From Tahibacter harae (GTDB lineage Bacteria > Pseudomonadota > Gammaproteobacteria > Xanthomonadales > Rhodanobacteraceae): a DNA stretch of 64,000 nucleotides. Under the pieces are notes generated by a model. That model saw nothing but the letters and a program-made list of their open reading frames with translations. It did not search any database and was not told the origin of the DNA. The DNA lies in the NCBI RefSeq assembly GCF_024437735.1, contig NZ_JANFQO010000012.1, positions 62,001 to 126,000 on the forward strand, given 5' to 3'. The position numbers and the translations under genes were made by a program. Positions 1 through 64,000 of the stretch are shown in pieces. The first letter of the stretch is position 1. The number at the start of each line of letters is the position of its first letter.

Positions 1-687
1 CACGGCCAGCACGTCCTTCAGGCCCAGAAAGGCCACGCCGAACTTGCCCATGGCCTGCTCGTAGCTCAGGGCGCGGGCTTCGTCGAGGGTCTTGAGGTTG
101 ATCTTGCGCGCGGTGTCGCAGACGATCTTGATGGACTTCTGCGCCAGCGCCGGATCGGTGAACTTGGCGGTGGAGACCCAGTTGCCCAGCGCATCGACGG
201 CCTGGGTGGCCTGCAGTTTCTGCGCTTCGGTCAGTTCCTGGTTCTGCTGGATCGAACTCTGGATGAAGCCCTTGCCCATGGCGACCATCATCGGCATCTG
301 CTGCGCCATCTGGGCGTCCATTTCCTTGAGCTTGGGTTCCAGCTCGGCCCACAGCTTGGCTTCGGCGTCGGAGGCGGTCAGCTTGGCCATGTTCTCGGCG
401 AACTTGGCCTTGTCTTCTTCCGAAGCCGGCTCCTTGTTCATGTCCTTGGCGTAGTCGGCCTTGGCCTTGGCGTATTCATCCGGCGGCAGCACGCTCTGCA
501 GCAGCGCGTCGATGTTGCCGGCCTTCAGGTGCTGCACCGAGGCGGTGATGGCTCCGTCCGGAGTAGCAGCGGCCTTGGCCGCGGCGGCCGGCGGCGGCGC
601 ACCTGCCGGAGCTTCTTCCTTGCCGCAACCAACCAGAGCCAGACCGAGAGCCGCGGCCAGCGCGACGCGAGCGAATTTCGTGGACAT
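1..687 (-). CDS. Putative lipoprotein, C-terminus beyond window
   Basis: The gene begins at the ATG at 687 and runs off the left edge, so 229 codons are visible. The N-terminus is a lipoprotein signal peptide ending in LALVGCG, with Cys21 as the lipidation site, followed by an Ala/Pro linker. The rest is a charged, probably helical domain rich in Lys, Glu, Ala and Met (for example QMAQQMPMMVAMGKGF). No catalytic motif is visible. It resembles secreted lipoproteins of unknown function seen in Lysobacterales. The function is not recognised. Confidence 0.7.
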   Translation of the reverse strand, partial: MSTKFARVALAAALGLALVGCGKEEAPAGAPPPAAAAKAAATPDGAITASVQHLKAGNIDALLQSVLPPDEYAKAKADYAKDMNKEPASEEDKAKFAENMAKLTASDAEAKLWAELEPKLKEMDAQMAQQMPMMVAMGKGFIQSSIQQNQELTEAQKLQATQAVDALGNWVSTAKFTDPALAQKSIKIVCDTARKINLKTLDEARALSYEQAMGKFGVAFLGLKDVLAV

Positions 688-1043
688 GTTAATCCCCAGG
701 GTTCAATTTAGGTGAAACAGCGATGCACTGTAGCCGAGAGCCGGCGGGCATTCCAGCAAACTTGTATGCGGCGTGGCTGGGCGCTTGGGCATTCCCGCCA
801 AAGAAAAACCCGGATGTTCGGGTGAACATTCCGGGCAAATCCGGCATAACCGGAGGGGGAATCGCATTGTAGGGCGCGGTCGGCTATGTGGAGTTGTAGC
901 CGCGCCTGGTTCAGGTACGGGGCGAATCGTACTTGGTGAACAAAGTTAATGCAACTCCTCAAATACCGTGCGTCAAATCGTTGTAAGAATTCGATTTTCT
1001 TCCCGATCCGAGCGTATCGGATCCGACCACGACAAGGCCCGGA
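688..1043. other. Intergenic region between pyrF and the lipoprotein gene
   Basis: These 356 bases lie between two minus-strand genes. They hold the pyrF terminator (802-835) and presumably the promoter of the downstream lipoprotein gene. No convincing gene or RNA is seen. Confidence 0.5.
802..835 (-). terminator. Intrinsic terminator after pyrF
   Basis: Read on the minus strand, a GC-rich stem (CCCGGAATGTTC pairing with GAACATCCGGG, one bulge) is followed directly by TTTTTCTTT. It lies 209 bases downstream of the pyrF stop. Confidence 0.75.
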
Positions 1044-1763
1044 TCAGCCCGCGGCGGCCAGCGCCTGGGCAATCGTCGCCTGCATCGCCAGGGCGGCGGC
1101 ACGCGGATCCGGCGCCTGGCGGATGGGCCGTCCGACCACGATGTAGTCGGCGCCCGCCGCAAAGGCCTCGGCCACGTCCAGGGTGCGCTTCTGATCGTCG
1201 CTGTTGCCGACCGGACGTATGCCGGGGCAGACCGTGATCAGGGCGTGGTCAACCTCGCGCCGCAGCGCGGCCACTTCCAGCCCGGACGACACCACGCCGT
1301 CGCAGCCGGCGGCCAGGGCCGCCTTGGCCCGGGACAGCACCAGCTGCTGCGGGTCGCACTGGAAGCCGAGGTCGTCCAGGTCGTGCTGGTCCAGGCTGGT
1401 CAGCGCGGTCACCGCCAGCACGCGGATGTTGCCTTTGACCTCGGCCGCCGCGCGCATCATGCCGTCGTTGCCGTGGATGGTGCAGAAATACACCGGATAG
1501 CGGGTCAGGCCCTTTACCGCCGAGGCGACAGTGGCCGGCACATCGAAGAATTTCAGGTCGACGAAGATCTTCTTGCCGCGGTCGGCCAGATCCTGCAGCA
1601 CCTGGAAATACTCGCCGCTGGTGAGCAGTTCCATGCCGATCTTGTAGAAGCTGACCGCATCGCCCAGGCGGTCCATCCACTCCAGCGCCTGGGCGCGGGT
1701 GGGCACGTCCAGGGCGAAGATCAGGCGGTCTTTCACGTCGATGTTCTTGGCGGCATAGCTCAT
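1044..1763 (-). CDS. pyrF: Orotidine 5'-phosphate decarboxylase
   Basis: A 239-residue enzyme converting OMP to UMP, the last step of de novo pyrimidine synthesis. The start of MSYAAKNIDVKDRLIFALDV fits the family, and the catalytic region FVDLKFFDVPATVA with its D-x-K-x-x-D arrangement is present. The C-terminal phosphate-binding portion has VCPGIRP and ADYIVVGRPI. Length matches the bacterial short type. The reading frame stays open upstream, but the ATG at 1763 was chosen because it sits 4 bases after the upstream acid phosphatase stop, indicating a two-gene operon. Confidence 0.95.
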   Translation of the reverse strand: MSYAAKNIDVKDRLIFALDVPTRAQALEWMDRLGDAVSFYKIGMELLTSGEYFQVLQDLADRGKKIFVDLKFFDVPATVASAVKGLTRYPVYFCTIHGNDGMMRAAAEVKGNIRVLAVTALTSLDQHDLDDLGFQCDPQQLVLSRAKAALAAGCDGVVSSGLEVAALRREVDHALITVCPGIRPVGNSDDQKRTLDVAEAFAAGADYIVVGRPIRQAPDPRAAALAMQATIAQALAAAG

Positions 1764-1767
1764 GGCT

Positions 1768-2658
1768 TCACTCCGTGCGCAGGGCTTCGCGGCGGATGCG
1801 GTGCTTGGTCGGCGCATCGGCGCCGCGCTCGTTGCCCAGGATCGCGCCATCCCACGAGCCATAGGTGGGATTGGGCAGCATGAACCAGCGCTCGCCGAAC
1901 CAGGCCTGATAGGGCTGGGCGGCCTCGGCGCGCGCGGCCGGGGCATTGTTTTCCACGTCGATGAAGTCGCCAAGCTGGTCGCCGACCATGGCCAGCACGC
2001 GGTACTTGCGCGAGATCAGCTCGCGCCGACAACCCTTGGCGCTGCCGTTGGCCTCGCAGCCCTCTACCACGGTACCCAGGCCCAGGAACACGGTTTCCTT
2101 GTCCGACACCGGAAAGCCCGCGCTGCGCAAGTTGGCCAGCGTGGCCTCGTTGAGGTGCTGGGCGCGGTTGGTCAGGTAGAACACGGTGATGCCCTTGGCC
2201 GCCGCGGCGCGGGCGAAATCCAGCGCGCCGGGCAGGGCCATAGCGCGTTGCTCGCGGCACCATTCGTCCCAGCTGAATTCGTCGTATTCCTTGCCGTCGC
2301 GGATCAGGCGCGCCTGGTAAGGCGAGTTGTCCAGCACGGTCTCATCCACATCGACGATCACCGCGGGCTTCAGGGATTTGCTCAGCGGCTTCTTGCGCTC
2401 GCCCTTAGGCAGGGCGTCCCAGTCCTTCTGCTTCAGCGCCGCGCCGAGCTGGCGCGTGGCCTGGGCGTAGATGCCGCGGTAGCTCAGGTCATGTTCCAGC
2501 GAGGCCTGCGCCCACAGGGTCGCGTTGAGATTGGTCTCGGCATAGTTCAGGGCCGGCGGCGGCGGTTCGGCCGCTGCGGGCGCCTGGGCGTTGCGGGTGG
2601 GACCCGCCGCGCAGCCGGCCAGCAGCAGCAGGGAAAGCACAGCAGCGGAACGGAACAT
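1768..2658 (-). CDS. HAD-superfamily acid phosphatase / 5'-nucleotidase, lipoprotein e(P4) family
   Basis: A 296-residue lipoprotein phosphatase of the class C acid phosphatase (e(P4)) type. The signal peptide ends at the lipobox LLLAGC (Cys16). The HAD motif DVDETVLDNS (about residues 103-112) supplies the nucleophile Asp and the acid/base Asp. Motif II (VFYLTN) and the later GDQLGDF acidic motif are also visible. The family dephosphorylates nucleoside monophosphates or NMN at the outer membrane, allowing nucleoside uptake. It lies directly upstream of pyrF with a 4-base gap, so both are probably co-transcribed. The substrate is inferred from the family. Confidence 0.9.
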   Translation of the reverse strand: MFRSAAVLSLLLLAGCAAGPTRNAQAPAAAEPPPPALNYAETNLNATLWAQASLEHDLSYRGIYAQATRQLGAALKQKDWDALPKGERKKPLSKSLKPAVIVDVDETVLDNSPYQARLIRDGKEYDEFSWDEWCREQRAMALPGALDFARAAAAKGITVFYLTNRAQHLNEATLANLRSAGFPVSDKETVFLGLGTVVEGCEANGSAKGCRRELISRKYRVLAMVGDQLGDFIDVENNAPAARAEAAQPYQAWFGERWFMLPNPTYGSWDGAILGNERGADAPTKHRIRREALRTE

Positions 2659-2765
2659 GCGGGTCTCCAGGCGGGCAGGACCACCGATTCTAACGGCCTT
2701 GCCCGCCGCCGGAGAAAACCCCGCGCGATTGCGTACTGCCCCAGGACACCGCTGCCGCCGCTACC

Positions 2766-3554
2766 ATGTCCCTGCCGCAACCCGACCACACACCCAGCAC
2801 GGCCTATTTCGCCGCGGCCTGCTGCCGCAACTGCGGCGCGGTGCTGCACGGCCCACACTGCGCCCAATGCGGGCAGAAGAAAGCGCAGCGGCTGGGCCTG
2901 GGCAATCTGCGCAGCGAGGCCTGGGAGAAGCTGCGCCTGTTCGAGATCGACGCGCTGCAGTCCGCCCTGCGCCTGCTGACCGGCCCGGGCCGGGTCGCCC
3001 ACGAATACGTACTGGGCATGCGCAAGCGGCATACCCATCCGCTCAAGCTGCTGCTGCTCGCCATCGCCGTGCTGCTGCTCGTGCTGGCGCAGACGCGCTA
3101 CCTCGATTCGGCCGACGCCAATGTGTCGAAGACGCTGGCGGTGATCCGCAAATACGCCGAATGGTCGTTCTCGCTGGGCCTGGCCGCGGTCTGGCTGGCC
3201 TCCATGGCCGTGTTCCGGCGCTGGCGCGGCTACAACGCCGCCGAACACCTGGTACTGGCGCTGTACACCCAGTTCCTGATCATCCTGGCCAACATCCTCA
3301 ACCAGCTGCCGCTGCTGTTCCTGCGTGCGCCCGGCTGGCTGGCCTGGCACCGGGCCTGGTCTGGCCGCTACATGGACCTGATCGAACTTGCCCTGGTGCT
3401 GCTGGCCTGCACCCAGTTCTTCCAGCTCGATTTGCGCCGCCACTGGTGGCGCCTGGCGCTGGCCGCCGCCGTGTTCGTGCTGAGCAAGAAGCTACTTATC
3501 TATTTGTACTCCTGGCTCCTGGTCAAGCTGGTGCTGGCCAAGCTCATTTCCTGA
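2766..3554 (+). CDS. DUF3667 family membrane protein
   Basis: A 262-residue protein with an N-terminal zinc-ribbon-like module (CRNC at residues 20-23, CAQC at 32-35), then a conserved WEKLRLFEIDALQSALRLLTGPG segment and four or five hydrophobic helices. This architecture is that of DUF3667, a family of unknown function in Lysobacterales and Bacteroidetes. It lies between a divergent phosphatase gene and a co-directional metalloprotease-like gene whose ATG is 23 bases downstream, so the two may share a transcript. Confidence 0.85.
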   Translation: MSLPQPDHTPSTAYFAAACCRNCGAVLHGPHCAQCGQKKAQRLGLGNLRSEAWEKLRLFEIDALQSALRLLTGPGRVAHEYVLGMRKRHTHPLKLLLLAIAVLLLVLAQTRYLDSADANVSKTLAVIRKYAEWSFSLGLAAVWLASMAVFRRWRGYNAAEHLVLALYTQFLIILANILNQLPLLFLRAPGWLAWHRAWSGRYMDLIELALVLLACTQFFQLDLRRHWWRLALAAAVFVLSKKLLIYLYSWLLVKLVLAKLIS

Positions 3555-3577
3555 ACCCCTGCCGAGACGCAACCGCC

Positions 3578-5437
3578 ATGAACGCGAACATCCTGCTGCA
3601 CCGAAACCTGCTCTGCGCCGCGCTGAGCCTGGCCATCGCCGGCTGCGGCGACGCGGCCCAGCCCGGCGGCAAGCCCGCTGCGCCTACCCTGGCCCAGGCG
3701 CCCCAGCGCGCGGCACCCGCCGCCGCGCCGGCGGACGAGGCGGCTCTCATCGCCGAAGTCGCCAGTTCGCTGCAGGCCTGTTCCTACGACGGCTCGCCGC
3801 TGGCCCTGTCCAAGTCCGCGCTGAATTTCAGCGGCCAGGGCGCCGGCGCGAAAGTGGTCGCCGAAATCATGAAATTCACCGGTCTGCCGCAGAATTTCGA
3901 CGTGATCGAGGGCCAGGTGCCCAATGCCGCGGCGGTGATCGTGCTGGGGCCGGACCAGCTGCCGCGCCGCGTGATCGCCTACAACCGCCGCTTCATGGAA
4001 CAGGTGCGCGAAGCCACGCGCAACAACGACTGGGCGCCGGTCAGCATCATGGCGCACGAGATCGGCCATCACCTTTCCGGCCATACCATCACGCCCGGCG
4101 GCAGCCAGCCGCCGACCGAGCTGGAAGCGGACAAGTTCTCCGGCTTCGTGCTGTACAAGATGGGCTCTTCACTGGCGGATGCGCAGAAGGCGCTGGAAAC
4201 CCTGGTGCCGGAGCAGGACGGCAAGACCCATCCGGGCCGGCGCAAGCGTGTCGCGGCCATCCGCGACGGCTGGCAGCAGGCCTGCACGCAGCAGTCGGGC
4301 GATTGCAGCAGCGGCATCGCGCTGACCTCGGCCAAGCCGGCCGGACCCGCCGTTGCGGCGAACAATACGGCCGCCACGGCGCCGGCATCCGCGCCGGAAA
4401 CTCGCGGTGACTTCGGCACCGGCCGTGCGCCCGACGCGCCGGCGGTGGCGCAAGCACCTGTGCGCGACGATGCGACGCCGGCCGTCGCGCAGGCGACCCG
4501 CGACGATGCTGCCGCTGTGCGCGCCGCACCCGCCGCCGGCCGCGGCGCCGTCGACACCCTGCCCGTGCCCGATACCAACGCCCTGCCCTCCAAGTTCGAC
4601 CGTTTCGTCTACGACGAGAGCGGCCTGCTCGATCCGGCCACCCGCGCCACCTTCGAGCAGAAACTGTTCGACCATGCAGCGAAACACAACGTGGAAATCG
4701 TCAGCCTGCTGGTCAAGGATCTGCATGGCCTCAGCGCCGACGACTACGCCTACGCCATGATGCGCCAGCTGCGCGTAGGCAAGCTCGACGTGGGCAACGG
4801 CGCAGTGCTGGTCGTCGCGCCGGGGCAAGGACAGGTCGGCGTCGCCATGGGACCGGGCGTGCAGCGCCACATGAAGTCCTACGTGAGCCTGGAAAAGGAA
4901 CGTCTGGGCAACTTCCTCAAGCTGGGCTGGCCGCAGTGCCAGAAGAAGTCGGCCTGCAACGACAGCTGGAGCGAGAGCTTCTTCAGCGCCGCCGAGCACA
5001 TCGCCAACGACACGCGCTTCCTGCCCTGGACCATCCGCTACCAGAGCCTGGCCGAACTCGCCGCGGCCGACGCCGCCGACCAGGCCGACCGCGAAGCGAA
5101 CAACCGCCGCTACGATCCGGCCAAGGATCCGGTGCGCGGCCAGATCCTGCGCCTGCAGGCCGACCTGTCCAGCCTCGACGCACGCAAGGGCGAGCTGGCC
5201 AAGTGGGTCATCGACCGCAACGACACCGACGACGCCGACCTGCATACCTTGCAGGCCAGCGCCGAAAACGGCCGCCAGGTGCTGATCGAAACCGACCCGC
5301 ACACCGAACGCCTGATGCCCTCGCCGCTCAGCAGCGGCAAGCGCTACGACTTCATCGTGCGGGTGAAGGACGCCGGCTTCTACAACCTGAAAGATCCGAT
5401 CCGGGTGGAGCTGCTGAGCTATTCGCTGATGCAGTGA
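3578..5437 (+). CDS. Lipoprotein with M48-like metallopeptidase domain fused to a TPM domain
   Basis: A 619-residue protein. The N-terminus is a lipoprotein signal peptide (LSLAIAGCG, Cys23). Residues about 50-230 carry a zinc-protease signature: HEIGHH at 160-165, followed about 20 residues later by ELEADKFSG, which supplies the third zinc ligand as in M48-type enzymes. An Ala/Pro/Thr-rich linker (about 240-330) leads to a TPM domain (about 335-480; YDESGLLDPATRATFE, VGNGAVLVVAPGQGQVGVAMG). The last 140 residues are unassigned and end in beta-rich sequence. The start was set at the ATG preceding the signal peptide because the frame is open far upstream. The domain pairing is unusual. A role in envelope protein quality control is inference only. 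Confidence 0.8.
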   Translation: MNANILLHRNLLCAALSLAIAGCGDAAQPGGKPAAPTLAQAPQRAAPAAAPADEAALIAEVASSLQACSYDGSPLALSKSALNFSGQGAGAKVVAEIMKFTGLPQNFDVIEGQVPNAAAVIVLGPDQLPRRVIAYNRRFMEQVREATRNNDWAPVSIMAHEIGHHLSGHTITPGGSQPPTELEADKFSGFVLYKMGSSLADAQKALETLVPEQDGKTHPGRRKRVAAIRDGWQQACTQQSGDCSSGIALTSAKPAGPAVAANNTAATAPASAPETRGDFGTGRAPDAPAVAQAPVRDDATPAVAQATRDDAAAVRAAPAAGRGAVDTLPVPDTNALPSKFDRFVYDESGLLDPATRATFEQKLFDHAAKHNVEIVSLLVKDLHGLSADDYAYAMMRQLRVGKLDVGNGAVLVVAPGQGQVGVAMGPGVQRHMKSYVSLEKERLGNFLKLGWPQCQKKSACNDSWSESFFSAAEHIANDTRFLPWTIRYQSLAELAAADAADQADREANNRRYDPAKDPVRGQILRLQADLSSLDARKGELAKWVIDRNDTDDADLHTLQASAENGRQVLIETDPHTERLMPSPLSSGKRYDFIVRVKDAGFYNLKDPIRVELLSYSLMQ

Positions 5438-5442
5438 TGGGA

Positions 5443-5525
5443 GGGATTCGGGATTCGGGATTCGGGATTCGGGGGAGTTTGCGGCGGAGTGCGGCTTTTC
5501 CGGCAAGCGAATCCCGAATCCCGAA
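5443..5525. repeat. gggattc tandem/inverted repeat between convergent genes
   Basis: Four tandem copies of gggattc occupy 5443-5470. Inverted copies (cgaatcccgaatcccgaa) lie at 5508-5525, so the region can fold into a long stem with a 37-base loop. It sits between the stops of two convergent genes (5437 and 5545). Similar repeats are scattered through Lysobacterales genomes. A bidirectional terminator or RNA-stabilising role is inferred. Confidence 0.75.
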
Positions 5526-5544
5526 CCACCAATCCCCGCGCCAG

Positions 5545-7167
5545 CTATCCCCGCGCCGCCTCGCGTATCTGCGCAAATTCCAGCTCGAATCGTTTGAGGT
5601 ATTTGCGCAGCCGGTCTGCGTCGTTGGTGGAACTGCGCTTTTCGCGACTGGCCTGGAACAGCGTCCGTCCCGCTTCGCTGGCACTGCGCGAGGCGGCACA
5701 GACGCGCAGCACTTCGACCAGTTGCACGCGGTCGAAGCGGTCGAGATCGGCGACGCGATCGCCGAGCAGGGTTTCGAGCAGCGCGTCGTCATCGCCGCCG
5801 TTGCCGCCGCGGCGTGAATTGCCCCAGATACGGCCCAGGCGGCGGGTTTCCTCGTCCACCACTTCGACCGTGATGCGGCCCTGCGGTGCCAGCGTGGCCA
5901 TGCGCGTGACTGACGCGCCCAGATCGCGGAAATTGCCGGGCCACGTCGCGTCGACGCTCATGGCGAAGCGCAGGTAGCGTTCGCGCGCCTCGCGGTTGAA
6001 GGTGACGCGCTCACTCTGCTGGCGCGCGTAGCGTTCCAGCTCGAAGTCGAGGTTGGGCTCGATATCCTCGCTGCGCTCCTTCAGGCCCGGCAGGTAGAAG
6101 GTCCACAGGTTGAGGCGCGCGTAAAGATCCTCGCGGAAGCGGCCCTGGGCCACGGCTTCGGCCAGGTCGCGGTTGGTGCCGGCGATCAGCTGGAAATCGC
6201 TGCTGACTTCGCGGTCGCCGCCCAGCGGCGGGAAGCGCTTATCCTCGATTGCGCGCAGCAGCATGGCCTGTTCGTCCAGGCCCAGCTCGCCGATCTCGTC
6301 CAGGAACAGCAGGCCGCCGTCGGCGCTCTTGAGCAGGCCGGCGCGCTCGCCCTGGGCGCCGGTGAAGGCGCCGCGCACATGTCCGAACAGCGCACTGCCG
6401 GCGCCGTCGCCGCGCAGGGTGGCGCAGTTCACTTCGACGAAGCGGCCCTTGAGGCTGTGCCGGCTCTGCTTCAGCTCGAACAAATTGCGCGCGAGCATGC
6501 TCTTGCCCGCACCGGTAGGCCCCAGCAGCAGCATCGGCGCCTTGGAGCGCACGGCCACGCGTTCGATCTGCTCGATCATGCGGTTGAAGGTCGGGCTGCG
6601 CGTGGCGATGCCGCTCTTGAGAAAGCTGTTGGTATCGTCGCGTTCGCGCGCGAAGCGCTGGGCGATACGGTCGTAGCGCGCCAGGTCCAGGTCGATGATG
6701 GTGTACTTGCCCGCATCGCCCACGCGCTGCTTGGGCGGCGGCGAGGTCTGCAGCAGCCGCGCCGGGAAGAAGCGTGCCTCGGTCAGCAGGAACCAGCAGA
6801 TCTGCGCGACATGGGTACCGGTGGAGATATGCACCAGATAGTCCTCGCGCTCGCTGTCGAACGGATAGCGGCGGGCGAACTCGTGGAGCGCGGCAAATAC
6901 CTGCTCGAAATCCCACGGATCGGCCAGGAAGGTGTCGTGCAGGCGCACCTCGGTTTCCGGACTGACCTGCCCCAGGTCGGCGCGGATGCGCTCGGCCAGC
7001 TTGGCGTAGCGGCGCTCGTCCAGCAGCAGTTCCACGCGGGAGACCAGCAGGTCCTCGAACATGCCCAGGGCTACGGTAGGCCGCCAGCGCTCCCAGCGCC
7101 CCGGGCCGTCGGCCGCGTCCAGCACGGTGCCGATGAAGCCGATCACGACCAGTGGCTTGCTGCGCAT
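5545..7167 (-). CDS. rtcR: Sigma-54-dependent transcriptional activator of RNA repair genes
   Basis: A 540-residue bacterial enhancer-binding protein. Residues 1-185 match the RtcR N-terminal ligand-sensing domain (CARF-like), including the segment VHISTGTHVAQICWFLL. The AAA+ domain has Walker A GPTGAGKS (216-223), the sigma-54 contact loop GAFTGA (266-271) and Walker B GLLFLDEI (285-292). The C-terminus ends in a helix-turn-helix (SRSASEAGRTLFQASREK). RtcR activates rtcBA from a -24/-12 promoter after sensing RNA damage products, such as 2',3'-cyclic-phosphate tRNA fragments. Here it is divergent from such a promoter at 7295-7310, about 1.4 kb from rtcB. Confidence 0.95.
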   Translation of the reverse strand: MRSKPLVVIGFIGTVLDAADGPGRWERWRPTVALGMFEDLLVSRVELLLDERRYAKLAERIRADLGQVSPETEVRLHDTFLADPWDFEQVFAALHEFARRYPFDSEREDYLVHISTGTHVAQICWFLLTEARFFPARLLQTSPPPKQRVGDAGKYTIIDLDLARYDRIAQRFARERDDTNSFLKSGIATRSPTFNRMIEQIERVAVRSKAPMLLLGPTGAGKSMLARNLFELKQSRHSLKGRFVEVNCATLRGDGAGSALFGHVRGAFTGAQGERAGLLKSADGGLLFLDEIGELGLDEQAMLLRAIEDKRFPPLGGDREVSSDFQLIAGTNRDLAEAVAQGRFREDLYARLNLWTFYLPGLKERSEDIEPNLDFELERYARQQSERVTFNREARERYLRFAMSVDATWPGNFRDLGASVTRMATLAPQGRITVEVVDEETRRLGRIWGNSRRGGNGGDDDALLETLLGDRVADLDRFDRVQLVEVLRVCAASRSASEAGRTLFQASREKRSSTNDADRLRKYLKRFELEFAQIREAARG

Positions 7168-7234
7168 ATCCCTGCCCCTTGCTTATCCAACCGGATAATA
7201 CACGAGCCCGCTGGAGCGGTAACAATAGCGGATC

Positions 7235-7286
7235 GAAATTGAGATGAAATTTCAACCAATTGATTTGTAATGGAAATCGAATTTCC
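7235..7286. promoter_or_regulatory. Candidate RtcR upstream activator sites
   Basis: Two AT-rich inverted repeats lie just upstream of the sigma-54 promoter: GAAATT (7235-7240) with AATTTC (7248-7253), and GGAAAT (7272-7277) with ATTTCC (7281-7286). They stand out in a GC-rich genome and lie at the position expected for enhancer-binding protein sites. Assignment to RtcR is inferred from position. Confidence 0.5.
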
Positions 7287-7294
7287 GTCGCACT

Positions 7295-7310
7295 TGGCAC
7301 GGCCCTTGAT
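7295..7310 (+). promoter_or_regulatory. Sigma-54 (-24/-12) promoter for the leader RNA and rtcBA
   Basis: The sequence tggcacggcccttgat matches the consensus TGGCACG-N4-TTGCW, with the invariant GG and a near-complete -12 element. Transcription would start near 7320 and run toward rtcB. The divergent neighbour rtcR encodes the matching activator. Confidence 0.8.
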
Positions 7311-7461
7311 ATAGGAACTCCGCGCCGGGATGAGCCGGTGCCGGGCCGGCGGGCCTGGCGACGGCGGAACAGGGCAAATCCTCTCCCTTTTCCGCCGGCG
7401 CTGTTTCGCCGCCGCACCGGTTCCCGACCTGGCCCCGGGCGCACGCGGCAACAGGAGAAAT

Positions 7462-7487
7462 GGCCGCAGCGAATTGGCGCTGCGGCC
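7462..7487 (+). ncRNA. AATTGG-loop hairpin, copy 1
   Basis: A perfect 10-bp stem (GGCCGCAGCG with CGCTGCGGCC) closes an AATTGG loop. A second copy with compensatory changes is at 7911-7936. Confidence 0.55.
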
Positions 7488-7506
7488 GCATTGGATACGG
7501 AGGTTT

Positions 7507-7647
7507 GGACGCCGCGGCAAATGTCCGCAGGACTACAGAAGGTTGGCTCCCTGACGGGTGCGAGGCGGCGCGCCTCGGCGGCGCGCCACCACGGCAACGG
7601 ACCAGGCCGCGCCGACCATGTCTTGCCTCGCTGTTGCCGGGGCGTCC
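7507..7647 (+). ncRNA. Y-RNA-like module 1
   Basis: The end strands 7507-7520 (GGACGCCGCGGCAA) and 7634-7647 pair over 14 positions with one mismatch. The 5' strand runs into GGCAAATG and the 3' strand carries TGTTGCC, resembling bacterial Y RNA Ro-binding strands. The loop has GGACTACA at 7530-7537 and ATGTCTTGC shortly before the 3' strand, an element shared with module 2. Confidence 0.5.
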
Positions 7648-7681
7648 AATCCGTTCGGACCAGGAAGGTCCGTAAGCAGTA

Positions 7682-7708
7682 CATCCCTGGCGCGACGCGC
7701 CAGGGATG
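7682..7708 (+). ncRNA. Stable 12-bp hairpin in the leader
   Basis: CATCCCTGGCGC (7682-7693) pairs perfectly with GCGCCAGGGATG (7697-7708) around a 3-base GAC loop. No T-run follows, so it is not a simple terminator. It separates modules 1 and 2. Confidence 0.6.
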
Positions 7709-7722
7709 CAGGGAGCAGGGGG

Positions 7723-7875
7723 TTGCCCGCAACGGCGAATGCCTGCAGGACTACATAGGGAATCAGCGCTCAGGCATGCCCAGGTGAAAGTCCCGGGCCG
7801 GTGGTTAGACACCGTGGCGGAATACAGACGCACTGATTGAATGTCTTGCGATCCATTTGTCGCCGCGGCGTGCAA
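7723..7875 (+). ncRNA. Y-RNA-like module 2
   Basis: The strands 7723-7738 and 7860-7875 pair with internal mismatches (TTGC/GCAA, CGC/GCG, CGGCGA/TCGCCG). The 5' side gives GGCGAATG and the 3' side TTTGTCGCC, the same asymmetric pair seen in the other modules. GGACTACA lies at 7748-7755. A CGGTG-GTTAGA-CACCG hairpin near the 3' part looks D-arm-like, but no clear T-arm is present. Confidence 0.5.
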
Positions 7876-7910
7876 TCGGAGGCCGGAACGGAAGTCCGGG
7901 ACTGAAAAAT

Positions 7911-7936
7911 GGTCGCGGCGAATTGGCGCCGTGGCC
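7911..7936 (+). ncRNA. AATTGG-loop hairpin, copy 2
   Basis: A 10-bp stem (GGTCGCGGCG with CGCCGTGGCC, two G-U pairs) has the same AATTGG loop as the hairpin at 7462-7487. One A-U pair in copy 1 is a G-C pair here, a covariation supporting selection for RNA structure. Confidence 0.55.
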
Positions 7937-7938
7937 GC

Positions 7939-8019
7939 CGCAACGAATGCGTGTGCTGGAATGCGACGGCGGATCCCGGCAGGGCTGCATCAGTGGACGA
8001 AACGCGCAAGGGCGTTGCG
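7939..8019 (+). ncRNA. Possible Y-RNA-like module 3 (weak)
   Basis: CGCAACG (7939-7945) pairs with CGTTGCG (8013-8019). The 5' strand continues as AACGAATG and the 3' strand contains CGTTGCG, similar to the other modules. The GACTACA element is absent and the stem is short, so this is the least certain unit. Confidence 0.3.
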
Positions 8020-8112
8020 AGGTGGAAACTCCGCCGCACGAACCCGGCACCGCCGGCCAGGACGAAGAGATCCCGTCCGCACAAAGGATCTCGCCAGTTT
8101 CAGGCAACACCT

Positions 8113-8225
8113 GTCAGTGCGGTCCTGCGGCAAGCGGCGAATGCCCCGCCGGGACTACACCTGTCACGTGCGCGCTCTCGGCGACTGCTGTCTCTCGTCG
8201 CCGCTTGCCGCAGGACCGCACTGAC
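8113..8225 (+). ncRNA. Y-RNA-like module 4 with perfect 28-bp stem
   Basis: 8113-8140 is perfectly complementary to 8198-8225 (28 base pairs) around a 57-base loop. At the loop end the 5' strand gives GGCGAATGCC and the 3' side gives TCTCGTCGCCGC. GGGACTACA is at 8151-8159. The size, about 113 bases, fits bacterial Y RNAs. Confidence 0.6.
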
Positions 8226-8239
8226 GCCATAGAAGCGGT

Positions 8240-8343
8240 GTTGCTGCCGCAAGCGGCAAATGCCAGGCGGGACTACATTTTTCCAGAATGGCAAGGTCTC
8301 GCCAGCTGCACCTTGTTGCCGTTTGCTGCAGCAACATTTTTTT
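8240..8343 (+). ncRNA. Y-RNA-like module 5 ending in a T-run
   Basis: 8240-8259 pairs with 8316-8335 over 20 positions (one C-U mismatch, one G-U pair). The 5' side reads GGCAAATGCC and the 3' side CCTTGTTGCC. Relative to module 6 a G-C pair becomes A-U on both strands. GGGACTACA is at 8269-8277. Seven T residues (8337-8343) follow the stem, so the unit could also act as an intrinsic terminator. Confidence 0.6.
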
Positions 8344-8365
8344 GGACACAGAATCGCCTGCGGCC

Positions 8366-8444
8366 TTGCCGCAAGCGGCGAATCCCGGGCGGGATTACAT
8401 CCCAAAACGAATCTCGCCCACGACCTTGTCGCCGCTTGCTGCAG
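8366..8444 (+). ncRNA. Y-RNA-like module 6
   Basis: 8366-8381 pairs with 8429-8444 with the same internal C-U mismatch seen in module 5. The 5' strand gives GGCGAATCCC and the 3' side CCTTGTCGCC, a good match to the remembered Ro-binding consensus strand CNUUGNC. The loop element is GGGATTACA (8391-8399). Its 3' strand overlaps the start of the final module by five bases. Confidence 0.55.
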
Positions 8445-8584
8445 TGTCGCGAATGCCTGCCGGTCTACAGTTAATGCGTGAGTCGCGGGTTCAAGTCCCG
8501 CCGGTGCCGGAACGCTCCTGCCGGCGCCGTAGCTCAGATGGGTAGAGCAACGATCCGACTGGCGACTCTTGTCGCGACAGTGCA
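8440..8584 (+). ncRNA. yrlA: YrlA-type Y RNA with circularly permuted tRNA mimic
   Basis: The ends pair (8440-8452 with 8572-8584, one mismatch). Inside, tRNA parts occur in permuted order. A T-arm comes first (GCGGG 8485-8489, loop TTCAAGT, CCCGC 8497-8501). Next is a 9-bp acceptor-like stem (8502-8510 with 8521-8529) closed by a 10-base loop, then TA at tRNA positions 8-9. Last is a D-arm (GCTC 8532-8535, loop AGATGGGTA, GAGC 8545-8548). This is the layout described for YrlA RNAs, where the paired ends replace the anticodon arm. The stem carries GCGAATG and CTTGTCGC. It ends 24 bases before rtcB, the position yrlA occupies in rsr-yrl-rtcBA operons. No CCA end or anticodon loop exists, so it is not an ordinary tRNA. 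Confidence 0.75.
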
Positions 8585-8608
8585 CACAGAAGAAGAACGA
8601 GAATCACC

Positions 8609-9832
8609 ATGGACACTTCACTACACCAGACTCTGCAGGATCCCGGCGCCGTTCCGGTCAAGGCCTGGATCAACGGCGTCACCCTGGACAGCAAGGCGCG
8701 CGACCAGCTGCGCAACCTGGCGCGCCTGCCCATCGTCGGCCCCTGGGTCGCGGCGATGCCGGACGTACATGCGGGCATAGGCGCGACTGTGGGGTCGGTG
8801 GTGCCTACCGCAGGCGCCATCATCCCGGCCGCGGTCGGCGTGGACATCGGCTGCGGCATGATGGCCTACCAGACCACGCTGAGCGTCGGGCAGCTACCGG
8901 ACTCGCTGCGCGACATACGCCACGATATTGAACGCGCAGTGCCGCACGGCTTCGTCACCGTGCCGGGACGCAGCCTCAAGGGCAACTGGGTGATCGCGCC
9001 GAACTCGGCCGGCACGCGCTGGCGCGGGTTGGAGCAGCGCTACCGGCGCCTGGTCGAGCGGCATCCGCGCATCTCGCACAAGTCGCCGCTGAGCCAGCTC
9101 GGCTCGCTGGGCGGCGGCAATCATTTCATCGAGTTGTGCCTGGACGAGGCCGGCAAGGTCTGGGTGATGCTGCACTCGGGCTCGCGCGGCGCCGGCAATG
9201 CGATAGGCCAGTACTTCATCGAAAAGGCGCGCAACGAGATGCAGAAGCAGCAGGCGAATCTGCCCGACCGCGATCTGGCCTATTTCAGCGAAGGCAGCGT
9301 GCTGTTCGACGACTACGTGGCCGCAGTGGAATGGGCGCAGGAATACGCCGCACAGAACCGCGAGCAGATGATGGAGACCGTGCTCACGGTACTGCGCAAG
9401 CATCTGCCGGCGTTCCAGCTCACCCGCATGGCGATCAACTGCCATCACAACTATGTGCAGCGCGAGACGCATTTCGGCCGCGAGCTGTTCGTGACCCGCA
9501 AGGGCGCGGTCAGCGCGCGCCAGGGCCAGCTGGGGATCATCCCGGGCAGCATGGGCGCGAAGAGCTTCATCGTGCGCGGACTGGGCAACGAGGAAAGCTT
9601 CTGCTCCTGCTCCCACGGCGCCGGCCGCGTAATGAGCCGTACCGAGGCCAAGAAGCGCATCACCCTGGGCGAGCACCGCGAAGCCACGGCGCATGTGGAA
9701 TGCCGCAAGGATGCGGACGTGATCGACGAATCGCCGGCGGCCTACAAGCCGATCGACGCGGTGATGGAGGCGCAGCGCGATCTGGTCGAGATCGTGCACA
9801 CGCTGCGCCAGGTCGTCTGCGTCAAGGGCTAA
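8609..9832 (+). CDS. rtcB: RNA-splicing/repair ligase RtcB
   Basis: A 407-residue GTP- and Mn2+-dependent ligase joining RNA 3'-phosphate or 2',3'-cyclic phosphate ends to 5'-OH ends. Length equals the E. coli enzyme. Metal ligands are visible in GVDIGCGM (Asp79, Cys82), GGGNHFIE (His172) and MLHSGSRGAGN (His189). INCHHNY (His279/280) and the guanylylated His in SHGAGR (His336) are also present. It is the first protein gene after the sigma-54 leader and is followed 13 bases later by an unknown gene, then rtcA. No archease gene is seen nearby. Confidence 0.97.
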   Translation: MDTSLHQTLQDPGAVPVKAWINGVTLDSKARDQLRNLARLPIVGPWVAAMPDVHAGIGATVGSVVPTAGAIIPAAVGVDIGCGMMAYQTTLSVGQLPDSLRDIRHDIERAVPHGFVTVPGRSLKGNWVIAPNSAGTRWRGLEQRYRRLVERHPRISHKSPLSQLGSLGGGNHFIELCLDEAGKVWVMLHSGSRGAGNAIGQYFIEKARNEMQKQQANLPDRDLAYFSEGSVLFDDYVAAVEWAQEYAAQNREQMMETVLTVLRKHLPAFQLTRMAINCHHNYVQRETHFGRELFVTRKGAVSARQGQLGIIPGSMGAKSFIVRGLGNEESFCSCSHGAGRVMSRTEAKKRITLGEHREATAHVECRKDADVIDESPAAYKPIDAVMEAQRDLVEIVHTLRQVVCVKG

Positions 9833-9845
9833 GGGGAGATGAGCC

Positions 9846-10523
9846 GTGCGCAGTGACATGCATGAAGTGCTGATAGAACGTCCCCGCGGCGGCCTTCGCC
9901 TGAAGACGCCGCGGGGAAACAAGCCTCGTGTACGGGAATGGACCGGCAGTGAGGACGATTACGCCCGCAGCTACCGGCCCAGGCAGCCGCGCACCAAGCA
10001 TTTCGACGATCTGCTGTCGCCGCTGCGACGCTGGCTGCGGCATCAGGTGGGCCGGCCGTGGGACAAGGTATGGAGTGAGCTGTGCGGCGGCATCGACTCG
10101 CGCAGCGTAGTCGGTCAGCATCTGCTGGAGCATGTGCGCCGCGAAGTCGCCGTCGATTGCGCCTACGATCCGGTGCGGCGGCGCGTGGTGACCAAGGAAC
10201 AGCGACGCGGGCATGATCTGGTCGACGGGCTTTATGTGGATCCGCGCCATTGCCTGCTGTGCTGGAAGCAGCCGGAGCGGCGACGCAGAGCGCTGGTCTT
10301 TTTGGGAGAGGTATCAGGCGATACGCGAAAAGTTTCCCCGGACCGTTTCCAGTTCAGGCGGAACGGTATCTGGTTCGAAGCCGAGGTCACGCCATTGCCC
10401 TACGCTCCGCGCTACCGCGTGGAACCGCATATCCGGTGGTTCGACGGCTGCTACACCATCGTGCGCAAGCGCCAGCTCAGTTCGCGCGAACTGCGCGAAC
10501 ACGGATTGAAGAACGACGCCTGA
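9846..10523 (+). CDS. Uncharacterised basic protein between rtcB and rtcA
   Basis: A 225-residue protein. The GTG at 9846 was preferred because AGGGGAG lies 7 bases upstream; an in-frame ATG is at 9858. It is rich in Arg and Lys. The central block SYRPRQPRTKHFDDLLSPLR, followed by WDKVWSELCGGIDSRSVVGQ and HLLEHVRREV, looks like a conserved family core. A later HCLLCWKQP could bind a metal but lacks a full Cys set. There is no signal peptide or membrane segment, so it is cytosolic. Placement inside rtcB-rtcA suggests an RNA-repair or RNA-binding role. That is inferred from context only; I do not recognise the fold. Confidence 0.8.
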   Translation: MRSDMHEVLIERPRGGLRLKTPRGNKPRVREWTGSEDDYARSYRPRQPRTKHFDDLLSPLRRWLRHQVGRPWDKVWSELCGGIDSRSVVGQHLLEHVRREVAVDCAYDPVRRRVVTKEQRRGHDLVDGLYVDPRHCLLCWKQPERRRRALVFLGEVSGDTRKVSPDRFQFRRNGIWFEAEVTPLPYAPRYRVEPHIRWFDGCYTIVRKRQLSSRELREHGLKNDA

Positions 10524-10555
10524 GTCTCTCGCAGCTCGGGTAGGAAGAGACCGAG

Positions 10556-11608
10556 ATGAACAAGAGAACGGATTCCCCCATAGAACTCGACGGCGCCCAG
10601 GGCGAAGGCGGCGGACAGATCCTGCGCAGCGCCCTGGCGCTGTCCATGCTCGGCGGCCGCCCGCTGCGCATGAGCAATATCCGCGCCGGCCGCAGCAAGC
10701 CCGGGCTGATGCGCCAGCATCTGGCCTGCGTGCGCGCGGCGGCGGAAGTCTGCGATGCCCAGGTGGAAGGCGCGGAAATCGGCGCCACCGCGCTGAGCTT
10801 CCGGCCGGGCACCACGCGCGCGGGCGACTACACCTTCAAGGTCGGCAGCGCCGGCAGCACCATGCTGGTGCTGCAGACCGTACTGCCCGCGCTGCTGCGC
10901 GCCGGCGCACCCAGCCGGCTGCTGCTGGAAGGCGGCACGCACAACCAGATGGCGCCGTCGGCGGATTTCGTCGCCGGCGTGTTCCTGCCGCAGCTGCGGC
11001 GCATGGGTGCGCAGGTGTCGATGAAGCTGCACCGGCACGGCTTCTATCCGGCCGGCGGCGGCCTGGTCGAGGTCGGGATCACGCCCGCGCCGCTGGTCCC
11101 GCTGCAGCTGCTGCAGCGCGGTGCCGGCGCGGGCATGGATGCGAATGTGCTGCTGCGCACGCTGCCGCGGCATATCGGCGAGCGCGAACTCGAAGTCGCG
11201 CTGCGCCGGCTGCCGCTGGCGAGCTCGCAGATCGAGCACCTGCCGCAGAGCTTCGGCCCGGCCAACGCACTGGTGCTGCGCGCGGATTTCGAGCACGTCA
11301 GCGAGATCGTGGTCGGCCTGGGCGAGCACGGCGTCAGCGCCGAGCGCGTCGCCGACGGCGCCTGCGACGAATTGCTGCACTACCTCGCCCACGGCGCGCC
11401 GGCCGGCGAGCACCTGGCCGACCAGCTGCTGCTGCCGCTGGTGATTGCCGGCGGCGGCTGCTTCGTCACCGGGCGGCCCAGCCCGCATCTGGAGACCAAT
11501 GCGGCCGTGATCCGCGCCTTCGGCGCCGCCGCGGTGAGCATCGCGCCGGACGACAGCGATCCGCAGCGGCGCTACCGCGTCACGGTCGAAGTCGGCGCGG
11601 ACCGGTGA
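10556..11608 (+). CDS. rtcA: RNA 3'-terminal phosphate cyclase
   Basis: A 350-residue enzyme that uses ATP to convert RNA 3'-phosphates to 2',3'-cyclic phosphates. Family signatures are [20 protein letters not shown] near the N-terminus, [13 protein letters not shown], and the conserved LEGGTHN / PAGGG blocks. The adenylylated His is probably His286 in the [11 protein letters not shown] segment, equivalent to E. coli His309. It is the last gene of the sigma-54-controlled operon, 32 bases after the preceding stop. Confidence 0.95.
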
Positions 11609-11634
11609 CTTCGCCGACCCGCGCTTGAGCAATC

Positions 11635-11663
11635 CCGGCCGGGGCCATGACGGCCCCGGCCGG
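11635..11663 (+). terminator. Hairpin after rtcA
   Basis: CCGGCCGGGGCC (11635-11646) pairs perfectly with GGCCCCGGCCGG (11652-11663), 27 bases after the rtcA stop. Only a short T-containing tract follows (cgtcattt), so termination is likely but not textbook. Confidence 0.6.
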
Positions 11664-11865
11664 CGTCATTTCTGCCAAGCCTCATCCAAAGCAGGACAGC
11701 GGTTGTCCGCAATAGCCCGATACTCACCGCCCGGCCCGCCAGTACCCCTGCCCGCTTCGTTCGTGCAAGATCGGCAGCCGCTTGCAAGCCCGGCATGCGC
11801 CCCCAGCTGTTGCGCCCGCCGGCCGTTTCACCGTGTCGCCGGCACGCCTGGACCCGGGAGGTTGC

Positions 11866-12788
<923 letters not shown>

Positions 12789-12792
<4 letters not shown>

Positions 12793-13550
12793 ACCTGCAC
12801 GCGATCCGCGCGATCTACCGCTTCGAGATGGCCCGCACCGGGCGCACGCTGATGCAGAGCATCGCCTCGCCGGTGCTGTCCACGTCGCTGTACTTCATCG
12901 TGTTCGGCGCGGCCATAGGCTCGCGCATGGGCGAGGTCGACGGCGTGCACTACGGCGCCTTCATCATTCCCGGCCTGATCATGCTCACCCTGCTGACCGA
13001 GAGCATTTCCAACGCCTCGTTCGGCATCTATCTGCCCAAGTGGTCGGGCACGATCTACGAACTGCTGTCGGCGCCGGTGTCCTGGATCGAGGTGGTGATC
13101 GGCTATGTGGGCGCGGCGGCGACCAAGTCGGTGATCCTGGGACTGCTGATCCTGGTTACGGCACGCTTCTTCGTCGCCTACGAGATCGCCCATCCGTTCT
13201 GGATGGTGGGCTTCCTCGCGCTGACCGCGGTCACCTTCAGTCTGTTCGGCTTCATCATCGGCATCTGGGCCGACGGCTTCGAGAAATTGCAGGTGATCCC
13301 GCTGATGATAGTGACGCCGCTGACCTTCCTCGGCGGCAGTTTCTATTCGATCAACATGCTGCCGCCGCTGTGGCAGAAGATCGCGCTGTTCAATCCGGTG
13401 GTGTATCTGGTCAGCGGTTTCCGCTGGAGCTTCTACGGCGTGTCCGACGTCAACGCAGCACTGAGCTTCGGCATGACCTGCGCCTTCCTGGCGGTCTGCC
13501 TGTTCGCGGTGTGGTGGATCTTCCGCACGGGCTACAAGCTGCGCAATTGA
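12789..13550 (+). CDS. ABC-2 type transporter permease
   Basis: A 253-residue inner-membrane protein with six hydrophobic segments in the ABC-2 arrangement, including the family block [20 protein letters not shown] near residue 175. Its start overlaps the stop of the ATPase gene by 4 bases, so the two form an exporter. The cargo (lipid, glycan or drug) cannot be told from the sequence. Confidence 0.92.
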
Positions 13551-13560
13551 ATGGGCTGCG

Positions 13561-13585
13561 GCCGGCGCGGCACTGCGCCGGCTGC
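13561..13585. terminator. Hairpin between convergent genes
   Basis: A CCGGCGC/GCGCCGG stem with a 6-base loop lies between the permease stop and the stop of the opposing hydroxylase gene. It could terminate both transcripts. No T-run is present. Confidence 0.4.
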
Positions 13586-13641
13586 TCAGCCGCAGGTGGC
13601 AATGGCGGGAATCCGCTTCGTGGCGCCGCCGGCGTCGGCGC

Positions 13642-14958
13642 TCACTTCAGGCCGGCGCGCTGGTTGAAATCGCCGATCACGCCGACCAGGTCGGTGATGG
13701 CGGCGCGCTCGGCCTCGGTCAGGTCCGGATGCCAGGTGTCGAAGATCAGCACGACGCGGGTGCGGTCGCTGCGGTTCCAGGCCTCGTGCTCGTAGGTATC
13801 GTCGAAGACGACGCAGCGGCCTTCCTGCCAATGATGGTCGATGCCGCCCACGCGCAGGGCGCAGTTGTCCGGCACGATCAGCGGCAGATGGGTGACCAGG
13901 CGCGTATTGGTCACGCCGCGGTGCGGCAGGATATGCGCGCCGGGCGTGAGCAGCGAATACAGCACTTCCGGCGCGTGCTCGCGGATACGCACCATGGCCG
14001 TGCCTTCCAGCGCCGCCGCCGTGATCGGACAGCGCCGGCAGTTTTCCTCGCGGCGCTCGCCGTGGCGGTAGAAGAAGAAGCCGGTCCAGGCCGCGCCGCC
14101 TTCCCTGCCGATCAGGTAATCCTCCACCCGCGTGTCGGCATCGAAATGCAGGAAGGGTTCAAAGCCCTGCTCGGCGGCGAGCAGATTGAGCAGCTCCAGG
14201 CGGATCGCCGCGGTCTGCGCTTCCAGATCGCCCAGCCAGGGAAAACGTTCGCGCTCGTAATACGGCTGCGAGGCGATGCCGGGAAAGAACAGGAACAGCG
14301 GCCGCTGCGCCGGATGCGGGTAGTTCGCCGGCTGGTCGCCCAGGTAGATGGCCAGGGCCTGTTCCATGCGGCGCAGCTCTCCCGCGCCGTAGCGCGCGCG
14401 CAGCGGCTGCAAAGTGTTGTCGAACAGGCGGTGGCGGCCGGCGTCGACATAGCGCATGGCGGCAAGCACGCCCTGGCGCAGCCCCGGCGGCGTACTGGCG
14501 TCGCTGAGCCATTCGCCGCGCGCCTGGGCATCGCGGATGGCGCGGAAATAGGCCGGCAGGGCGTCGTCGGGACGCTGCAGCTGCTCCAGGGTCTGGCCCA
14601 GGTGCAGGCGCGCGAGGAAGTAGTCCGGCTGCGCCTGCAGTGCCGCCTGCAGCGCTTCCACCGCCGGCTCCAGGCGCCCGCTGCGACGGTACACCTGGGC
14701 CAGGTTCTTGAGGGTTTCCGCATCCGCGGGCTGCAGCCGGCGCGCCCGTTCCAGCAGTGCGCCGGCCTGTTCCAGCTGCTGCCGCGCCAGTGCGCACATG
14801 GCGAGGAAGTTCAGCGCCTCGACCTGCTCCGGCGCAATGTCCAGCACGCGCTGGAAAGCCTGCTCGGCTTCGAGTATGCGGCCCTGGGACGCACTGCTGC
14901 GCGCCAGCTCCAGCTGGGCCAGAAGGGCGGGCGCGGAGCTGGCGGCGGATGCGTTCAT
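13642..14958 (-). CDS. TPR protein with aspartyl/asparaginyl beta-hydroxylase domain
   Basis: A 438-residue protein. The first 150 residues are tetratricopeptide repeats (AEQAFQRVLDIAPEQVEALN and following units). The C-terminal 180 residues are a non-haem Fe(II)/2-oxoglutarate hydroxylase domain. Iron ligands are probably the His in HRGVTNTRLVTHLPL and the His in DDTYEHEAWN, with the 2-oxoglutarate-binding Arg in RTRVVLIFDTWHP. Such enzymes hydroxylate Asp/Asn in proteins or sugar moieties in lipids. A TPR/sulfotransferase-like gene is 26 bases upstream on the same strand, suggesting one transcript. Confidence 0.88.
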   Translation of the reverse strand: MNASAASSAPALLAQLELARSSASQGRILEAEQAFQRVLDIAPEQVEALNFLAMCALARQQLEQAGALLERARRLQPADAETLKNLAQVYRRSGRLEPAVEALQAALQAQPDYFLARLHLGQTLEQLQRPDDALPAYFRAIRDAQARGEWLSDASTPPGLRQGVLAAMRYVDAGRHRLFDNTLQPLRARYGAGELRRMEQALAIYLGDQPANYPHPAQRPLFLFFPGIASQPYYERERFPWLGDLEAQTAAIRLELLNLLAAEQGFEPFLHFDADTRVEDYLIGREGGAAWTGFFFYRHGERREENCRRCPITAAALEGTAMVRIREHAPEVLYSLLTPGAHILPHRGVTNTRLVTHLPLIVPDNCALRVGGIDHHWQEGRCVVFDDTYEHEAWNRSDRTRVVLIFDTWHPDLTEAERAAITDLVGVIGDFNQRAGLK

Positions 14959-14984
14959 GCCTGGTGGGTTCCGGCAGCGGCCGC

Positions 14985-17066
14985 TCAGCGCGGCGGGGAC
15001 AGTTCGGCGAAGCCGGGCGCCAGCACGTCCGCGTAGGCCTGCCAGCGTCCCGCGGGCAGGCCGATGGGCAAGCCGCCCAAGCCCACCTGGGGCGCGCCGG
15101 GCAGCAGGGCTTCGCGGCCCAGCAGGGCGGCCAGGGCGGCGCCGGCCGGCCCGGCCGGATCGGCCAGCACCGCGTCGGCGTCGACGCGCAGCACCTTCAA
15201 TCCTTCCACATTTTCACAGCGTGCCATGTGCGTGCGGGCCGATTCCAGCCAACGCGCCGCGGCCAGCACGTCGAGCAGGGCGAAACCGCCGAGCCAGCCG
15301 TAGGCCAGCCAGTTCAGCAGCAGATCGCGCGGATCGCGCTCGACGATGACCAGGGTGGCGCCCGGGAAGGCCTGGCGCAGCAGCGGCAGGAAGCGCGCAT
15401 CCCAGCGTGCCAGCCAGTCCACGATGCGCGCGCCGGGCGCACTGCCCAGGCGTTCGACCTCGCTGGCCCATTGCGCGCGCGCGGCGGCGGCGGTGGCTTC
15501 GTCCACGCCTTCGGTCCAGCGCGCGAAATCGGGTTCGCTCAGCGCATCGCGGCGCTGCGGGGCGAACGGGCGGTCGCGCAGCAGGCTCACCTCAGGCTGC
15601 TGGTGCAGCAGGGCGGCGACGCGCTCGACCATGCTGCCGGGCAGGCCCAGCAGGAAAATCGGCGCGTCCGCCTGGGCCGCCGGCGCAGGCGCGGCCAGGG
15701 CCTGTTCCAGCGCCTCGGGCAGCGGGGCCTGTTCGTGGATCAGGGCCGGCAGGGCCGACTGGGATTCCAGCCAGGCCGGCACCGCGGTCCGCACGTCGTT
15801 GCGGCGGTCGGCCAGCACGCCGTAGAGGTGCGCCGCCTGCATCACGCTGAACGGCGACAGCTGCAGCGCGCGCAGGGATTCGAGCAGGGCCAGCGCGTCG
15901 GCGTCGCGGTTTTCGCGCAGCGCGGCGCGGGCGCGCAGCAGGATCAGCTCGGCATCCTCGGGCAGGGCTGCGGCGACGCGGCCGGCCAGGGCCTGGGCGC
16001 CGGCATAGTCGCCGGCGCGCTCGTGCAGCAGGGCCATGCGGCCCAGCGGGATCGGGTCGTCCGGCCGGCGCCGGGCGATGCCCTGCCAGGTGCGCAGTGC
16101 GCCGGCCTCATCGCCGACGTGGGAAAGCAGATCGGCCAGGGCCGCCTCGATGGCGACCACGTCCGGATTGCGCGCCACGAATTCCGCGTACAGCTGCAGC
16201 GCCTCTTCCGGCTTGCCGACGGTGACCAGGCAGCCGCCGAGCAGGCGCACGGCGCGGGCGTGGTCGCGGTCCAGCGCCAGGCCGGCGCGGTAGTGATCCA
16301 CCGCCGCGTCGAACCGCTGCTGCTGGCGCGCCACATCGCCCAGGCCGAGATGGCCGATGAGCTGATGGCCGGGCGCCTCGGTCAGCACGGCGAACAGGGC
16401 CTGGGCGTCCTCCAGCTTGCCGCTTTCCAGCAGCAGCTGCGCCAGCAGGTAGCGCGCGCCGTGCAGTTCCGGCTGCAGCGCCAGCGCGTTGCGCGCGGCC
16501 TGCTCGCCGAAGGCGCGATTGTCGTTGAGCACCAGGGCACGCGCCAGGGCGTACTGCATGGCACCGTCCTTGGGCGCCAGTTCCACTGCGCGGCTGAGGT
16601 AAGGCAGGGATTTCTGCACCTCGCCGCGGTCCAGCAGCAGCCGGCCCAGGCCGGAGATCGCGTGCGGATCGTGTTCGTTGCTGCGCAGCGCGGTGCGGAA
16701 CAGGGATTCGGCCTTGGCCAGGTCGTTCTGCAGCAGGGCGATGCGGGCGAGCAGGGTATGCGCGCCGGGCTGGTTGGGATTGCGCTGGATCACGTTCTCG
16801 ATCAGTGCGCGCGCGCCGACCAGGTCCTGCTCCAGGAAATACAGGCCCGCCAGCTCCAGCGCCACGTCGCCGCGTTCCGGCGCCAGACCGCGCGCCTTGT
16901 CCAGCAGGCGGCGCGCCTCGCCCAGGTCCTGGCGCTGGCGGCGCAACACGCCCAGCATGTGCAGCGCGTCGACGTTGTCCGGGTTTTCCGCGAGCAGGGC
17001 GCGGTAGCCGGATTCGGCCTCGTCGAGGCGGCCTTGGGAATGGAGGCGGACAAGTTCTTGCAGCAT
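14985..17066 (-). CDS. TPR protein with degenerate sulfotransferase-like C-terminus
   Basis: A 693-residue protein. Residues 1-440 are more than ten tetratricopeptide repeats (for example LAENPDNVDALHMLGVLRRQ). The C-terminal 230 residues resemble the TPR-sulfotransferase family, with a PAPS-binding position at IFLLGLPGSMVERVAALL and a later ATLVIVERDPRDLLLNWL matching the 3'-phosphate loop. The usual RSGTT of the 5'-phosphosulfate loop is replaced by GSMVE, so catalysis is doubtful. The start was set at the ATG at 17066; a GTG lies 9 bases upstream. It lies directly upstream of the hydroxylase gene. Confidence 0.8.
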   Translation of the reverse strand: MLQELVRLHSQGRLDEAESGYRALLAENPDNVDALHMLGVLRRQRQDLGEARRLLDKARGLAPERGDVALELAGLYFLEQDLVGARALIENVIQRNPNQPGAHTLLARIALLQNDLAKAESLFRTALRSNEHDPHAISGLGRLLLDRGEVQKSLPYLSRAVELAPKDGAMQYALARALVLNDNRAFGEQAARNALALQPELHGARYLLAQLLLESGKLEDAQALFAVLTEAPGHQLIGHLGLGDVARQQQRFDAAVDHYRAGLALDRDHARAVRLLGGCLVTVGKPEEALQLYAEFVARNPDVVAIEAALADLLSHVGDEAGALRTWQGIARRRPDDPIPLGRMALLHERAGDYAGAQALAGRVAAALPEDAELILLRARAALRENRDADALALLESLRALQLSPFSVMQAAHLYGVLADRRNDVRTAVPAWLESQSALPALIHEQAPLPEALEQALAAPAPAAQADAPIFLLGLPGSMVERVAALLHQQPEVSLLRDRPFAPQRRDALSEPDFARWTEGVDEATAAAARAQWASEVERLGSAPGARIVDWLARWDARFLPLLRQAFPGATLVIVERDPRDLLLNWLAYGWLGGFALLDVLAAARWLESARTHMARCENVEGLKVLRVDADAVLADPAGPAGAALAALLGREALLPGAPQVGLGGLPIGLPAGRWQAYADVLAPGFAELSPPR

Positions 17067-17178
17067 GGAATTCACGACTTGGCTAGGGGCGGATTACCCG
17101 CGAGCCGGCCATTATGCCGCAGGCTGCCGCGGGGCGCGGCGCCCGGTCCTGGCGCCACACTGCTAGCATTCGGCCCCT

Positions 17179-18675
17179 ATGTCCAGCACCCACCATGACC
17201 TCGTCACCCTGCTCCGCGCCGCCACGCCCCTGCTCGTGATCGAATCGCCGGAGGAAGAGCGCGTAATCGACAGTTTCCGTCACGCCATCGGCGAGGTTCT
17301 GCTGCCACTGCACCGCTGGAGCATCACCGAAGGTCTGCGCCGGCTGGATATGGACGTGGACAGCGAGGGCGACGGCGTCGATTCGCTGGCCCCGGACGCC
17401 TCCTATACCCTGCAGTACATGCGCCAGCAGAGCCGGCGCGGCATCTACCTGCTGCTGGATTTCAACCCCTACCTGCGCTACCCGATGACCCTGCGCCTGC
17501 TGCGCGAGATCGTGCAGCGCCAGGGCGGCTGCGCGCCGCATACGGTGGTGCTGGTCGCGCCCAAGCTGGAAATTCCCGAGGAACTGCAGCCGTATACCAC
17601 CCGGGTCGCGCTCAGCCTGCCCGATGCCAAGGCCATCGCCGACCTGCTGCGCGCGGAAGCCTTCGCCTATTCGCGCGAGACGGGCAAGCGCGTGGAAGTG
17701 GACGCGGATGCTGCGCGCACCATGGTGCGCAACCTGATCGGGCTGGGCCTGAGCGACGCGCGCCAGATCGTGCGCCAGCTGATCTGGCGCGACGGCGCAC
17801 TGGGGCCGGACGACCTGCCCGAGCTGGCCAAGGCCAAGTTCGCCCTGCTCAACCGCGACGGCCTGCTGCATTTCGAATACCACACCGCGCAGTTCGCCGA
17901 CGTGGCCGGCCTGAACCGGCTCAAGACCTGGGTGACGCAGCGCCGCGGCGCCTTCCTCGGCGCCAAGACCGCGGTGCCGCTGGATCCGCCCAAGGGCGTG
18001 CTGCTGCTGGGCGTGCAGGGCTGCGGCAAGAGCCTCGCCGCCAAGGCCATCGCCGGCGGCTTCGGCGTGCCGCTGGCGCGGCTGGATTTCGGCTCGCTGT
18101 ACAACAAGTTCCACGGCGAGACCGAACGCAACCTGCGCGCCGCGCTGAAGAACGCCGAACTGCTCGCGCCCTGCGTGCTGTGGATAGACGAGATCGAGAA
18201 AGGCCTGGCCGCCGGCACCTCCGACGACGGCGTATCGCGCCGCGTGCTGGGCTATCTGCTGACCTGGATGGCCGAGCGCAAGGCGAACGTGTTCCTGGTC
18301 GCCACCGCCAACCAGGTGCACGAGCTGCCGGCGGAGCTGCTGCGCAAGGGCCGCTTCGACGAGATCTTCTTCGTCGACCTGCCCGATGCGGCCGTCCGCA
18401 CCGAGATCTTCCGCATCCACCTGCACAAGCGCGGCCTGGACAAGCAGGGCTGCGACCCGGCGGTGCTGGCCGCTGCAGCCGCCGGCTTTTCCGGCGCCGA
18501 GATCGAACAGGCGGTGGTTGCCTCGCTGTACACCGCCGCGGCGGCGCAGCGCGGACTGATCCAGCAGGACGTGCTGGAGGAGATCCGCCGCACCCGGCCG
18601 CTGTCGGTGCTGATGGCCGAGCAGGTGGAGGATCTGCGCAACTGGGCGCGCGAGCGCACGGTCGCGGCGGACTGA
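17179..18675 (+). CDS. Ycf46-like AAA+ ATPase
   Basis: A 498-residue AAA+ protein. An N-terminal region of about 240 residues (DLVTLLRAATPLLVIESPEE) matches the Ycf46-type extension. The ATPase core has Walker A GVQGCGKS near residue 278, Walker B VLWIDEIEKGL near 333, sensor 1 in VATANQ and the arginine finger in LLRKGRFDE. The family is found in cyanobacteria, chloroplasts and many proteobacteria and is linked in cyanobacteria to CO2-utilisation regulation. Its role here is unknown. It is divergent from the TPR genes. Confidence 0.9.
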   Translation: MSSTHHDLVTLLRAATPLLVIESPEEERVIDSFRHAIGEVLLPLHRWSITEGLRRLDMDVDSEGDGVDSLAPDASYTLQYMRQQSRRGIYLLLDFNPYLRYPMTLRLLREIVQRQGGCAPHTVVLVAPKLEIPEELQPYTTRVALSLPDAKAIADLLRAEAFAYSRETGKRVEVDADAARTMVRNLIGLGLSDARQIVRQLIWRDGALGPDDLPELAKAKFALLNRDGLLHFEYHTAQFADVAGLNRLKTWVTQRRGAFLGAKTAVPLDPPKGVLLLGVQGCGKSLAAKAIAGGFGVPLARLDFGSLYNKFHGETERNLRAALKNAELLAPCVLWIDEIEKGLAAGTSDDGVSRRVLGYLLTWMAERKANVFLVATANQVHELPAELLRKGRFDEIFFVDLPDAAVRTEIFRIHLHKRGLDKQGCDPAVLAAAAAGFSGAEIEQAVVASLYTAAAAQRGLIQQDVLEEIRRTRPLSVLMAEQVEDLRNWARERTVAAD

Positions 18676-18713
18676 AGACGCGCCGCAGCGGCGTGCAGGC
18701 GCCGCGCGCCGGC

Positions 18714-19718
18714 TCAGGCGGCCAGCCGGCCCAGCCGTTCGGCGATGTAGTCTTCGGTCCAGCTGCGCAGGCTGAAATCGCGGATGAAGCCGCAGTGGCC
18801 GCCGGTGGGCGCGATTTCCAGCTCGGTGCTGTCGGAAAGCTTCAGGTCGTGGAAGCTGCTGACCGGAATGATGGGATCGTCCGAGGCGGTCAGTATCGTG
18901 GTTGGCACGGCCAGGTCGGCGAGGCGGTCGCCGGCGATGGAATAGCCGTCGAGATAGGCGTCCAGGGTGCCGAAATCGGTATGCCGCGCGACCATGGTCG
19001 CGGTCAGCTTGCGCATGGACTGGGCCAGCTCCTGTGCGCTGAAACGCGCGGACTCGGGAAACATGCGCTGCTTGCGGCGCAGCGAATCGCGCCATTTGTG
19101 CATAAAATAGGCGTGATAGAACCAGGGCGCGCGTTCGATCGCCTCCAGTATCGCCGGCGGATGCACCGCCGGGCACACTGCCAGCGCATAGCTCAGTTCC
19201 AGTCCCGCCGCCGGCGCGCGCAGCGCCACGCGCAGCGCGAAATTGCCGCCCAGGGAGAAACCGACCAGGGCCAGCGGCCGCTGCGCGAAGCGGCGCTGCA
19301 CTTCCAGCAGCGCACCGACCACTTCGTCCAGACGGCAAGAATGGAACATTTCCGCATTCAGATGATGCGTATCGCCGTGATCGCGGAAATTCAGCCGGAA
19401 TACGTCCCAGCCTTCGGCCAGCAGGCGCGCGCTGGTATGCAGCAGGTAGCTGGACTGGGCGCTGCCTTCCCAGCCGTGCAGCAGCACGATCAGGCCGCGC
19501 GGCTGCGGCCGCAGGTTCTGTGCGGAATGGAAGCCCTGCAGGCGCACGCCGTGGCCGCAGTCCAGGATGTATTCGACCGAAGCCTGCTCCACCGCGCGGC
19601 TGCGTTCGCGCAGCAGCCAGCGGCGGATGCTGCTGGAAGCCAGCACCGACTGCACATGCGCATTGCGCAGCAGGCGGTGGGGACGGAAATCGGTGGCGCG
19701 CATCGGCAGCTGCTTCAT
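18714..19718 (-). CDS. YheT-like alpha/beta-fold hydrolase
   Basis: A 334-residue hydrolase of the YheT/EMB8 family. The oxyanion region LLHGWEGSAQSSYLL, the nucleophile elbow VGFSLGGNFALR (Ser), and the catalytic His in GGHCGFIRDF are visible; the Asp is probably in LTASDDPIIP. The N-terminus MKQLPMRATDFRPHRLLRNA fits the family; a GTG lies 6 bases upstream. The gene follows the acyltransferase gene by 12 bases, so both are likely co-transcribed. The substrate is unknown, probably a lipid ester or carboxyl ester. Confidence 0.9.
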   Translation of the reverse strand: MKQLPMRATDFRPHRLLRNAHVQSVLASSSIRRWLLRERSRAVEQASVEYILDCGHGVRLQGFHSAQNLRPQPRGLIVLLHGWEGSAQSSYLLHTSARLLAEGWDVFRLNFRDHGDTHHLNAEMFHSCRLDEVVGALLEVQRRFAQRPLALVGFSLGGNFALRVALRAPAAGLELSYALAVCPAVHPPAILEAIERAPWFYHAYFMHKWRDSLRRKQRMFPESARFSAQELAQSMRKLTATMVARHTDFGTLDAYLDGYSIAGDRLADLAVPTTILTASDDPIIPVSSFHDLKLSDSTELEIAPTGGHCGFIRDFSLRSWTEDYIAERLGRLAA

Positions 19719-19730
19719 GTCCACGAGGGT

Positions 19731-20573
19731 TCAGTCGTCCGCGGCGGCCGCGGCGCTGCTGCGTTCGTTGGCCTCCGGCAGGCCCAGGGCCTGGCAGATG
19801 GCGGCGCGGGCGCTTTCGGCCAGGCGCCGGCGGCCGTCGGCCGCGACGGGTATCGGTGTACAGAAATGCACTTCCGCATCCATACCCGGACCGCCGAGCA
19901 CGCGCAGGAAGTTGCCGAAGAAGCTTTCGCCCGGCGCGAACGCCACGGCCGGATCCTGGCGCCCGTCGCTGCCGTAGCGCAGCGCCACCGGCTGCACCGG
20001 CACGCCGGCCTCGACCGCGACCTGGAAGATGCGCGCATGGAAGGTGCGCACGCGGTCGCCGGCGCCGGTGCCGCCTTCGGGAAACACGCCCACCGGCAGG
20101 CCCTGGCGCAGGCGCTCCACCACCACGGCCATGACCGCGGCCAGGGAATGGCCGCTGCCGCGCTGGTGGTAGATGGTGCCGGCGCGGCTGGCCAGCCAGC
20201 CGACCAGCGGCCAGCGGCTGATCTCGGCCTTGGCGACGAAGCACATGAAAGCCTGGCTGTGCAGCAGTTCAATATCCAGCCAGGACAGGTGATTGGCGAC
20301 GAACAGGGTGGCGCCGGGCTGCGGCTGGCCGAAGCGGCGCAGGCGGAAGCCGAAGCAGCGCACCAGCCAGCGCGACCACCACGATGTCATCCAGTGATCC
20401 AGGCGCTGGCCGCCGATGCGCAGGCGCGCGCCCAGCGGATTGATCACCAGCAGGGCCAGCGGCAACGCGATGAGGATATGCACCAGCAGCAGCGGGGTAC
20501 GCCACAGGTAGCGCAGTGGACGCAGGCGGTCGGGACGGGCGGCGGTCACGGCGGTATCGGCTGTAGCGTTCAT
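19731..20573 (-). CDS. plsC: 1-acyl-sn-glycerol-3-phosphate acyltransferase (PlsC family)
   Basis: A 280-residue inner-membrane acyltransferase. Motif I NHLSWLD (residues 94-100) gives the catalytic His/Asp, motif III is FPEGGTG (164-170), and motif IV is PVALRYG. One or two N-terminal membrane helices (RTPLLLVHILIALPLALLVI) anchor it. PlsC enzymes acylate lysophosphatidate to phosphatidate, although several paralogues usually exist and this one may act on ornithine lipids or other acceptors. The frame extends upstream to 20711, but the ATG at 20573 begins the conserved part. Confidence 0.85.
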   Translation of the reverse strand: MNATADTAVTAARPDRLRPLRYLWRTPLLLVHILIALPLALLVINPLGARLRIGGQRLDHWMTSWWSRWLVRCFGFRLRRFGQPQPGATLFVANHLSWLDIELLHSQAFMCFVAKAEISRWPLVGWLASRAGTIYHQRGSGHSLAAVMAVVVERLRQGLPVGVFPEGGTGAGDRVRTFHARIFQVAVEAGVPVQPVALRYGSDGRQDPAVAFAPGESFFGNFLRVLGGPGMDAEVHFCTPIPVAADGRRRLAESARAAICQALGLPEANERSSAAAAADD

Positions 20574-20730
20574 CGGTGCAAGGGTAGCGAAGCGGAACAG
20601 CCAGCGCCAATGAACAACGCGCCGGAGCCGGCGTTTCAAAACATCGCCTGTCGGATTTTGTGTGTCCGGCCCCGTTCCGGCACCCTCCGGCGCGGCCGGC
20701 CGGCGTGACAATTTTGTGTCCGCGGCCGGT

Positions 20731-21681
20731 TCAGTGTTCTTCCAGGCGCAGGCGCGCCTCGATGAGATCGTTCACGTGCTGTTCCCACCAGCGCGCCTCG
20801 CCGACGAAGGGGAAGCCCTGCGGAAAGGCCGGATCGTGCCAGCGCTGGGCGATCCAGCCGGCCCAGTGCACCTGGCGCAGCACGCGCAGCGGTTCCACCA
20901 GGGCGAGTTCGGCGTAATCAAAATCGCGCATTTCGGTATAGCCCTGCAGCAGCAGTTCCAGCGCGCGCGGATCCGGCGCCAGCATCCACAGGTCCTGTAC
21001 CGCCGGGCCCTGGCGCGCATCGTCCAGGTCGACGAAATGCGGTCCCTGGTCGGTCCACAGCACATTGCCCGGGTGGCAGTCGCCGTGCAGGCGCAGGTGG
21101 CGTGCGCCGGCCTGGTCCAAGCATTCGCGCAGCGGCGGCGCCAGCGCCCCGACCGCGGCGCGGTAGCGCGCCTGCAGCGCCGCCGGCAGCAGCGGCGACG
21201 CGGCCACGGCCGCGGCCGGCGCGTGCAGAAAGGTGGCGATGTCGATGCTGCCGCGCGCCCGGAACGGCTGGCGCGCACCAACCGTGTGCAGGCGCGCGAT
21301 CAGGCGGCCGGTCCATTCCAGATGCTCGGCCGATTCCAGCTGCGGCGCGCGGCCGCCGCGGCGCGGATACAGCGCGAAGCGATGGCCGTCGACATGGTGC
21401 AGGCTGACGCCGTCCAGCAGCAGCGGCGCGACCACCGGCAGCTCTGCCGCAGCCAGCTCGGCGGCGAAGGCGTGTTCCTCGGCGATGGCCGCATCCGACC
21501 AGCGCCCGGGCCGGTAGAACTTGGCGACGACCGGTGCGGCCTCCTCCAGACCGACCTGGTAGACCCGGTTTTCGTAGCTGTTGAGCGCGAGCAGGCGCCC
21601 GTCGGTGACCAGGCCCACGGCTTCGACCGCAGCGAGCACGCGCTCCGGCGTCAGGTCGGCATAGGGCGCGGGCGTGCTCAT
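20731..21681 (-). CDS. srkA: Stress response serine/threonine protein kinase (SrkA/RdoA-like)
   Basis: A 316-residue kinase of the aminoglycoside-phosphotransferase-like fold. Early residues LLALNSYENRVYQVGLEE match RdoA/YihE. The catalytic loop is LHGDCHPGNVLW (near residue 197), and FVDLDDARQGPAVQDLWML supplies the metal-binding Asp. E. coli SrkA (YihE/RdoA) is a cytoplasmic kinase involved in stress survival. The start at 21681 overlaps the stop of the upstream thioesterase gene in an ATGA overlap, so the two are coupled. Confidence 0.9.
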   Translation of the reverse strand: MSTPAPYADLTPERVLAAVEAVGLVTDGRLLALNSYENRVYQVGLEEAAPVVAKFYRPGRWSDAAIAEEHAFAAELAAAELPVVAPLLLDGVSLHHVDGHRFALYPRRGGRAPQLESAEHLEWTGRLIARLHTVGARQPFRARGSIDIATFLHAPAAAVAASPLLPAALQARYRAAVGALAPPLRECLDQAGARHLRLHGDCHPGNVLWTDQGPHFVDLDDARQGPAVQDLWMLAPDPRALELLLQGYTEMRDFDYAELALVEPLRVLRQVHWAGWIAQRWHDPAFPQGFPFVGEARWWEQHVNDLIEARLRLEEH

Positions 21682-22106
21682 CGGCGCCGCGGCACCACGG
21701 CCATGGTCAGGCGCGAGATGCAGCAAAGTTCATCTTTGTCCGTGACGATGCGGATTTCCCATACCTGGGTGGTGCGGCCGACATGGATGGGCCGGGCCGT
21801 GCCGGTGACCTGGCCGGCGCTGACCGCGCGCAAATGGTTGGCGTTGATGTCCAGACCGACCGCGACTTCCTGCTGCGGATCCAGGCACAGGTTGGCGGCC
21901 AGGCTGCCCAGGGTCTCGGCCAGCAGCACCGAGGCGCCGCCGTGCAGCAGGCCGAAGGGCTGGCGCGTGCGTTCGTCCACCGGCATGGTGCCGCGCACGT
22001 AGTCCGCGCCGATCTCGGTGACGACGATGCCGAGCGCCTGGGCCGCGGTGCGTTCGCTCCAGCGGTTGACGGCATCCACATCGGAGGATTGTTTCCACAG
22101 GCTCAT
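21678..22106 (-). CDS. Hotdog-fold acyl-CoA thioesterase (YdiI/MenI-like)
   Basis: A 142-residue PaaI-type hotdog thioesterase. The motif FGLLHGGASVLLAETLGSLAAN holds the catalytic Glu and the HGG turn. The second half VGLDINANHLRAVSAGQVTG matches the YdiI/1,4-dihydroxy-2-naphthoyl-CoA hydrolase group. Since Lysobacterales usually make ubiquinone, a general acyl-CoA or aryl-CoA role is more likely than menaquinone synthesis. It is translationally coupled to the kinase gene downstream. Confidence 0.88.
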   Translation of the reverse strand: MSLWKQSSDVDAVNRWSERTAAQALGIVVTEIGADYVRGTMPVDERTRQPFGLLHGGASVLLAETLGSLAANLCLDPQQEVAVGLDINANHLRAVSAGQVTGTARPIHVGRTTQVWEIRIVTDKDELCCISRLTMAVVPRRR

Positions 22107-22229
22107 GGGCGGCTCGCGCGGATGGGGAAGACGATTAGAGCGGTTAGTCCGCCGCGCCGGAAGTGCGGGGTTCGCCAGAGGCCGCTCCGCACATGCGACA
22201 ATCCGGCGTCAATTCCAGCGGAACGCCGT

Positions 22230-23282
22230 GTGAGCCATACCGTCACCCTGCAGTCCAGCGGCAAGCATTTTGCCGTGCAGCCCGGCGAAAGCGTGCTCGA
22301 AGCCGCCCGGCGCGCCGGCCTGGCCCTGCCCTATTCCTGCCTGGCCGGGGTCTGCGGCAGTTGCAAGGCCGTACTGGTCGAGGGCGAAGTAGCCTATCCG
22401 CGCAATCCGCCGGCGGCGTTGAACGCGAGCGAGCAGGCGCGGCACCAGATCCTGCTGTGCCAGGCCGCGCCCTGCAGCGACCTGACCCTGCGCGCGCGCG
22501 AAGTGGCCTCGGTGGCCGACCTGCCGCGGCGGGTGCTCACGCTCACGGTCGCGCGCAGGCAGCTGCTGGCGCCCGACGTGATGCAGCTGGTGTTGCAGCC
22601 GCCGCCCGGCGAACGCCTGAACCGGCTGGCCGGCCAGTACCTGGACATATTGCTGCCCGACGGCAAGCGGCGCGCCTTTTCCATCGCCAATGCGCCGGAA
22701 GGCGACACCGCGATCGAACTGCACATACGCCACGTCGCTGGCGGCGGCTTCACCGGCTATGTGTTCGATACCCTGCAAGTCGGCGCGGTGCTGCAGGTGG
22801 AGGGACCGCTGGGGACCTTCGTGCCGCGGGAGGATTCCGAGCGGCCCATGCTGTTCGTCGCCGGCGGCACCGGCTTCGCTCCGGTCAAGGCGCTGATCGA
22901 ACACTTCCTGCACCTGGGCACGCGCCGTTCCATGCAGCTGTATTGGGGCGCCCGGCGCGCCGAGGATCTGTACCAGGCCGCTCTGCCGCAGGCCTGGCAG
23001 CGCCAGCTGGCGAACTTCCGCTACGTGCCGGTGGTCTCCGATCCCGAATTCAGCGACGGGTTGCGCTGCGCGCTCGTACATGAGGCAGTGATCGAGGATC
23101 ACCCGGACCTGTCGGGCTTCGATGTCTACATGGGCGGTCCGCCGGCCATGGTCGATGCGGGCCGGCGCAGCTTCGTCGCGGCGGGCCTGGACGAGGACCG
23201 CCTGTACTACGACAGTTTCGACTACGCGCCAGACGTACTGGCGGAAATCTTGCGCAACCGTGCCGGGATCCATGGCTTATGA
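22230..23282 (+). CDS. 2Fe-2S / FAD / NAD(P)H oxidoreductase (CDP-6-deoxy-delta-3,4-glucoseen reductase-like)
   Basis: A 350-residue flavoprotein. The N-terminal plant-type ferredoxin domain has cluster ligands Cys37, Cys42, Cys45 and Cys77. It is followed by an FAD-binding domain (RRAFSIANAPE near residue 150) and an NAD-binding domain (FVAGGTGFAPVKALIEH, then MGGPPAMVD). This layout is shared by AscD/UbiB-adjacent type reductases and phenol-hydroxylase reductases. The physiological partner is unknown. The GTG at 22230 was chosen because it begins the ferredoxin domain; the open frame upstream runs through the opposite-strand thioesterase. Confidence 0.88.
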   Translation: MSHTVTLQSSGKHFAVQPGESVLEAARRAGLALPYSCLAGVCGSCKAVLVEGEVAYPRNPPAALNASEQARHQILLCQAAPCSDLTLRAREVASVADLPRRVLTLTVARRQLLAPDVMQLVLQPPPGERLNRLAGQYLDILLPDGKRRAFSIANAPEGDTAIELHIRHVAGGGFTGYVFDTLQVGAVLQVEGPLGTFVPREDSERPMLFVAGGTGFAPVKALIEHFLHLGTRRSMQLYWGARRAEDLYQAALPQAWQRQLANFRYVPVVSDPEFSDGLRCALVHEAVIEDHPDLSGFDVYMGGPPAMVDAGRRSFVAAGLDEDRLYYDSFDYAPDVLAEILRNRAGIHGL

Positions 23283-23842
23283 AGCGACTCGCCCTGCTCT
23301 GCCTGCTCCTGCTGCTGGCCGCACCCGCCTACGCCCTGCGCTGCGGCAGCCGCGTGGTCAACGACGGCGACCGCGACTTCGCCGTGCGCGAGCGCTGCGG
23401 CGCGCCGTTCTATGTCGAGCAGTTCTCCAGCATCGATGTGCGCGGCGCGGACGGTCCGTATGAAACCCAGGTGGAGGACCTCTACGACGCCTGGTACTAC
23501 AACTTCGGCCCGCGCCGCCTGATGGTGCGCCTGGTTTTCCGCAACGGCGAGCTGCAGAACGAGGAAACCCTGGGCTACGGCGTCAACGCCATCGGCGACA
23601 GCTGCAATGTCGACGCCCTGCCCGCCGGCACCAGCGCCGGCGAGATCGTCGCCTACTGCGGCGAGCCGGCCACGCGACGTACCCAGCGCGAGGCGGTCGT
23701 ACGCCGCGATGGCCGCGGCAACGAGCAGTACCGGCCGGTTAGGCGCGAGGAGTGGACCTACGACCTGGGCGCCAACCAGCTGCTGCGCATACTCACGCTG
23801 CACAACGGGCGGCTGCAGAGCGTGGACGTGGAAGGGCGCTGA
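23279..23842 (+). CDS. DUF2845 periplasmic protein
   Basis: A 187-residue secreted protein. The signal peptide (MKRLALLCLLLLLAAPAYA) is followed by LRCGSRVVNDGDRDFAVRER, the opening of DUF2845. A second related unit (CNVDALPAGTSAGEIVAYCG) contains the paired Cys typical of the family. The ATG overlaps the reductase stop by 4 bases, so the pair is co-translated. No function is known. Confidence 0.85.
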   Translation: MKRLALLCLLLLLAAPAYALRCGSRVVNDGDRDFAVRERCGAPFYVEQFSSIDVRGADGPYETQVEDLYDAWYYNFGPRRLMVRLVFRNGELQNEETLGYGVNAIGDSCNVDALPAGTSAGEIVAYCGEPATRRTQREAVVRRDGRGNEQYRPVRREEWTYDLGANQLLRILTLHNGRLQSVDVEGR

Positions 23843-23967
23843 GGCTCCGGCGCGAACATTCGCCGCACCGGCAGCGGCAATACTGTGATGATGATTGCCG
23901 CGCCGTTGCAGCGACCGCCCTTCCACGGCGGCCGCGCCGGGCGGCCGGCAAGCCCGGAAATCCAGCC

Positions 23968-24339
23968 ATGACCGAAACGCCCGCACGCACCCTCCAGACC
24001 CATGCCGGCGCCTGCCACTGCGGCGCGGTCCGCTTCGAGATCCGCACGGATTTCCCCGAGCTGACCACCTGCGACTGCTCCATCTGCCGCAGGAAGAACG
24101 CGCTGATGGTAAAAGTGCACGAAAGCGATTTCCGCCTGCTCGCCGGCGCGGACTTCCTCAGCGAATACCAGTTCCACACCCGCACCGCCACGCATTATTT
24201 CTGCCGCGTCTGCGGCATCTATCCGTTCCACCGCAAACGGGTGACGCCCGATTATTTCGGCATCAACGTGTATTGCCTGCAGGACTTTTCGCCGCAGGGC
24301 ATTCCGGTGCGGCAGACCGTCGGCGCGGACATGCCTTGA
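23968..24339 (+). CDS. GFA family protein (Mss4-like zinc fold)
   Basis: A 123-residue protein of the glutathione-dependent formaldehyde-activating-like family. Zinc ligands are visible in GACHCGAVRFEI, TTCDCSICRRK and THYFCRVCGIYPF. Most such small members are not proven formaldehyde-activating enzymes, so the biochemical role is uncertain. The start ATG at 23968 fits the domain start. Confidence 0.88.
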   Translation: MTETPARTLQTHAGACHCGAVRFEIRTDFPELTTCDCSICRRKNALMVKVHESDFRLLAGADFLSEYQFHTRTATHYFCRVCGIYPFHRKRVTPDYFGINVYCLQDFSPQGIPVRQTVGADMP

Positions 24340-24522
24340 AGAAGTTCCGGGCGCGGATCCGCGGCGAGGCTGCCGCATCCGGCCGCTTGGCGCCGCAATC
24401 CCGCCGGAGACTTGCTGCGCAGACAGCGGGCAGCCCTGGATTCAAGCGCTGCACAGACCCGCTCGACATTCCGGCCCGCTCAGGGACTCCCGGCAACGCA
24501 GCGGGCGCGCAGGCCCGCCGGT

Positions 24523-25788
24523 TCAGCGCGACAGATCGGGCAGGCGCGGCACGCCGTGCTCGGAGCGTTCCTCGAAGGCCAGCGCCTTGGTATCCAGGCC
24601 CAGGCGCGGCGCCTGGTCGGGCAGCGGCTGGCTGGCTTCGGCGCGGGCCAGGCGCAGCGCGTTGCGGTAGCACTGCTCGGCATTGGCATGGTTGCCTTCG
24701 CCGGCGTAGCCGTCGGCCAGGGTTTCCCAGGTCGCGGCGTCCTCGCGCAGGGCCAGGGCGCGCTCCAGGTATTCGCGCGCCTTGCCCCAGAGGCTGCCGG
24801 CGACGCAGAGCCGGCCCAGGGCGGTGAGCAGGGCGGCGTTGTTCGGATGCTGCTTGAGCCAGCCCTCGGCCTGGCGCAGGCGGGCGCCGGTGTCGGCACC
24901 GGCCAGGCCGGCATAGGCCAGGGCCAGCTGGTCGGACCAGTCCTTGCGCTGGTAGGCCTCGATCTCGCTCATGCCCGGCAGGGGCTGGCCCAGTTCGGCC
25001 ATGCGTGTGGCATAGGCGGCCAGGGCAACCGGCACGCGGCGCTGGGCGCGGGTCAGCGCCGCCCATTGCGCGTTCAGCCCGTCGGCGCTGCGCGCGGCGG
25101 CCAGGGCGGCGGCCAGCACGCGGGCTTCCAGCGCGGCAAACGTGGCCGGCGCCAGCGCCTGGCTGCGCGCCAGCGGCGCCAGCGCGCTCATGGCGGCCTC
25201 GGCTTCGCCGGTGGCCAGGGCGGCTTCGATGTATTCCACCCAGGCCGACGGCGCCAGGCTGGCGGTGCGGGCCTCGGCGGCGAGCAGGCGGTAGGCCTCG
25301 GCATGTTCGCCGCGCTCGCGCTTGAGCCGGGCGCGCAGGGCCAGGGCGGCGGCCGGGGCGGTCTCGGCGGCCTCGTCCAGGGCGGCGTCGGCGCGGGCGC
25401 TCTCGCCCAGGGCCAGGGCGGCGCGGGCGGTGGCCAGCATGGCCGGCGCGCGCAGTTCGCGGTATTGGGTGGCGCGGGCGAGTTCCTTTTCCGCGCGCAG
25501 GTAGCGGCCCTCGGTCAGGGCGACCAGGCCGTTGGCCAGGCGCTCGCGGCTCTTCTTGCGCGCGCGGCGGAACCACAGCCGCAGCGGCCAGCGCCCCAGG
25601 CGCCAGAGCACGCCGATCAGCGCCCACAGCAGCACCAGCGCGACGAAGGCGACCACGGCGGTGGTTTCGTAGCGCGTATCGCCCAGGCGCACCAGCACGT
25701 AGCCCGGATCGCTGGCCAGCCAGTGGTAGCCCACCGCGGCGGCCAGCATCAGGGCCACCAGCAACAGTCCCGCCAGCCAGTACCTCAT
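24523..25788 (-). CDS. hemY: HemY-like TPR membrane protein
   Basis: A 421-residue inner-membrane protein with two N-terminal hydrophobic segments (residues 1-24 and about 44-64). The HemY_N signature WPLRLWFRRARKKSRERLANGLVALTEG follows, then TPR repeats to the C-terminus (ALLTALGRLCVAGSLWGKAREYLERAL). It belongs to the hemCDXY arrangement and is thought to assist late heme synthesis or protein quality control; it is not the protoporphyrinogen oxidase also called HemY. Its ATG overlaps the hemX stop (ATGA). Confidence 0.92.
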   Translation of the reverse strand: MRYWLAGLLLVALMLAAAVGYHWLASDPGYVLVRLGDTRYETTAVVAFVALVLLWALIGVLWRLGRWPLRLWFRRARKKSRERLANGLVALTEGRYLRAEKELARATQYRELRAPAMLATARAALALGESARADAALDEAAETAPAAALALRARLKRERGEHAEAYRLLAAEARTASLAPSAWVEYIEAALATGEAEAAMSALAPLARSQALAPATFAALEARVLAAALAAARSADGLNAQWAALTRAQRRVPVALAAYATRMAELGQPLPGMSEIEAYQRKDWSDQLALAYAGLAGADTGARLRQAEGWLKQHPNNAALLTALGRLCVAGSLWGKAREYLERALALREDAATWETLADGYAGEGNHANAEQCYRNALRLARAEASQPLPDQAPRLGLDTKALAFEERSEHGVPRLPDLSR

Positions 25789-26873
25789 GACTGCTCTGTC
25801 CCCACGGCCGGCCGCGGCGCCGACTGCAGGCCCTGGGCCGCACGCAGGTTGCGCAATTCTTTCAGCGTGGCGCCCAGCACCGGCTCGGCCGCCGGCGCCG
25901 GATTCTGCGCCTCGACCCGGGCCAGCGTGGCCAGCGCCGCGATCACGGCCGGATCGTCCGCGGCAAAGCCGTCCTGCAGCTGCTTGCGCGCCCGCGCCAG
26001 CGCGGCGCGCAGGGCGGCTTCATTGCGTTCCAGCAGGGCAAGCTCGGCCGCACGCAGTTCCAGACCGACGAAGCTGCGCAGCAGGGTCGGATCGTTGACC
26101 GCGCCGTCGGCGCCGCTGCGGCTGATGCGCACGAACTGGCCCAGGGCGCGCCACAGGCGCGAATCCGGATCGGCACGGTTGCCGGCCAGGGCCGCGGCCG
26201 GCGGCAGCTCGGCCACCTGGGCGCGCAGTGCGGCAAGCTCGGCCAGGGCCGCGCCGGCGGCAGGCTGGTTCAGCTGCTCCAGGCTGCGCAGTTCCACCGC
26301 CAGGGTTTCGCGCGCGGTGGCGTAGAGCGGATCCTGCAGCGCGGCCAGGGCCTCGTCGGCGATGCGGTAGGCGCGCGCGGCCGCGGCGGCGTCATGGAAC
26401 AGCTCGTAGCGCTGCTGCGCCAGCAGCAGCACCATCTCGGCCTCGTTCAGCAGCAGTGCGTCGTGGCCGGACAGGCGCTTGTCGGCGAGGTTGGCGATGG
26501 CGTCCTCAAGCACGCGGGCGCGCTCGGAAACGCCCAGCACTTCCTCGCGCAGGGATTTGTTGATGGTTTCGGCATCGCCCAGGCGCTGGCGCAGCAGATC
26601 GCGTTCGCGCCGGTCGAGGTCTATGGCGCGGCGCAGGCCGTCGATATCGGTGCGGGCCAGGGCCAGTTCGGTGGCGATGCCGCTGCTGGCGCTGCCTTCG
26701 CGTGCGGCCTGCCACCAGGCCAGACCGCCTACGGCCAGTGCAGCGACGCCGACGACGAGGCCGGCGGCCGCCAGGGTCCGGCGCGGCGCCGGCGCGGGGG
26801 AACGGGACGGCGTCACGGCCTCGGGCGCGGGTGACGACGCCGGCTGAGCGGAATCGGGCGTATCCATGTCCAT
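25785..26873 (-). CDS. hemX: HemX-like protein
   Basis: A 362-residue protein with a short cytoplasmic Pro/Ala-rich N-terminus, one membrane helix (LAAAGLVVGVAALAVGGLAWW near residues 34-55) and a long coiled-coil/helical periplasmic domain (RTDIDGLRRAIDLDRRERDLLRQ). It is often annotated as uroporphyrinogen-III C-methyltransferase, but no SAM methyltransferase motifs are visible, so that label should be avoided. Gene order hemD-hemX-hemY and the overlap with hemY place it in heme synthesis. Confidence 0.9.
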   Translation of the reverse strand: MDMDTPDSAQPASSPAPEAVTPSRSPAPAPRRTLAAAGLVVGVAALAVGGLAWWQAAREGSASSGIATELALARTDIDGLRRAIDLDRRERDLLRQRLGDAETINKSLREEVLGVSERARVLEDAIANLADKRLSGHDALLLNEAEMVLLLAQQRYELFHDAAAAARAYRIADEALAALQDPLYATARETLAVELRSLEQLNQPAAGAALAELAALRAQVAELPPAAALAGNRADPDSRLWRALGQFVRISRSGADGAVNDPTLLRSFVGLELRAAELALLERNEAALRAALARARKQLQDGFAADDPAVIAALATLARVEAQNPAPAAEPVLGATLKELRNLRAAQGLQSAPRPAVGTEQS

Positions 26874-26949
26874 GTGCCAATCCTACCGAAGAACCGGGTC
26901 GAGGATCAGAACGACCAAGGTCGGCGCAGGGAAAGTTATGTGTCGGCGC

Positions 26950-27738
26950 TCACAGCCGGTGGCAGGCGAGCGCGGCTTCGGCGGCCTGGACCAGATCGGC
27001 CGACAGCGCGGATTTGGCCACATGTACACGAGTGAACCCGTGCTCGCGCGCGAGCGCGGCCAGGCGTTCGCTGCTGAGCACGAAGTCGGCCTCGCGCAGG
27101 GCCAGCACCAGCCCGGGCGGCAGCAGCGTGGCCAGATGGGCCAGGGCCTGGGCGCTGGAAATCAGCACGATCAGCGGCCGCGGCGCGGTTTCCAGGCGGG
27201 CGTAATGCAGCCGGTTCCAGCGCGGCGCGGCGCGCTGGTAGACCTCCACCGGCACTACCCGCGCGCCGCGCCGGCGCAGGCCGGCGGCGAGCAGATCGCG
27301 CCCGCCGGCCGCCGCGACCAGGCCCCAGCGCTGGCCGCGCACGCCGCGCAGGGCGGCTTCGGCCAGCAGGCCTTCGCTGTCCTGGCTGCCGCGCGGCACG
27401 ATCACCTCGCGCGCACCGCGGGCGCGCAGCGCGCGGGCCGTGGCCGCGCCCACCGCGGCCAGGCGCAGGCGCGCCGGCAGACGCAGCGCCGGCAGTAATT
27501 TCCAGGCGAATTTCACCGCCGCCGGGCTGACGAAGACCAGGCCGTCGCCCTGCAGCGCCGTGCGCAGGGCCGCGCGCGCGGCGGCGGGATCGGGCGCGGA
27601 ACGCAGGCTCAGGCCCGGCAAGGTCACGGTATCGGCGCCCAGCCGCTGCAGCCGCAGCAACAGGCCGGCGGCGGTACCGGCCGGCCGCGTCACGATCACG
27701 CCGGCGCCGGCCAGGGGCAGCGCCAGGCGCGCCGCCAC
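26950..27738 (-). CDS. hemD: Uroporphyrinogen-III synthase
   Basis: A 262-residue enzyme that closes and inverts ring D of hydroxymethylbilane. HemD features are GAGVIVTRPAG at the start, LVFVSPAAVKFAWKLL, VGAATARALRARGA and LISSAQALAHLATLLP. The GTG at 27738 begins the conserved domain. An in-frame ATG at 27837 would add 33 poorly conserved residues and overlap the divergent thioesterase start within the palindrome CATG, leaving no promoter space, so the internal start is preferred. HemX follows 76 bases downstream. Confidence 0.85.
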   Translation of the reverse strand: MAARLALPLAGAGVIVTRPAGTAAGLLLRLQRLGADTVTLPGLSLRSAPDPAAARAALRTALQGDGLVFVSPAAVKFAWKLLPALRLPARLRLAAVGAATARALRARGAREVIVPRGSQDSEGLLAEAALRGVRGQRWGLVAAAGGRDLLAAGLRRRGARVVPVEVYQRAAPRWNRLHYARLETAPRPLIVLISSAQALAHLATLLPPGLVLALREADFVLSSERLAALAREHGFTRVHVAKSALSADLVQAAEAALACHRL

Positions 27739-27835
27739 ACGCTGCGGAACGGTCTGGGTTGCAAGCTCAGTCTTGTTACGTTCACCGACCCGTGGCACCG
27801 TGCGCGCCCTGTCCGTCCTGCCCTTCGTAGTACCC

Positions 27836-28312
27836 ATGACCTTAGCCCTGATCCATGCGCTGGAGCGCGAAATCCTCACCGACATCCCGCTGGCCCAGGC
27901 CATGCAGCTGCGCCTGACGGACTATCACGGCGACCGCCTTGCGCTGTGCGCGCCGCTGGCACCGAACATCAACGACAAAGGCTGCGCCTTCGGCGGCAGT
28001 TTGGCCAGTTTGCTGACGCTTTCCTGCTGGGCCCTGGTGGTGCTGCGCCTGCGCGCGGCCGGCGAGGATTGCGATGTCTACGTGCAGGATTCGCAGCTGC
28101 GCTACCTGGCCCCGGTCTGGGGCGGCATACGCGCCGAATCCCGCCTGGCCGAGGGCGAAAGCTGGGACGGCTTTTTCGACCTGCTCGCCGCCCGCGGCAA
28201 GAGCCGCGCCCGCCTGGTCGCCAGCGTCTGCGACGAATCCGGCAAGCCGGCGACGACGCTGGAAGCGCGTTTCGTCGCGCTGCGCCGCGAGGCCAAGTCC
28301 AGCGCTGCCTGA
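27836..28312 (+). CDS. YiiD C-terminal-type thioesterase
   Basis: A 158-residue hotdog-fold protein. LEREILTDIPLAQAMQLRLT, LAPNINDKGCAFGGSLASLL and a closing ALRRE-type beta strand match the putative thioesterase domain of YiiD. The family hydrolyses acyl-CoA or acyl-ACP in vitro in some members; the substrate here is unknown. It is divergent from hemD. Confidence 0.85.
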   Translation: MTLALIHALEREILTDIPLAQAMQLRLTDYHGDRLALCAPLAPNINDKGCAFGGSLASLLTLSCWALVVLRLRAAGEDCDVYVQDSQLRYLAPVWGGIRAESRLAEGESWDGFFDLLAARGKSRARLVASVCDESGKPATTLEARFVALRREAKSSAA

Positions 28313-28391
28313 ACCGCAGACCTGCGCCCCGGCTGATTCCCGGCCGGGCTTGCGGCACAATCGGCGCCGATTGCGCCTACGGAGCTTCCCC

Positions 28392-28808
28392 ATGCGTCGC
28401 TGGCTGTGGCTGCCCCTGCTGCTGTTGGTCCTGTTCGCCGGCACCGCCGAAGCGCGCAGCCGTAAAGACAAGGCCATGGACCAGATCCTGCTCGACTACG
28501 GCGCCACGCTGCGCTGGGGCGGCTTCGAGCAGGCCATCTCCTTCATCGACCCCGAAGTGCGCGCGGCCAGGCCGATACCGACCATCGACATGAACCGCTA
28601 CCGCCAGGTCCGGGTCAGCTACTACCGCCAGCAGTCGCCGGTGGAAGTCAGCAAGACCGAGATCCAGGTGCTGGCCGAAATCGGCATCATCAATGAGCAC
28701 AGCCAGGCCGAGCGCGTGGTGTACGACCGCCAGACCTGGCGCTGGGACGAAAAGGCCAAGCGCTGGTGGCTGGTCAGCGGACTGCCTTCGATCACCGCCA
28801 AGAACTGA
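28392..28808 (+). CDS. Secreted conserved hypothetical protein
   Basis: A 138-residue exported protein with a signal peptide (LWLPLLLLVLFAGTAEA) and a mature domain rich in aromatic residues (DYGATLRWGGFEQAISFIDP, QTWRWDEKAKRWWLVSGLP). The pattern resembles NTF2-like small periplasmic proteins seen in Lysobacterales. The ATG has ggag 8 bases upstream. The function is not recognised. Confidence 0.75.
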   Translation: MRRWLWLPLLLLVLFAGTAEARSRKDKAMDQILLDYGATLRWGGFEQAISFIDPEVRAARPIPTIDMNRYRQVRVSYYRQQSPVEVSKTEIQVLAEIGIINEHSQAERVVYDRQTWRWDEKAKRWWLVSGLPSITAKN

Positions 28809-28931
28809 GGCCGCCGCGGCCCGGAAGCCGCCGCAGCCGGGACAGTTTGATGACCGTCCGGCCATTCCGGCCTATGCGCCGGCGCCGCCGTCGCGGATAA
28901 TCCCCGATCCTCCGCGTATTTCCACCGCCCC

Positions 28932-29375
28932 ATGTCCGAGTTCCTGCATCGCCTGCCCGAGTTCCTGGGCAACCATCCTTTCCTGGCCATGGCGTTCTTC
29001 GGCGTGCTGCTCGCGCTGATCGCGAACGAATCCACGCGCTGGTTCCGCGGCTACAAGGAACTGACCCCGGCCGAGCTGACCCGCCTGATCAACGGCGAGA
29101 ACGCGCTGGTGGTCGACGTTTCCTCCGCCTCGGACTACGAGAAGGGCCACGTGCCCACGGCGCGCAACGTGGCCATGTCCCAGTTCGATCCGGAACACAA
29201 GGACCTGGCCAAGGTGAAGGACAAGCCCGTGGCCGTGATCTGCCGCAGCGGACAGACTTCCGCCGGCGCCGCCGCCCGCCTGGCCAAGGCGGGTTTCACC
29301 CGCGTCTACACCCTCGCCGGCGGCACGGCCGCGTGGCAGGCGGCGGATCTGCCGCTGCACAAGGGCAGGCGCTAG
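28932..29375 (+). CDS. Membrane-anchored rhodanese-like protein
   Basis: A 147-residue protein with one N-terminal membrane helix (FLAMAFFGVLLALIANE) and a rhodanese domain carrying the active-site loop VICRSGQTSAG (Cys104). The domain could transfer sulfane sulfur or serve in sulfur delivery. Related genes (YibN-like) usually lie beside secB or grxC, which are absent here. Confidence 0.88.
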   Translation: MSEFLHRLPEFLGNHPFLAMAFFGVLLALIANESTRWFRGYKELTPAELTRLINGENALVVDVSSASDYEKGHVPTARNVAMSQFDPEHKDLAKVKDKPVAVICRSGQTSAGAAARLAKAGFTRVYTLAGGTAAWQAADLPLHKGRR

Positions 29376-29715
29376 CGATTCCTCAAGGAGCGAGATGAAG
29401 AATGAATAGCTGCCACAGCCTTTCATCGTCCGTTTTCCGGCCCCGTTTTTCCCGCCGCGCCTGAGCCGCGGCCTGCGGTAGGTTTCTGAAGGACGGGCGC
29501 GAGCCCGTCATCCGGCAGGACGGCGCCAGCGAACGCGCGCGCCGTCGCGGGAACACGTCGCCATGGCGACCATTTCCCCGCGATCCAACGCCGGATCGCC
29601 CCGGCATGCCGTCTGCGACGGCGCGCCGGCCGCAGCCGCCATTCGGGAACGGCGCCGGGAAACGCCCGGCGGCGACGCAGCGCGTCGTCGCCCCCGTTTC
29701 TGACGCAGGTCCCAC
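29376..29715. other. Intergenic region without a recognisable gene
   Basis: These 340 bases hold a small GACGGG/CCCGTC hairpin (29492-29509), a possible terminator for the rhodanese gene, and presumably the promoter of the next gene. Nothing else is seen. Confidence 0.4.
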
Positions 29716-30555
29716 ATGATTTTTCCGCATGTACGCGCCTACCTGGGCAGGCTTTGCGCCGCCTGGTCGCTGGGCGTGGCCGGCAGCATCGCCGGCCAGC
29801 TGTACCCCTTTGCCACCGCGCTCGCGATCAACGGCGTGCTGGAGAAGAACTATGCCGCGGTCGGCTGGCTGGTCGCCTGCCATGCCGCGGCCCTGGTGCT
29901 GGAAGTCAGCGCCAAGATGTACGACACGCGCGTGTTCACCCGGCTGTATGCGGCCATGGCCGGCGCCTTCGTGCTGCGCGCGCACGAGGCCGGGGTGGAT
30001 CCGTCCATCATCGCCGCGCGCACCTCGCTGTCGCGGGAATACGTCACCTTCCTCGAACGCGACGTGCCGGCCCTGCTGTACGCGCTGATCGGCCTGAGCG
30101 TGTCGCTGAGCGCGCTGTTCTGGCTGGAGCCCGCGGTAGGCGCCGCCTGCCTGGTGCTGGTGCTGCCGCTGGCGCTGATCAACCAGTGGCTGGCGCGGCG
30201 TTCGCTGGTGCTCAACCGCGGCCTCAACGACCGGCTCGAACGCGAGGTCGCGATCCTGCGCGGCGGCCGTCCGGCGGCCGTGCGGCGGCATTTCCGCGCC
30301 CTCAGCGGCTGGCGCGTGCGCCTGTCGGATACCGAGGCCAGGGCCTTCGGCGCCATGGAGATCACCGTGATCGTGCTGTTCGTGGTTGCGCTGATGCGCC
30401 TGGCCGAAGCCGGCGCGGCCCGCGCCGGCGACGTGTACGCGATCTTCGCCTACGTCTGGCGCTACGTGATGGCGCTGGACCAGGTGCCGCAACTGGTGCA
30501 GCAGGTGGCCAAGCTGCGCGACCTCAACCAGCGCATGGCACACAAGGCCGAATAA
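29716..30555 (+). CDS. ABC-transporter six-TM domain protein lacking an ATPase domain
   Basis: A 279-residue membrane protein with about six hydrophobic helices in the pattern of the type-1 ABC exporter membrane domain (PF13748-like): GRLCAAWSLGVAGSIAGQLYPFA, the coupling-helix region TSLSREYVTFLERDVPALLY and a late VYAIFAYVWRYVMALDQVPQ. No Walker motifs occur in this gene or beside it. It may pair with an ATPase encoded elsewhere or work without one. Confidence 0.78.
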   Translation: MIFPHVRAYLGRLCAAWSLGVAGSIAGQLYPFATALAINGVLEKNYAAVGWLVACHAAALVLEVSAKMYDTRVFTRLYAAMAGAFVLRAHEAGVDPSIIAARTSLSREYVTFLERDVPALLYALIGLSVSLSALFWLEPAVGAACLVLVLPLALINQWLARRSLVLNRGLNDRLEREVAILRGGRPAAVRRHFRALSGWRVRLSDTEARAFGAMEITVIVLFVVALMRLAEAGAARAGDVYAIFAYVWRYVMALDQVPQLVQQVAKLRDLNQRMAHKAE

Positions 30556-30557
30556 GC

Positions 30558-30582
30558 CGGCGGCGGCACGGCCGCCGCCGCG
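30558..30582. terminator. Hairpin between convergent genes
   Basis: A CGGCGGC/GCCGCCG stem sits in the 30 bases separating the stops at 30555 and 30586. A bidirectional terminator role is likely from position. Confidence 0.4.
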
Positions 30583-30585
30583 CCG

Positions 30586-30915
30586 TCACGGCCTGGCCGC
30601 GTAGGCCGAGCACCAGCCCTTGCTACTGACGGTCTTGCCGGGAAACAGCTGGCAGCTGCCGCCGGCGCCTTCGGCCTTGAAGAAGTTGCAGCTGGCACAG
30701 GTCTGGTTGGCCGCGTGCCTGGGGAACTTGGCCGCGTCGACCTGTGCGGCGTCGGCCTTGTAGCCCAGAGCCTGGGCGGTGGGATCGGTTTCCGCGAGCG
30801 GCTCCTGGGCAGGCGCTCGGCCGGCCGCAAGCAGGCCGCCGCCGCCGAACAGGCCGAGGATCAGCAGCGCGCGGCGGCGCGCATCGGTCGCACCGTCGGT
30901 ATGTCGGGTTTTCAT
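30586..30915 (-). CDS. High-potential iron-sulfur protein (HiPIP)
   Basis: A 109-residue periplasmic electron carrier. The twin-arginine-type signal (RRRALLILGLFGGGGLLAAG) suits export of a folded 4Fe-4S protein. Cluster Cys are at 73, 76, 88 and 102 (CASC, SCQLF, GWCSAY). The second ATG (30915) was chosen since ggtggag lies 6 bases upstream of it. It is the last gene of the electron-transfer cluster, in the position of PioC in phototrophic iron oxidisers. Confidence 0.93.
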   Translation of the reverse strand: MKTRHTDGATDARRRALLILGLFGGGGLLAAGRAPAQEPLAETDPTAQALGYKADAAQVDAAKFPRHAANQTCASCNFFKAEGAGGSCQLFPGKTVSSKGWCSAYAARP

Positions 30916-30942
30916 CGCCATCTCTCCACCAAGGAATTGCGC

Positions 30943-31602
30943 TCAGCGCGGCGTGGCGGCCAGCCACTCGGCCAGGGCGCGGATAGCGGCATCGTCCAGG
31001 TTGTGGGCGACGCCGCGCATGATCTGGGCATTGCTGGTGTCGGCGATCCTGCCGTCGCGGTAGTGGCCCAGGCGCGCGATCAGATAGTCGCTGTGCTGCG
31101 CCGCCAGCGCCGGGTAGTAGTCGTAGCGCGGCGCCGTGCCGGCCAGCGGATGGCCGCCGGCGACGGCGCCGTGACAGCCCTGGCAGGGCGGAATGCCGCG
31201 CGCGCTGTCGCCTTCGCGGAACAGGCGCGCGCCTTCGCCGCTGCCCGCGGCCGTCGCCGGCGCTGCCGGCGTGCGCGGGCGCGAGGCGAAGTACGCGGCG
31301 ATATTGCGCAGATCGGCGTCGCTGAGATCCTTGACCTGCGCCGTCATCGGCGAAGCCGGATCGGCCCGGCGCTGGAAGCCGGCGAGGCTCTGGTACAGAT
31401 AGGCCGCACGCTGGCCGGCCAGCGCCGGGAACGCCGGCACCACCGAATTGCCTTCCGGGCCGTGGCAGGCCACGCAGACCGCCACCTTGGCCGCGCCCGC
31501 CGCCGCATCGCCTTCGATGCGGCCGGCCCGGCGCAGGTCCGGCGGGCCGGCCGTCGCCAGTGCCGCCGCACACAGCAGGCCCAGTGCAGTGATCCGTTTC
31601 AT
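30943..31602 (-). CDS. Diheme c-type cytochrome (c4-like)
   Basis: A 219-residue periplasmic cytochrome with a signal peptide and two heme-binding motifs, CVACH (43-47) and CQGCH (140-144), in two repeated domains. Distal Met ligands are probably in SPMTAQ and IMRGVA. Cytochrome c4 proteins shuttle electrons to terminal oxidases, including in iron-oxidising chains. It sits between the cupredoxin and HiPIP genes with gaps of 54 and 27 bases, so all are probably one operon. Confidence 0.92.
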   Translation of the reverse strand: MKRITALGLLCAAALATAGPPDLRRAGRIEGDAAAGAAKVAVCVACHGPEGNSVVPAFPALAGQRAAYLYQSLAGFQRRADPASPMTAQVKDLSDADLRNIAAYFASRPRTPAAPATAAGSGEGARLFREGDSARGIPPCQGCHGAVAGGHPLAGTAPRYDYYPALAAQHSDYLIARLGHYRDGRIADTSNAQIMRGVAHNLDDAAIRALAEWLAATPR

Positions 31603-31656
31603 CCCGGCTCTCCCGTGATCGCCGCCGGCCTGCGGCCTGCGCAGGCCGGCGCGCAC

Positions 31657-32058
31657 TCAGTCGACATCGAAGGATTGCAGCGTGACCGGCACCGGATTCA
31701 CCGTGATGAGGCCGGACATGCTCTGCCCATGCACTTCGCACAGATATGGCACCGAGCCCTGGGTCGGGAACAGCACGGTCTGCTGCCAGGTGCCGCCGCC
31801 GCCGTCGCCCTCGGGGCCGTTGCCGCAGCCGCCGGGGCCGCAGCGGAAGCTGGTCACCGCACCGGGCGCGGACATGGCGTTGTGGAAACCGGCGACCTGG
31901 CGGAAGGTGACCGTGTCGCCGACCTTGATCGTCAGCGTCGACGGCGAGAAGTTGTTGCCGCCCTGGCCGATCACGACCTCGAAATTTTCCGCCGTGGCCG
32001 CGAACGGCAGCAGCAACAGCAGCGGGACGGCGTTGCGCAGGGTGTTCAGTCGGATCAT
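31657..32058 (-). CDS. Plastocyanin/cupredoxin-like protein
   Basis: A 133-residue exported blue-copper protein. The type-1 copper ligands are His59 (GFHN), Cys107, His110 and Met114 (YLCEVHGQSM). A Gly-rich loop (GPGGCGNGPEGDGGGG) is inserted before the ligand loop. A strong Shine-Dalgarno (aaggagag) precedes the ATG. Context indicates a periplasmic carrier for the neighbouring outer-membrane conduit. Confidence 0.9.
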   Translation of the reverse strand: MIRLNTLRNAVPLLLLLPFAATAENFEVVIGQGGNNFSPSTLTIKVGDTVTFRQVAGFHNAMSAPGAVTSFRCGPGGCGNGPEGDGGGGTWQQTVLFPTQGSVPYLCEVHGQSMSGLITVNPVPVTLQSFDVD

Positions 32059-32146
32059 TTCTCTCTCCTTGCGATGTTGTGGACGTGCTTCTCGTGCTGC
32101 CTGAGGCCGTTGCCGGCGAAACGCGCGCAGCCCCTGCGCCGCGCGC

Positions 32147-34699
32147 CTACAACCTGATGTCGAGCAGCAGTCCGATCAGGTTGGCGGTATAGCTCTGCGG
32201 TCCCGCGTCGGTGTACACGCGGTGGTCGATCACGCTGCCGGCTTGCAGTCCCTGGTAGTGCCAGTCCTGCAGGCGGCCGCGTTCGTAGTAGTCGAACAGG
32301 CGCAGCGAATGGCGCGGCGTCAGCGCCAGGCTGAAGCCGAGCGTAAGGCTGTCGACGCGGTAGCGCAGCGGCGAGAACGCGCCCTGCAGCGCAGCCGCGC
32401 CGTCTTCAAAATAGGCCAGCGCCAGCGGCGAGTTGAAGCGGAAGCTGGTGATGCCGCGCGAATCAATCAGGTTCCAGGCCGCGTCCAGCTTCACCCGGCC
32501 CAGGCGCTGCACCAGATTGGCGCCGGCGCTGCGGTTGCGCTGCTTGTCGTAGGCCCACCAGCGCGCGGTGTCGGGAAAGGTCTCGCCGCCGAGCCGGGGA
32601 TCCGGGCCGAACACTTCCTCGTTCACATTGGCCATGACCAGGCGCGAACGGTCGTAGCCGAAATAGGCGCCGGCCTGCGTATCCGGCCCGGGCTGCCAGT
32701 CCCATTGCAGGCTGATGCCGCCGGTGTCATAGGCCTGGCGGCCGATCTGCGCGGCGTAGTTGTTGAAATCGCCGCGCAGATTTGCACTCAGCGTCATGTC
32801 CTCGCGCAGCGCGTAGCTGGCGATCAGGTCGACCTTGTGCTCGCGCCGGTCGCTGAGATCGTATTTGCGCATGGCCTCGACCACCGGCGCAGGCAGGCCG
32901 CCGAAGGGCGCGACGAAACCGGGCAGGCTGGAGGAATAGGCCGGCGCGTACAGGCGGTAGTCGTAGGCGTCGCCGCCGCGCTGCAGCCAGGTGTAGCTGG
33001 CGCGCAGGGTCAGCCGCTCCCAGGCGCGGTTGCTCCAGGCGATCTTGAGGCTGTCGTCGTCGATGCGGCGGCGTTCGCGGTTGCTGGGCTCGTCGCGGGT
33101 GAAGGTATACGTCGCGCCCAGGCTGTTGCGTTCGGACAGGCGCCAGTCGGCGCCGAGGTGGGCGGCGATTTCCTGCTGGTCCAGCGGGATGCTGCGCACG
33201 CGGGTCAGGATGGAGCGCGCCGCAAACGGGTTCCAGATGCCGGTCTGGCCGCCGAGGATGCTGCCCGGCGCGGCGTTCTCGGCGATGTAGCCGTAGTCGC
33301 CGGTCAGCGGGTTGTAGGCAAGGTAGGTGTTGCGATAGTCCTCGCGGTTGAAGCGCAGGCCGCCGCGCAGGTGCAGGCGCTGCAGCGGCTGCAGCGTGAA
33401 GCGGCTGTCCAGCAGCAGCGTGTCGATCTGCAGGTCCGCGCTGCGCCGCGACAGCGCGGCCGGCGTGTTCCAGTCGGCGCAGGCATACAGGAAACGGTTG
33501 GCCGGGCCGGGCTGGCCGCTGCCGTCCTGGTCGATGCCGAACAGGCCCTGGCAGTTCACCGGCGCGATCAGGTCGTCGTCCTGGCGCAGGCGTCCGGCCG
33601 CGGCGCTGAGCGAGAACTCGCCATCGAGCGGCAGGCGCCGGGTCAGGCTGGCGCGCAGGTTGTGATAGTCGTTGTCCGGCTCGGTGGCGAACTGGCCGCG
33701 CTCCACCGGCGGCGCGCTTGCGCCGGGCTGGGACGGCGCGATGCGGAAGGGATTGTCGAAATCGAAGCGGGTGTAACGGTCGCGGTAGAACGAGCCGTCA
33801 TAGCCGAAATCCAGCCGCCAGGCGCTGCCGGCGTAGCGCAGGCCCAGGTTCATGTTGATGGTGCTGTCGGCGACCGGGCGCGGCGTCTCCAGCACGCCGG
33901 CATTCTGCGCAAAAACGAAATTGTAGAAAAACGCGCCGCCGAACGGCCGCGCGCCGCGGCGCCGGTCCTCGCTGAGGCGGGCATAGCCGCTCCACTGCGG
34001 CGTCAGGTACAGATCCAGGCCCAGGCCGGTCTTGCTGCGCACCACCTCCAGGCTGCGCCGCGGCGCGGCCGCGGCGGCCGCGGCCACTTCGGCGCTGCTG
34101 CTGCGCCCGGGTTGCAGGCCGCCGATCAGGCGCAGATCGTTGCCGCCGACGCCGCTCCAGATGCTGCGCGCATCGCCGGAGACCACGTTGGGCAGCTCGC
34201 GCAGGAAGGCTTCGACCTTATAGCTGCCGGCGCGGCCGAAAGCAGCCTGGAAGAACGCATCGTCATCGCTGATGCGGCTGGCGCGGATGTCGGCGTAGCT
34301 GCCGTCCTCTGGCCGGCGCAGGGCGATTTCCAGCAGGCCCAGGATCAGGCCGCTGTCCCATTTCACGTAGCGGTTCCAGTGGCCGTTGGCGTCGTCGCCG
34401 AAGGTGATGAGATAGCCCAGCTGCACGCGGCCGGCATATTCCCATTCGCCAATCGGCTGCATTTGCGGCGACTCGGCCGGGCAGACGTACAGATGGCCGC
34501 CGGGCGAACGCCGCAGATCCGGCCGCAGCCAGCTCATGCCGCGTGCATCGGTAGTTGCGCTGGCCGCGCCGGCGCTGGGATCGAGCTTGTTGCCGCGCCA
34601 GCTGTCCACGCCCACGCCGCTGTCGGCCTGCGCCGCGGGCAGGGCCAGCAGCAGCGCCAGAGTCAGCGGCGCGCGAACTGGTATGCATGTCCTGGGCAT
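32147..34699 (-). CDS. MtrB/PioB family outer-membrane beta-barrel protein
   Basis: An 850-residue protein with a signal peptide (TLALLLALPAAQA) and a body of alternating amphipathic strands ending in a terminal barrel strand (YTANLIGLLLDIRL). The pattern matches decaheme-associated porins MtrB/PioB/MtoB. Such barrels sheath a decaheme cytochrome and carry electrons through the outer membrane. The decaheme gene lies 13 bases upstream. The family's N-terminal CxxC motif is not obvious here. Confidence 0.88.
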   Translation of the reverse strand: MPRTCIPVRAPLTLALLLALPAAQADSGVGVDSWRGNKLDPSAGAASATTDARGMSWLRPDLRRSPGGHLYVCPAESPQMQPIGEWEYAGRVQLGYLITFGDDANGHWNRYVKWDSGLILGLLEIALRRPEDGSYADIRASRISDDDAFFQAAFGRAGSYKVEAFLRELPNVVSGDARSIWSGVGGNDLRLIGGLQPGRSSSAEVAAAAAAAPRRSLEVVRSKTGLGLDLYLTPQWSGYARLSEDRRRGARPFGGAFFYNFVFAQNAGVLETPRPVADSTINMNLGLRYAGSAWRLDFGYDGSFYRDRYTRFDFDNPFRIAPSQPGASAPPVERGQFATEPDNDYHNLRASLTRRLPLDGEFSLSAAAGRLRQDDDLIAPVNCQGLFGIDQDGSGQPGPANRFLYACADWNTPAALSRRSADLQIDTLLLDSRFTLQPLQRLHLRGGLRFNREDYRNTYLAYNPLTGDYGYIAENAAPGSILGGQTGIWNPFAARSILTRVRSIPLDQQEIAAHLGADWRLSERNSLGATYTFTRDEPSNRERRRIDDDSLKIAWSNRAWERLTLRASYTWLQRGGDAYDYRLYAPAYSSSLPGFVAPFGGLPAPVVEAMRKYDLSDRREHKVDLIASYALREDMTLSANLRGDFNNYAAQIGRQAYDTGGISLQWDWQPGPDTQAGAYFGYDRSRLVMANVNEEVFGPDPRLGGETFPDTARWWAYDKQRNRSAGANLVQRLGRVKLDAAWNLIDSRGITSFRFNSPLALAYFEDGAAALQGAFSPLRYRVDSLTLGFSLALTPRHSLRLFDYYERGRLQDWHYQGLQAGSVIDHRVYTDAGPQSYTANLIGLLLDIRL

Positions 34700-34712
34700 C
34701 GCGCTGGCCTCC

Positions 34713-35783
34713 CTATTCGTGGAACTTGGGCCCGGACGGCGCGTTCGAGCCGTGGATCTGGGCGTGGCAGGTGAGGCAGGCGCGGCCCATCAGGCGCTCG
34801 TCCGGATGCGCGCCACCGGCCAGCGAGGCCGGCGTCTGCAAGTCGTTGGGGTGGCCCAGCTGGCTGTGGCACTGCTGGCACAGGAACGGCACCGGCGCCG
34901 ACAAAAGCGCGTGCTGGTTGGACCCGTGCGGCGTGTGACAGTTGAGGCAGCTGTCGCGCACCGGCGCGTGCTCGAACAGGAAGGGGCCGCGCTTCTCGGC
35001 GTGGCACTGGTAGCAGGTCTCGTTGACGGTCGCGGTCTTGAGCAGGGGCTGGGTCAGCGAGCCGTGCGGGTTGTGGCAGTCCACGCAGCTCATCTGGCCC
35101 TCGGCCAGGGGCATGTGCGAGCGGCGGTTGAACTGCTGGCGCACGTCGTTGTGGCACTGGGCGCAGGTGTCGTTGATCGAGCGGCGTGCGAGCAGGCCTT
35201 CGCCGGAGAACTTCGCCATCGGGTTGTGGCAGTCGCTGCAGGACAGCTCGTTGCGCTGGTGGATGGAACCGGCCCAGTGGTCGCGCGCGCCGCCGGCGTG
35301 GCAGCTGAGACAGGTCTTCACCTGCTGCGCGACCGGCGTGGCCGAGGTGCGCGTGAAACCGAGGATGAGTCCGGGCGCGGCCGGCTGCTGCGCATGCGCC
35401 GAGCCGGGGCCATGACAGGTTTCGCAGACCGGGATGCGCGCATCGGCCTTGGCCGCGGCAAACAGTCCCAGCGCGTGCAAGGTGTGCGTGAAGTGCTCGC
35501 TTTCCAGCTGGTGGCAGGAAACGCACATCTTCTCGCCCACCGGCGCGGCCGCGGGCGCCAGCGGATTGTCGGCGACGCGGGCAGTGGCGAAGCCGGGCGC
35601 GGCCAGAAAGCGCCGTCCGGCTTGCGCGGCATCGCCGCCGGACAGATCCGACGCCGGCAGCTCCCGCGCCAGTTCCTCGCGCGTCTGTGCGGCCAGAGCC
35701 GGCAGCGCGGCCAGGATCAGGAAAATCAGCGACAGCAACCCGCTCGCCCGCCTCGCGGCGGACGTGTGTGGTGCGCTGGGCAT
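34713..35783 (-). CDS. Decaheme c-type cytochrome (DmsE/MtrA/PioA-like)
   Basis: A 356-residue periplasmic cytochrome. After a signal peptide (SLIFLILAALPALA), ten CxxCH motifs occur: CVSCH, CETCH, CLSCH, CSDCH, CAQCH, CVDCH, CYQCH, CLNCH, CQQCH and CLTCH. Spacing and length fit DmsE/MtrA-type conduit cytochromes. The N-terminal extension of about 300 residues in PioA/MtoA is absent, so it is closer to MtrA/DmsE. The ATG at 35783 has ggag 9 bases upstream; an earlier in-frame codon overlaps the protease gene. Confidence 0.95.
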   Translation of the reverse strand: MPSAPHTSAARRASGLLSLIFLILAALPALAAQTREELARELPASDLSGGDAAQAGRRFLAAPGFATARVADNPLAPAAAPVGEKMCVSCHQLESEHFTHTLHALGLFAAAKADARIPVCETCHGPGSAHAQQPAAPGLILGFTRTSATPVAQQVKTCLSCHAGGARDHWAGSIHQRNELSCSDCHNPMAKFSGEGLLARRSINDTCAQCHNDVRQQFNRRSHMPLAEGQMSCVDCHNPHGSLTQPLLKTATVNETCYQCHAEKRGPFLFEHAPVRDSCLNCHTPHGSNQHALLSAPVPFLCQQCHSQLGHPNDLQTPASLAGGAHPDERLMGRACLTCHAQIHGSNAPSGPKFHE

Positions 35784-35785
35784 GG

Positions 35786-37111
35786 TCAATGCTCCGCTGG
35801 TGGCGTCCGGTTTTGGCAATGGCCGCGGTCGCGCCCGAGGGCGGCGACCGCGGCGCAGACATTGATGCTCGTGCCGGCCGCAGCCTGGCTGCGGCTGAGC
35901 AAGGTATACAGTTCCGCGGAATCGCGTTTTGGTTCCAGCGCCAGCAACAGCGCCAGCGCCGCGCTGACCTGGGCCGTGGCCAGCGAACTGCCCGAGGCGT
36001 AGTCGAAGCGGCCGCCCGGTTCCAGGGTCAGGATGTCGCGGCCGGGCGCGCGCAGCACCGGCGCATCCGGCGCCGGATCTTCGCTGGACGCCACCGCGAT
36101 CACGCCGGGCACGCCCAGCGGAAAACCGCCGAGATCGCGGCTGGGCGGCACCGCGCCGACAACGACGGTGCCGCGCGCGATGGCGTGGCTGAGCAGTTCC
36201 TGCAGCAGCGGATCGGCCGGCCCGCCCAGGCTCAGATTGATGATGCGCGCATCCGAAGACAGCGCCGCGGTCAGGGCCAGGGCCAGCGTGAAGGAATTGC
36301 AGCGCGCGCCGGCCGCGGCGCCGGGCAGCGACCAGCAGGCGCGATAGGCCAGCAGCTGCGCCGCCGGCGCGATGCCGACGATGCCGAGATTGTTGTTCGC
36401 CACCGCCGAGATCACGCCGGCCACCTCGGTGCCGTGACGCTCGGCCGGCATGGCCGCGCCGCCGACGAAATCGCGCTGCTCCAGGATGCGGCCGGCGAGT
36501 TCGGGATGGTCCGCATCCAGGCCGGTGTCGATCAGGGCGATGCGCACGCCGTCGCCGCGGCTGGAGCGCTGCGCCCCCGCAGCGGCGATGGCGGAGAAAT
36601 TGTGCTGCAGCTGCAAATAAGGATCGTTGTATACCTTTTCGTCAGGCGCAGCCGGCGCGCTGAAGGTCTCGAACTCCTGCAGCGGCTGGGCGATGCGCAC
36701 GCGCCTGTCCTGCTGCAGGCGCTGCAGCAGCTGGTCGCGGTCGGTATCCGCGGGGACGGCATAGACCATGCAGCGCAGGCGCAGCGGTTCGATCACCCAG
36801 GCCGACAGTTCGCGCAGGCCGTAGTCGCCGGACAGGCGCTGCGCCAGCGCCACGGCGCGCTCGCCGCCGGCATAGTCGGGCAGGCCGCCGTAGCCGCGCG
36901 GCGTGGCGCCGGCGCCCAGCTGTGGATCGGGCTTGTTGGCCACGGCCACGACGATCATGCGCGCGGCGTCCTGGCCCGCGGACCAGTCCGGTGCCGGCGG
37001 CGCAGGCGCGGCCGCGACGCTGGCGGCCCAGCCCAGCAACAGGCACAGGCCGGCATGCCGCAGGCGGCTCAGCGCGGCGGAAAGACAGCGCTCAGGGCGC
37101 ACGGCCGGCAT
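35786..37111 (-). CDS. S8 family (subtilisin-like) serine protease
   Basis: A 441-residue secreted protease. After the signal segment (GLCLLLGWAASVAAA) and a pro-region, the catalytic triad is Asp195 (ALIDTGLDADHPEL), His226 (RHGTEVAGV) and Ser376 (SGSSLATAQ, with Ser in place of the usual Thr before it). Its start overlaps the anti-sigma gene end by 20 bases, and it is 2 bases from the decaheme gene. Sigma/anti-sigma/S8 trios recur in Lysobacterales. A role in signal processing or cytochrome maturation is inferred. Confidence 0.9.
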   Translation of the reverse strand: MPAVRPERCLSAALSRLRHAGLCLLLGWAASVAAAPAPPAPDWSAGQDAARMIVVAVANKPDPQLGAGATPRGYGGLPDYAGGERAVALAQRLSGDYGLRELSAWVIEPLRLRCMVYAVPADTDRDQLLQRLQQDRRVRIAQPLQEFETFSAPAAPDEKVYNDPYLQLQHNFSAIAAAGAQRSSRGDGVRIALIDTGLDADHPELAGRILEQRDFVGGAAMPAERHGTEVAGVISAVANNNLGIVGIAPAAQLLAYRACWSLPGAAAGARCNSFTLALALTAALSSDARIINLSLGGPADPLLQELLSHAIARGTVVVGAVPPSRDLGGFPLGVPGVIAVASSEDPAPDAPVLRAPGRDILTLEPGGRFDYASGSSLATAQVSAALALLLALEPKRDSAELYTLLSRSQAAAGTSINVCAAVAALGRDRGHCQNRTPPAEH

Positions 37112-37766
37112 CGCCCACGGGTTCGGCCAGCAGCACGCCAGGCTGGGCACGCAGGCGCAGCAGGGCCGCATTGATGAATTCGGCATTGGCGGTCTGCGCC
37201 GCATCGACGCTCGCCAGGCCGAAGATGCTGTTGTCGGTATTGGCCTCGACGATGTGCAGGCCGGTCTCGCCCAGCAGCTGGCGCAGGGTGGCCAGAGTCA
37301 TGTCCGGCGCGGCGACCAGACGGATCGCGGCCGCGGCGCGGCCGGGGGCGGTGCTGCTCAGGGTGCGGTAGCCGGCCTCGGCCGGCGCGGCGCTGCCGTT
37401 GCCGGAGCGGTGCAGCAGCGCGGCGCCGAGCAAGCCCAGCCCTACGGCCTGTACCACGACGGCGGCGGCCAGCCAGGCGTTGGCGCGGTGGCGGCGGCGC
37501 GGCACCGTCTCGACCGGCGCCAGTTCGCCCTGCAATTCCAGGCGTGCGAACAGCTGCGCCAGCGCCGGCTGCGGATCGGACGTGACCGCGGGCCGGGCCA
37601 GCATCGCGGCGTGGAACTGCTGCTGCAGCGCGAATTCCTCGCGGCAGTCGGCGCAGGTGCGCAGATGCGCTTCCACGCGCTCGCGCTGCGCCGCGGTGGC
37701 CGTGCCGTTGACCACCCAGGGAATCAGCTCCCAGGTCTGGCAATGGGCGTTGGGTTCCTGGTTCAT
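37092..37766 (-). CDS. Anti-sigma factor (zinc-finger type)
   Basis: A 224-residue membrane protein. The cytoplasmic N-terminus has the anti-sigma zinc-finger H-x3-C-x2-C motif (AHLRTCADC near residues 37-45). One membrane helix follows (WLAAAVVVQAVGLGLLGAALL), then a periplasmic part of about 110 residues. It follows the ECF sigma gene by 4 bases and should hold that sigma factor inactive until a signal arrives. The start is the ATG at 37766. Confidence 0.9.
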   Translation of the reverse strand: MNQEPNAHCQTWELIPWVVNGTATAAQRERVEAHLRTCADCREEFALQQQFHAAMLARPAVTSDPQPALAQLFARLELQGELAPVETVPRRRHRANAWLAAAVVVQAVGLGLLGAALLHRSGNGSAAPAEAGYRTLSSTAPGRAAAAIRLVAAPDMTLATLRQLLGETGLHIVEANTDNSIFGLASVDAAQTANAEFINAALLRLRAQPGVLLAEPVGDAGRAP

Positions 37767-37770
37767 GGCT

Positions 37771-38400
37771 TCAATTCCGTACCGAAGATGAGTTCGCGGC
37801 CGGCGCGGGCTCGCCGCCCAGGCCCGGCAGCGAATTGCGCAGGCGCAGGCGGGCATGGAACATGCGCGCCTTCACCGTACCGCTGGCGCAGTTCATGATC
37901 GCGGCGATCTCCTCGCAGGACTGCCCCAGGTAGTAGGCCAGCTCCAGGGTCATGCGCTGCTCCGGCGAGAGCAGGTCCAGGCCGCGGCGCACCCAGTCGC
38001 TGAGTTCGCGCTGCTCGCTCTCGCCGCTTTCCTGTCCGGCCAGTTCGGCCAGGCCAGCCTCGTCCTGCTGTTCGGCCGCCGGCGGGTTCTGCCGCAGCGC
38101 CTTGAGCATGCAGCGGTAGGCGATGCCGACGATCCAGGTGGCGACCTTGGACTCGCCGCGGAACTCCGCCGCCTTGCGCCATACCACCCAGAAGGTGTCG
38201 TTGATGATCTCGTCGACGAGGTCGCGCCGCGCCGTATGCCGTCCGATGAAACGGGCCAGCAGCGGATGCTGGCGCAGGTACAGCCGCTCGAAGGCGATGC
38301 GGTCGCCGCCCGCCACCGCCGTCAGCAGGCGGCGCTCGGCGGTGTCGGCGTCGGGTTCGCCGCCGTTGCGCGTCTCCAGCTCGTCGGTGATAGATTTCAT
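37771..38400 (-). CDS. ECF-type RNA polymerase sigma factor
   Basis: A 209-residue sigma-70 family factor. Region 2 is RLYLRQHPLLARFIGRHTAR and VDEIINDTFWVVWRKAAEFR; region 4 is LSPEQRMTLELAYYLGQSCE followed by EIAAIMNCASGTVKARMFHA. It heads the cluster reading anti-sigma, protease, decaheme cytochrome, barrel, cupredoxin, cytochrome c4 and HiPIP, and so is the probable regulator of the electron conduit. The ATG at 38400 was chosen over upstream in-frame codons because it begins the conserved region. Confidence 0.92.
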   Translation of the reverse strand: MKSITDELETRNGGEPDADTAERRLLTAVAGGDRIAFERLYLRQHPLLARFIGRHTARRDLVDEIINDTFWVVWRKAAEFRGESKVATWIVGIAYRCMLKALRQNPPAAEQQDEAGLAELAGQESGESEQRELSDWVRRGLDLLSPEQRMTLELAYYLGQSCEEIAAIMNCASGTVKARMFHARLRLRNSLPGLGGEPAPAANSSSVRN

Positions 38401-38566
38401 CGGCTCCACATGGGTCACCTGTTGGACCGTGAGTGCCGCGCCGGCGGCGAAAGGTTGCGTCCCGCAGGAACCCCGGTGCCGCGCTGGCGTGAAGGCTGCC
38501 GCAAACCCCTGTTCCCCGTCAGTGTAAGGTCGCGTGAGAACCGAGAACCCAGGCAGATTCTGCGGC

Positions 38567-39289
38567 ATGGCCTCACCCCGCTTCGACAGACTGCCGCACG
38601 CGGCCGCCGGCCTGCTGCTGGCCGCGGCCCTGCCCGCCGCGGCGCAGGACTGGGGCGGCGCGCTGGGTTTCGGCAGCGACAATGTGTACCGCGGCGTCAG
38701 CCAGACCTCCGGCCGGCCTTCCTGGCTGGCCGACGTGCACTACCGCTTCGACGAGAACTGGACCGCCGGCCTGGGCGCCAGCGCCGAGCGGCCGCAGTAC
38801 CAGTCTTCCGGCGCCCAGTTCACCCTGTACCTGGACCGGCTCTGGCAGCTGGACGAGGACTGGTCGGCCAAGCTGGGCGTGATGCATTACGAGTCGCCGT
38901 GGAACGTCTGGCGCGACGAACTCAACTACAACGAACTCAACGCCGCCATAGGCTGGCGCGGCCGCTGGCGCCTGAGCCTGGCGCTGTCGCCGGACACGCC
39001 CGGCATCTTCAGCGCGAGCGGCGCCAAGGTGGGCTTCGTCGCCTCCGCCGAACTCAGCTACCAGCAGCCCGTCGCCGGCCGCCTGGCGGCAAACTTCGGC
39101 CTGGGCTATGCCAACCTCAAGCAGGTCGCCGACCTGGTCTACGGCTACGGCAGCGCCGGCCTGAGCTACGGCGCAGGCGATGTATACATTTATTCATCCG
39201 TACTCTGGTCCACGCCGGGCGCGCTGCGCTACAACACCGGCGCGCAGGACCGCACGCGCTGGGTCACCACGCTGGTCTGGAGCTTCTGA
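38567..39289 (+). CDS. TorF-like putative porin
   Basis: A 240-residue outer-membrane protein with a signal peptide (AAAGLLLAAALPAAA) and the family opening LGFGSDNVYRGVSQTSGRPS, followed by alternating strands and a terminal Phe-ending strand (RTRWVTTLVWSF). This matches the TorF/Gcw_chp family of small barrels. A GTG at 38534 is an alternative start. It is divergent from the ECF sigma gene and could belong to the same regulon; that is inference. Confidence 0.82.
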   Translation: MASPRFDRLPHAAAGLLLAAALPAAAQDWGGALGFGSDNVYRGVSQTSGRPSWLADVHYRFDENWTAGLGASAERPQYQSSGAQFTLYLDRLWQLDEDWSAKLGVMHYESPWNVWRDELNYNELNAAIGWRGRWRLSLALSPDTPGIFSASGAKVGFVASAELSYQQPVAGRLAANFGLGYANLKQVADLVYGYGSAGLSYGAGDVYIYSSVLWSTPGALRYNTGAQDRTRWVTTLVWSF

Positions 39290-39447
39290 GGCGGCGCGCA
39301 GCGCAGCGGCCGACGCGCGATCCGCGCCTGGCGACAACCATTCTCCGCGCCGGCGGTACTCAGTTCGCACAACGCCTGTGCAGCGGCGTTGCAACCGAGT
39401 TTCGCCCGGCGGTGCTGCCGCGGGCGTTCCCCTGCTACGGAGGCATC

Positions 39448-40230
39448 ATGAATCTGCGACTCGTACGCTGGCTGGCCGGCGCCGGCCTGCTCTGGCTGGC
39501 CGGCCAGGCCGGCGCGGCCAACCATACCGTCGAAGTCGGCGGCGTCATCGGCTTCAGCTACAGCCCGGCGACGCTGACCATCAAGCGCGGCGACACGGTG
39601 ACATTCATCAATCGCGGCGGTGTGCACAATGTCGTCGCCGACGACAATTCCTTCCGCTGTTCCACCACCTGCGCCGGCCCGGGCAATCCCAACGGCGGCA
39701 ACGCGGTCTCCGGCAACTGGTCGCAGACCGTCGCCTTCAACGAGACCGGCACCAAGGGCTATTACTGCAGCGCCCACGGCGGTCCCGGCGGCGTGGGCAT
39801 GTCCGGCCGCATCATCGTCGAGGACGACGGCACGCCGCCGTTCGCCGTCGGCCCCTCGCTCAGCGGCAACTGGTTCAATCCGGCCGAGAACGGCCATGGC
39901 TTCCAGTTCGAGGTGGTCAATGCCACCACCGCCATCGTCATCTGGTTCACCTTCGACAATGCCGGCAACCAGGCCTGGATCTTCGGCAGCGGCACCATCG
40001 ACGGCAACCGCCTGGTGATGCAGGCCGTCAAGAGCACGGGCGGCCGCTTCCCGCCGAACTTCAACCCAGCCAACATCACCAACCCGCCCTGGGGCACGCT
40101 GACCTTCACCTTCACCGGCTGCAATGCCGGCAAGGTGGACTGGACCTCGGTGGATCCGAACTTCACCGCCAGCGGAACCCTGCCGCTGGAGCGCGTGACC
40201 TCGATCGCCGGCGTGAACTGCCCGCAGTAA
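39448..40230 (+). CDS. Cupredoxin with a C-terminal secreted domain
   Basis: A 260-residue exported protein. Residues 25-125 form a plastocyanin-like domain with copper ligands His60 (GVHN), Cys107, His110 and Met118 (YYCSAHGGPGGVGMSG). Residues 135-260 form a separate domain (SGNWFNPAENGHGFQFEVVN, then IVIWFTFDNAGNQAWIFGSG), a module common in secreted Lysobacterales proteins of unknown role. The start has ggagg 5 bases upstream. It is related to the cupredoxin at 31657-32058 but longer. Confidence 0.88.
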   Translation: MNLRLVRWLAGAGLLWLAGQAGAANHTVEVGGVIGFSYSPATLTIKRGDTVTFINRGGVHNVVADDNSFRCSTTCAGPGNPNGGNAVSGNWSQTVAFNETGTKGYYCSAHGGPGGVGMSGRIIVEDDGTPPFAVGPSLSGNWFNPAENGHGFQFEVVNATTAIVIWFTFDNAGNQAWIFGSGTIDGNRLVMQAVKSTGGRFPPNFNPANITNPPWGTLTFTFTGCNAGKVDWTSVDPNFTASGTLPLERVTSIAGVNCPQ

Positions 40231-40247
40231 ACCGGCCGCGTTCCCGG

Positions 40248-40285
40248 CCCCGCGGCTACCGTTGCAGCCGCGGGGCTTCTTTTTT
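40248..40285 (+). terminator. Intrinsic terminator after the second cupredoxin gene
   Basis: CCCCGCGGCT (40248-40257) pairs with AGCCGCGGGG (40266-40275), followed by cttctttttt. A textbook rho-independent terminator 17 bases after the stop. Confidence 0.9.
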
Positions 40286-40488
40286 GGCCGCCGTGATGGT
40301 TTTCACTGCCAGATTGCGCTTCAACCGTGGGGTATTTCCGGCTGGCTCGGCACATTGTTGCGTCTTTGCGAACAGCCTGAAGGCCACTATCTGTCCGGTC
40401 GCAGAAGGGTGCTAACCTTTGTGCGCGCCGGCCGGGGTAGGGGCCTGCGCCCAGGGGATCAAATAGCCACGTTGCAACGGGGGTAGTC

Positions 40489-41727
40489 ATGCTGGCCCGT
40501 CTTTTCGCGTTTCTCGCGCTCGCGCTTTTCGCCCTGTCCGCACGGGCAGGGTTCAATCCGGACCAGATCGGCACCATCGATTCGGCACCCGGCGCCACTT
40601 TGCTGTTCCCGCATTTCGAGGTGGACACCTCCTCGGCCAACGGCACCAACACCGTGCTGACCATCCAGAACGCCAGCGCCACGGCGATCCTGCTCAACGT
40701 GGTGCTGTGGACGGACTACGGCCTGCCCACCGACAAGTTCCTGATCTATCTGACCGGCTACGACCAGGAGACGGTGGACCTGGGCCAGGTGTTCCGCCGC
40801 ATCCTGCCGCGTACCGGCTCGGCCGGCCAGGATCCCACCGACACGATCAGCCCGCACGGGCCGATCTCCCAGGACATCAACTTCGCCAGCTGCAACGGCC
40901 TGCTGCCCGACGTCCAGAACGGCAGCGCGCTGAGCCGTGACATCGTCGGCGCCCACAGCGGCCAGCCCTCGGCCGACTACTTCGGCGGCCTGTGCGGCTC
41001 GCGCAATCTCGGCGACGGCATTGCCCGCGGCTACGTGACCGTGGACACGGTCAACAACTGCACCCGGCGCTTCCCCGGCGAGGCCGGCTATTTCATCAAC
41101 GGCGGCGGCGGCGACGCGACCAACCAGAACACCATGACCGGTGACTACGTCATCATCAACCCGGTGACGCGCCGCGTGATCGCCGACAGCGCCGTGCACA
41201 TCCAGGCCAGCCCCACCAATCCGCTCACCAGCGGCGGCGTCAACAAGCAGACCTTCTACGGCCGCCTGATCGGCTATACCGGCGCCGACAACCGCGAGCC
41301 CCTGCCCACCGCCTGGGCCGGCCGCGCCGCCGCCGGCCGCACCGATGTCGACTACTGGCGCGACCCGGGCACGGTCACCGCGCCGTTCACCTGCGGCACC
41401 GCCCCCGCCGGCCTGCCCAGCAGCCAGCGCCAGGTCGCCCTGTTCAACGATCAGGGTGCCGCGGCCGGTGCCCCCGGCGGCGACCTGTTCCCGTTCCTCG
41501 CCGGCAGCACCAGCGGTGCCACGCTCGGCATCAACGCGCCGCTGGGCTGGCTGTTCGCCAATCTCAACCTCGCGGCACCGTCCGGCCCGCTGGGTTCGGT
41601 GCGCCAGTCCTGGCTCAGTCTGCGTCAGATCCCGTCCGGCCTGCCGGCCGGCACCGGCGCGACCTATGTAGTCCCGGGCATACAGCTCGGCAACGCCGCC
41701 TACGGCGACGACCCGACCGTTCCCTGA
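40489..41727 (+). CDS. Secreted protein of unknown function
   Basis: A 412-residue exported protein with a signal peptide (MLARLFAFLALALFALSARA). The mature part opens DSAPGATLLFPHFEVDTSSA and shares that block, a central GYVTVDTVNNC segment and TGADNREPLPTAWAGR with the next gene, so the two are paralogues. There is no C-terminal sorting signal. It has no recognised catalytic motif and is probably a surface or extracellular protein. Confidence 0.8.
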   Translation: MLARLFAFLALALFALSARAGFNPDQIGTIDSAPGATLLFPHFEVDTSSANGTNTVLTIQNASATAILLNVVLWTDYGLPTDKFLIYLTGYDQETVDLGQVFRRILPRTGSAGQDPTDTISPHGPISQDINFASCNGLLPDVQNGSALSRDIVGAHSGQPSADYFGGLCGSRNLGDGIARGYVTVDTVNNCTRRFPGEAGYFINGGGGDATNQNTMTGDYVIINPVTRRVIADSAVHIQASPTNPLTSGGVNKQTFYGRLIGYTGADNREPLPTAWAGRAAAGRTDVDYWRDPGTVTAPFTCGTAPAGLPSSQRQVALFNDQGAAAGAPGGDLFPFLAGSTSGATLGINAPLGWLFANLNLAAPSGPLGSVRQSWLSLRQIPSGLPAGTGATYVVPGIQLGNAAYGDDPTVP

Positions 41728-41742
41728 GCCAGGAGCCTAGCC

Positions 41743-44379
41743 ATGAAAAAGACTGCTTCCCTGCTCAGCCTCGGCGCCGCCCTGCTGCTGGGCGCCTTCG
41801 CCGGCCCCAGCCAGGCCATCATCAACGCCCACGACAACGTGCCGGCGGCGACCCTGCTGCTGCCGTATTTCGAGATCGATACGGCCAGCCCGGCCGCCCA
41901 CAGCGTCATCACCATCGGCAACCGCAGCGCCAGCGAGCAGCTGGCCCACGTCACCCTGTGGAGTGACCGCGGTGTGCCGACCTATACCTTCGACGTGCGC
42001 CTGGACGGCTACGGGGTGAAGGAAATCAGCCTGTCGGACTTGTTCCGCAACGGCACCCTGCCCAATTCCAGCGCCGGCGGCTTCGCCACCTGCGCCGGCC
42101 AGCTGCCGGCCGCGGCACTGGATGCCACCACCCTGACCGCGCTGCGCAACGCCCATACCGGCCAGGCTTCCAGCCTGCCCCTGGTCGGCGGCCAGTGCGC
42201 CAGCAGCTCGCACGGCGACAGCCGCGCGCGCGGCTATGCCACCGTCGACGTGGTCAATGCCTGTACCTCGCTGGTGCCCGGCGACAGCGGCTATTTCGTG
42301 CTCGGCGGCAGCGGCATCGCACGCAACGACAACGTGCTCTGGGGCGAACAGTCCACCTACAACACCGCCTTCGGCCGCGCCCAGGGCGATGCGCTGGTGC
42401 ATATCGAAGCCAGTTCCTCGGATACCGACACCGACGGCGCCGGCGACTACACCTTCTACGCCCGCCGCGTCGGCAATACTGGCGCCGACAACCGTGAATC
42501 CCTGCCGACCAACTGGCACGGCCGCTTCTCCCTGCAGGACGTGCTGTTCGACACCACCGTGCAGGTCTGGCGCGATCCGGGCACGGTGACGCCGTTCGCC
42601 TGCGCCACGCCGCCGGCTAGCCTGCCGACCAACACCATCTTCGCCTTTGATCACCAGGAAGAAGCCACCGGCATGAGCACCGTCGCCAGCTTCCCGCTGG
42701 CCACGCAGTCGGTGCGCCTGAGCGACAGCAGCCAGGCGCTGGTGCCGGTCTCGCTGGGCTTCATCTGGTATGACCTGCAGGTCGCCGGCGCCCCCAACCA
42801 GTCCTTCGTCAGCAACACCTTCACCGCACTCAGCGGCGATACCGCCCAGTTGCCCGCGTTCGCGCAGCCGCGCACTCAGGCCTTCTCGCCGCCGCTCTCG
42901 TTCCCGGCGTGCAGCGACGGCGTCGACAACGATGGCGACGGCCTGATCGACTTCCCGGCCGATCCGGGCTGCTACGCCGCCAACGGCCCCGGCACGACCG
43001 AGAATCCGCAGTGCAACGACGGCGCCGACAACGACGGTGACGGCCTGATCGACTTCCCCAACGATCCGCAGTGCCCGCGCGCCTACAGCCCGATCGAAGA
43101 CACCGTGTTCGCCTGCTCCGACGGCATCGACAACGACGGCGACGGCCGCATCGACGTCGGCAGCGACCCGCAGTGCAACAACCCGACCGACAATACCGAG
43201 AACTTCGGCCAGTGCGACGACGGCATCGACAATGACGGCGACGGCCTGATCGACTATCCGGCCGATCCGGGCTGCACCTCGGCTTCCGACTCCAGCGAAA
43301 CCGCGCCGCAGTGCAGCGACGGCGTCGACAACGACGGCGACGGCCTGATCGACTTCCCGGCCGACACCAGCTGTCCGAATGCCAACGCCAACACCGAAGT
43401 CACCCTGTGCAGCGACGGCATCGACAATGACGGCGACGGCCTGATCGACTTCCCGGCCGACACCAGCTGCCCCGCCGCCAGCGCCAACAGCGAAACCACC
43501 CAGTGCAGCGACGGCACGGACAACGACGGCGACGGCCTGATCGACCTGGCCGACCCGGTCTGCGGCGGCGTGGCCAGCAACAATGCCGAGCAGACCCAGT
43601 GCAGCGACGGCTTCGACAATGACGGCGACGGCCTGATCGACTACCCGGCAGACATCGGCTGCACCTCGCTGCAGGACACCAGCGAAGTGAACGCGCCGCA
43701 GTGCAGCGACGGCATCGACAACAACGGCGACGGCCTGATCGACTTCCCCAACGATCAGACCTGCACCTCGGCCGGCGACAACCACGAGGCGCCGGACTGT
43801 TCCGACGGTGAAGACAACGACCTGGACGGCCTGATCGACTTCCCGAACGACCCGGGCTGCGCCAGCGCGAACGATCTGAACGAGCTGTCCAACGCACTGA
43901 CCCGCGCCTGCTCCGACGGTATCGACAACGATGGCGACGGCGCCATCGACTTCCCGGCCGACACGGGCTGCAGCAGCAAGTGGGACGACGTCGAGTACTC
44001 GCCGACCGGCACCGGCGTGGCCATCGTCATCAATCCGCCCACGCTGCCGGCCGGCATTGCCGGCCAGGCCTACAGCGTCTCGCTGACGGCCACGGGCGGC
44101 CTGGCGCCGTACACCTTCAGCCTCAACGGTGGCACGCTGCCGCCGGGCCTGACCCTGGCGGCGGACGGCACCATCAGCGGCGTACCGACCGCGGTCGGCC
44201 TGTACAACTTCAGCGTCACGGCGACCGACCAGAATGCCTTCACCGGCACGCGCAACTACGCCATCGCGATCAATACCGCGTTCACCTCGGTATCGGTGCC
44301 GACGCTGTCGCTGTGGAGCCTGGTCACCCTGCTCGGCCTGCTCAGCCTGGCCGGCTGGACGGCGCTGCGGCGCTTCTGA
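41743..44379 (+). CDS. Secreted Asp-rich repeat protein with IPTL-CTERM sorting signal
   Basis: An 878-residue protein. Residues 1-375 are paralogous to the preceding gene. Residues 390-752 hold eleven tandem units of about 33 residues with consensus CSDGIDNDGDGLIDFPAD and a second Cys near the end of each; the Asp/Gly spacing suggests calcium binding and one disulfide per unit. A putative Ig-like domain (LPAGIAGQAYSVSLTATGGL) follows. The C-terminus VPTLSLWSLVTLLGLLSLAG plus WTALRRF is an IPTL-CTERM signal. It follows its paralogue by 15 bases and has aggag before the ATG. Confidence 0.9.
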   Translation: MKKTASLLSLGAALLLGAFAGPSQAIINAHDNVPAATLLLPYFEIDTASPAAHSVITIGNRSASEQLAHVTLWSDRGVPTYTFDVRLDGYGVKEISLSDLFRNGTLPNSSAGGFATCAGQLPAAALDATTLTALRNAHTGQASSLPLVGGQCASSSHGDSRARGYATVDVVNACTSLVPGDSGYFVLGGSGIARNDNVLWGEQSTYNTAFGRAQGDALVHIEASSSDTDTDGAGDYTFYARRVGNTGADNRESLPTNWHGRFSLQDVLFDTTVQVWRDPGTVTPFACATPPASLPTNTIFAFDHQEEATGMSTVASFPLATQSVRLSDSSQALVPVSLGFIWYDLQVAGAPNQSFVSNTFTALSGDTAQLPAFAQPRTQAFSPPLSFPACSDGVDNDGDGLIDFPADPGCYAANGPGTTENPQCNDGADNDGDGLIDFPNDPQCPRAYSPIEDTVFACSDGIDNDGDGRIDVGSDPQCNNPTDNTENFGQCDDGIDNDGDGLIDYPADPGCTSASDSSETAPQCSDGVDNDGDGLIDFPADTSCPNANANTEVTLCSDGIDNDGDGLIDFPADTSCPAASANSETTQCSDGTDNDGDGLIDLADPVCGGVASNNAEQTQCSDGFDNDGDGLIDYPADIGCTSLQDTSEVNAPQCSDGIDNNGDGLIDFPNDQTCTSAGDNHEAPDCSDGEDNDLDGLIDFPNDPGCASANDLNELSNALTRACSDGIDNDGDGAIDFPADTGCSSKWDDVEYSPTGTGVAIVINPPTLPAGIAGQAYSVSLTATGGLAPYTFSLNGGTLPPGLTLAADGTISGVPTAVGLYNFSVTATDQNAFTGTRNYAIAINTAFTSVSVPTLSLWSLVTLLGLLSLAGWTALRRF
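42910..43999 (+). repeat. Eleven tandem repeats encoding calcium-binding-like units
   Basis: Tandem units of about 100 bases encode CSDG-DNDGDGLID-type segments. Units differ at many third positions, so they are old or diversified rather than freshly duplicated. One unit is shortened by loss of two residues (LIDLADPVC). Confidence 0.85.
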
Positions 44380-44402
44380 TCCGGTACCTGCGCTGTACTC
44401 CC

Positions 44403-44430
44403 AAGGCCCCGGCAACCCCGGGGCCTTTTT
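44403..44430 (+). terminator. Intrinsic terminator after the repeat protein gene
   Basis: AAGGCCCCGG (44403-44412) pairs with CCGGGGCCTT (44418-44427), followed by a T-run to 44430. Confidence 0.9.
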
Positions 44431-44489
44431 CTTGGCCGCGCCGCCGCCGGCACGGTTACTATCCCGGCTTCGCCGCCAGGCGCTTACGC

Positions 44490-45869
44490 ATGAGTGATGC
44501 TGTGCACGCAGGCCGCTTCCGTCCTCACCTGAACCACGGCGCCGCGGCGCTGCTGGCCACGCTCCTGCTCGGCGCCGCCGGCTGCGCGCAGAAGCTGCCG
44601 CGCGCGGTGGCCGAGCGCCAGCGCGACGCCCAGGCGGCCTGTGCGCCGGTCAAGCTGGCCGCCTCGGGCCGATTCGCCGCCGACGTGCTGGAAACCGGCC
44701 TGCCCAACACCGGCCAGTGGCGCAACGGCTTCGATCTGGCCGACCTGGACGGCGACGGCAGGCTGGACCTGCTGCACGGCCCGCCGCGCAAGGGCCGCGG
44801 CCAGCCGCTGATCTTCCGCGGCGACGGCAGTGGACATTTCAGCCTGTGGGAAAAAGCACATTTTCCCGCCCTGCCCTACGACTACGGCGACATCAAGGCG
44901 GCCGACCTCAACGGCGACGGCCGCCCCGACATCGCCCTCGCGGCCCATCTGCGCGGCGTGACCGTGCTGATCAACGAAGGCCAGGGCAATTTCGCCCCCT
45001 GGAACGAAGGCCTGGCGCTGCAGACACCGGCCGATCAGGTCGGCGCCCCCGCCTTCACTTCGCGCGCCATCGCCGTGGCCGACTGGAACCGCGACGGCAA
45101 GCCCGACCTGCTCGCCATCAACGAAGGCCCCAGCCTGCGCGGCGGCCTGGGCGAGACCCAGGCGCTGGCGCTGTGGTTCAACCGCGACGGACTGTGGGAC
45201 CGCGCCATACCCGAGCGCCCGCTGACCAGCTTCGGCGACAGCATCGCGGCCGGCGACATCGACGGCGACGGCGATATCGACGCGGTGCTCGGCCTGCAGA
45301 TCAGCGGCGCGCGCCTGGCGCTGCAACTGGGCGACGGCAATCTGTTCCAGTCCGCCGAACTGCGCTCGCTGCCGCTGGACGCGACCATTTCCGCCGTGGC
45401 GCTGCACGATTTCGACCGCGACGGCCGCCAGGAAGTGATCGACGGCACGCGCGCCCTGAGCGGCGGCCAGTTCTGTACCTTGCTGCAAGTGGTACACGGC
45501 GCCGGCAGCGGCCGCGAGAAGGCGCTGGCGCTGTGGAGCGCGGTATCGCGCGATCCGGTGGTCGCCCTGGCTACCGGCGATATCGACGGCGACGGTCAGG
45601 ACGACCTCGTCGCCGTGCGCAGCGGCGGCGAGATCCTGAGCTTCGCCGGGACCCGCCGCGGCTTCAGCCGCGACCTGACCATCGCACCGCCGGCGGAAAT
45701 GGCCGAATGCAACGCCTTCGGCGCCGCGCTGGCCGATATCGACGGCGACGGCAAACTGGAACTCATCGTCAGCTACGCCGGCGACGACAAAGGCACCGGC
45801 GGCCCGCAGTGCGCCGGCGGCGGCGGCTTCCGCGCCTGGCGCCTGCACGCGGCCGCGGGAACGCGCTGA
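44490..45869 (+). CDS. FG-GAP/VCBS repeat lipoprotein
   Basis: A 459-residue lipoprotein (LLGAAGC, Cys32) built of beta-propeller-type FG-GAP/VCBS repeats, seen as DLADLDGDGRLDLLHG, AADLNGDGRPDIALA, VADWNRDGKPDLLA, AGDIDGDGDIDAVLG, TGDIDGDGQDDLVAV and ADIDGDGKLELIVS. The Asp-rich loops should bind calcium. The stop overlaps the start of the next gene (tgatg), so they are co-translated. The frame is open upstream, but the ATG at 44490 begins the signal peptide. Confidence 0.88.
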   Translation: MSDAVHAGRFRPHLNHGAAALLATLLLGAAGCAQKLPRAVAERQRDAQAACAPVKLAASGRFAADVLETGLPNTGQWRNGFDLADLDGDGRLDLLHGPPRKGRGQPLIFRGDGSGHFSLWEKAHFPALPYDYGDIKAADLNGDGRPDIALAAHLRGVTVLINEGQGNFAPWNEGLALQTPADQVGAPAFTSRAIAVADWNRDGKPDLLAINEGPSLRGGLGETQALALWFNRDGLWDRAIPERPLTSFGDSIAAGDIDGDGDIDAVLGLQISGARLALQLGDGNLFQSAELRSLPLDATISAVALHDFDRDGRQEVIDGTRALSGGQFCTLLQVVHGAGSGREKALALWSAVSRDPVVALATGDIDGDGQDDLVAVRSGGEILSFAGTRRGFSRDLTIAPPAEMAECNAFGAALADIDGDGKLELIVSYAGDDKGTGGPQCAGGGGFRAWRLHAAAGTR

Positions 45870-47188
45870 TGGCGGCAGCCGGCGCCACGGCGGCGCGCGG
45901 CATCGCCGGCTGCCTGGTCGCGGCCCTTGTCGGCACGGCCTGGCTGATCGATCCCTACGCCCAGGCCGGCTTTGACGCACCCAAGCGCCTGGCCGCGCTG
46001 CTGGCGGCCGGCGCGGGCGCGGCCCTGCTGCTGTGGCAGCTGAATACGCACGCGCTGCGGCGCGACCTGGCCCGGCCTGACGGCGCCGCGGCCACGCGCG
46101 GACTGGCCCGCGCCAGCCTGGTTGCCGCGGCGCTGGCCCTGGCCGGCCTGCTGCTCTCCGCCCTGTTCGCCGACCAGCCCGCCGGCGCCTGGCACAGCCT
46201 GCGCGTGCAGTTGCTGTACCTGCTGCTGCTGCCGCTGGGCGCGGCGCGGGCGCTGCACGGCGCGGCCGCGCGCCGGGTGTTCCTGGCCGCCGTGGTCGCC
46301 AGCGCGGTTAACGCCCTGCTTTCGCTGCTGCAGGGCGCCGGCGTGGCCCTGCCGCTGGCCATGAGCCAGCTCGGCGGGCGCTATCCCACCGGCGCCCTGC
46401 TCGGCAACGAAGCCTATGTCGCCCTGGCCTGCGCCCTGCTCGGCGCGGCCGGCGTCGCCCTGGGCCTGGCCGCGGCGGCGCCGCGCACGCGCTGGCTGGG
46501 CTGGGGACTGTGCGGCCTGGCTGTCGCCGTGATCACCTTCAATCGGCAGACCACCGCGGCCGCGGCGCTGCTCACCGCCGGCGCGACACTGCTCGCCCTG
46601 CGCTGGCACGGCACGCGCCGGCTGCTGCCGGCGGCGGCGCTGCTGGCCCTGCTGCTGCCGCTCAGCGCGGCGCTGCCCGCGCTGCGTGCGCAAACCTGGG
46701 CGCGCCTGCCGTACACCGTCGAGCAATACCAGCAGCTGACCACCTACCGCCTGGGCGCCTGGGCCGCCGCGCTGGAAATGCTGCGCAGCCGGCCCTGGAC
46801 CGGCCATGGCCCGGGCAGCTATGCCGAGCAGTCGCAGACACAGCGCTTCGCCGCCGAGATCGCCCTGCGCCAGCGCCTGGCGCCGGCCCCGCCGGGCACG
46901 TATTTCAGCCAGGCACACCAGGACTACCTGCAACTGGCGGCCGAAGCCGGCCTGCCCGTACTGCTGGCCGTGCTTGCCGCACTGAGCTGCCTGCTCGGCG
47001 GTCTGCTGCGCCTGGCGCGGCGCGCGGCGGCGCTGGAGGCGCGCATCCTGCTCGGCGTGCTGGTTGCCGGCATGGTCGCCGCGCTGGCCTGGTTTCCCTT
47101 GCAGATCCCGTTCGTCGCCGTCGTGCTGCTGCTGGCCTGCGGCCGCGCCTGGCGGCTGCTGCTGGACGATGCGGAGGCGGGCGCGTGA
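45869..47188 (+). CDS. O-antigen ligase/Wzy-like membrane protein
   Basis: A 439-residue polytopic membrane protein with about 11 hydrophobic helices. The large periplasmic loop contains WTGHGPGSYAEQ and SQAHQDYLQLAAEAGLPVLL, the pattern of the Wzy_C/O-antigen ligase family. These enzymes join or polymerise polysaccharide units at the outer face of the inner membrane. It is translationally coupled to the lipoprotein gene before it and the TPR gene after it. The exact substrate is unknown. Confidence 0.87.
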   Translation: MAAAGATAARGIAGCLVAALVGTAWLIDPYAQAGFDAPKRLAALLAAGAGAALLLWQLNTHALRRDLARPDGAAATRGLARASLVAAALALAGLLLSALFADQPAGAWHSLRVQLLYLLLLPLGAARALHGAAARRVFLAAVVASAVNALLSLLQGAGVALPLAMSQLGGRYPTGALLGNEAYVALACALLGAAGVALGLAAAAPRTRWLGWGLCGLAVAVITFNRQTTAAAALLTAGATLLALRWHGTRRLLPAAALLALLLPLSAALPALRAQTWARLPYTVEQYQQLTTYRLGAWAAALEMLRSRPWTGHGPGSYAEQSQTQRFAAEIALRQRLAPAPPGTYFSQAHQDYLQLAAEAGLPVLLAVLAALSCLLGGLLRLARRAAALEARILLGVLVAGMVAALAWFPLQIPFVAVVLLLACGRAWRLLLDDAEAGA

Positions 47189-47778
47189 GCCGGCTGTGGC
47201 GCTTGCTCGCCATCGCCGCGCTGGCTGCGGCCGTGTGGCCGGAACTGCCGCGCTACGCAGCCGAATGGCGCCTGCGCGCGGCGAACCAGCAGCTGGAACG
47301 CGCACTGGACGGCGTGCAGCAGGCCGCCCGCCAGGGCCAGGCCGGCGATGTGGCGCAGATCCGCCAGGACGCCGCCCAGGGCCTGCGGCTGGCCGGGCAG
47401 GCGGCGGCCGCCCTGCCCGGCGATGCCCGCGTCACTCTGGCCCGCGCCGTGGGCTTGTTGCTGAGCGGCCGCGGCGGCGAGGCCGCGTCCCTGCTCGACG
47501 CCGCCGTCGCCGCGAGCGAGCGGCCGGAATTCACCCTCAACCTCGGCCGCGCGCGCACCACCCAGGGCGACAGCGCCGGCGCCGATGCGGCCTATCTGCG
47601 CACGGCCTGGGCCAGCGCGCAGGCGACGGCGACGCTGCCGCGGGCGCTGCGCGAAACGCTGCAGCGCCAGGTCGCGGAACTGGAAGCCCGGCTGCGCGCG
47701 GGAAACCTCCCGGCGCCGCCGCCGCTGCGGCCGGCGCCGGCGTCAAATCCGACGCAGCTGCCTGCTCCTGTGCCGTAG
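47185..47778 (+). CDS. TPR-like hypothetical protein
   Basis: A 197-residue protein starting with GTG that overlaps the upstream stop (GTGA). It has one N-terminal hydrophobic segment (LWRLLAIAALAAAVWPELP) and helical repeats similar to degenerate TPRs (AALPGDARVTLARAVGLLLS, TQGDSAGADAAYLRTAW). The C-terminus is a Pro/Ala-rich tail. Co-translation with the ligase-like gene suggests a supporting role in the same glycan pathway. Confidence 0.78.
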   Translation: MSRLWRLLAIAALAAAVWPELPRYAAEWRLRAANQQLERALDGVQQAARQGQAGDVAQIRQDAAQGLRLAGQAAAALPGDARVTLARAVGLLLSGRGGEAASLLDAAVAASERPEFTLNLGRARTTQGDSAGADAAYLRTAWASAQATATLPRALRETLQRQVAELEARLRAGNLPAPPPLRPAPASNPTQLPAPVP

Positions 47779-47862
47779 CGGCATCGCGCCACCGCTGCCG
47801 CGACGGCGGCGCCCCGCGAAGCCGCCGCCGACAATTCCGCACAGCGGATCAGGCACGCGCAC

Positions 47863-49032
47863 TCAGACCGCTGCCGCCTCCTGCCATACCGCTTCCAGCT
47901 CCTGCGCCGAACGCGCCCAGGAATACTCGGCCTGCACCAGCGCGCGGGCGCGCAGCGCCAGCGCCTGGCCCAGCTCCGGCTGCGCCAGCAGGCGCAGCAG
48001 CGCCGCGCTCATGGCCGCGGCATCGTCGGCCACCAGCAGGTGTTCGCCGTCCACCGCGCCCATGGCCTCGGCCGATTGCGCGCTGCTGACCACCGGCGTG
48101 CCCAGGGCCATGGCTTCGAGCAATTTGAACTGTTGGCCGGAACCGGCGCGCAGCGGCGCAATCGCCGCCGCCGCGCGGGCCAGATACGGCTGCACCTTGT
48201 CCACCGGGCCGACCAGCTCGATATTCGGCTGCGCCGCGGCCAGCCGCCGCAGCGCCTGCGCCGGCCGCGCGCCGACCAGGCGCAGGCGCAGCTGCGGGCG
48301 CTCGCGCCGCAGCCGCGGCAGCACCTCGGCGGCGAACCAGCAGGCTGCGTCCACATTGGGAAAATAGCCAAGATTGCCGACGAACACGATTTCCTCCGCC
48401 CGCGCCTGGCCGCGATGGAACGGGAATTCATCCAGGTCCACGCCGTTGCGCACCAGCCGCGGCGCACGCGCATCGCTGCGGATGGCGGCGCGGTCGGCCG
48501 CCGCGCAGACCGTGGTGACGTAACGCTCGCTGACGGCCAGCTCCACGGCCCGCAGCCGCGGCGCTTCCAGCGCCGCCAGCCAGCCCGCCGGGCCGCGGTC
48601 GTAGCGCGCGCGCCGGGCCATGTTCAGCGACAGCGCATCGACGAAATCCAGCACCCGCGGCAATGGCGCGAATTCATCCAGCACCGGCGCCAGCCGCGCC
48701 AGCTGCACATGGACCAGCTCGAAGCCGCGGCCGCGCAGCGCCGCCAGATCGAGTTCCCTGCCCGCGTCTGCATGCAGGGCCACCTGCAGCGGCTGTATGC
48801 CGCGCAGCGCCGCCAGCACGCGCACGGCGGCGCGCAGGCGCGAGCGCGGCAGCACGATGACATCCTCGCAATACGGCTGCAGCGCGGCGCGCTCGGCCGC
48901 GCCGGCGCTGCTGAAACTCAGCGAGGTGATGCGATGCCGCTGCGACAGCGCGCGGATATGCGCGAAGGCGCGGCACTGATCGCCGCGCGCGCTCCGCGCC
49001 GGCAGGCGTTGGGTGATGAACAGGACGCGCAT
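47863..49032 (-). CDS. Glycosyltransferase family 4 protein (PEP-CTERM/EpsH-associated type)
   Basis: A 389-residue GT-B glycosyltransferase. The opening MRVLFITQRLPARSARGDQ and the middle VRNGVDLDEFPFH, FVGNLGYFPNVDAACWFAAE resemble TIGR03087-type sugar transferases found near exosortase/EpsH loci. The C-terminal nucleotide-sugar site is APLRAGSGQQFKLLEAMALG, with the acidic Glu in KLLEAMA. It is divergent from a second glycosyltransferase. Acceptor and sugar are unknown. Confidence 0.88.
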   Translation of the reverse strand: MRVLFITQRLPARSARGDQCRAFAHIRALSQRHRITSLSFSSAGAAERAALQPYCEDVIVLPRSRLRAAVRVLAALRGIQPLQVALHADAGRELDLAALRGRGFELVHVQLARLAPVLDEFAPLPRVLDFVDALSLNMARRARYDRGPAGWLAALEAPRLRAVELAVSERYVTTVCAAADRAAIRSDARAPRLVRNGVDLDEFPFHRGQARAEEIVFVGNLGYFPNVDAACWFAAEVLPRLRRERPQLRLRLVGARPAQALRRLAAAQPNIELVGPVDKVQPYLARAAAAIAPLRAGSGQQFKLLEAMALGTPVVSSAQSAEAMGAVDGEHLLVADDAAAMSAALLRLLAQPELGQALALRARALVQAEYSWARSAQELEAVWQEAAAV

Positions 49033-49127
49033 GGCGCACCGATTCTGCGGCGCGGCCGGGCGGCTTGTCGACGCGCGACGCGGCGCAAGGCAGCCGGCCG
49101 GCGCGCAGGTTCTCTACACTCGCCCGC

Positions 49128-50396
49128 ATGAAAATCCTCGTGGTTGCCACCAAGCCGCCCTGGCCCGCCTGCGACGGTGGCCGGCTGGTGCTGTGGCACA
49201 CCCTGCGCGGCCTGGCCCGGGCCGGGCATGAGATCCGCCTGATCGCGCCGGTGCCGGCCGGCGGCGCGGCCGGTCGCGATGGCGATGGCGATGGCGATGG
49301 CGAAAGTCTTGCGGCTGGTGCTGGCATCGGCGACGGTGCTGCCGGGGTCGATGTAGGCACGAGTACCCAGGCAAGTCCTGAAACCCCACCGCTCGCCATG
49401 CTGCGCACGCTCTGCGATCCGCAGCTGATCCCTGTTGCGGCGCGCAGCTGGCCGGCCGCCGCCGCGGCCGCCCTGCGCGCCGGCCGCGCGCTCAGCGTCG
49501 CGCGCCATCATCATGCCGTGCTGGAACGGGCAGTTGCCGATTGCATAGAAGACTGGCGCCCCGACCTGGTCCACGCCGAACAGCTGCAGGCCCTGGCCAA
49601 TGCGGCGCCGGCGCTGGACGCCGGGTTGCCGCTGGTGCTGCGCATGCAGAATGTGGAATCTTCACTTTGGCAACAAGTTGCCGACGCACGCACCGCCGCC
49701 TGGCCGCTGCGCCTGGAAGCGCGCCGCCTGCGCCGCGACGAAATCCGTGCACTGCGCACCGCGACGCGCACGCTCGCGCTGACCGCGCGCGACGCCGCCG
49801 CCCTCGGCGCCGCGGCCGCGCCGCACTGTGCGCACGCGGTGGCGCCGGCGTTTCCGGTAAAACTGCCGGCCGGCACGGCACCACAGGCCGGGCCGCTGGT
49901 CTGCGTCGCCGGCAGCGGCGGCTGGTGGCCGAACCGGCAGGCGCTGGACTGGCTGCTGGCCGGCGTGGCGCCGCGTCTGGCCGCCGCCGGACTGCCGCTG
50001 CACGTCTTCGGCGGCGATCCGCGGCCCCTGCCCGGCGTGCGCTGGCATGCGGCGCCAGCCGATGCAGTGGATGCCTTTCCCGCCGGCGCCATCGCTGCCG
50101 TCCCGCTGCTGATCGGCTCCGGCCTGCGCATGCGCCTGCTCGAAGCCTGGGCCCGCGGCCTGCCGGCCGTGGCCAGCCGCGTCGCCGCCGCCGGCCTGGA
50201 TGTGGTTCACGGCCGTGAGCTGCTGATCGCCGACACAGCGGCCGATTTCGCCGCGGCCCTGCTGCGGCTGGCCGCAGAACCGCAACTCGCCGCCAGCCTG
50301 GTCGAAGCCGGCCGCGCCTACCTGCGCCGGCACCACGATCCCGAGCGGTGTACGCAGGCGCTGCTGCGGGAATACGCGCTGGCGCTGGCGGATTGA
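49128..50396 (+). CDS. Glycosyltransferase with an in-frame low-complexity insertion
   Basis: A 422-residue GT-B glycosyltransferase. MKILVVATKPPWPACDGGRL and the C-terminal IAAVPLLIGSGLRMRLLEAW and ARGLPAVASRVAAAGLD are the expected N- and C-domain motifs. Between residues about 46 and 87 an insertion starts with tandem gatggc hexamers (encoding DGDGDGDG) and continues as a Gly/Ala/Ser-rich stretch before the domain resumes at LRTLCDPQLIP. The insert keeps the frame. It probably adds a flexible loop. The start at 49128 matches the domain start. Confidence 0.85.
   Translation: MKILVVATKPPWPACDGGRLVLWHTLRGLARAGHEIRLIAPVPAGGAAGRDGDGDGDGESLAAGAGIGDGAAGVDVGTSTQASPETPPLAMLRTLCDPQLIPVAARSWPAAAAAALRAGRALSVARHHHAVLERAVADCIEDWRPDLVHAEQLQALANAAPALDAGLPLVLRMQNVESSLWQQVADARTAAWPLRLEARRLRRDEIRALRTATRTLALTARDAAALGAAAAPHCAHAVAPAFPVKLPAGTAPQAGPLVCVAGSGGWWPNRQALDWLLAGVAPRLAAAGLPLHVFGGDPRPLPGVRWHAAPADAVDAFPAGAIAAVPLLIGSGLRMRLLEAWARGLPAVASRVAAAGLDVVHGRELLIADTAADFAAALLRLAAEPQLAASLVEAGRAYLRRHHDPERCTQALLREYALALAD
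49276..49301 (+). repeat. Tandem gatggc hexamer
   Basis: About four copies of gatggc in the coding region of the glycosyltransferase. Copy changes would alter length without a frameshift. Confidence 0.7.
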
Positions 50397-50469
50397 GCAG
50401 GCGCCGGACGGACGGAGCCGGAACTCAGCGAGGGCATCGCACAGCCGCGCGAATCCCGGATCCCCGCCC

Positions 50470-51381
50470 TCAAAGCCCCAGCCACCACCGCCACAGCGGC
50501 AGCGTCAGCATGGACAGCACCACACCGTAGCCGACCAGGGCCGCGCCCAGCTCCGGCGCCAGCCGCGCCATGGCGGCGAGCGCGGCGGCGGTAATCATCG
50601 GCGGCATGCCGGATTCGAGCACCACCGCGGCGCGCGCATCCGGCGCCAGCTGCAATGCCAGGCACAGCAGCCAGGCCAGCAGCGGCAGCAGCAGCAGCTT
50701 GCCGGCCAGGCCCAGGCCCAGCGGCAGCAGCTGCGCGCGCGGCAGGCGCAGCTTGAGCTGCATGCCCAGGGCCAGCCCGACCAGGGGCAGCATGGCGCCG
50801 GCGAGTTGCTGCAGCACGTTGCGTATCGCTTCCGGCGGCTGCGCCGGCATCAGGGTCAGGGCGAACACCAGGGCCAGAAACGGCGGAAAACGCAGCACCC
50901 GGCCCAGCACGGCCGCCGGCGTGGGCCGCGCGCCGCCGGAATAGATCGCGATAACGGTAAGACCGAAGGTGGACAGGATCAGGAAACTGCCGAACTGGTC
51001 GTACAGCACGGCAAAAGGCAGCGCATCCTGGCTGGCCAGCACCGGCACCAGGGCGTAGCCGAGGAACGAGGTATTGCCCAGCGGCACCTCCAGCAGCAGC
51101 ACCGCCGTATCCGGCCGCGCCAGGCGCCAGAGCCGCGCCGCCAGCAGCATCAGGCCGGTGCTGACGGCCACCAGCAGCCAGGGAATCAGCACCACGCCGA
51201 AGGCAGTGGCCTGGAACTCCAGCCGCGGCACCTGCAGCAGGATCGACGCCGGCATGCAGACGTAGAGCACCACGCTGTTGAGCGCATCCGGCGCACTGTC
51301 GGGCACCAGCCGCCGCCAGACCAGGCTGCGGCCCAGTCCCATCAGCAGCAGGACGAAAGCGAAGGAGGCGAGGACGCTCAT
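50470..51381 (-). CDS. AEC family transporter
   Basis: A 303-residue inner-membrane protein with about ten hydrophobic helices in two inverted halves, typical of the auxin efflux carrier family. Markers are LNSVVLYVCMPASILLQVPR, EVPLGNTSFLGYALVP and ESGMPPMITAAALA. Bacterial members export or exchange organic acids such as malate. The ATG at 51381 was chosen because it begins the first membrane helix. Confidence 0.88.
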   Translation of the reverse strand: MSVLASFAFVLLLMGLGRSLVWRRLVPDSAPDALNSVVLYVCMPASILLQVPRLEFQATAFGVVLIPWLLVAVSTGLMLLAARLWRLARPDTAVLLLEVPLGNTSFLGYALVPVLASQDALPFAVLYDQFGSFLILSTFGLTVIAIYSGGARPTPAAVLGRVLRFPPFLALVFALTLMPAQPPEAIRNVLQQLAGAMLPLVGLALGMQLKLRLPRAQLLPLGLGLAGKLLLLPLLAWLLCLALQLAPDARAAVVLESGMPPMITAAALAAMARLAPELGAALVGYGVVLSMLTLPLWRWWLGL

Positions 51382-51459
51382 CGGGCCGCGAGTATCGGCG
51401 GCTTGTTGCGGCGCGGCAATGCGGCGATGGTCGGAAGTGCAGGGCCCCAAAACAGCAAG

Positions 51460-51503
51460 GCAGAAACCGAAGCAGCGGCGGGATGCCGCGCTGCGGTTTC
51501 TGC
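51460..51503 (-). terminator. Terminator hairpin after speE
   Basis: GCAGAAACCG (51460-51469) pairs with CGGTTTCTGC (51494-51503), extended by inner GC pairs. Read on the minus strand it is followed by cttgctgtttt. It separates speE from the transporter gene. Confidence 0.75.
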
Positions 51504-51599
51504 CTCTGTGTGCGGATCAGCTGCCGCGCCGGGAAACCGGCATCCGCAGCGGAACCCTGACGGCAGCCGCTGCGGTTTCCAGCGGCATGCCGGTACGGC

Positions 51600-52451
51600 T
51601 TATTCGCCCAGCGCCTCGCGCATGAACTCCGGCAGCGCCAGCGCCGCGCGGTGCACGTCGACGTTGTAGTAGCGGGTCGGGAACTGCTTGCTGGCCGCGC
51701 CGCGTTCGCGGAAGCCGGCGAGGTCGGCGCCCTTGCGCACCATGGTGCAGCTCCACCAGCCGGTGGGATAGCAGGGCTGCGGGAAGCTCAGGGTCTTGGC
51801 GGCCTGGAAGCCGGCGCTCTTCATGGCCAGGCGCATGGACTTGATCAGGTCCAGGTGCACCAGCGGCGATTCGGACTGCTGTACCAGGATGCCGCCGTGG
51901 CGCAGCGCCTTGTAGCAGCTGGTGTAGAACGCGGCGTTGAACAGGCCTTCGGCCGGGCCCACCGGATCGGTCGAGTCGACGATGACCAGGTCCAGCGACT
52001 CCGGCTCGCATTCGGCCATGTACTTGATGCCGTCGATGAACAGCAGCTCCGCGCGCGGATCGTTGTTGGCCTCGCACAGCTCGGGAAAATATTTCTCGGC
52101 CAGACGGGTGACGCGCTCGTCGATCTCGACCTGCACCGCCTTTTCCACCTCGTCGTGGCGCAGCACTTCGCGCAGGGTGCCGCAGTCGCCGCCGCCAATG
52201 ATGACCACGCGCTTGGCGCGGGCGTGGGTGAACAGGGCCGGGTGCGACATCATCTCGTGATAGAGGAAATTGTCGCGGCTGGAAACCATCATGCAGCCGT
52301 CGATGACCATCAGCTTGCCCCAGTCCGTCGTGTCGTAGATCTCGATGGTCTGGAACGGCGTCTTCTCCGAGTGCAGCTGCTGCTTCACGCGAAAACCGAT
52401 GGACGAGCCGGAGTGCTCGTGCTGTTCGGTAAACCAGGTGCTGTCGGACAT
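51600..52451 (-). CDS. speE: Spermidine synthase
   Basis: A 283-residue polyamine aminopropyltransferase making spermidine from putrescine and decarboxylated SAM. The N-terminal beta domain reads TWFTEQHEHSGSSIGFRV. The SAM-site motif is VVIIGGGDCGTLREVLRHDE, and the catalytic segment is LVIVDSTDPVGPAEGLFNAA. C-terminal YPTGWWSCTMVRKG is also typical. The frame is open upstream, but the ATG at 52451 matches the family start. It is divergent from speA across 235 bases, a shared polyamine regulatory region. Confidence 0.95.
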   Translation of the reverse strand: MSDSTWFTEQHEHSGSSIGFRVKQQLHSEKTPFQTIEIYDTTDWGKLMVIDGCMMVSSRDNFLYHEMMSHPALFTHARAKRVVIIGGGDCGTLREVLRHDEVEKAVQVEIDERVTRLAEKYFPELCEANNDPRAELLFIDGIKYMAECEPESLDLVIVDSTDPVGPAEGLFNAAFYTSCYKALRHGGILVQQSESPLVHLDLIKSMRLAMKSAGFQAAKTLSFPQPCYPTGWWSCTMVRKGADLAGFRERGAASKQFPTRYYNVDVHRAALALPEFMREALGE

Positions 52452-52686
52452 GGCGCAGTTCTCGGATTCGGGGGTGAACGGGGCGCGCGATTGTACCGGT
52501 TCCCAGTCCGGATTGGTCGCGTCCGCCGGCGTCATCGACCTTAGACCTTGGCCCGGTACAATGTCCGGCCCTATGGCCCCGCGGCGTGCGAGGCTTCCGG
52601 CCATAGTGAAGGCGGCCCATGCCGCCGGCTTTACGTCCAGGCCCCGCCGCTGCGACGCACCTTTCGGACTTTGAGGAACCCCGTCA

Positions 52687-54576
52687 ATGACGAACGTGTG
52701 GAACGTGGAACAGGCGCGCCAGCGCTACGCCGTGCCCTACTGGGGCGAGAGCTATTTCGACATCGATGCGCAGGGGCGCATGACCGCCCAGCCGCAGGGT
52801 CCGGGCGGCCCGGCCCTGGCCCTGGACGAGATCGTCGCTGCGGCCCAGGCGCAGGGCTCGCGCCTGCCGCTGCTGCTGCGCTTCTCCGACATCCTGCACA
52901 ACCGCCGCGCGCGCCTGCAGGCGGCCTTCGCCAAGGTCATGGCCGACTGGGAATACGCCGGCGGCTATACCGCCGTGTTCCCGATCAAGACCAACCAGCA
53001 GCGCGGCGTGGCCGGCGAGCTGGCCGGGCGCGGCGACGCGGGCTTCGGCCTGGAAGCCGGCTCCAAGCCCGAGCTGATGGCCGTGCTCGCCCTGGCCAGG
53101 CCCGGCAGCACCGTGATCTGCAACGGCTACAAGGATCGCGAATACATCCGCCTGGCCCTGATCGGCCGCCGCCTGGGGCTGGAAATCTACATCGTCATCG
53201 AGAAACCCTCGGAACTCGGCCATGTGATCGAGGAATCGCGCGCACTCGGCGTGGAGCCGCTGCTGGGCGTGCGCATGCGCCTGGCCACGCTGGGCGCCGG
53301 CAAGTGGCAGAACACCGGCGGCGACAAGGCGAAGTTCGGCCTCACCCCGCGCCAGGTGCTGGACCTGGTCGAGCAGCTGCGCACGCACAAGCTCGACCAC
53401 ACTCTGAAACTTCTTCATTTCCACATGGGCTCGCAGCTCAGCAACGTGCGCGATATCGCCGCGGGCATGCGCGAGGCCGTGCGCTATTTCGTGGAACTGT
53501 CCAAGATGGGCCTGCCCATAGGCACCATGGATGTGGGCGGCGGTCTGGGCGTGGATTACGAAGGCTCGCGCTCGCGTTCGTTCTGCTCGATCAACTACGG
53601 CCTGGAACAGTACGCCGCCACCATCGTGCAGCCGCTGGCGGAGGCGTGTTCCGAACACGGCCTCAAGGCGCCGCGCGTCATCACCGAAGCCGGCCGCGCG
53701 ATGACGGCGCATCACGCCGTGCTCATCGTCAACGTCAGCGAAGTGGAACAGGCGCCGCAGGGCGCCATTCCGCCCGAACGCGCGAACGAGCCGGCCGTGC
53801 TGCGCCACCTGCGCGAAATCCACGCCGAACTGGACGAACGTCCGCTGCTGGAGCTGTACCAGGAAGCGCTGCACCACGTCGCCGAAGGCCAGACCCTGTA
53901 TGCGCTGGGCCAGCTCTCGCTGGCCGACCGCGCGCGCCTGGACGATCTGTTCTACGCCATCGTCACCGTGGTGCGCCGGCGCCTGAAGCCCGAGGAACGC
54001 GCCCACCGCCAGGCCATAGACGAACTCGACCTGCGCCTGGTGGACAAATATTTCGTCAACTTCTCGGTGTTCGAATCGATTCCCGACGTCTGGGCCATAG
54101 ACCAGGTCTTCCCCATCGTGCCGCTGACCCGGCTGGACGAGGAACCGACCCGGCGCGGCGTGATCGGCGACCTGACCTGCGATTCCGACGGCCGCATCGA
54201 CCAGTACGTGGAAGAGGACGGCCTGGACGTGAGCCTGCCGCTGCATGAGCTGCGCGCCGGCGAGTCGTATCGCCTGGGCATCTTCATGGTCGGCGCGTAC
54301 CAGGAAACGCTGGGCGACATCCACAACCTGTTCGGCGACACCGACGCAGTCAGCGTGCACGTGGACGAATCCGGCCAGGCCCAGCTGTCGCAGTTCAAGC
54401 GCGGCGACTCCTGCGACGTGATGCTCGACTACGTCGGCTACGACCTCAAGGCACTGCGCCAGGCCTACCGCGACAAGATCGCCGCGGCCGGCCTGGGCGA
54501 GGAAACCGCACAGGCCTTCGAGGCCGTGCTGGAGACCGGCCTGACCGGCTACACCTACCTGGCCGAAGCGCCCTGA
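52687..54576 (+). CDS. speA: Biosynthetic arginine decarboxylase
   Basis: A 629-residue PLP enzyme converting arginine to agmatine, the first step of putrescine synthesis by the agmatine route. The PLP lysine is Lys101 in VFPIKTNQQR. Other family blocks are LLHFHMGSQLSNVRDIAAGM, MDVGGGLGVDYEGSRS and GDLTCDSDGRID. Length matches SpeA. A gagga Shine-Dalgarno precedes the ATG. It pairs with divergent speE to make polyamines. Confidence 0.96.
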   Translation: MTNVWNVEQARQRYAVPYWGESYFDIDAQGRMTAQPQGPGGPALALDEIVAAAQAQGSRLPLLLRFSDILHNRRARLQAAFAKVMADWEYAGGYTAVFPIKTNQQRGVAGELAGRGDAGFGLEAGSKPELMAVLALARPGSTVICNGYKDREYIRLALIGRRLGLEIYIVIEKPSELGHVIEESRALGVEPLLGVRMRLATLGAGKWQNTGGDKAKFGLTPRQVLDLVEQLRTHKLDHTLKLLHFHMGSQLSNVRDIAAGMREAVRYFVELSKMGLPIGTMDVGGGLGVDYEGSRSRSFCSINYGLEQYAATIVQPLAEACSEHGLKAPRVITEAGRAMTAHHAVLIVNVSEVEQAPQGAIPPERANEPAVLRHLREIHAELDERPLLELYQEALHHVAEGQTLYALGQLSLADRARLDDLFYAIVTVVRRRLKPEERAHRQAIDELDLRLVDKYFVNFSVFESIPDVWAIDQVFPIVPLTRLDEEPTRRGVIGDLTCDSDGRIDQYVEEDGLDVSLPLHELRAGESYRLGIFMVGAYQETLGDIHNLFGDTDAVSVHVDESGQAQLSQFKRGDSCDVMLDYVGYDLKALRQAYRDKIAAAGLGEETAQAFEAVLETGLTGYTYLAEAP

Positions 54577-54690
54577 CCGGCGCGCCGCGGGCGGCGGCGC
54601 CGCCCGCGGCGCATTTCCGGCTATAAAGCTGCATTCCCACGACACCCGCCGCAGACCGCGGCGTCCGCAGGCCCAGGAGCAAGCCCAACC

Positions 54691-55701
54691 ATGAAAGTGC
54701 TAGTGACCGGCGGCGGCGGATTCCTGGGCAAGGCCGTCTGCAAGCAGCTTCTTGCGCGCGGGCATGAAGTGCATGCGCTGAACCGCCAGGATTATCCCGA
54801 ACTCAAGGCCATGGGCGTGCAGCAGCATGCCGGCGACCTGCGCAATCTCGATCTCGTCGCCGCGGCCGCCGAAGGCTGCGACGCCATCGTCCACACCGCG
54901 GCCAAGGCCGGCGCCTGGGGGCCGCTGCAGGAGTATTACGAAATCAACGTGCGCGGCACCGACAACGTGCTCGCCGCCTGCGAGATCCACCGCATCAACA
55001 AGCTGGTCTACACCTCCAGCCCCAGCGTGGTGCACAACGGGCAGGACCTCAATGGCGTCAACGAATCCGCGCCGTACGCCACGCATTTCCTCGCGCCGTA
55101 TCCGCAGACCAAGGCCCGCGCCGAACAGCGCGTGCTGGCGGCCAACTCGCCCCAGCTCGCCACCGTCGCGCTGCGCCCGCACCTGATCTGGGGCCCGGGC
55201 GATCCGCACCTGCTGCCGCGCATCATCGACCGCTCCAACAAGGGCCGCCTGCGCCATATCGGCGACAAGCCGAAGAAAATCGATACGGTCTATGTGGACA
55301 ATGCCGCCGAAGCGCATGTGCTCGCGCTGGACCGGCTGGAGCCGGGCAGCGCCATCGCCGGCAAGGCCTACTTCATCACCCAGGGCGAGCCCATGGACCA
55401 GGACGCGATGATCAATGCCTTGCTCAAGGCCGCCGGCCTGCCGCCGGAACACCGCCGCGTCTCGCTGGACTTCGCCCGCTTCGCCGGCACCTGGATGGAG
55501 CGCATCTGGAAACTGCTGCGCCTCAAGTCCGAGCCGCCGCTGACCCGCTTCATCGTGGAACAGCTCTCCACCGCCCACTGGTTCAACATCGCCGCCGCGC
55601 GGCGCGACCTGGGCTATGCGCCGAAGGTCAGCACCAGCGAGGGGCTGGTGCGGGTGGGCGAGCAGCTGGCGCGGGCGAGGATGCAACAGCGCAAGGGGTG
55701 A
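54691..55701 (+). CDS. oleD: NAD-dependent epimerase/dehydratase, OleD-like 2-alkyl-3-oxoalkanoate reductase
   Basis: A 336-residue short-chain reductase. The Rossmann motif TGGGGFLG is at residues 6-13. The catalytic region has VYTSSPSVVHNGQDLNGVNE and YPQTK (Y-x3-K). These closely resemble OleD of Stenotrophomonas and Xanthomonas, which reduces 2-alkyl-3-ketoalkanoic acids in long-chain olefin synthesis. oleA, oleB and oleC are not in the window, so the assignment rests on sequence resemblance. A 3-beta-hydroxysteroid-dehydrogenase-type label is the fallback. Confidence 0.8.
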   Translation: MKVLVTGGGGFLGKAVCKQLLARGHEVHALNRQDYPELKAMGVQQHAGDLRNLDLVAAAAEGCDAIVHTAAKAGAWGPLQEYYEINVRGTDNVLAACEIHRINKLVYTSSPSVVHNGQDLNGVNESAPYATHFLAPYPQTKARAEQRVLAANSPQLATVALRPHLIWGPGDPHLLPRIIDRSNKGRLRHIGDKPKKIDTVYVDNAAEAHVLALDRLEPGSAIAGKAYFITQGEPMDQDAMINALLKAAGLPPEHRRVSLDFARFAGTWMERIWKLLRLKSEPPLTRFIVEQLSTAHWFNIAAARRDLGYAPKVSTSEGLVRVGEQLARARMQQRKG

Positions 55702-55743
55702 CGTAAGCGGATATCACGGAAGCAATCTGCCGCAGAACAAAAT

Positions 55744-55770
55744 GCCGAGCGGCCTGAGCAGCCGCTCGGC
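55744..55770 (-). terminator. Terminator between oleD-like and immunity genes
   Basis: GCCGAGCGGC (55744-55753) pairs perfectly with GCCGCTCGGC (55761-55770). On the minus strand attttgtt follows, giving a terminator for the RHS/immunity transcript. It may also serve the convergent oleD-like gene. Confidence 0.75.
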
Positions 55771-55853
55771 GAATAGAAATTCGCTTTCCAGCGATGATGA
55801 AACTTGGCTGGCAAGCGCTCCGCAATCAGTTCAGCGAACCGCCTTGACGCGGG

Positions 55854-56078
55854 CTACGAGCGGTCATGCATTTCTCCAACGATCTTTCCACGCCAGATAC
55901 CCTCCGGGCCAGGTGCGCAAACCACAACATCAGCCGTGATGTCCCCGTCTGACACCGTCAGCTCAAGGCCTTCGCGCATTGCAATGTTGGCTGCTTTCAG
56001 CTGGGCTTCAGTTTTCGGATAGTGCAGGCGGATGAAGCCATCGCTGTCGAAGCTGTTGAAATCGGCAAACACGATCAT
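55854..56078 (-). CDS. Small protein, candidate immunity protein for the RHS toxin
   Basis: A 74-residue acidic cytosolic protein (MIVFADFNSFDSDGFIRLHY, ending GEMHDRS). The ATG at 56078 has gagg 8 bases upstream; an earlier ATG at 56111 overlaps the RHS stop. It starts 10 bases after the RHS stop, on the same strand, with lower GC than the surroundings. Position, size and composition fit an immunity gene of a polymorphic toxin. No family is recognised. Confidence 0.65.
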   Translation of the reverse strand: MIVFADFNSFDSDGFIRLHYPKTEAQLKAANIAMREGLELTVSDGDITADVVVCAPGPEGIWRGKIVGEMHDRS

Positions 56079-56088
56079 GCTCGCATCC

Positions 56089-59000
56089 TCAATCAAAATT
56101 ACGCCGTTCATCCTTAGGAATTGGATTCTTCTGCGTCGGCGTGAGAAGCGTGCTCGCCTTGTCCGGCGAGAGCCCGGTTACCGTGGCATGAGTCGGCGAT
56201 TTCCCTGGCGTCGGCACTACATCGCCACCAGCTTTGCGAATATCTCCAACCGTCGTAGTGCCCACCTGATTATGAATCACGTTCCTGCACAAATCGCAGA
56301 ACGTCGCTCCTTCAGCACTCTCGACCGAAAAACCGGTGACGTCAACGTCATGGTGCTTAGACGTACCCGCTGCAATGCCATCGACCGAATTGGCGCCTTG
56401 CGCTGATCCACCACGAACCACGAGCGCTTCATCGGGGAGTCGGGCTCCCACGGCGGCAACCTCACTTGTTCCATGCACGCCCAGACCTACTACCCCAGGC
56501 GCGAGAGGCAATGCGGCCAAGACTGCATCTGCTATCAGAATTCCAGCAGCCGCTGCCACATCGAGTGCAGAACCGTTCTGTATTGCACTGTCGAGTTCAA
56601 CCACGTCCAAAGTGAGGCTTGCCGCTTCAAACGCTGCCTCGACATAGCGCCCGTCGGGATCGGTGTAGGTATATGGGTTGTTGTTGGCGTACCAATATCG
56701 GTTGAAATTCAGGCCTGTACGGGTGTCGACCGCGACAGGATCCGCACTTAGGAACCGTCCCAGCACCGGATCGTAGTACCGCTGCTGCATATAGCTCAGC
56801 TGCGTATGCGAATCCGCCACATGGCCGGTATAGCCCGGCGCATCGGTATAGCCATTCAGCGGCACGCCGTAGGGTTCGTAGCGCAGCCGCGTGATGTCGG
56901 CGGGAATCATGCTGCCAACCGCGTTGGTTTCCGCGACCGGGCTGCCGAGGGCGTCGGTGTGGTAATAGGTCGGCTGCAGGGCCGTCAGCGCTTCCATGCC
57001 GTTGCCGCCGCTGCCGCCCGTGCCGGACTCCACCGTGACCATGGCGATGGCGGACTCCAGCGAGCAGTTCGCACCGCTGCAGGCCTTGACCGTGAACTCA
57101 TACGCCGTCGGCTGGTTCGTCACATTGTTGCAGCGGTAGGGCACGGGCCGGCCCAGCAGGCTGGGCGGAAGTGCGGGCACCTGGTATTCGCCGCCGTGCA
57201 GCGCGCTGCACTGGGGATGGCTGGTTGCCTGGCGCACGATGTAATGCGTGACGTCGGGCACGCTGTCCCACAGCACATCGACCGTCTTGTTGTTGCCATA
57301 GACGATGATGTTTGTGCCTTCCTGACCATCGCTCCTGAGCCGCACATTGGCCGGAATCGGCGGCGACAGCACAACGCTCACCGTTACTGCGCGCGTATCG
57401 CTCCAGCCGCTGAAGGGTACCGGCGTATTGCCGGGCCGGCTGGCGCGCACCCTGTAGTAGTAGGTGCCGTTGGCACGGCTGCTGAAGTCGAAATAGGTCG
57501 TGCTCACCGGACCCAAGGTGCCCGGCGCGGCAGACCAGTTCAGGCCGTCGGGCGATTCCTGCAAGTCATACGCCGTGGCGCATTCGGAAGCCGACCACTG
57601 CACGCGATAGCTGTTGGCCGGATTGCCCAGCGTGATGGGCGAGATCGTCGGCGTGGTCAGCGAGGGAATGTTGTCGCAGGTGATGATGGTCGGTACGGTG
57701 ACCTCGGCGGAAATCACGCCTGCGCGCTCGCCGAACTCGTTCAGCGCGGTCACGCGGTAGCGGTAGGTGCCGGCGACATTGCCGGGGCGCGAGACCGACA
57801 GGCTGGCCGTCGGCGAATCCGCCAGCTGCACATACGCGGCGCTGTTCTTGGATTCCTCGACACGATAGCTGCGTGCACCGACGGAGCGCTGCCAGCTGAC
57901 CGTGTACTGCCCGCTCTGCGGCGACGTCGGCACGCCGATCGACGCGACCGGCTTGGGCGTCACGCCATAGTCGTTCAGCGTGGCCGTACTGCAGGTATTC
58001 CCTGGCGCGCAGGCGGTCAGGCTGAAGTCGTAGGAACCGCCGTCGGGATTGGTGAACAGCTTGCTCAGGCCGGGTGCGGCGATGGTGTAGTTCTGTGCCG
58101 GGTCGTTGTCGCGCCGCACGCTGAGCTGGTAGTTGCCGCTGGTAAGTACGCTGGTCCAGCTCAACGTGAAATTGCCGCTGGTCTGGCCCGGCGGATCGAC
58201 CTGCAGCAGGGCCTGGTTCGGCGTGCCGTCCTTCAGGCGCGCGACCAGGGTACTGCCCAGATAGACGTAGTCGGTCGCCTTGCCCTGGGCATCGAGTTCG
58301 TGCAGCAGCTGGCCCTGCTTGCTGTAGACGGCGTAGCGCTTGCCGCTCTGGCCGCTCTTCTGCACCGACACACGGCGGCCGTGGCCGTCGTAGACGTAGG
58401 TTTCGGTGCCGCTGCCGCCGGGGGCCGCGGTGGCCACGATCAGGCGGTTGGCTGCGTCGAAGGTGAAGCCCTGGCTGCCCTTGCTGTTCAGATTGCCGCG
58501 CGGGTCATGGCCGATGTCGAACAGAGTCTGGCCGGCGCCGTTCTCTATGCGCTGCGGCAGGTTGCGCGCCGCATCGTATACATAGGAATAAACCCGGACA
58601 CCGACCTGGGTGCGGCGCAGATTGTCGAACAGGTCGTACTGGAAGCTTGCACTGCCCCAGAGGTTGGCCGCAGAAGCGCTGGTCAGGCGGTTCAGGCCGT
58701 CGTAGCCCATGACCTTGGATTCAATGCCGCCTTGCGCGTAATCATCGACGCTGGCGATATTCGCATTGCCGTCATAGCTGTAGCCGTAGTCGATCACCGC
58801 CGTGCCGTTCTTGCTGTCGGTGGCGCGCTGGGGCAGCTGGCGCACATTCTGCGTCATGCTGTGCTGCACGCCGTTGCCGTAGGTGAATTGCTTGACCGCG
58901 CTGTTGGGGTGGTACTGCACATTGGCGGCGTAGCTGCCGGCCTTGGTCGGACGGCCGAAGGCATCCGGCGCGTAGTCGATGTACTGGCCGTCGGGATAGG

Positions 59001-62000
59001 TCAGGGAGGCAACGGACCCCAGGCTGTCGTAGCCCCAGTCGTAAACGAAGGTCTTGCCGTCGTAGGTCAGCGTTTCCTTTTCGAGCAGGCGGCGATTGTT
59101 GTATTCGTAGGTCCAGGTGGCGCCGGCGGAACTGATGGTCCACAGCGCGCCGTCGGGGTAATAGGTGTGCGATACCCCCTCGGTACCGGCCGGATACGTG
59201 GAGCCGTACAGACGATTGCGCAAATCGTAGTAGCGCATGTTCTTCGCCGTCTCGGCCACCGTCTCGCGCAGGCAGCTGGTCGACGAGAGATTCAGCGGCT
59301 GGCCGCTGGCCACCCAGCGGGTGTTGCCGGCATCGTCGTAATCCATGATGGTGCTGCCGGTTTCGTTTTCGGCGATGCGGCATATCCGCTTGTGCTGATC
59401 GTACGAATAGACCCGGTTGACCGACATCGGCACGCCGTTGATCGTGGCGTCGCGGCGCAGGCGCGTGGTCTGGCCCCAGATATTGCGCTGGATGGCCACA
59501 ACCAGCCCCTCGGGTCCTTCCACCCGCGTCGGATAGTCGTAGCTGGGTTCGTCCCAGGCCAGGAAGGACGTCGTCGTCGCCTGGTTGCGCGCATCCACCA
59601 CGCGGCGCTTGAAGCCGGGCTGGTAGGTGGTCGAGGTCAGCAGCGTGCCGGTCTCGGCCGTCTGGGCCGTGCCAATGGGGCGGCCGATCGCGTCATACGT
59701 GGTGCTCAGGCCGGTGCTGACCGCACCGAAATCGGCGAACACATCGAATTGCGGGGTCGAGGAGAAGGTCTCACGGCCCGCATGGTCGAAACGGCGCACC
59801 GAATAGCGCTTCTGCGCCGGCAGCGCCGTGTCCCACTCCTCGACCACGACCGGGCGATACAAAGCATCGAGGTATACGACCTTCTTGCGCGCGCCGGTGG
59901 TCACGGTCTGGCGCCAGTGTCCCTCGGCCAGGCCGAATTCCGGCGCGTTGATCTTGGCCAGCACGTAGGTGGTCGCCGTCCAGCTCACCGGATCGCCGCC
60001 GGGCGGAATCATCGACTCCAGCCGGCCGTTGGTCAGGTTGTAGTTGAACGTCGTCGCATTGTTCAGCTCATCGTAGACCTTGGTGATGCGGCCCAGATTG
60101 TTCACCTCGGCCCGCTCCTGCGTTCCGTCGGCGTATTGCACCAGGCGCGGCACACCGCGGTAGTAGTCGCTGAGCGCCGTCGCATGGGCGGCGCCGGCAC
60201 CGTCGGTCACGCTCGCCAGCAGGCCGTTGGCGTGATAGCTGTATTCCTTCTGCAGCTTGCCCCAGCTGTATTCCTGGGTCAGTTGGGCCGAGAGCGGATG
60301 ATAGGTCTTGTTGCTGCTGACCACGCTGGAGCCGTCGCTGAATACCGTGCTGACGCTGGCGATCTGGCCGAGCAGCCAGTGCGCATAGCTGTCGTGATAG
60401 GCGGTGCGCTCAACGCGGTCCACACCGCTCAGGCTGCTGCCGCGGGCGACATCGACCGGCCGGGCGAACACGTCGAAGCTCTGCGCCGTCCAGCGGAAGG
60501 TAACGCCGTCCTGGATGGTGAGGCGCTGCTTCTGCGGGCGCAGCCAGGTGGAGGACAGATTATCCACGCGCGGATTGAGCACATGGCCCATCTGCTGCGG
60601 AAACGGATGCAGCGGCGCCTCGGCATTGGTGACGTAGGCGTATTCCTGGCGGCGCCTGGAAACGCTGCCTTCAAACGTCTCGCTGCTGAGCAGCTGGCCC
60701 TCGTTCTCGCCATAGCGCACACCGAACTTGTTCAGTGTGACGGAGTCATCCGGTGCAGTGACGCTGACGTCTTTGTCGGCGTCGCCGAGGTTGCAGCCCG
60801 AAGGACCGCCGCAGGTCGTCGCCGCCACGGTCTCGTAGCTGTAGCTCCAGGTGTATCCCTTGGCGATGCCGGGCCCGGTGATCGTCTTCTCGATCAGGGC
60901 CAACGTATCGAACAGGGCCGGCGCGCCGTTGGGCGTGAAGAAGTTGGGATCGCCGCCACTCCCGGGATCATGGCTGCAGTCGTAGTCGACCTTGGTGCGT
61001 CCATGGCGCCGCACATCGAAGACGAAAGTGCCGGTCGCGCCGGAGGGATGGGTGATGGTGCCCGAACGCTGGTTCAGGCCGCCGGCCGCCGGCAGCACGC
61101 GCTGACGATGGCAGTGCGGGCCTTCGTAGGTCGGCGCGACCAGCGGATCGTAATTGGTCTTGCCGTCCTGCAGCGCGGTCAGGCCGAACTCCCAGCGACT
61201 CTGGTCCGGCAAAGTCACGCTGGACAGCGTGTGGTAGACGCCGCTGTAGTTGTAGGTCCAGGTCCGCGTCTGGTCGCTGATGCTGTCGATGCGGCCGGCG
61301 CCGTTGTACGTCAGCGTGATCCTGCGGCCGTCGTTGCCGGCGATTTCATGCAGCTGCGCGCCGACCCAGGTGTACTTCACGTAGTTGTGCGGGAATTTGC
61401 CCGAACCGCCGGCATCGAAACGGTCTTCGATTCGCGTGACGTACAGGCGTACTTCCTCGCGGTTCACCGTCGAGGACGCGCCCGACGGCTTCTTGCGCGT
61501 GACCGCGGGATGGGTCAGCTTGACCATGTGGTCGAAGTAGTAGACCAGGCCGTCGGGCGAGCGCACCACGAAGCCGTCGCCGCTGCCGTCGTCGACGCTG
61601 GGAACGATGCAGGCGGCGAACCAATTGTCCTTGGTCAGCCAGCGATAATTCTTGCCATCGGTGGGCGCGGGTACGGCGCCGTTGCCGCGGAACAGCAGCG
61701 GCTTGTTGCCCGCACCGGGAACGTGCAGGGCGGGCGCGGACCAGAAAAGGTCGGCCTCGACCGGATTGCTGCCTTCAATGTCCAGCGCCATCGGCGGCAC
61801 GGCCTGGTCGGCGGACTGCGGCCCGGAGCAGCGCATCAGGGGATCGCCGCTGCTGCTCACCGGCCAGTTCGTGCCCGCTGCCTGTATTGTCGTGATGTAG
61901 GGAACTTCCAGGTCCCAGTCGCCGAATGCATAGCGATTGCTGGTAAAGCCGCCGCCGCCGCGATTTTCCACCGCGAAGCGGCGGCCGATGCTGACGGGTA

Positions 62001-62241
62001 TTGCACTGTTGCCCGGCAGGCTGACGTCAGTCTGGACGAACTCGGTGGAACCGTTGTAGAGGCTGACCGAATCGCCGAACAGGTTGTCGGTGAGCGGCGC
62101 GACGGTCTGGTCGGCCTCGATCAGCTTGGCGTATTCATCCTGGAAGGCGATGGTCTGGCTGGCAGCCTGCTGGGCAGGCGCCAGGGCCAGGGCGTAGAGC
62201 AACAGCAGCGCGCGCCGCCGTTGGGAAAAAACTCGATGCAT
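56089..62241 (-). CDS. Secreted RHS/YD-repeat protein with variable C-terminal domain
   Basis: A 2050-residue protein. The signal peptide (RALLLLYALALAPAQQAASQ) is followed by an N-terminal domain of about 500 residues and YD repeats from roughly residue 550 to 1340 (for example YDSLGSVASLTYPDGQYIDY, YDGHGRRVSVQ). Fibronectin-III-like domains (about 1345-1735) interrupt the array before the RHS core (YYHTDALGSPVAE, GRFLSADPV and NFNRYWYANNNPYTYTDPDG). The last 190 residues are unrelated, lower in GC and end KNPIPKDERRNFD, with a CDLCRNVIH segment. This is the layout of a polymorphic toxin with a swappable tip. The toxin activity is not recognised. The ATG at 62241 has ggag upstream; a TTG lies 6 bases earlier. 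Confidence 0.88.
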   Translation of the reverse strand: MHRVFSQRRRALLLLYALALAPAQQAASQTIAFQDEYAKLIEADQTVAPLTDNLFGDSVSLYNGSTEFVQTDVSLPGNSAIPVSIGRRFAVENRGGGGFTSNRYAFGDWDLEVPYITTIQAAGTNWPVSSSGDPLMRCSGPQSADQAVPPMALDIEGSNPVEADLFWSAPALHVPGAGNKPLLFRGNGAVPAPTDGKNYRWLTKDNWFAACIVPSVDDGSGDGFVVRSPDGLVYYFDHMVKLTHPAVTRKKPSGASSTVNREEVRLYVTRIEDRFDAGGSGKFPHNYVKYTWVGAQLHEIAGNDGRRITLTYNGAGRIDSISDQTRTWTYNYSGVYHTLSSVTLPDQSRWEFGLTALQDGKTNYDPLVAPTYEGPHCHRQRVLPAAGGLNQRSGTITHPSGATGTFVFDVRRHGRTKVDYDCSHDPGSGGDPNFFTPNGAPALFDTLALIEKTITGPGIAKGYTWSYSYETVAATTCGGPSGCNLGDADKDVSVTAPDDSVTLNKFGVRYGENEGQLLSSETFEGSVSRRRQEYAYVTNAEAPLHPFPQQMGHVLNPRVDNLSSTWLRPQKQRLTIQDGVTFRWTAQSFDVFARPVDVARGSSLSGVDRVERTAYHDSYAHWLLGQIASVSTVFSDGSSVVSSNKTYHPLSAQLTQEYSWGKLQKEYSYHANGLLASVTDGAGAAHATALSDYYRGVPRLVQYADGTQERAEVNNLGRITKVYDELNNATTFNYNLTNGRLESMIPPGGDPVSWTATTYVLAKINAPEFGLAEGHWRQTVTTGARKKVVYLDALYRPVVVEEWDTALPAQKRYSVRRFDHAGRETFSSTPQFDVFADFGAVSTGLSTTYDAIGRPIGTAQTAETGTLLTSTTYQPGFKRRVVDARNQATTTSFLAWDEPSYDYPTRVEGPEGLVVAIQRNIWGQTTRLRRDATINGVPMSVNRVYSYDQHKRICRIAENETGSTIMDYDDAGNTRWVASGQPLNLSSTSCLRETVAETAKNMRYYDLRNRLYGSTYPAGTEGVSHTYYPDGALWTISSAGATWTYEYNNRRLLEKETLTYDGKTFVYDWGYDSLGSVASLTYPDGQYIDYAPDAFGRPTKAGSYAANVQYHPNSAVKQFTYGNGVQHSMTQNVRQLPQRATDSKNGTAVIDYGYSYDGNANIASVDDYAQGGIESKVMGYDGLNRLTSASAANLWGSASFQYDLFDNLRRTQVGVRVYSYVYDAARNLPQRIENGAGQTLFDIGHDPRGNLNSKGSQGFTFDAANRLIVATAAPGGSGTETYVYDGHGRRVSVQKSGQSGKRYAVYSKQGQLLHELDAQGKATDYVYLGSTLVARLKDGTPNQALLQVDPPGQTSGNFTLSWTSVLTSGNYQLSVRRDNDPAQNYTIAAPGLSKLFTNPDGGSYDFSLTACAPGNTCSTATLNDYGVTPKPVASIGVPTSPQSGQYTVSWQRSVGARSYRVEESKNSAAYVQLADSPTASLSVSRPGNVAGTYRYRVTALNEFGERAGVISAEVTVPTIITCDNIPSLTTPTISPITLGNPANSYRVQWSASECATAYDLQESPDGLNWSAAPGTLGPVSTTYFDFSSRANGTYYYRVRASRPGNTPVPFSGWSDTRAVTVSVVLSPPIPANVRLRSDGQEGTNIIVYGNNKTVDVLWDSVPDVTHYIVRQATSHPQCSALHGGEYQVPALPPSLLGRPVPYRCNNVTNQPTAYEFTVKACSGANCSLESAIAMVTVESGTGGSGGNGMEALTALQPTYYHTDALGSPVAETNAVGSMIPADITRLRYEPYGVPLNGYTDAPGYTGHVADSHTQLSYMQQRYYDPVLGRFLSADPVAVDTRTGLNFNRYWYANNNPYTYTDPDGRYVEAAFEAASLTLDVVELDSAIQNGSALDVAAAAGILIADAVLAALPLAPGVVGLGVHGTSEVAAVGARLPDEALVVRGGSAQGANSVDGIAAGTSKHHDVDVTGFSVESAEGATFCDLCRNVIHNQVGTTTVGDIRKAGGDVVPTPGKSPTHATVTGLSPDKASTLLTPTQKNPIPKDERRNFD

Positions 62242-62824
62242 GGGCAACTCCGAGATAGTTCATTTCTGCCGGACGTCGAGCGACATCCGGCCCCCGATCA
62301 CCGATCCCCGCGGCCGCGCCTCGCCCAGGGACCGGCCTCTGCCGTGACAGCAGTGCCGGATGGGAGCGGAAACGAGGCGATAGACGGAGGGCTTCGCTGC
62401 AGCGGCCGTGCTTCCTGCACGGGGCTGCAGAAGAGCTTTACGGATTCGCGCGGAAATCATGATCAACCACCGTCTCAACGGCTGAGGTGACCGCCGCCGC
62501 AGGCAAAGGGCCTGCGGGGCTGCGCTCTCGCGCCCCGCAGCAGCGCGGCCGGCGGCCGCCGATGTCCGGCCACCCTTGCGCCTGTTCTGTCTGCGCTGCC
62601 AGCACGTACGGGCGGACACGCGCCGCCTGTTGCCGGCACGGATCTGCACCAGGCGGCCGCCGGACCATCGCCATCGCCGCGCGGCTTGGCCACAATCCAC
62701 CTTTCTCGCCCCCGCTGCGGATTGCCATGATCGCGCCCAACCTTTTCCGCACCGCCTGCGCCATCGCGCCGCAGCGGCAAGAACCCGCCCGCTGCGCCGG
62801 GACAGGCGCAGACGGCCGCGGCCC
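62242..62824. other. Divergent intergenic region
   Basis: These 583 bases separate the RHS and mannosyltransferase starts. A CTGCGGGGC/GCCCCGCAG hairpin (62512-62540) is the only clear structure. Promoters for both genes should lie here, but none is convincing by eye. Confidence 0.4.
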
Positions 62825-63988
62825 ATGAATGCGGCAACGACCGGCAGCCGCGGCTCGCGCGTGCTGGCCGCGCTGCGCCGGGAAGACCACCCCGCGCGCA
62901 TCGCGCTGGTGATCCTGGCGCTGTACCTGCTCTCGCGCCTGGGCCTGATCGCGGTGGGCTCGCTGACGCGGCAGACCCTGGGCGATGGCGTGGCCGAGCC
63001 GCTGGCCAACCTGTTCTGCCGCTGGGACTGCGACTGGTATCTGCAGGTGCAGCGCAGCGGCTATTCCACGGCCAGCCTGGAGAACGGGCCGGGCATGACC
63101 AACTACTCGTTTTTTCCGCTGCTGCCGCTGCTCGCGCGCGGTGTCGGCGCACTGGGACTGGATGCGCTGCACGCATTGCTGCTCACCACCAACCTCTGTT
63201 TCATCGCCGCGCTGTTCTATGTGCAGCGCTACGCGGTGCTGGTGGGACTGTCGCTGCAGGCCAGCCTGATCGCCGTCGCCCTGCTCTGCTTCACGCCGCA
63301 GAGCTATGTGTTTTCCGCCGGCATCACCGAAAGCCTGTTCCTGCTGTTGCTGGTGATGGCCATGTACCACCTGCGCCGGCGGCACTACCTCGTTTCCGGC
63401 CTGGCCGGGGCGCTACTTTCGGCGGCGCGGCCAAACGGGTTTTTCTTCCTGCTGTTCGCGCTGGCCTGGCTGGTGCAGGAGTTCGGTCCGCGCGTGTTCC
63501 TGCAGCCCTGGCGGCGGCCGGAGGCCTTCGTGCCGGTGGTGCTGGCGCCGCTGGGCCTGCTGCTGTTCTGGAGCTGGTGTTTCTACGCCACCGGCGATGC
63601 CTTCGCGCAGCAGACCACGATACGCCAGGGCTGGGGCTGGGCCGCCGACCTGCCCTGGCGTGTGATGGCCAATCACCTGCAGCAGGGCGGGCCCAGCCGC
63701 TTCTGGGCCATCTGCAGCCTGGTCGCGGCGGTGGTGTCGCTGGGGCTGCTGCGGCTGCGCCTGTATGCGGAATTCGCGCTGTGCGCCGGGCTGTTCGGCC
63801 TGTTCTGGATCTCGCTGATCTCCAACGCCATGCTGCGCTACTGCATCGTGCTGTTCCCGCTGTGGCTGGTGCTGGCCCACGCACTGGACCGCCGCCCGCT
63901 GGCGACGGCGGCGACGCTGGCCAGCTTCGGGCTGCTCGGCGGCTGGCTCATGGTCGCCTGGACGCTGGGAGCCTACGTCAGCCTATGA
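62825..63988 (+). CDS. PIG-V-like mannosyltransferase family membrane protein
   Basis: A 387-residue polytopic membrane protein with about ten hydrophobic helices. The early luminal-type motif FCRWDCDWYLQVQRSGYS and later YSFFPLLPLLARG, SAGITESLFLLLL and SAARPNGFF match the PIG-V/GPI-mannosyltransferase-like family. Bacterial members use polyprenyl-phosphate sugars to modify extracytoplasmic acceptors. The ATG at 62825 was chosen because upstream open frame lacks hydrophobic or conserved sequence. The stop is 12 bases before the window end. Confidence 0.82.
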   Translation: MNAATTGSRGSRVLAALRREDHPARIALVILALYLLSRLGLIAVGSLTRQTLGDGVAEPLANLFCRWDCDWYLQVQRSGYSTASLENGPGMTNYSFFPLLPLLARGVGALGLDALHALLLTTNLCFIAALFYVQRYAVLVGLSLQASLIAVALLCFTPQSYVFSAGITESLFLLLLVMAMYHLRRRHYLVSGLAGALLSAARPNGFFFLLFALAWLVQEFGPRVFLQPWRRPEAFVPVVLAPLGLLLFWSWCFYATGDAFAQQTTIRQGWGWAADLPWRVMANHLQQGGPSRFWAICSLVAAVVSLGLLRLRLYAEFALCAGLFGLFWISLISNAMLRYCIVLFPLWLVLAHALDRRPLATAATLASFGLLGGWLMVAWTLGAYVSL

Positions 63989-64000
63989 GCACCGATCCCG

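Follow-up and report, generated by a model that had tools for sequence, protein, structure and literature searches.

The closest described system to the locus studied here is the rsr-yrlBA-rtcBA operon of Salmonella Typhimurium which, in the excerpted text of its report (Hughes et al. 2020; PMC7790460), has a divergent rtcR, Y RNAs of the YrlA and YrlB types, rtcB and rtcA in one operon, and σ54 control. The same excerpts name 5' tRNA fragments that end in a cyclic phosphate as activators of the Salmonella RtcR (PMC7790460). In Deinococcus radiodurans, excerpts of two reports describe RYPER, in which the Ro60 homologue Rsr is tethered to PNPase by a Y RNA (PMC8394870, PMC7790460). Two Rfam families are relevant: YrlA (RF02553), with a Ro-binding stem, a CUACA element and a permuted tRNA-like domain, and YrlB (RF02565), a simple hairpin with a Ro-binding motif.

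In this study, we analyzed a 64-kb stretch of Tahibacter harae DNA (the window), which carries all the features of the Salmonella operon listed above except rsr. As far as the Salmonella excerpts go (PMC7790460), the Tahibacter arrangement differs in that rsr lies on another contig with a second rtcB, that six Y modules stand in place of two, and that an extra protein is encoded between rtcB and rtcA. By analogy with the excerpted descriptions of RYPER (PMC8394870, PMC7790460), the modules would be expected to serve as Rsr-binding tethers. The last module of the window has all three YrlA features, and three others (type B) share the simple hairpin and Ro-binding motif of YrlB, two of these copies scoring 26-29 bits against a gathering score of 97 and the third not being listed. 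The remaining kind (type C) matches RF02553 weakly (23.7 bits) and, in its orthologues, is class II tRNA-like with altered T and D loops.

Results

The window holds, in order, rtcR on the minus strand, a σ54-type element, a GC-rich leader of 1.3 kb, rtcB, a gene for a 225-aa protein and rtcA (Table 1). Of the elements that define an rsr-yrl-rtcBA operon, rtcR, rtcB, rtcA and Y RNAs are found together, and rsr is absent from the operon. We take the N-terminal domain of RtcR to be CARF-like. The first-pass annotation of this DNA had placed a -24/-12 promoter in front of a non-coding leader and rtcB, and this layout holds. We partly shaped the search pattern on this promoter, which is its sole exact match in the 64 kb; with one mismatch allowed there are two matches against 0.84 expected, a number reached in 24 of 100 shuffles. 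The form TTGGCACG-N4-TTGAT recurs in the leaders of four relatives (G382, G291, G400 and G399), and CTGGCACG-N4-TTGAT in that of G012. Between rtcR and the promoter, a palindrome, TTATCC-N4-GGATAA (7183-7198), is a candidate operator, of which the window and the five same-genus loci of this type have one copy each. The 225-aa protein matches no Pfam or NCBIfam family, and its AlphaFold model (pLDDT 77, pTM 0.54) gave no match at E ≤0.001 in a fold search of the PDB. A relative is encoded by 230 stretches in the genome collection; of the 80 loci kept, 42 have an rtcB relative in the fetched flank.

Table 1. Features of the rtc locus (window positions) and, in the last three rows, tRNA genes in or just after related RtcR-type operons
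Feature	Position	Strand	Basis or remark
rtcR, σ54 activator	5545..7167	-	NF038308 806 bits (cut-off 650), PF06956
-24/-12 σ54-type promoter TTGGCACGGCCCTTGAT	7294..7310	+	pattern match
Short hairpin GGCCGCAGC-GAAUUG-GCGCUGCGGCC, begins ATGGCCGCAGCGAAT	7462..7487	+	diverged second copy 7904-7938
Y module 1, first type C place, diverged insert	7507..7647	+	R1 32 bits, R2 21.6 bits, fold z -3.45
Y module 2, type C, Ro-binding stem and permuted tRNA-like domain	7725..7873	+	R1 128.8 bits (window copy in model), RF02553 23.7 bits
Type C remnant, 3' half lost	7963..8051	+	type C likeness from alignment by eye; repeat family D2
Y module 3, type B, YrlB-like hairpin with a perfect outer stem of 28 bp	8113..8225	+	R3 75.5 bits (included in model), fold z -9.3
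Y module 4, type B	8239..8336	+	RF02565 29.3 bits, R3 95.3 bits
Y module 5, type B	8359..8444	+	RF02565 26.5 bits, R3 84 bits
Y module 6, type A (YrlA; permuted tRNA-like domain of class I)	8444..8581	+	RF02553 67.8 bits, R2 105 bits (included in model)
rtcB, RNA ligase	8609..9832	+	PF01139 432 bits
225-aa protein, often near rtcB	9846..10523	+	between rtcB and rtcA
rtcA, RNA 3'-phosphate cyclase	10556..11608	+	PF01137
tRNA gene	L022:6603-6679	-	Asp(gtc) or His(gtg)
tRNA genes	L024:3204-3280, 3287-3360	-	Asp(gtc) or His(gtg)
tRNA gene	L166:6701-6776	+	Asp(gtc) or His(gtg)

Where six or seven stem modules had been annotated in the leader, purpose-built models (R1 from type C, R2 from type A, R3 from type B) find six, with match extents of 7513-7640, 7731-7866, 8122-8213, 8241-8331, 8363-8444 and 8445-8578. 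The seventh is a remnant that keeps the 5' half only (GGCGGAUC) and has no stable fold, 188 of 200 shuffles folding as well. This count replaces one of five obtained with a regular expression. The array thus runs from a diverged C through a second C and the C remnant to three B and one A. The stem strands of the modules vary between G-C and A-U pairs as the first reading had it: from module 1 to 6, the 5' strands are GGCAAAUG, GGCGAAUG, GGCGAAUG, GGCAAAUG, GGCGAAUC and CGCGAAUG, and the 3' strands GUUGCCG, UUGUCGC, UCGUCGC, UUGUUGC, UUGUCGC and UUGUCGC. The GGGACTACA-like element, initially assigned to six modules, occurs in some form in all seven (ACTACA four times, GTCTACA, ATTACA, and GCTGCA in the remnant). 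By single-sequence fold energy, modules 1, 3, 4 and 5 beat all 200 shuffles and module 6 is only weakly better than shuffles (z -1.72, 13/200 as good); for module 2, 35 of 200 shuffles fold as well (z -0.93). Repeat and fold tools agree with the modules first drawn, except for modules 2 and 6 when judged by energy alone. A stretch at about 7658-7680 resembles SRP RNA by eye.

Rfam Y RNA models do recognize the leader, but no match in the window reaches a gathering threshold. YrlA at 8446-8581 scores 67.8 bits (E 5.4e-15), 1.2 bits short of its threshold of 69, and the G400 orthologue of this module exceeds it with 78.8 bits. Further matches below gathering are two of YrlB (8248-8327 and 8370-8440) and a weak one of YrlA (7732-7869). 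Rows for micro-RNAs, group II introns and the like were set aside as chance or simple-hairpin matches. Since R1-R3 include window sequences, what they score in the window does not count as independent evidence. Module 1 scores weakly with every model. Independent support for the predicted modules is the Rfam match together with compensatory changes.

The Ro-binding stem has the consensus GNCGAAN0-1G / CNUUGNC. The stem of module 6, CGCGAAUG / CUUGUCGC, agrees with it but for one base (C for the first G), and six of its seven pairs change on both sides over 50 matches. Module 6 also has tRNA-like T, acceptor and D arms, and permuted class I tRNAs of its own genome score up to 67.0 against it (best of 100 shuffles, 51.5). 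Module 2 stays below the gathering score of RF02553 and has the general marks of a Y RNA, a Ro-binding stem and a CUACA element; in type C, GCGAAUG and GGACUACA are identical in 5/5 same-genus copies and the 3' strand reads UNGUC in all five. The predicted covariation was recovered in alignments that were fitted to their models and so favor structure (slid controls, 33-54% paired). For YrlA (50 matches from the region), 97.0% of cells are paired and 17 of 23 pairs show both-side changes, with 0/500 shuffles as good; for type C (six sequences), 94.0% are paired and 10 of 37 pairs show both-side changes, a number reached by 4/500 shuffles, and its further pair types are reached by 26/500. On these grounds the modules look like real Y RNAs.

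Could the array instead consist of repetitive extragenic palindromes, or of chance structure in GC-rich DNA? The leader is indeed GC-rich, and module 2 and the remnant fold no better than shuffles. Against this, the modules are conserved across species, and the genome-wide repeat check came out in their favor. Among the best 150 of 4108 candidates in the 5.99-Mb genome, the type B model finds the three window modules, two minus-strand matches lying on them and one chance-level match (E 0.59), and among the best 8 of 2290 the type C model matches at the rtc and rsr loci only. The confinement of type B matches among these candidates to the leader, the chance-level one aside, indicates that the modules are not scattered palindromes, and we regard this explanation as close to negligible.

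Among the eight Tahibacter genomes compared (T. harae included), the leaders between rtcR and rtcB of G382, G291 and G400 share the module kinds of the window and their order, with compensatory changes: C-B-A in G382 and G400, and C-C-B-A in G291. The leader of G012 (100% complete) has no Y module and its genome no rsr; in G399 (87% complete) no rsr was found and the modules are decayed. The short hairpin near the start of the leader is kept in 6/6 same-genus leaders of this type, including these last two, and its diverged second copies in the window and G291 keep the stem through matching changes. In the form GGCCGCAGC-GAAU-GCUGCGGCC, the hairpin precedes module 1 of the window and both C modules of G291, a diverged copy precedes the C remnant, and none precedes window module 2. 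This placement suggests that the array may have grown by duplication of a hairpin-plus-C unit.

The first-pass annotation had also noted the lack of a Ro60 gene, which is true of the window and wrong for the genome. Pfam TROVE has no match in the T. harae genome and, across the order, finds short stretches in 16 of 398 genomes, eight of them over the cut-off. Several of those genomes have a full rsr. We dropped TROVE as a test for Ro60 and used an alignment of seven Rsr proteins. The genome-wide search for a TROVE-type protein, blank with Pfam, then returned one full-length gene on contig C45 (E 3e-261) and no other match, which rules out Y RNAs without Ro60 in this genome. At the C45 locus, a σ54-like promoter (TGGCACAGCGCTTGCC) is followed by rsr, then by two YrlA RNAs and finally by a second rtcB, 63% identical to that of the window; neither rtcR nor rtcA was found in the 19 kb taken. 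A single full RtcR gene was found in the genome.

With the Rsr alignment, Rsr is found in 6/8 Tahibacter genomes. G324 and G398 have the classical order of rtcR, rsr, two or three YrlA, rtcB and rtcA, while G291, G382 and G400 carry rsr apart from the rtc operon, as T. harae does. One YrlA lies beside the split-off rsr in G291 and none in G382 or G400. In the Rsr tree, the four split genomes form one clade (96/94) inside a six-row group with G324 and G398 (94/95), a topology that one split within Tahibacter would explain. In the RtcB tree, the window RtcB groups with G324 and G398 (100/100), and the second RtcB joins operons with rsr from other genera, part of which belong to the same family (96/90).

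The presence of Y modules follows that of rsr. We searched 41 loci with the models and classed 36, leaving out L145, which has no assigned rsr status, and L060, L061, L062 and L064, which are rsr loci without rtcR and have 2, 0, 1 and 0 modules. Modules are present in 24/24 operons of rsr-bearing genomes (20 with rsr in the operon, four with it elsewhere) and in 1/11 rsr-less operons, counts that are not independent, as the genomes are related; a Fisher test on them therefore exaggerates the association. Several genomes are metagenome-assembled. The one exception, G045, seemingly retains the start of rsr, a reading made by eye. For G399, G668, G631 and G045, which are 80-90% complete, the absence of rsr is less sure. 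The remaining operon, from G698 with a doubtful distant Rsr, has no modules. In that genome, one of two RtcR genes (L229) lies about 1 kb from the distant Rsr-like stretch (45.9 bits), with no rtcB found in the 11 kb taken. The count covers neither L225, L229, L232 and L149, which were annotated outside the model search, nor L028-L033, where no rtcR was found. Not counted as modules were L092 (19 bits), L227 (26.8 bits, tRNA-like part only), a second L024 match (tRNA-like part only), the second part of one L065 module, far-off matches in L078, L215 and L020, and minus-strand type B matches.

These data bear on whether the leader is chiefly a cis-acting 5' UTR of rtcB that stabilizes the message or delays translation, its likeness to Y RNAs being inherited without function as separate RNAs. 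The GGCCGCAGC hairpin in leaders without intact Y modules (G012, G399) fits this account and gives part of the leader a role independent of Y RNAs. That the modules come and go with rsr, and that their Ro-binding strands covary, speaks against it, and we judge this account quite improbable.

In the 20 sampled operons with an rsr of their own (18 from within the order, plus L166 and L222 from outside), 2-5 modules lie between rsr and rtcB, with three or four in 16. The six of the window are the most seen, so that the cluster, called expanded at first, is only moderately so and represents the long end of a common pattern and not a new architecture. In the rsr-rtcB gap of L218 (4700-5600, reversed strand), a unit of mostly 124 nt that includes a Y module's 5' half occurs seven times; its final copy runs on into a full Y RNA, and the assembly has ten N there.

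The far end of type C consists, in order, of a closing stem, a small arm, and T-arm-like, acceptor-like and three-pair D-arm-like hairpins. A tRNA cut at its anticodon loop and joined at its acceptor end has its arms in this order, and the small arm then stands where class II tRNAs carry their variable arm. The domain of module 2 has a class II-like form in its orthologues, of which three same-genus genomes carry four copies. We compared type C cores, cut by hand, with 44 distinct tRNA sequences of the T. harae genome cut and joined in the same way, against shuffles that keep base content only. The four leucine tRNAs ranked on top for G400 (70.5, 60.5, 57.5 and 56.0, all above the best shuffle of 51.5), for copy 2 of G291, the copy taken there in place of copy 1 (three above the best shuffle of 50.0), for G382 (one above the best shuffle of 51.5, at 59.0), and for the copy of G052, which is more distant and lacks the arm (one barely above and one equal, 47.5 and 47.0 against 47.0). 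For window module 2 the best match is leucine (cag) at 46.0, under the best of 100 shuffles (46.5), with valine and tyrosine tRNAs next, and the case for a leucine tRNA therefore rests on the orthologues. The G400 arm, CGCCGCAAGGC, is identical to that of the T. harae leucine (caa) tRNA. A T-loop-like stretch is kept in 49/50 YrlA rows of the region; in type C of the genus, the T loop UUCRANU has become YGAAAGY and the D loop lacks GG, so that the two sides of the tRNA elbow have changed together.

Type C may constitute a new bacterial Y RNA subfamily, a circularly permuted leucine tRNA with its variable arm and a jointly replaced elbow, that serves a role specific to leucine tRNA; we offer this tentatively and consider it rather unlikely. 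If true, type C would attach to Rsr, or keep away from it, a leucine-tRNA-specific partner, be it a tRNA enzyme or a nuclease with leucine tRNA as its target, and the array would be a set of scaffolds with different cargo, induced upon tRNA cutting.

The tRNA likeness also invites the view that these Y RNAs persist mainly because they act as tRNA decoys, aimed at a nuclease that cuts tRNA or at a tRNA enzyme, and that Rsr does no more than stabilize them. Permuted tRNA-like domains of two classes fit this view, as does a row of tRNA-like genes in an RtcR operon (L227) of a genome in which no rsr was found; Hughes et al. are also invoked here. A permutation that opens the anticodon loop does not fit, nor do type B modules, which have no tRNA-like part, and decoy action as the main role seems improbable to us. 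The L227 row (L227:2169-2383, plus strand) consists of three tRNA-like genes directly after a σ54-like promoter, with anticodons aga, agt and one unassigned; decoys are a possible reading of these genes themselves. Separately, three relatives have intact-looking tRNA genes within their RtcR-type operons or immediately behind them (Table 1). Anticodons beginning with GU make up the set cut by colicin E5-like nucleases, and all of these tRNAs have GU-initial anticodons; they could be spare tRNAs induced with repair.

Discussion

The proposal that the window contains a Y RNA cluster under putative σ54/RtcR control upstream of rtcB is supported by sequence homology, conserved order and covariation. 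The finding of rsr on another contig, with a σ54-like promoter, YrlA RNAs and rtcB of its own, points to a split rsr-yrl-rtcBA system. We think it likely that T. harae has a split Ro60-Y RNA-RNA repair system in which one RtcR would serve two σ54 promoters and Rsr would act in trans. RtcR, of which one full copy was found in the genome, would respond to the ends of broken tRNAs by activating the leader operon of the window and, by conjecture, the rsr operon of C45. The former would deliver six Y modules, rtcB, the small protein and rtcA, and the latter rsr, two YrlA RNAs and the second rtcB. The modules might, we speculate, be cut out of the long leader, and their shared stem (RCRAAUG-type / UUGUCGC-type) would, by analogy, bind the Rsr ring in trans. 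The differing far ends (plain hairpin, class I tRNA-like and leucine-tRNA-like) may then offer Rsr several scaffolds that gate it or tether, for example, PNPase, and one may imagine different partners for the three module types. By analogy with the described systems, tRNA damage would turn on both operons and so raise repair enzymes, Rsr and about eight Y RNAs together. For Tahibacter, tRNA-fragment sensing, Rsr binding and PNPase tethering are inferred from the Salmonella and Deinococcus work.

Several points count against the split reading. Modules 2 and 6 do not clearly outfold shuffles, the YrlA of the window stays just under its Rfam threshold, and module 1 scores weakly throughout. In G382 and G400 rsr has no Y RNA at its side, which makes action in trans an assumption for them as well. 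Further, none of the rsr loci fetched from the genus, that of T. harae among them, has the palindrome found before rtcR.

Pfam TROVE misses or barely sees the Rsr of this order, so that calls of Y RNAs without Ro60 need a closer search. That rsr and the Y modules are kept or lost together supports Rsr as the reason for the presence of the Y RNAs, and indicates that Y RNAs and the Ro60 homologue can part in the genome and still share one fate. Three Y RNA forms in one leader provide a compact natural set for asking what the far end does, and the leucine-tRNA-like form makes the question of tether or decoy testable.
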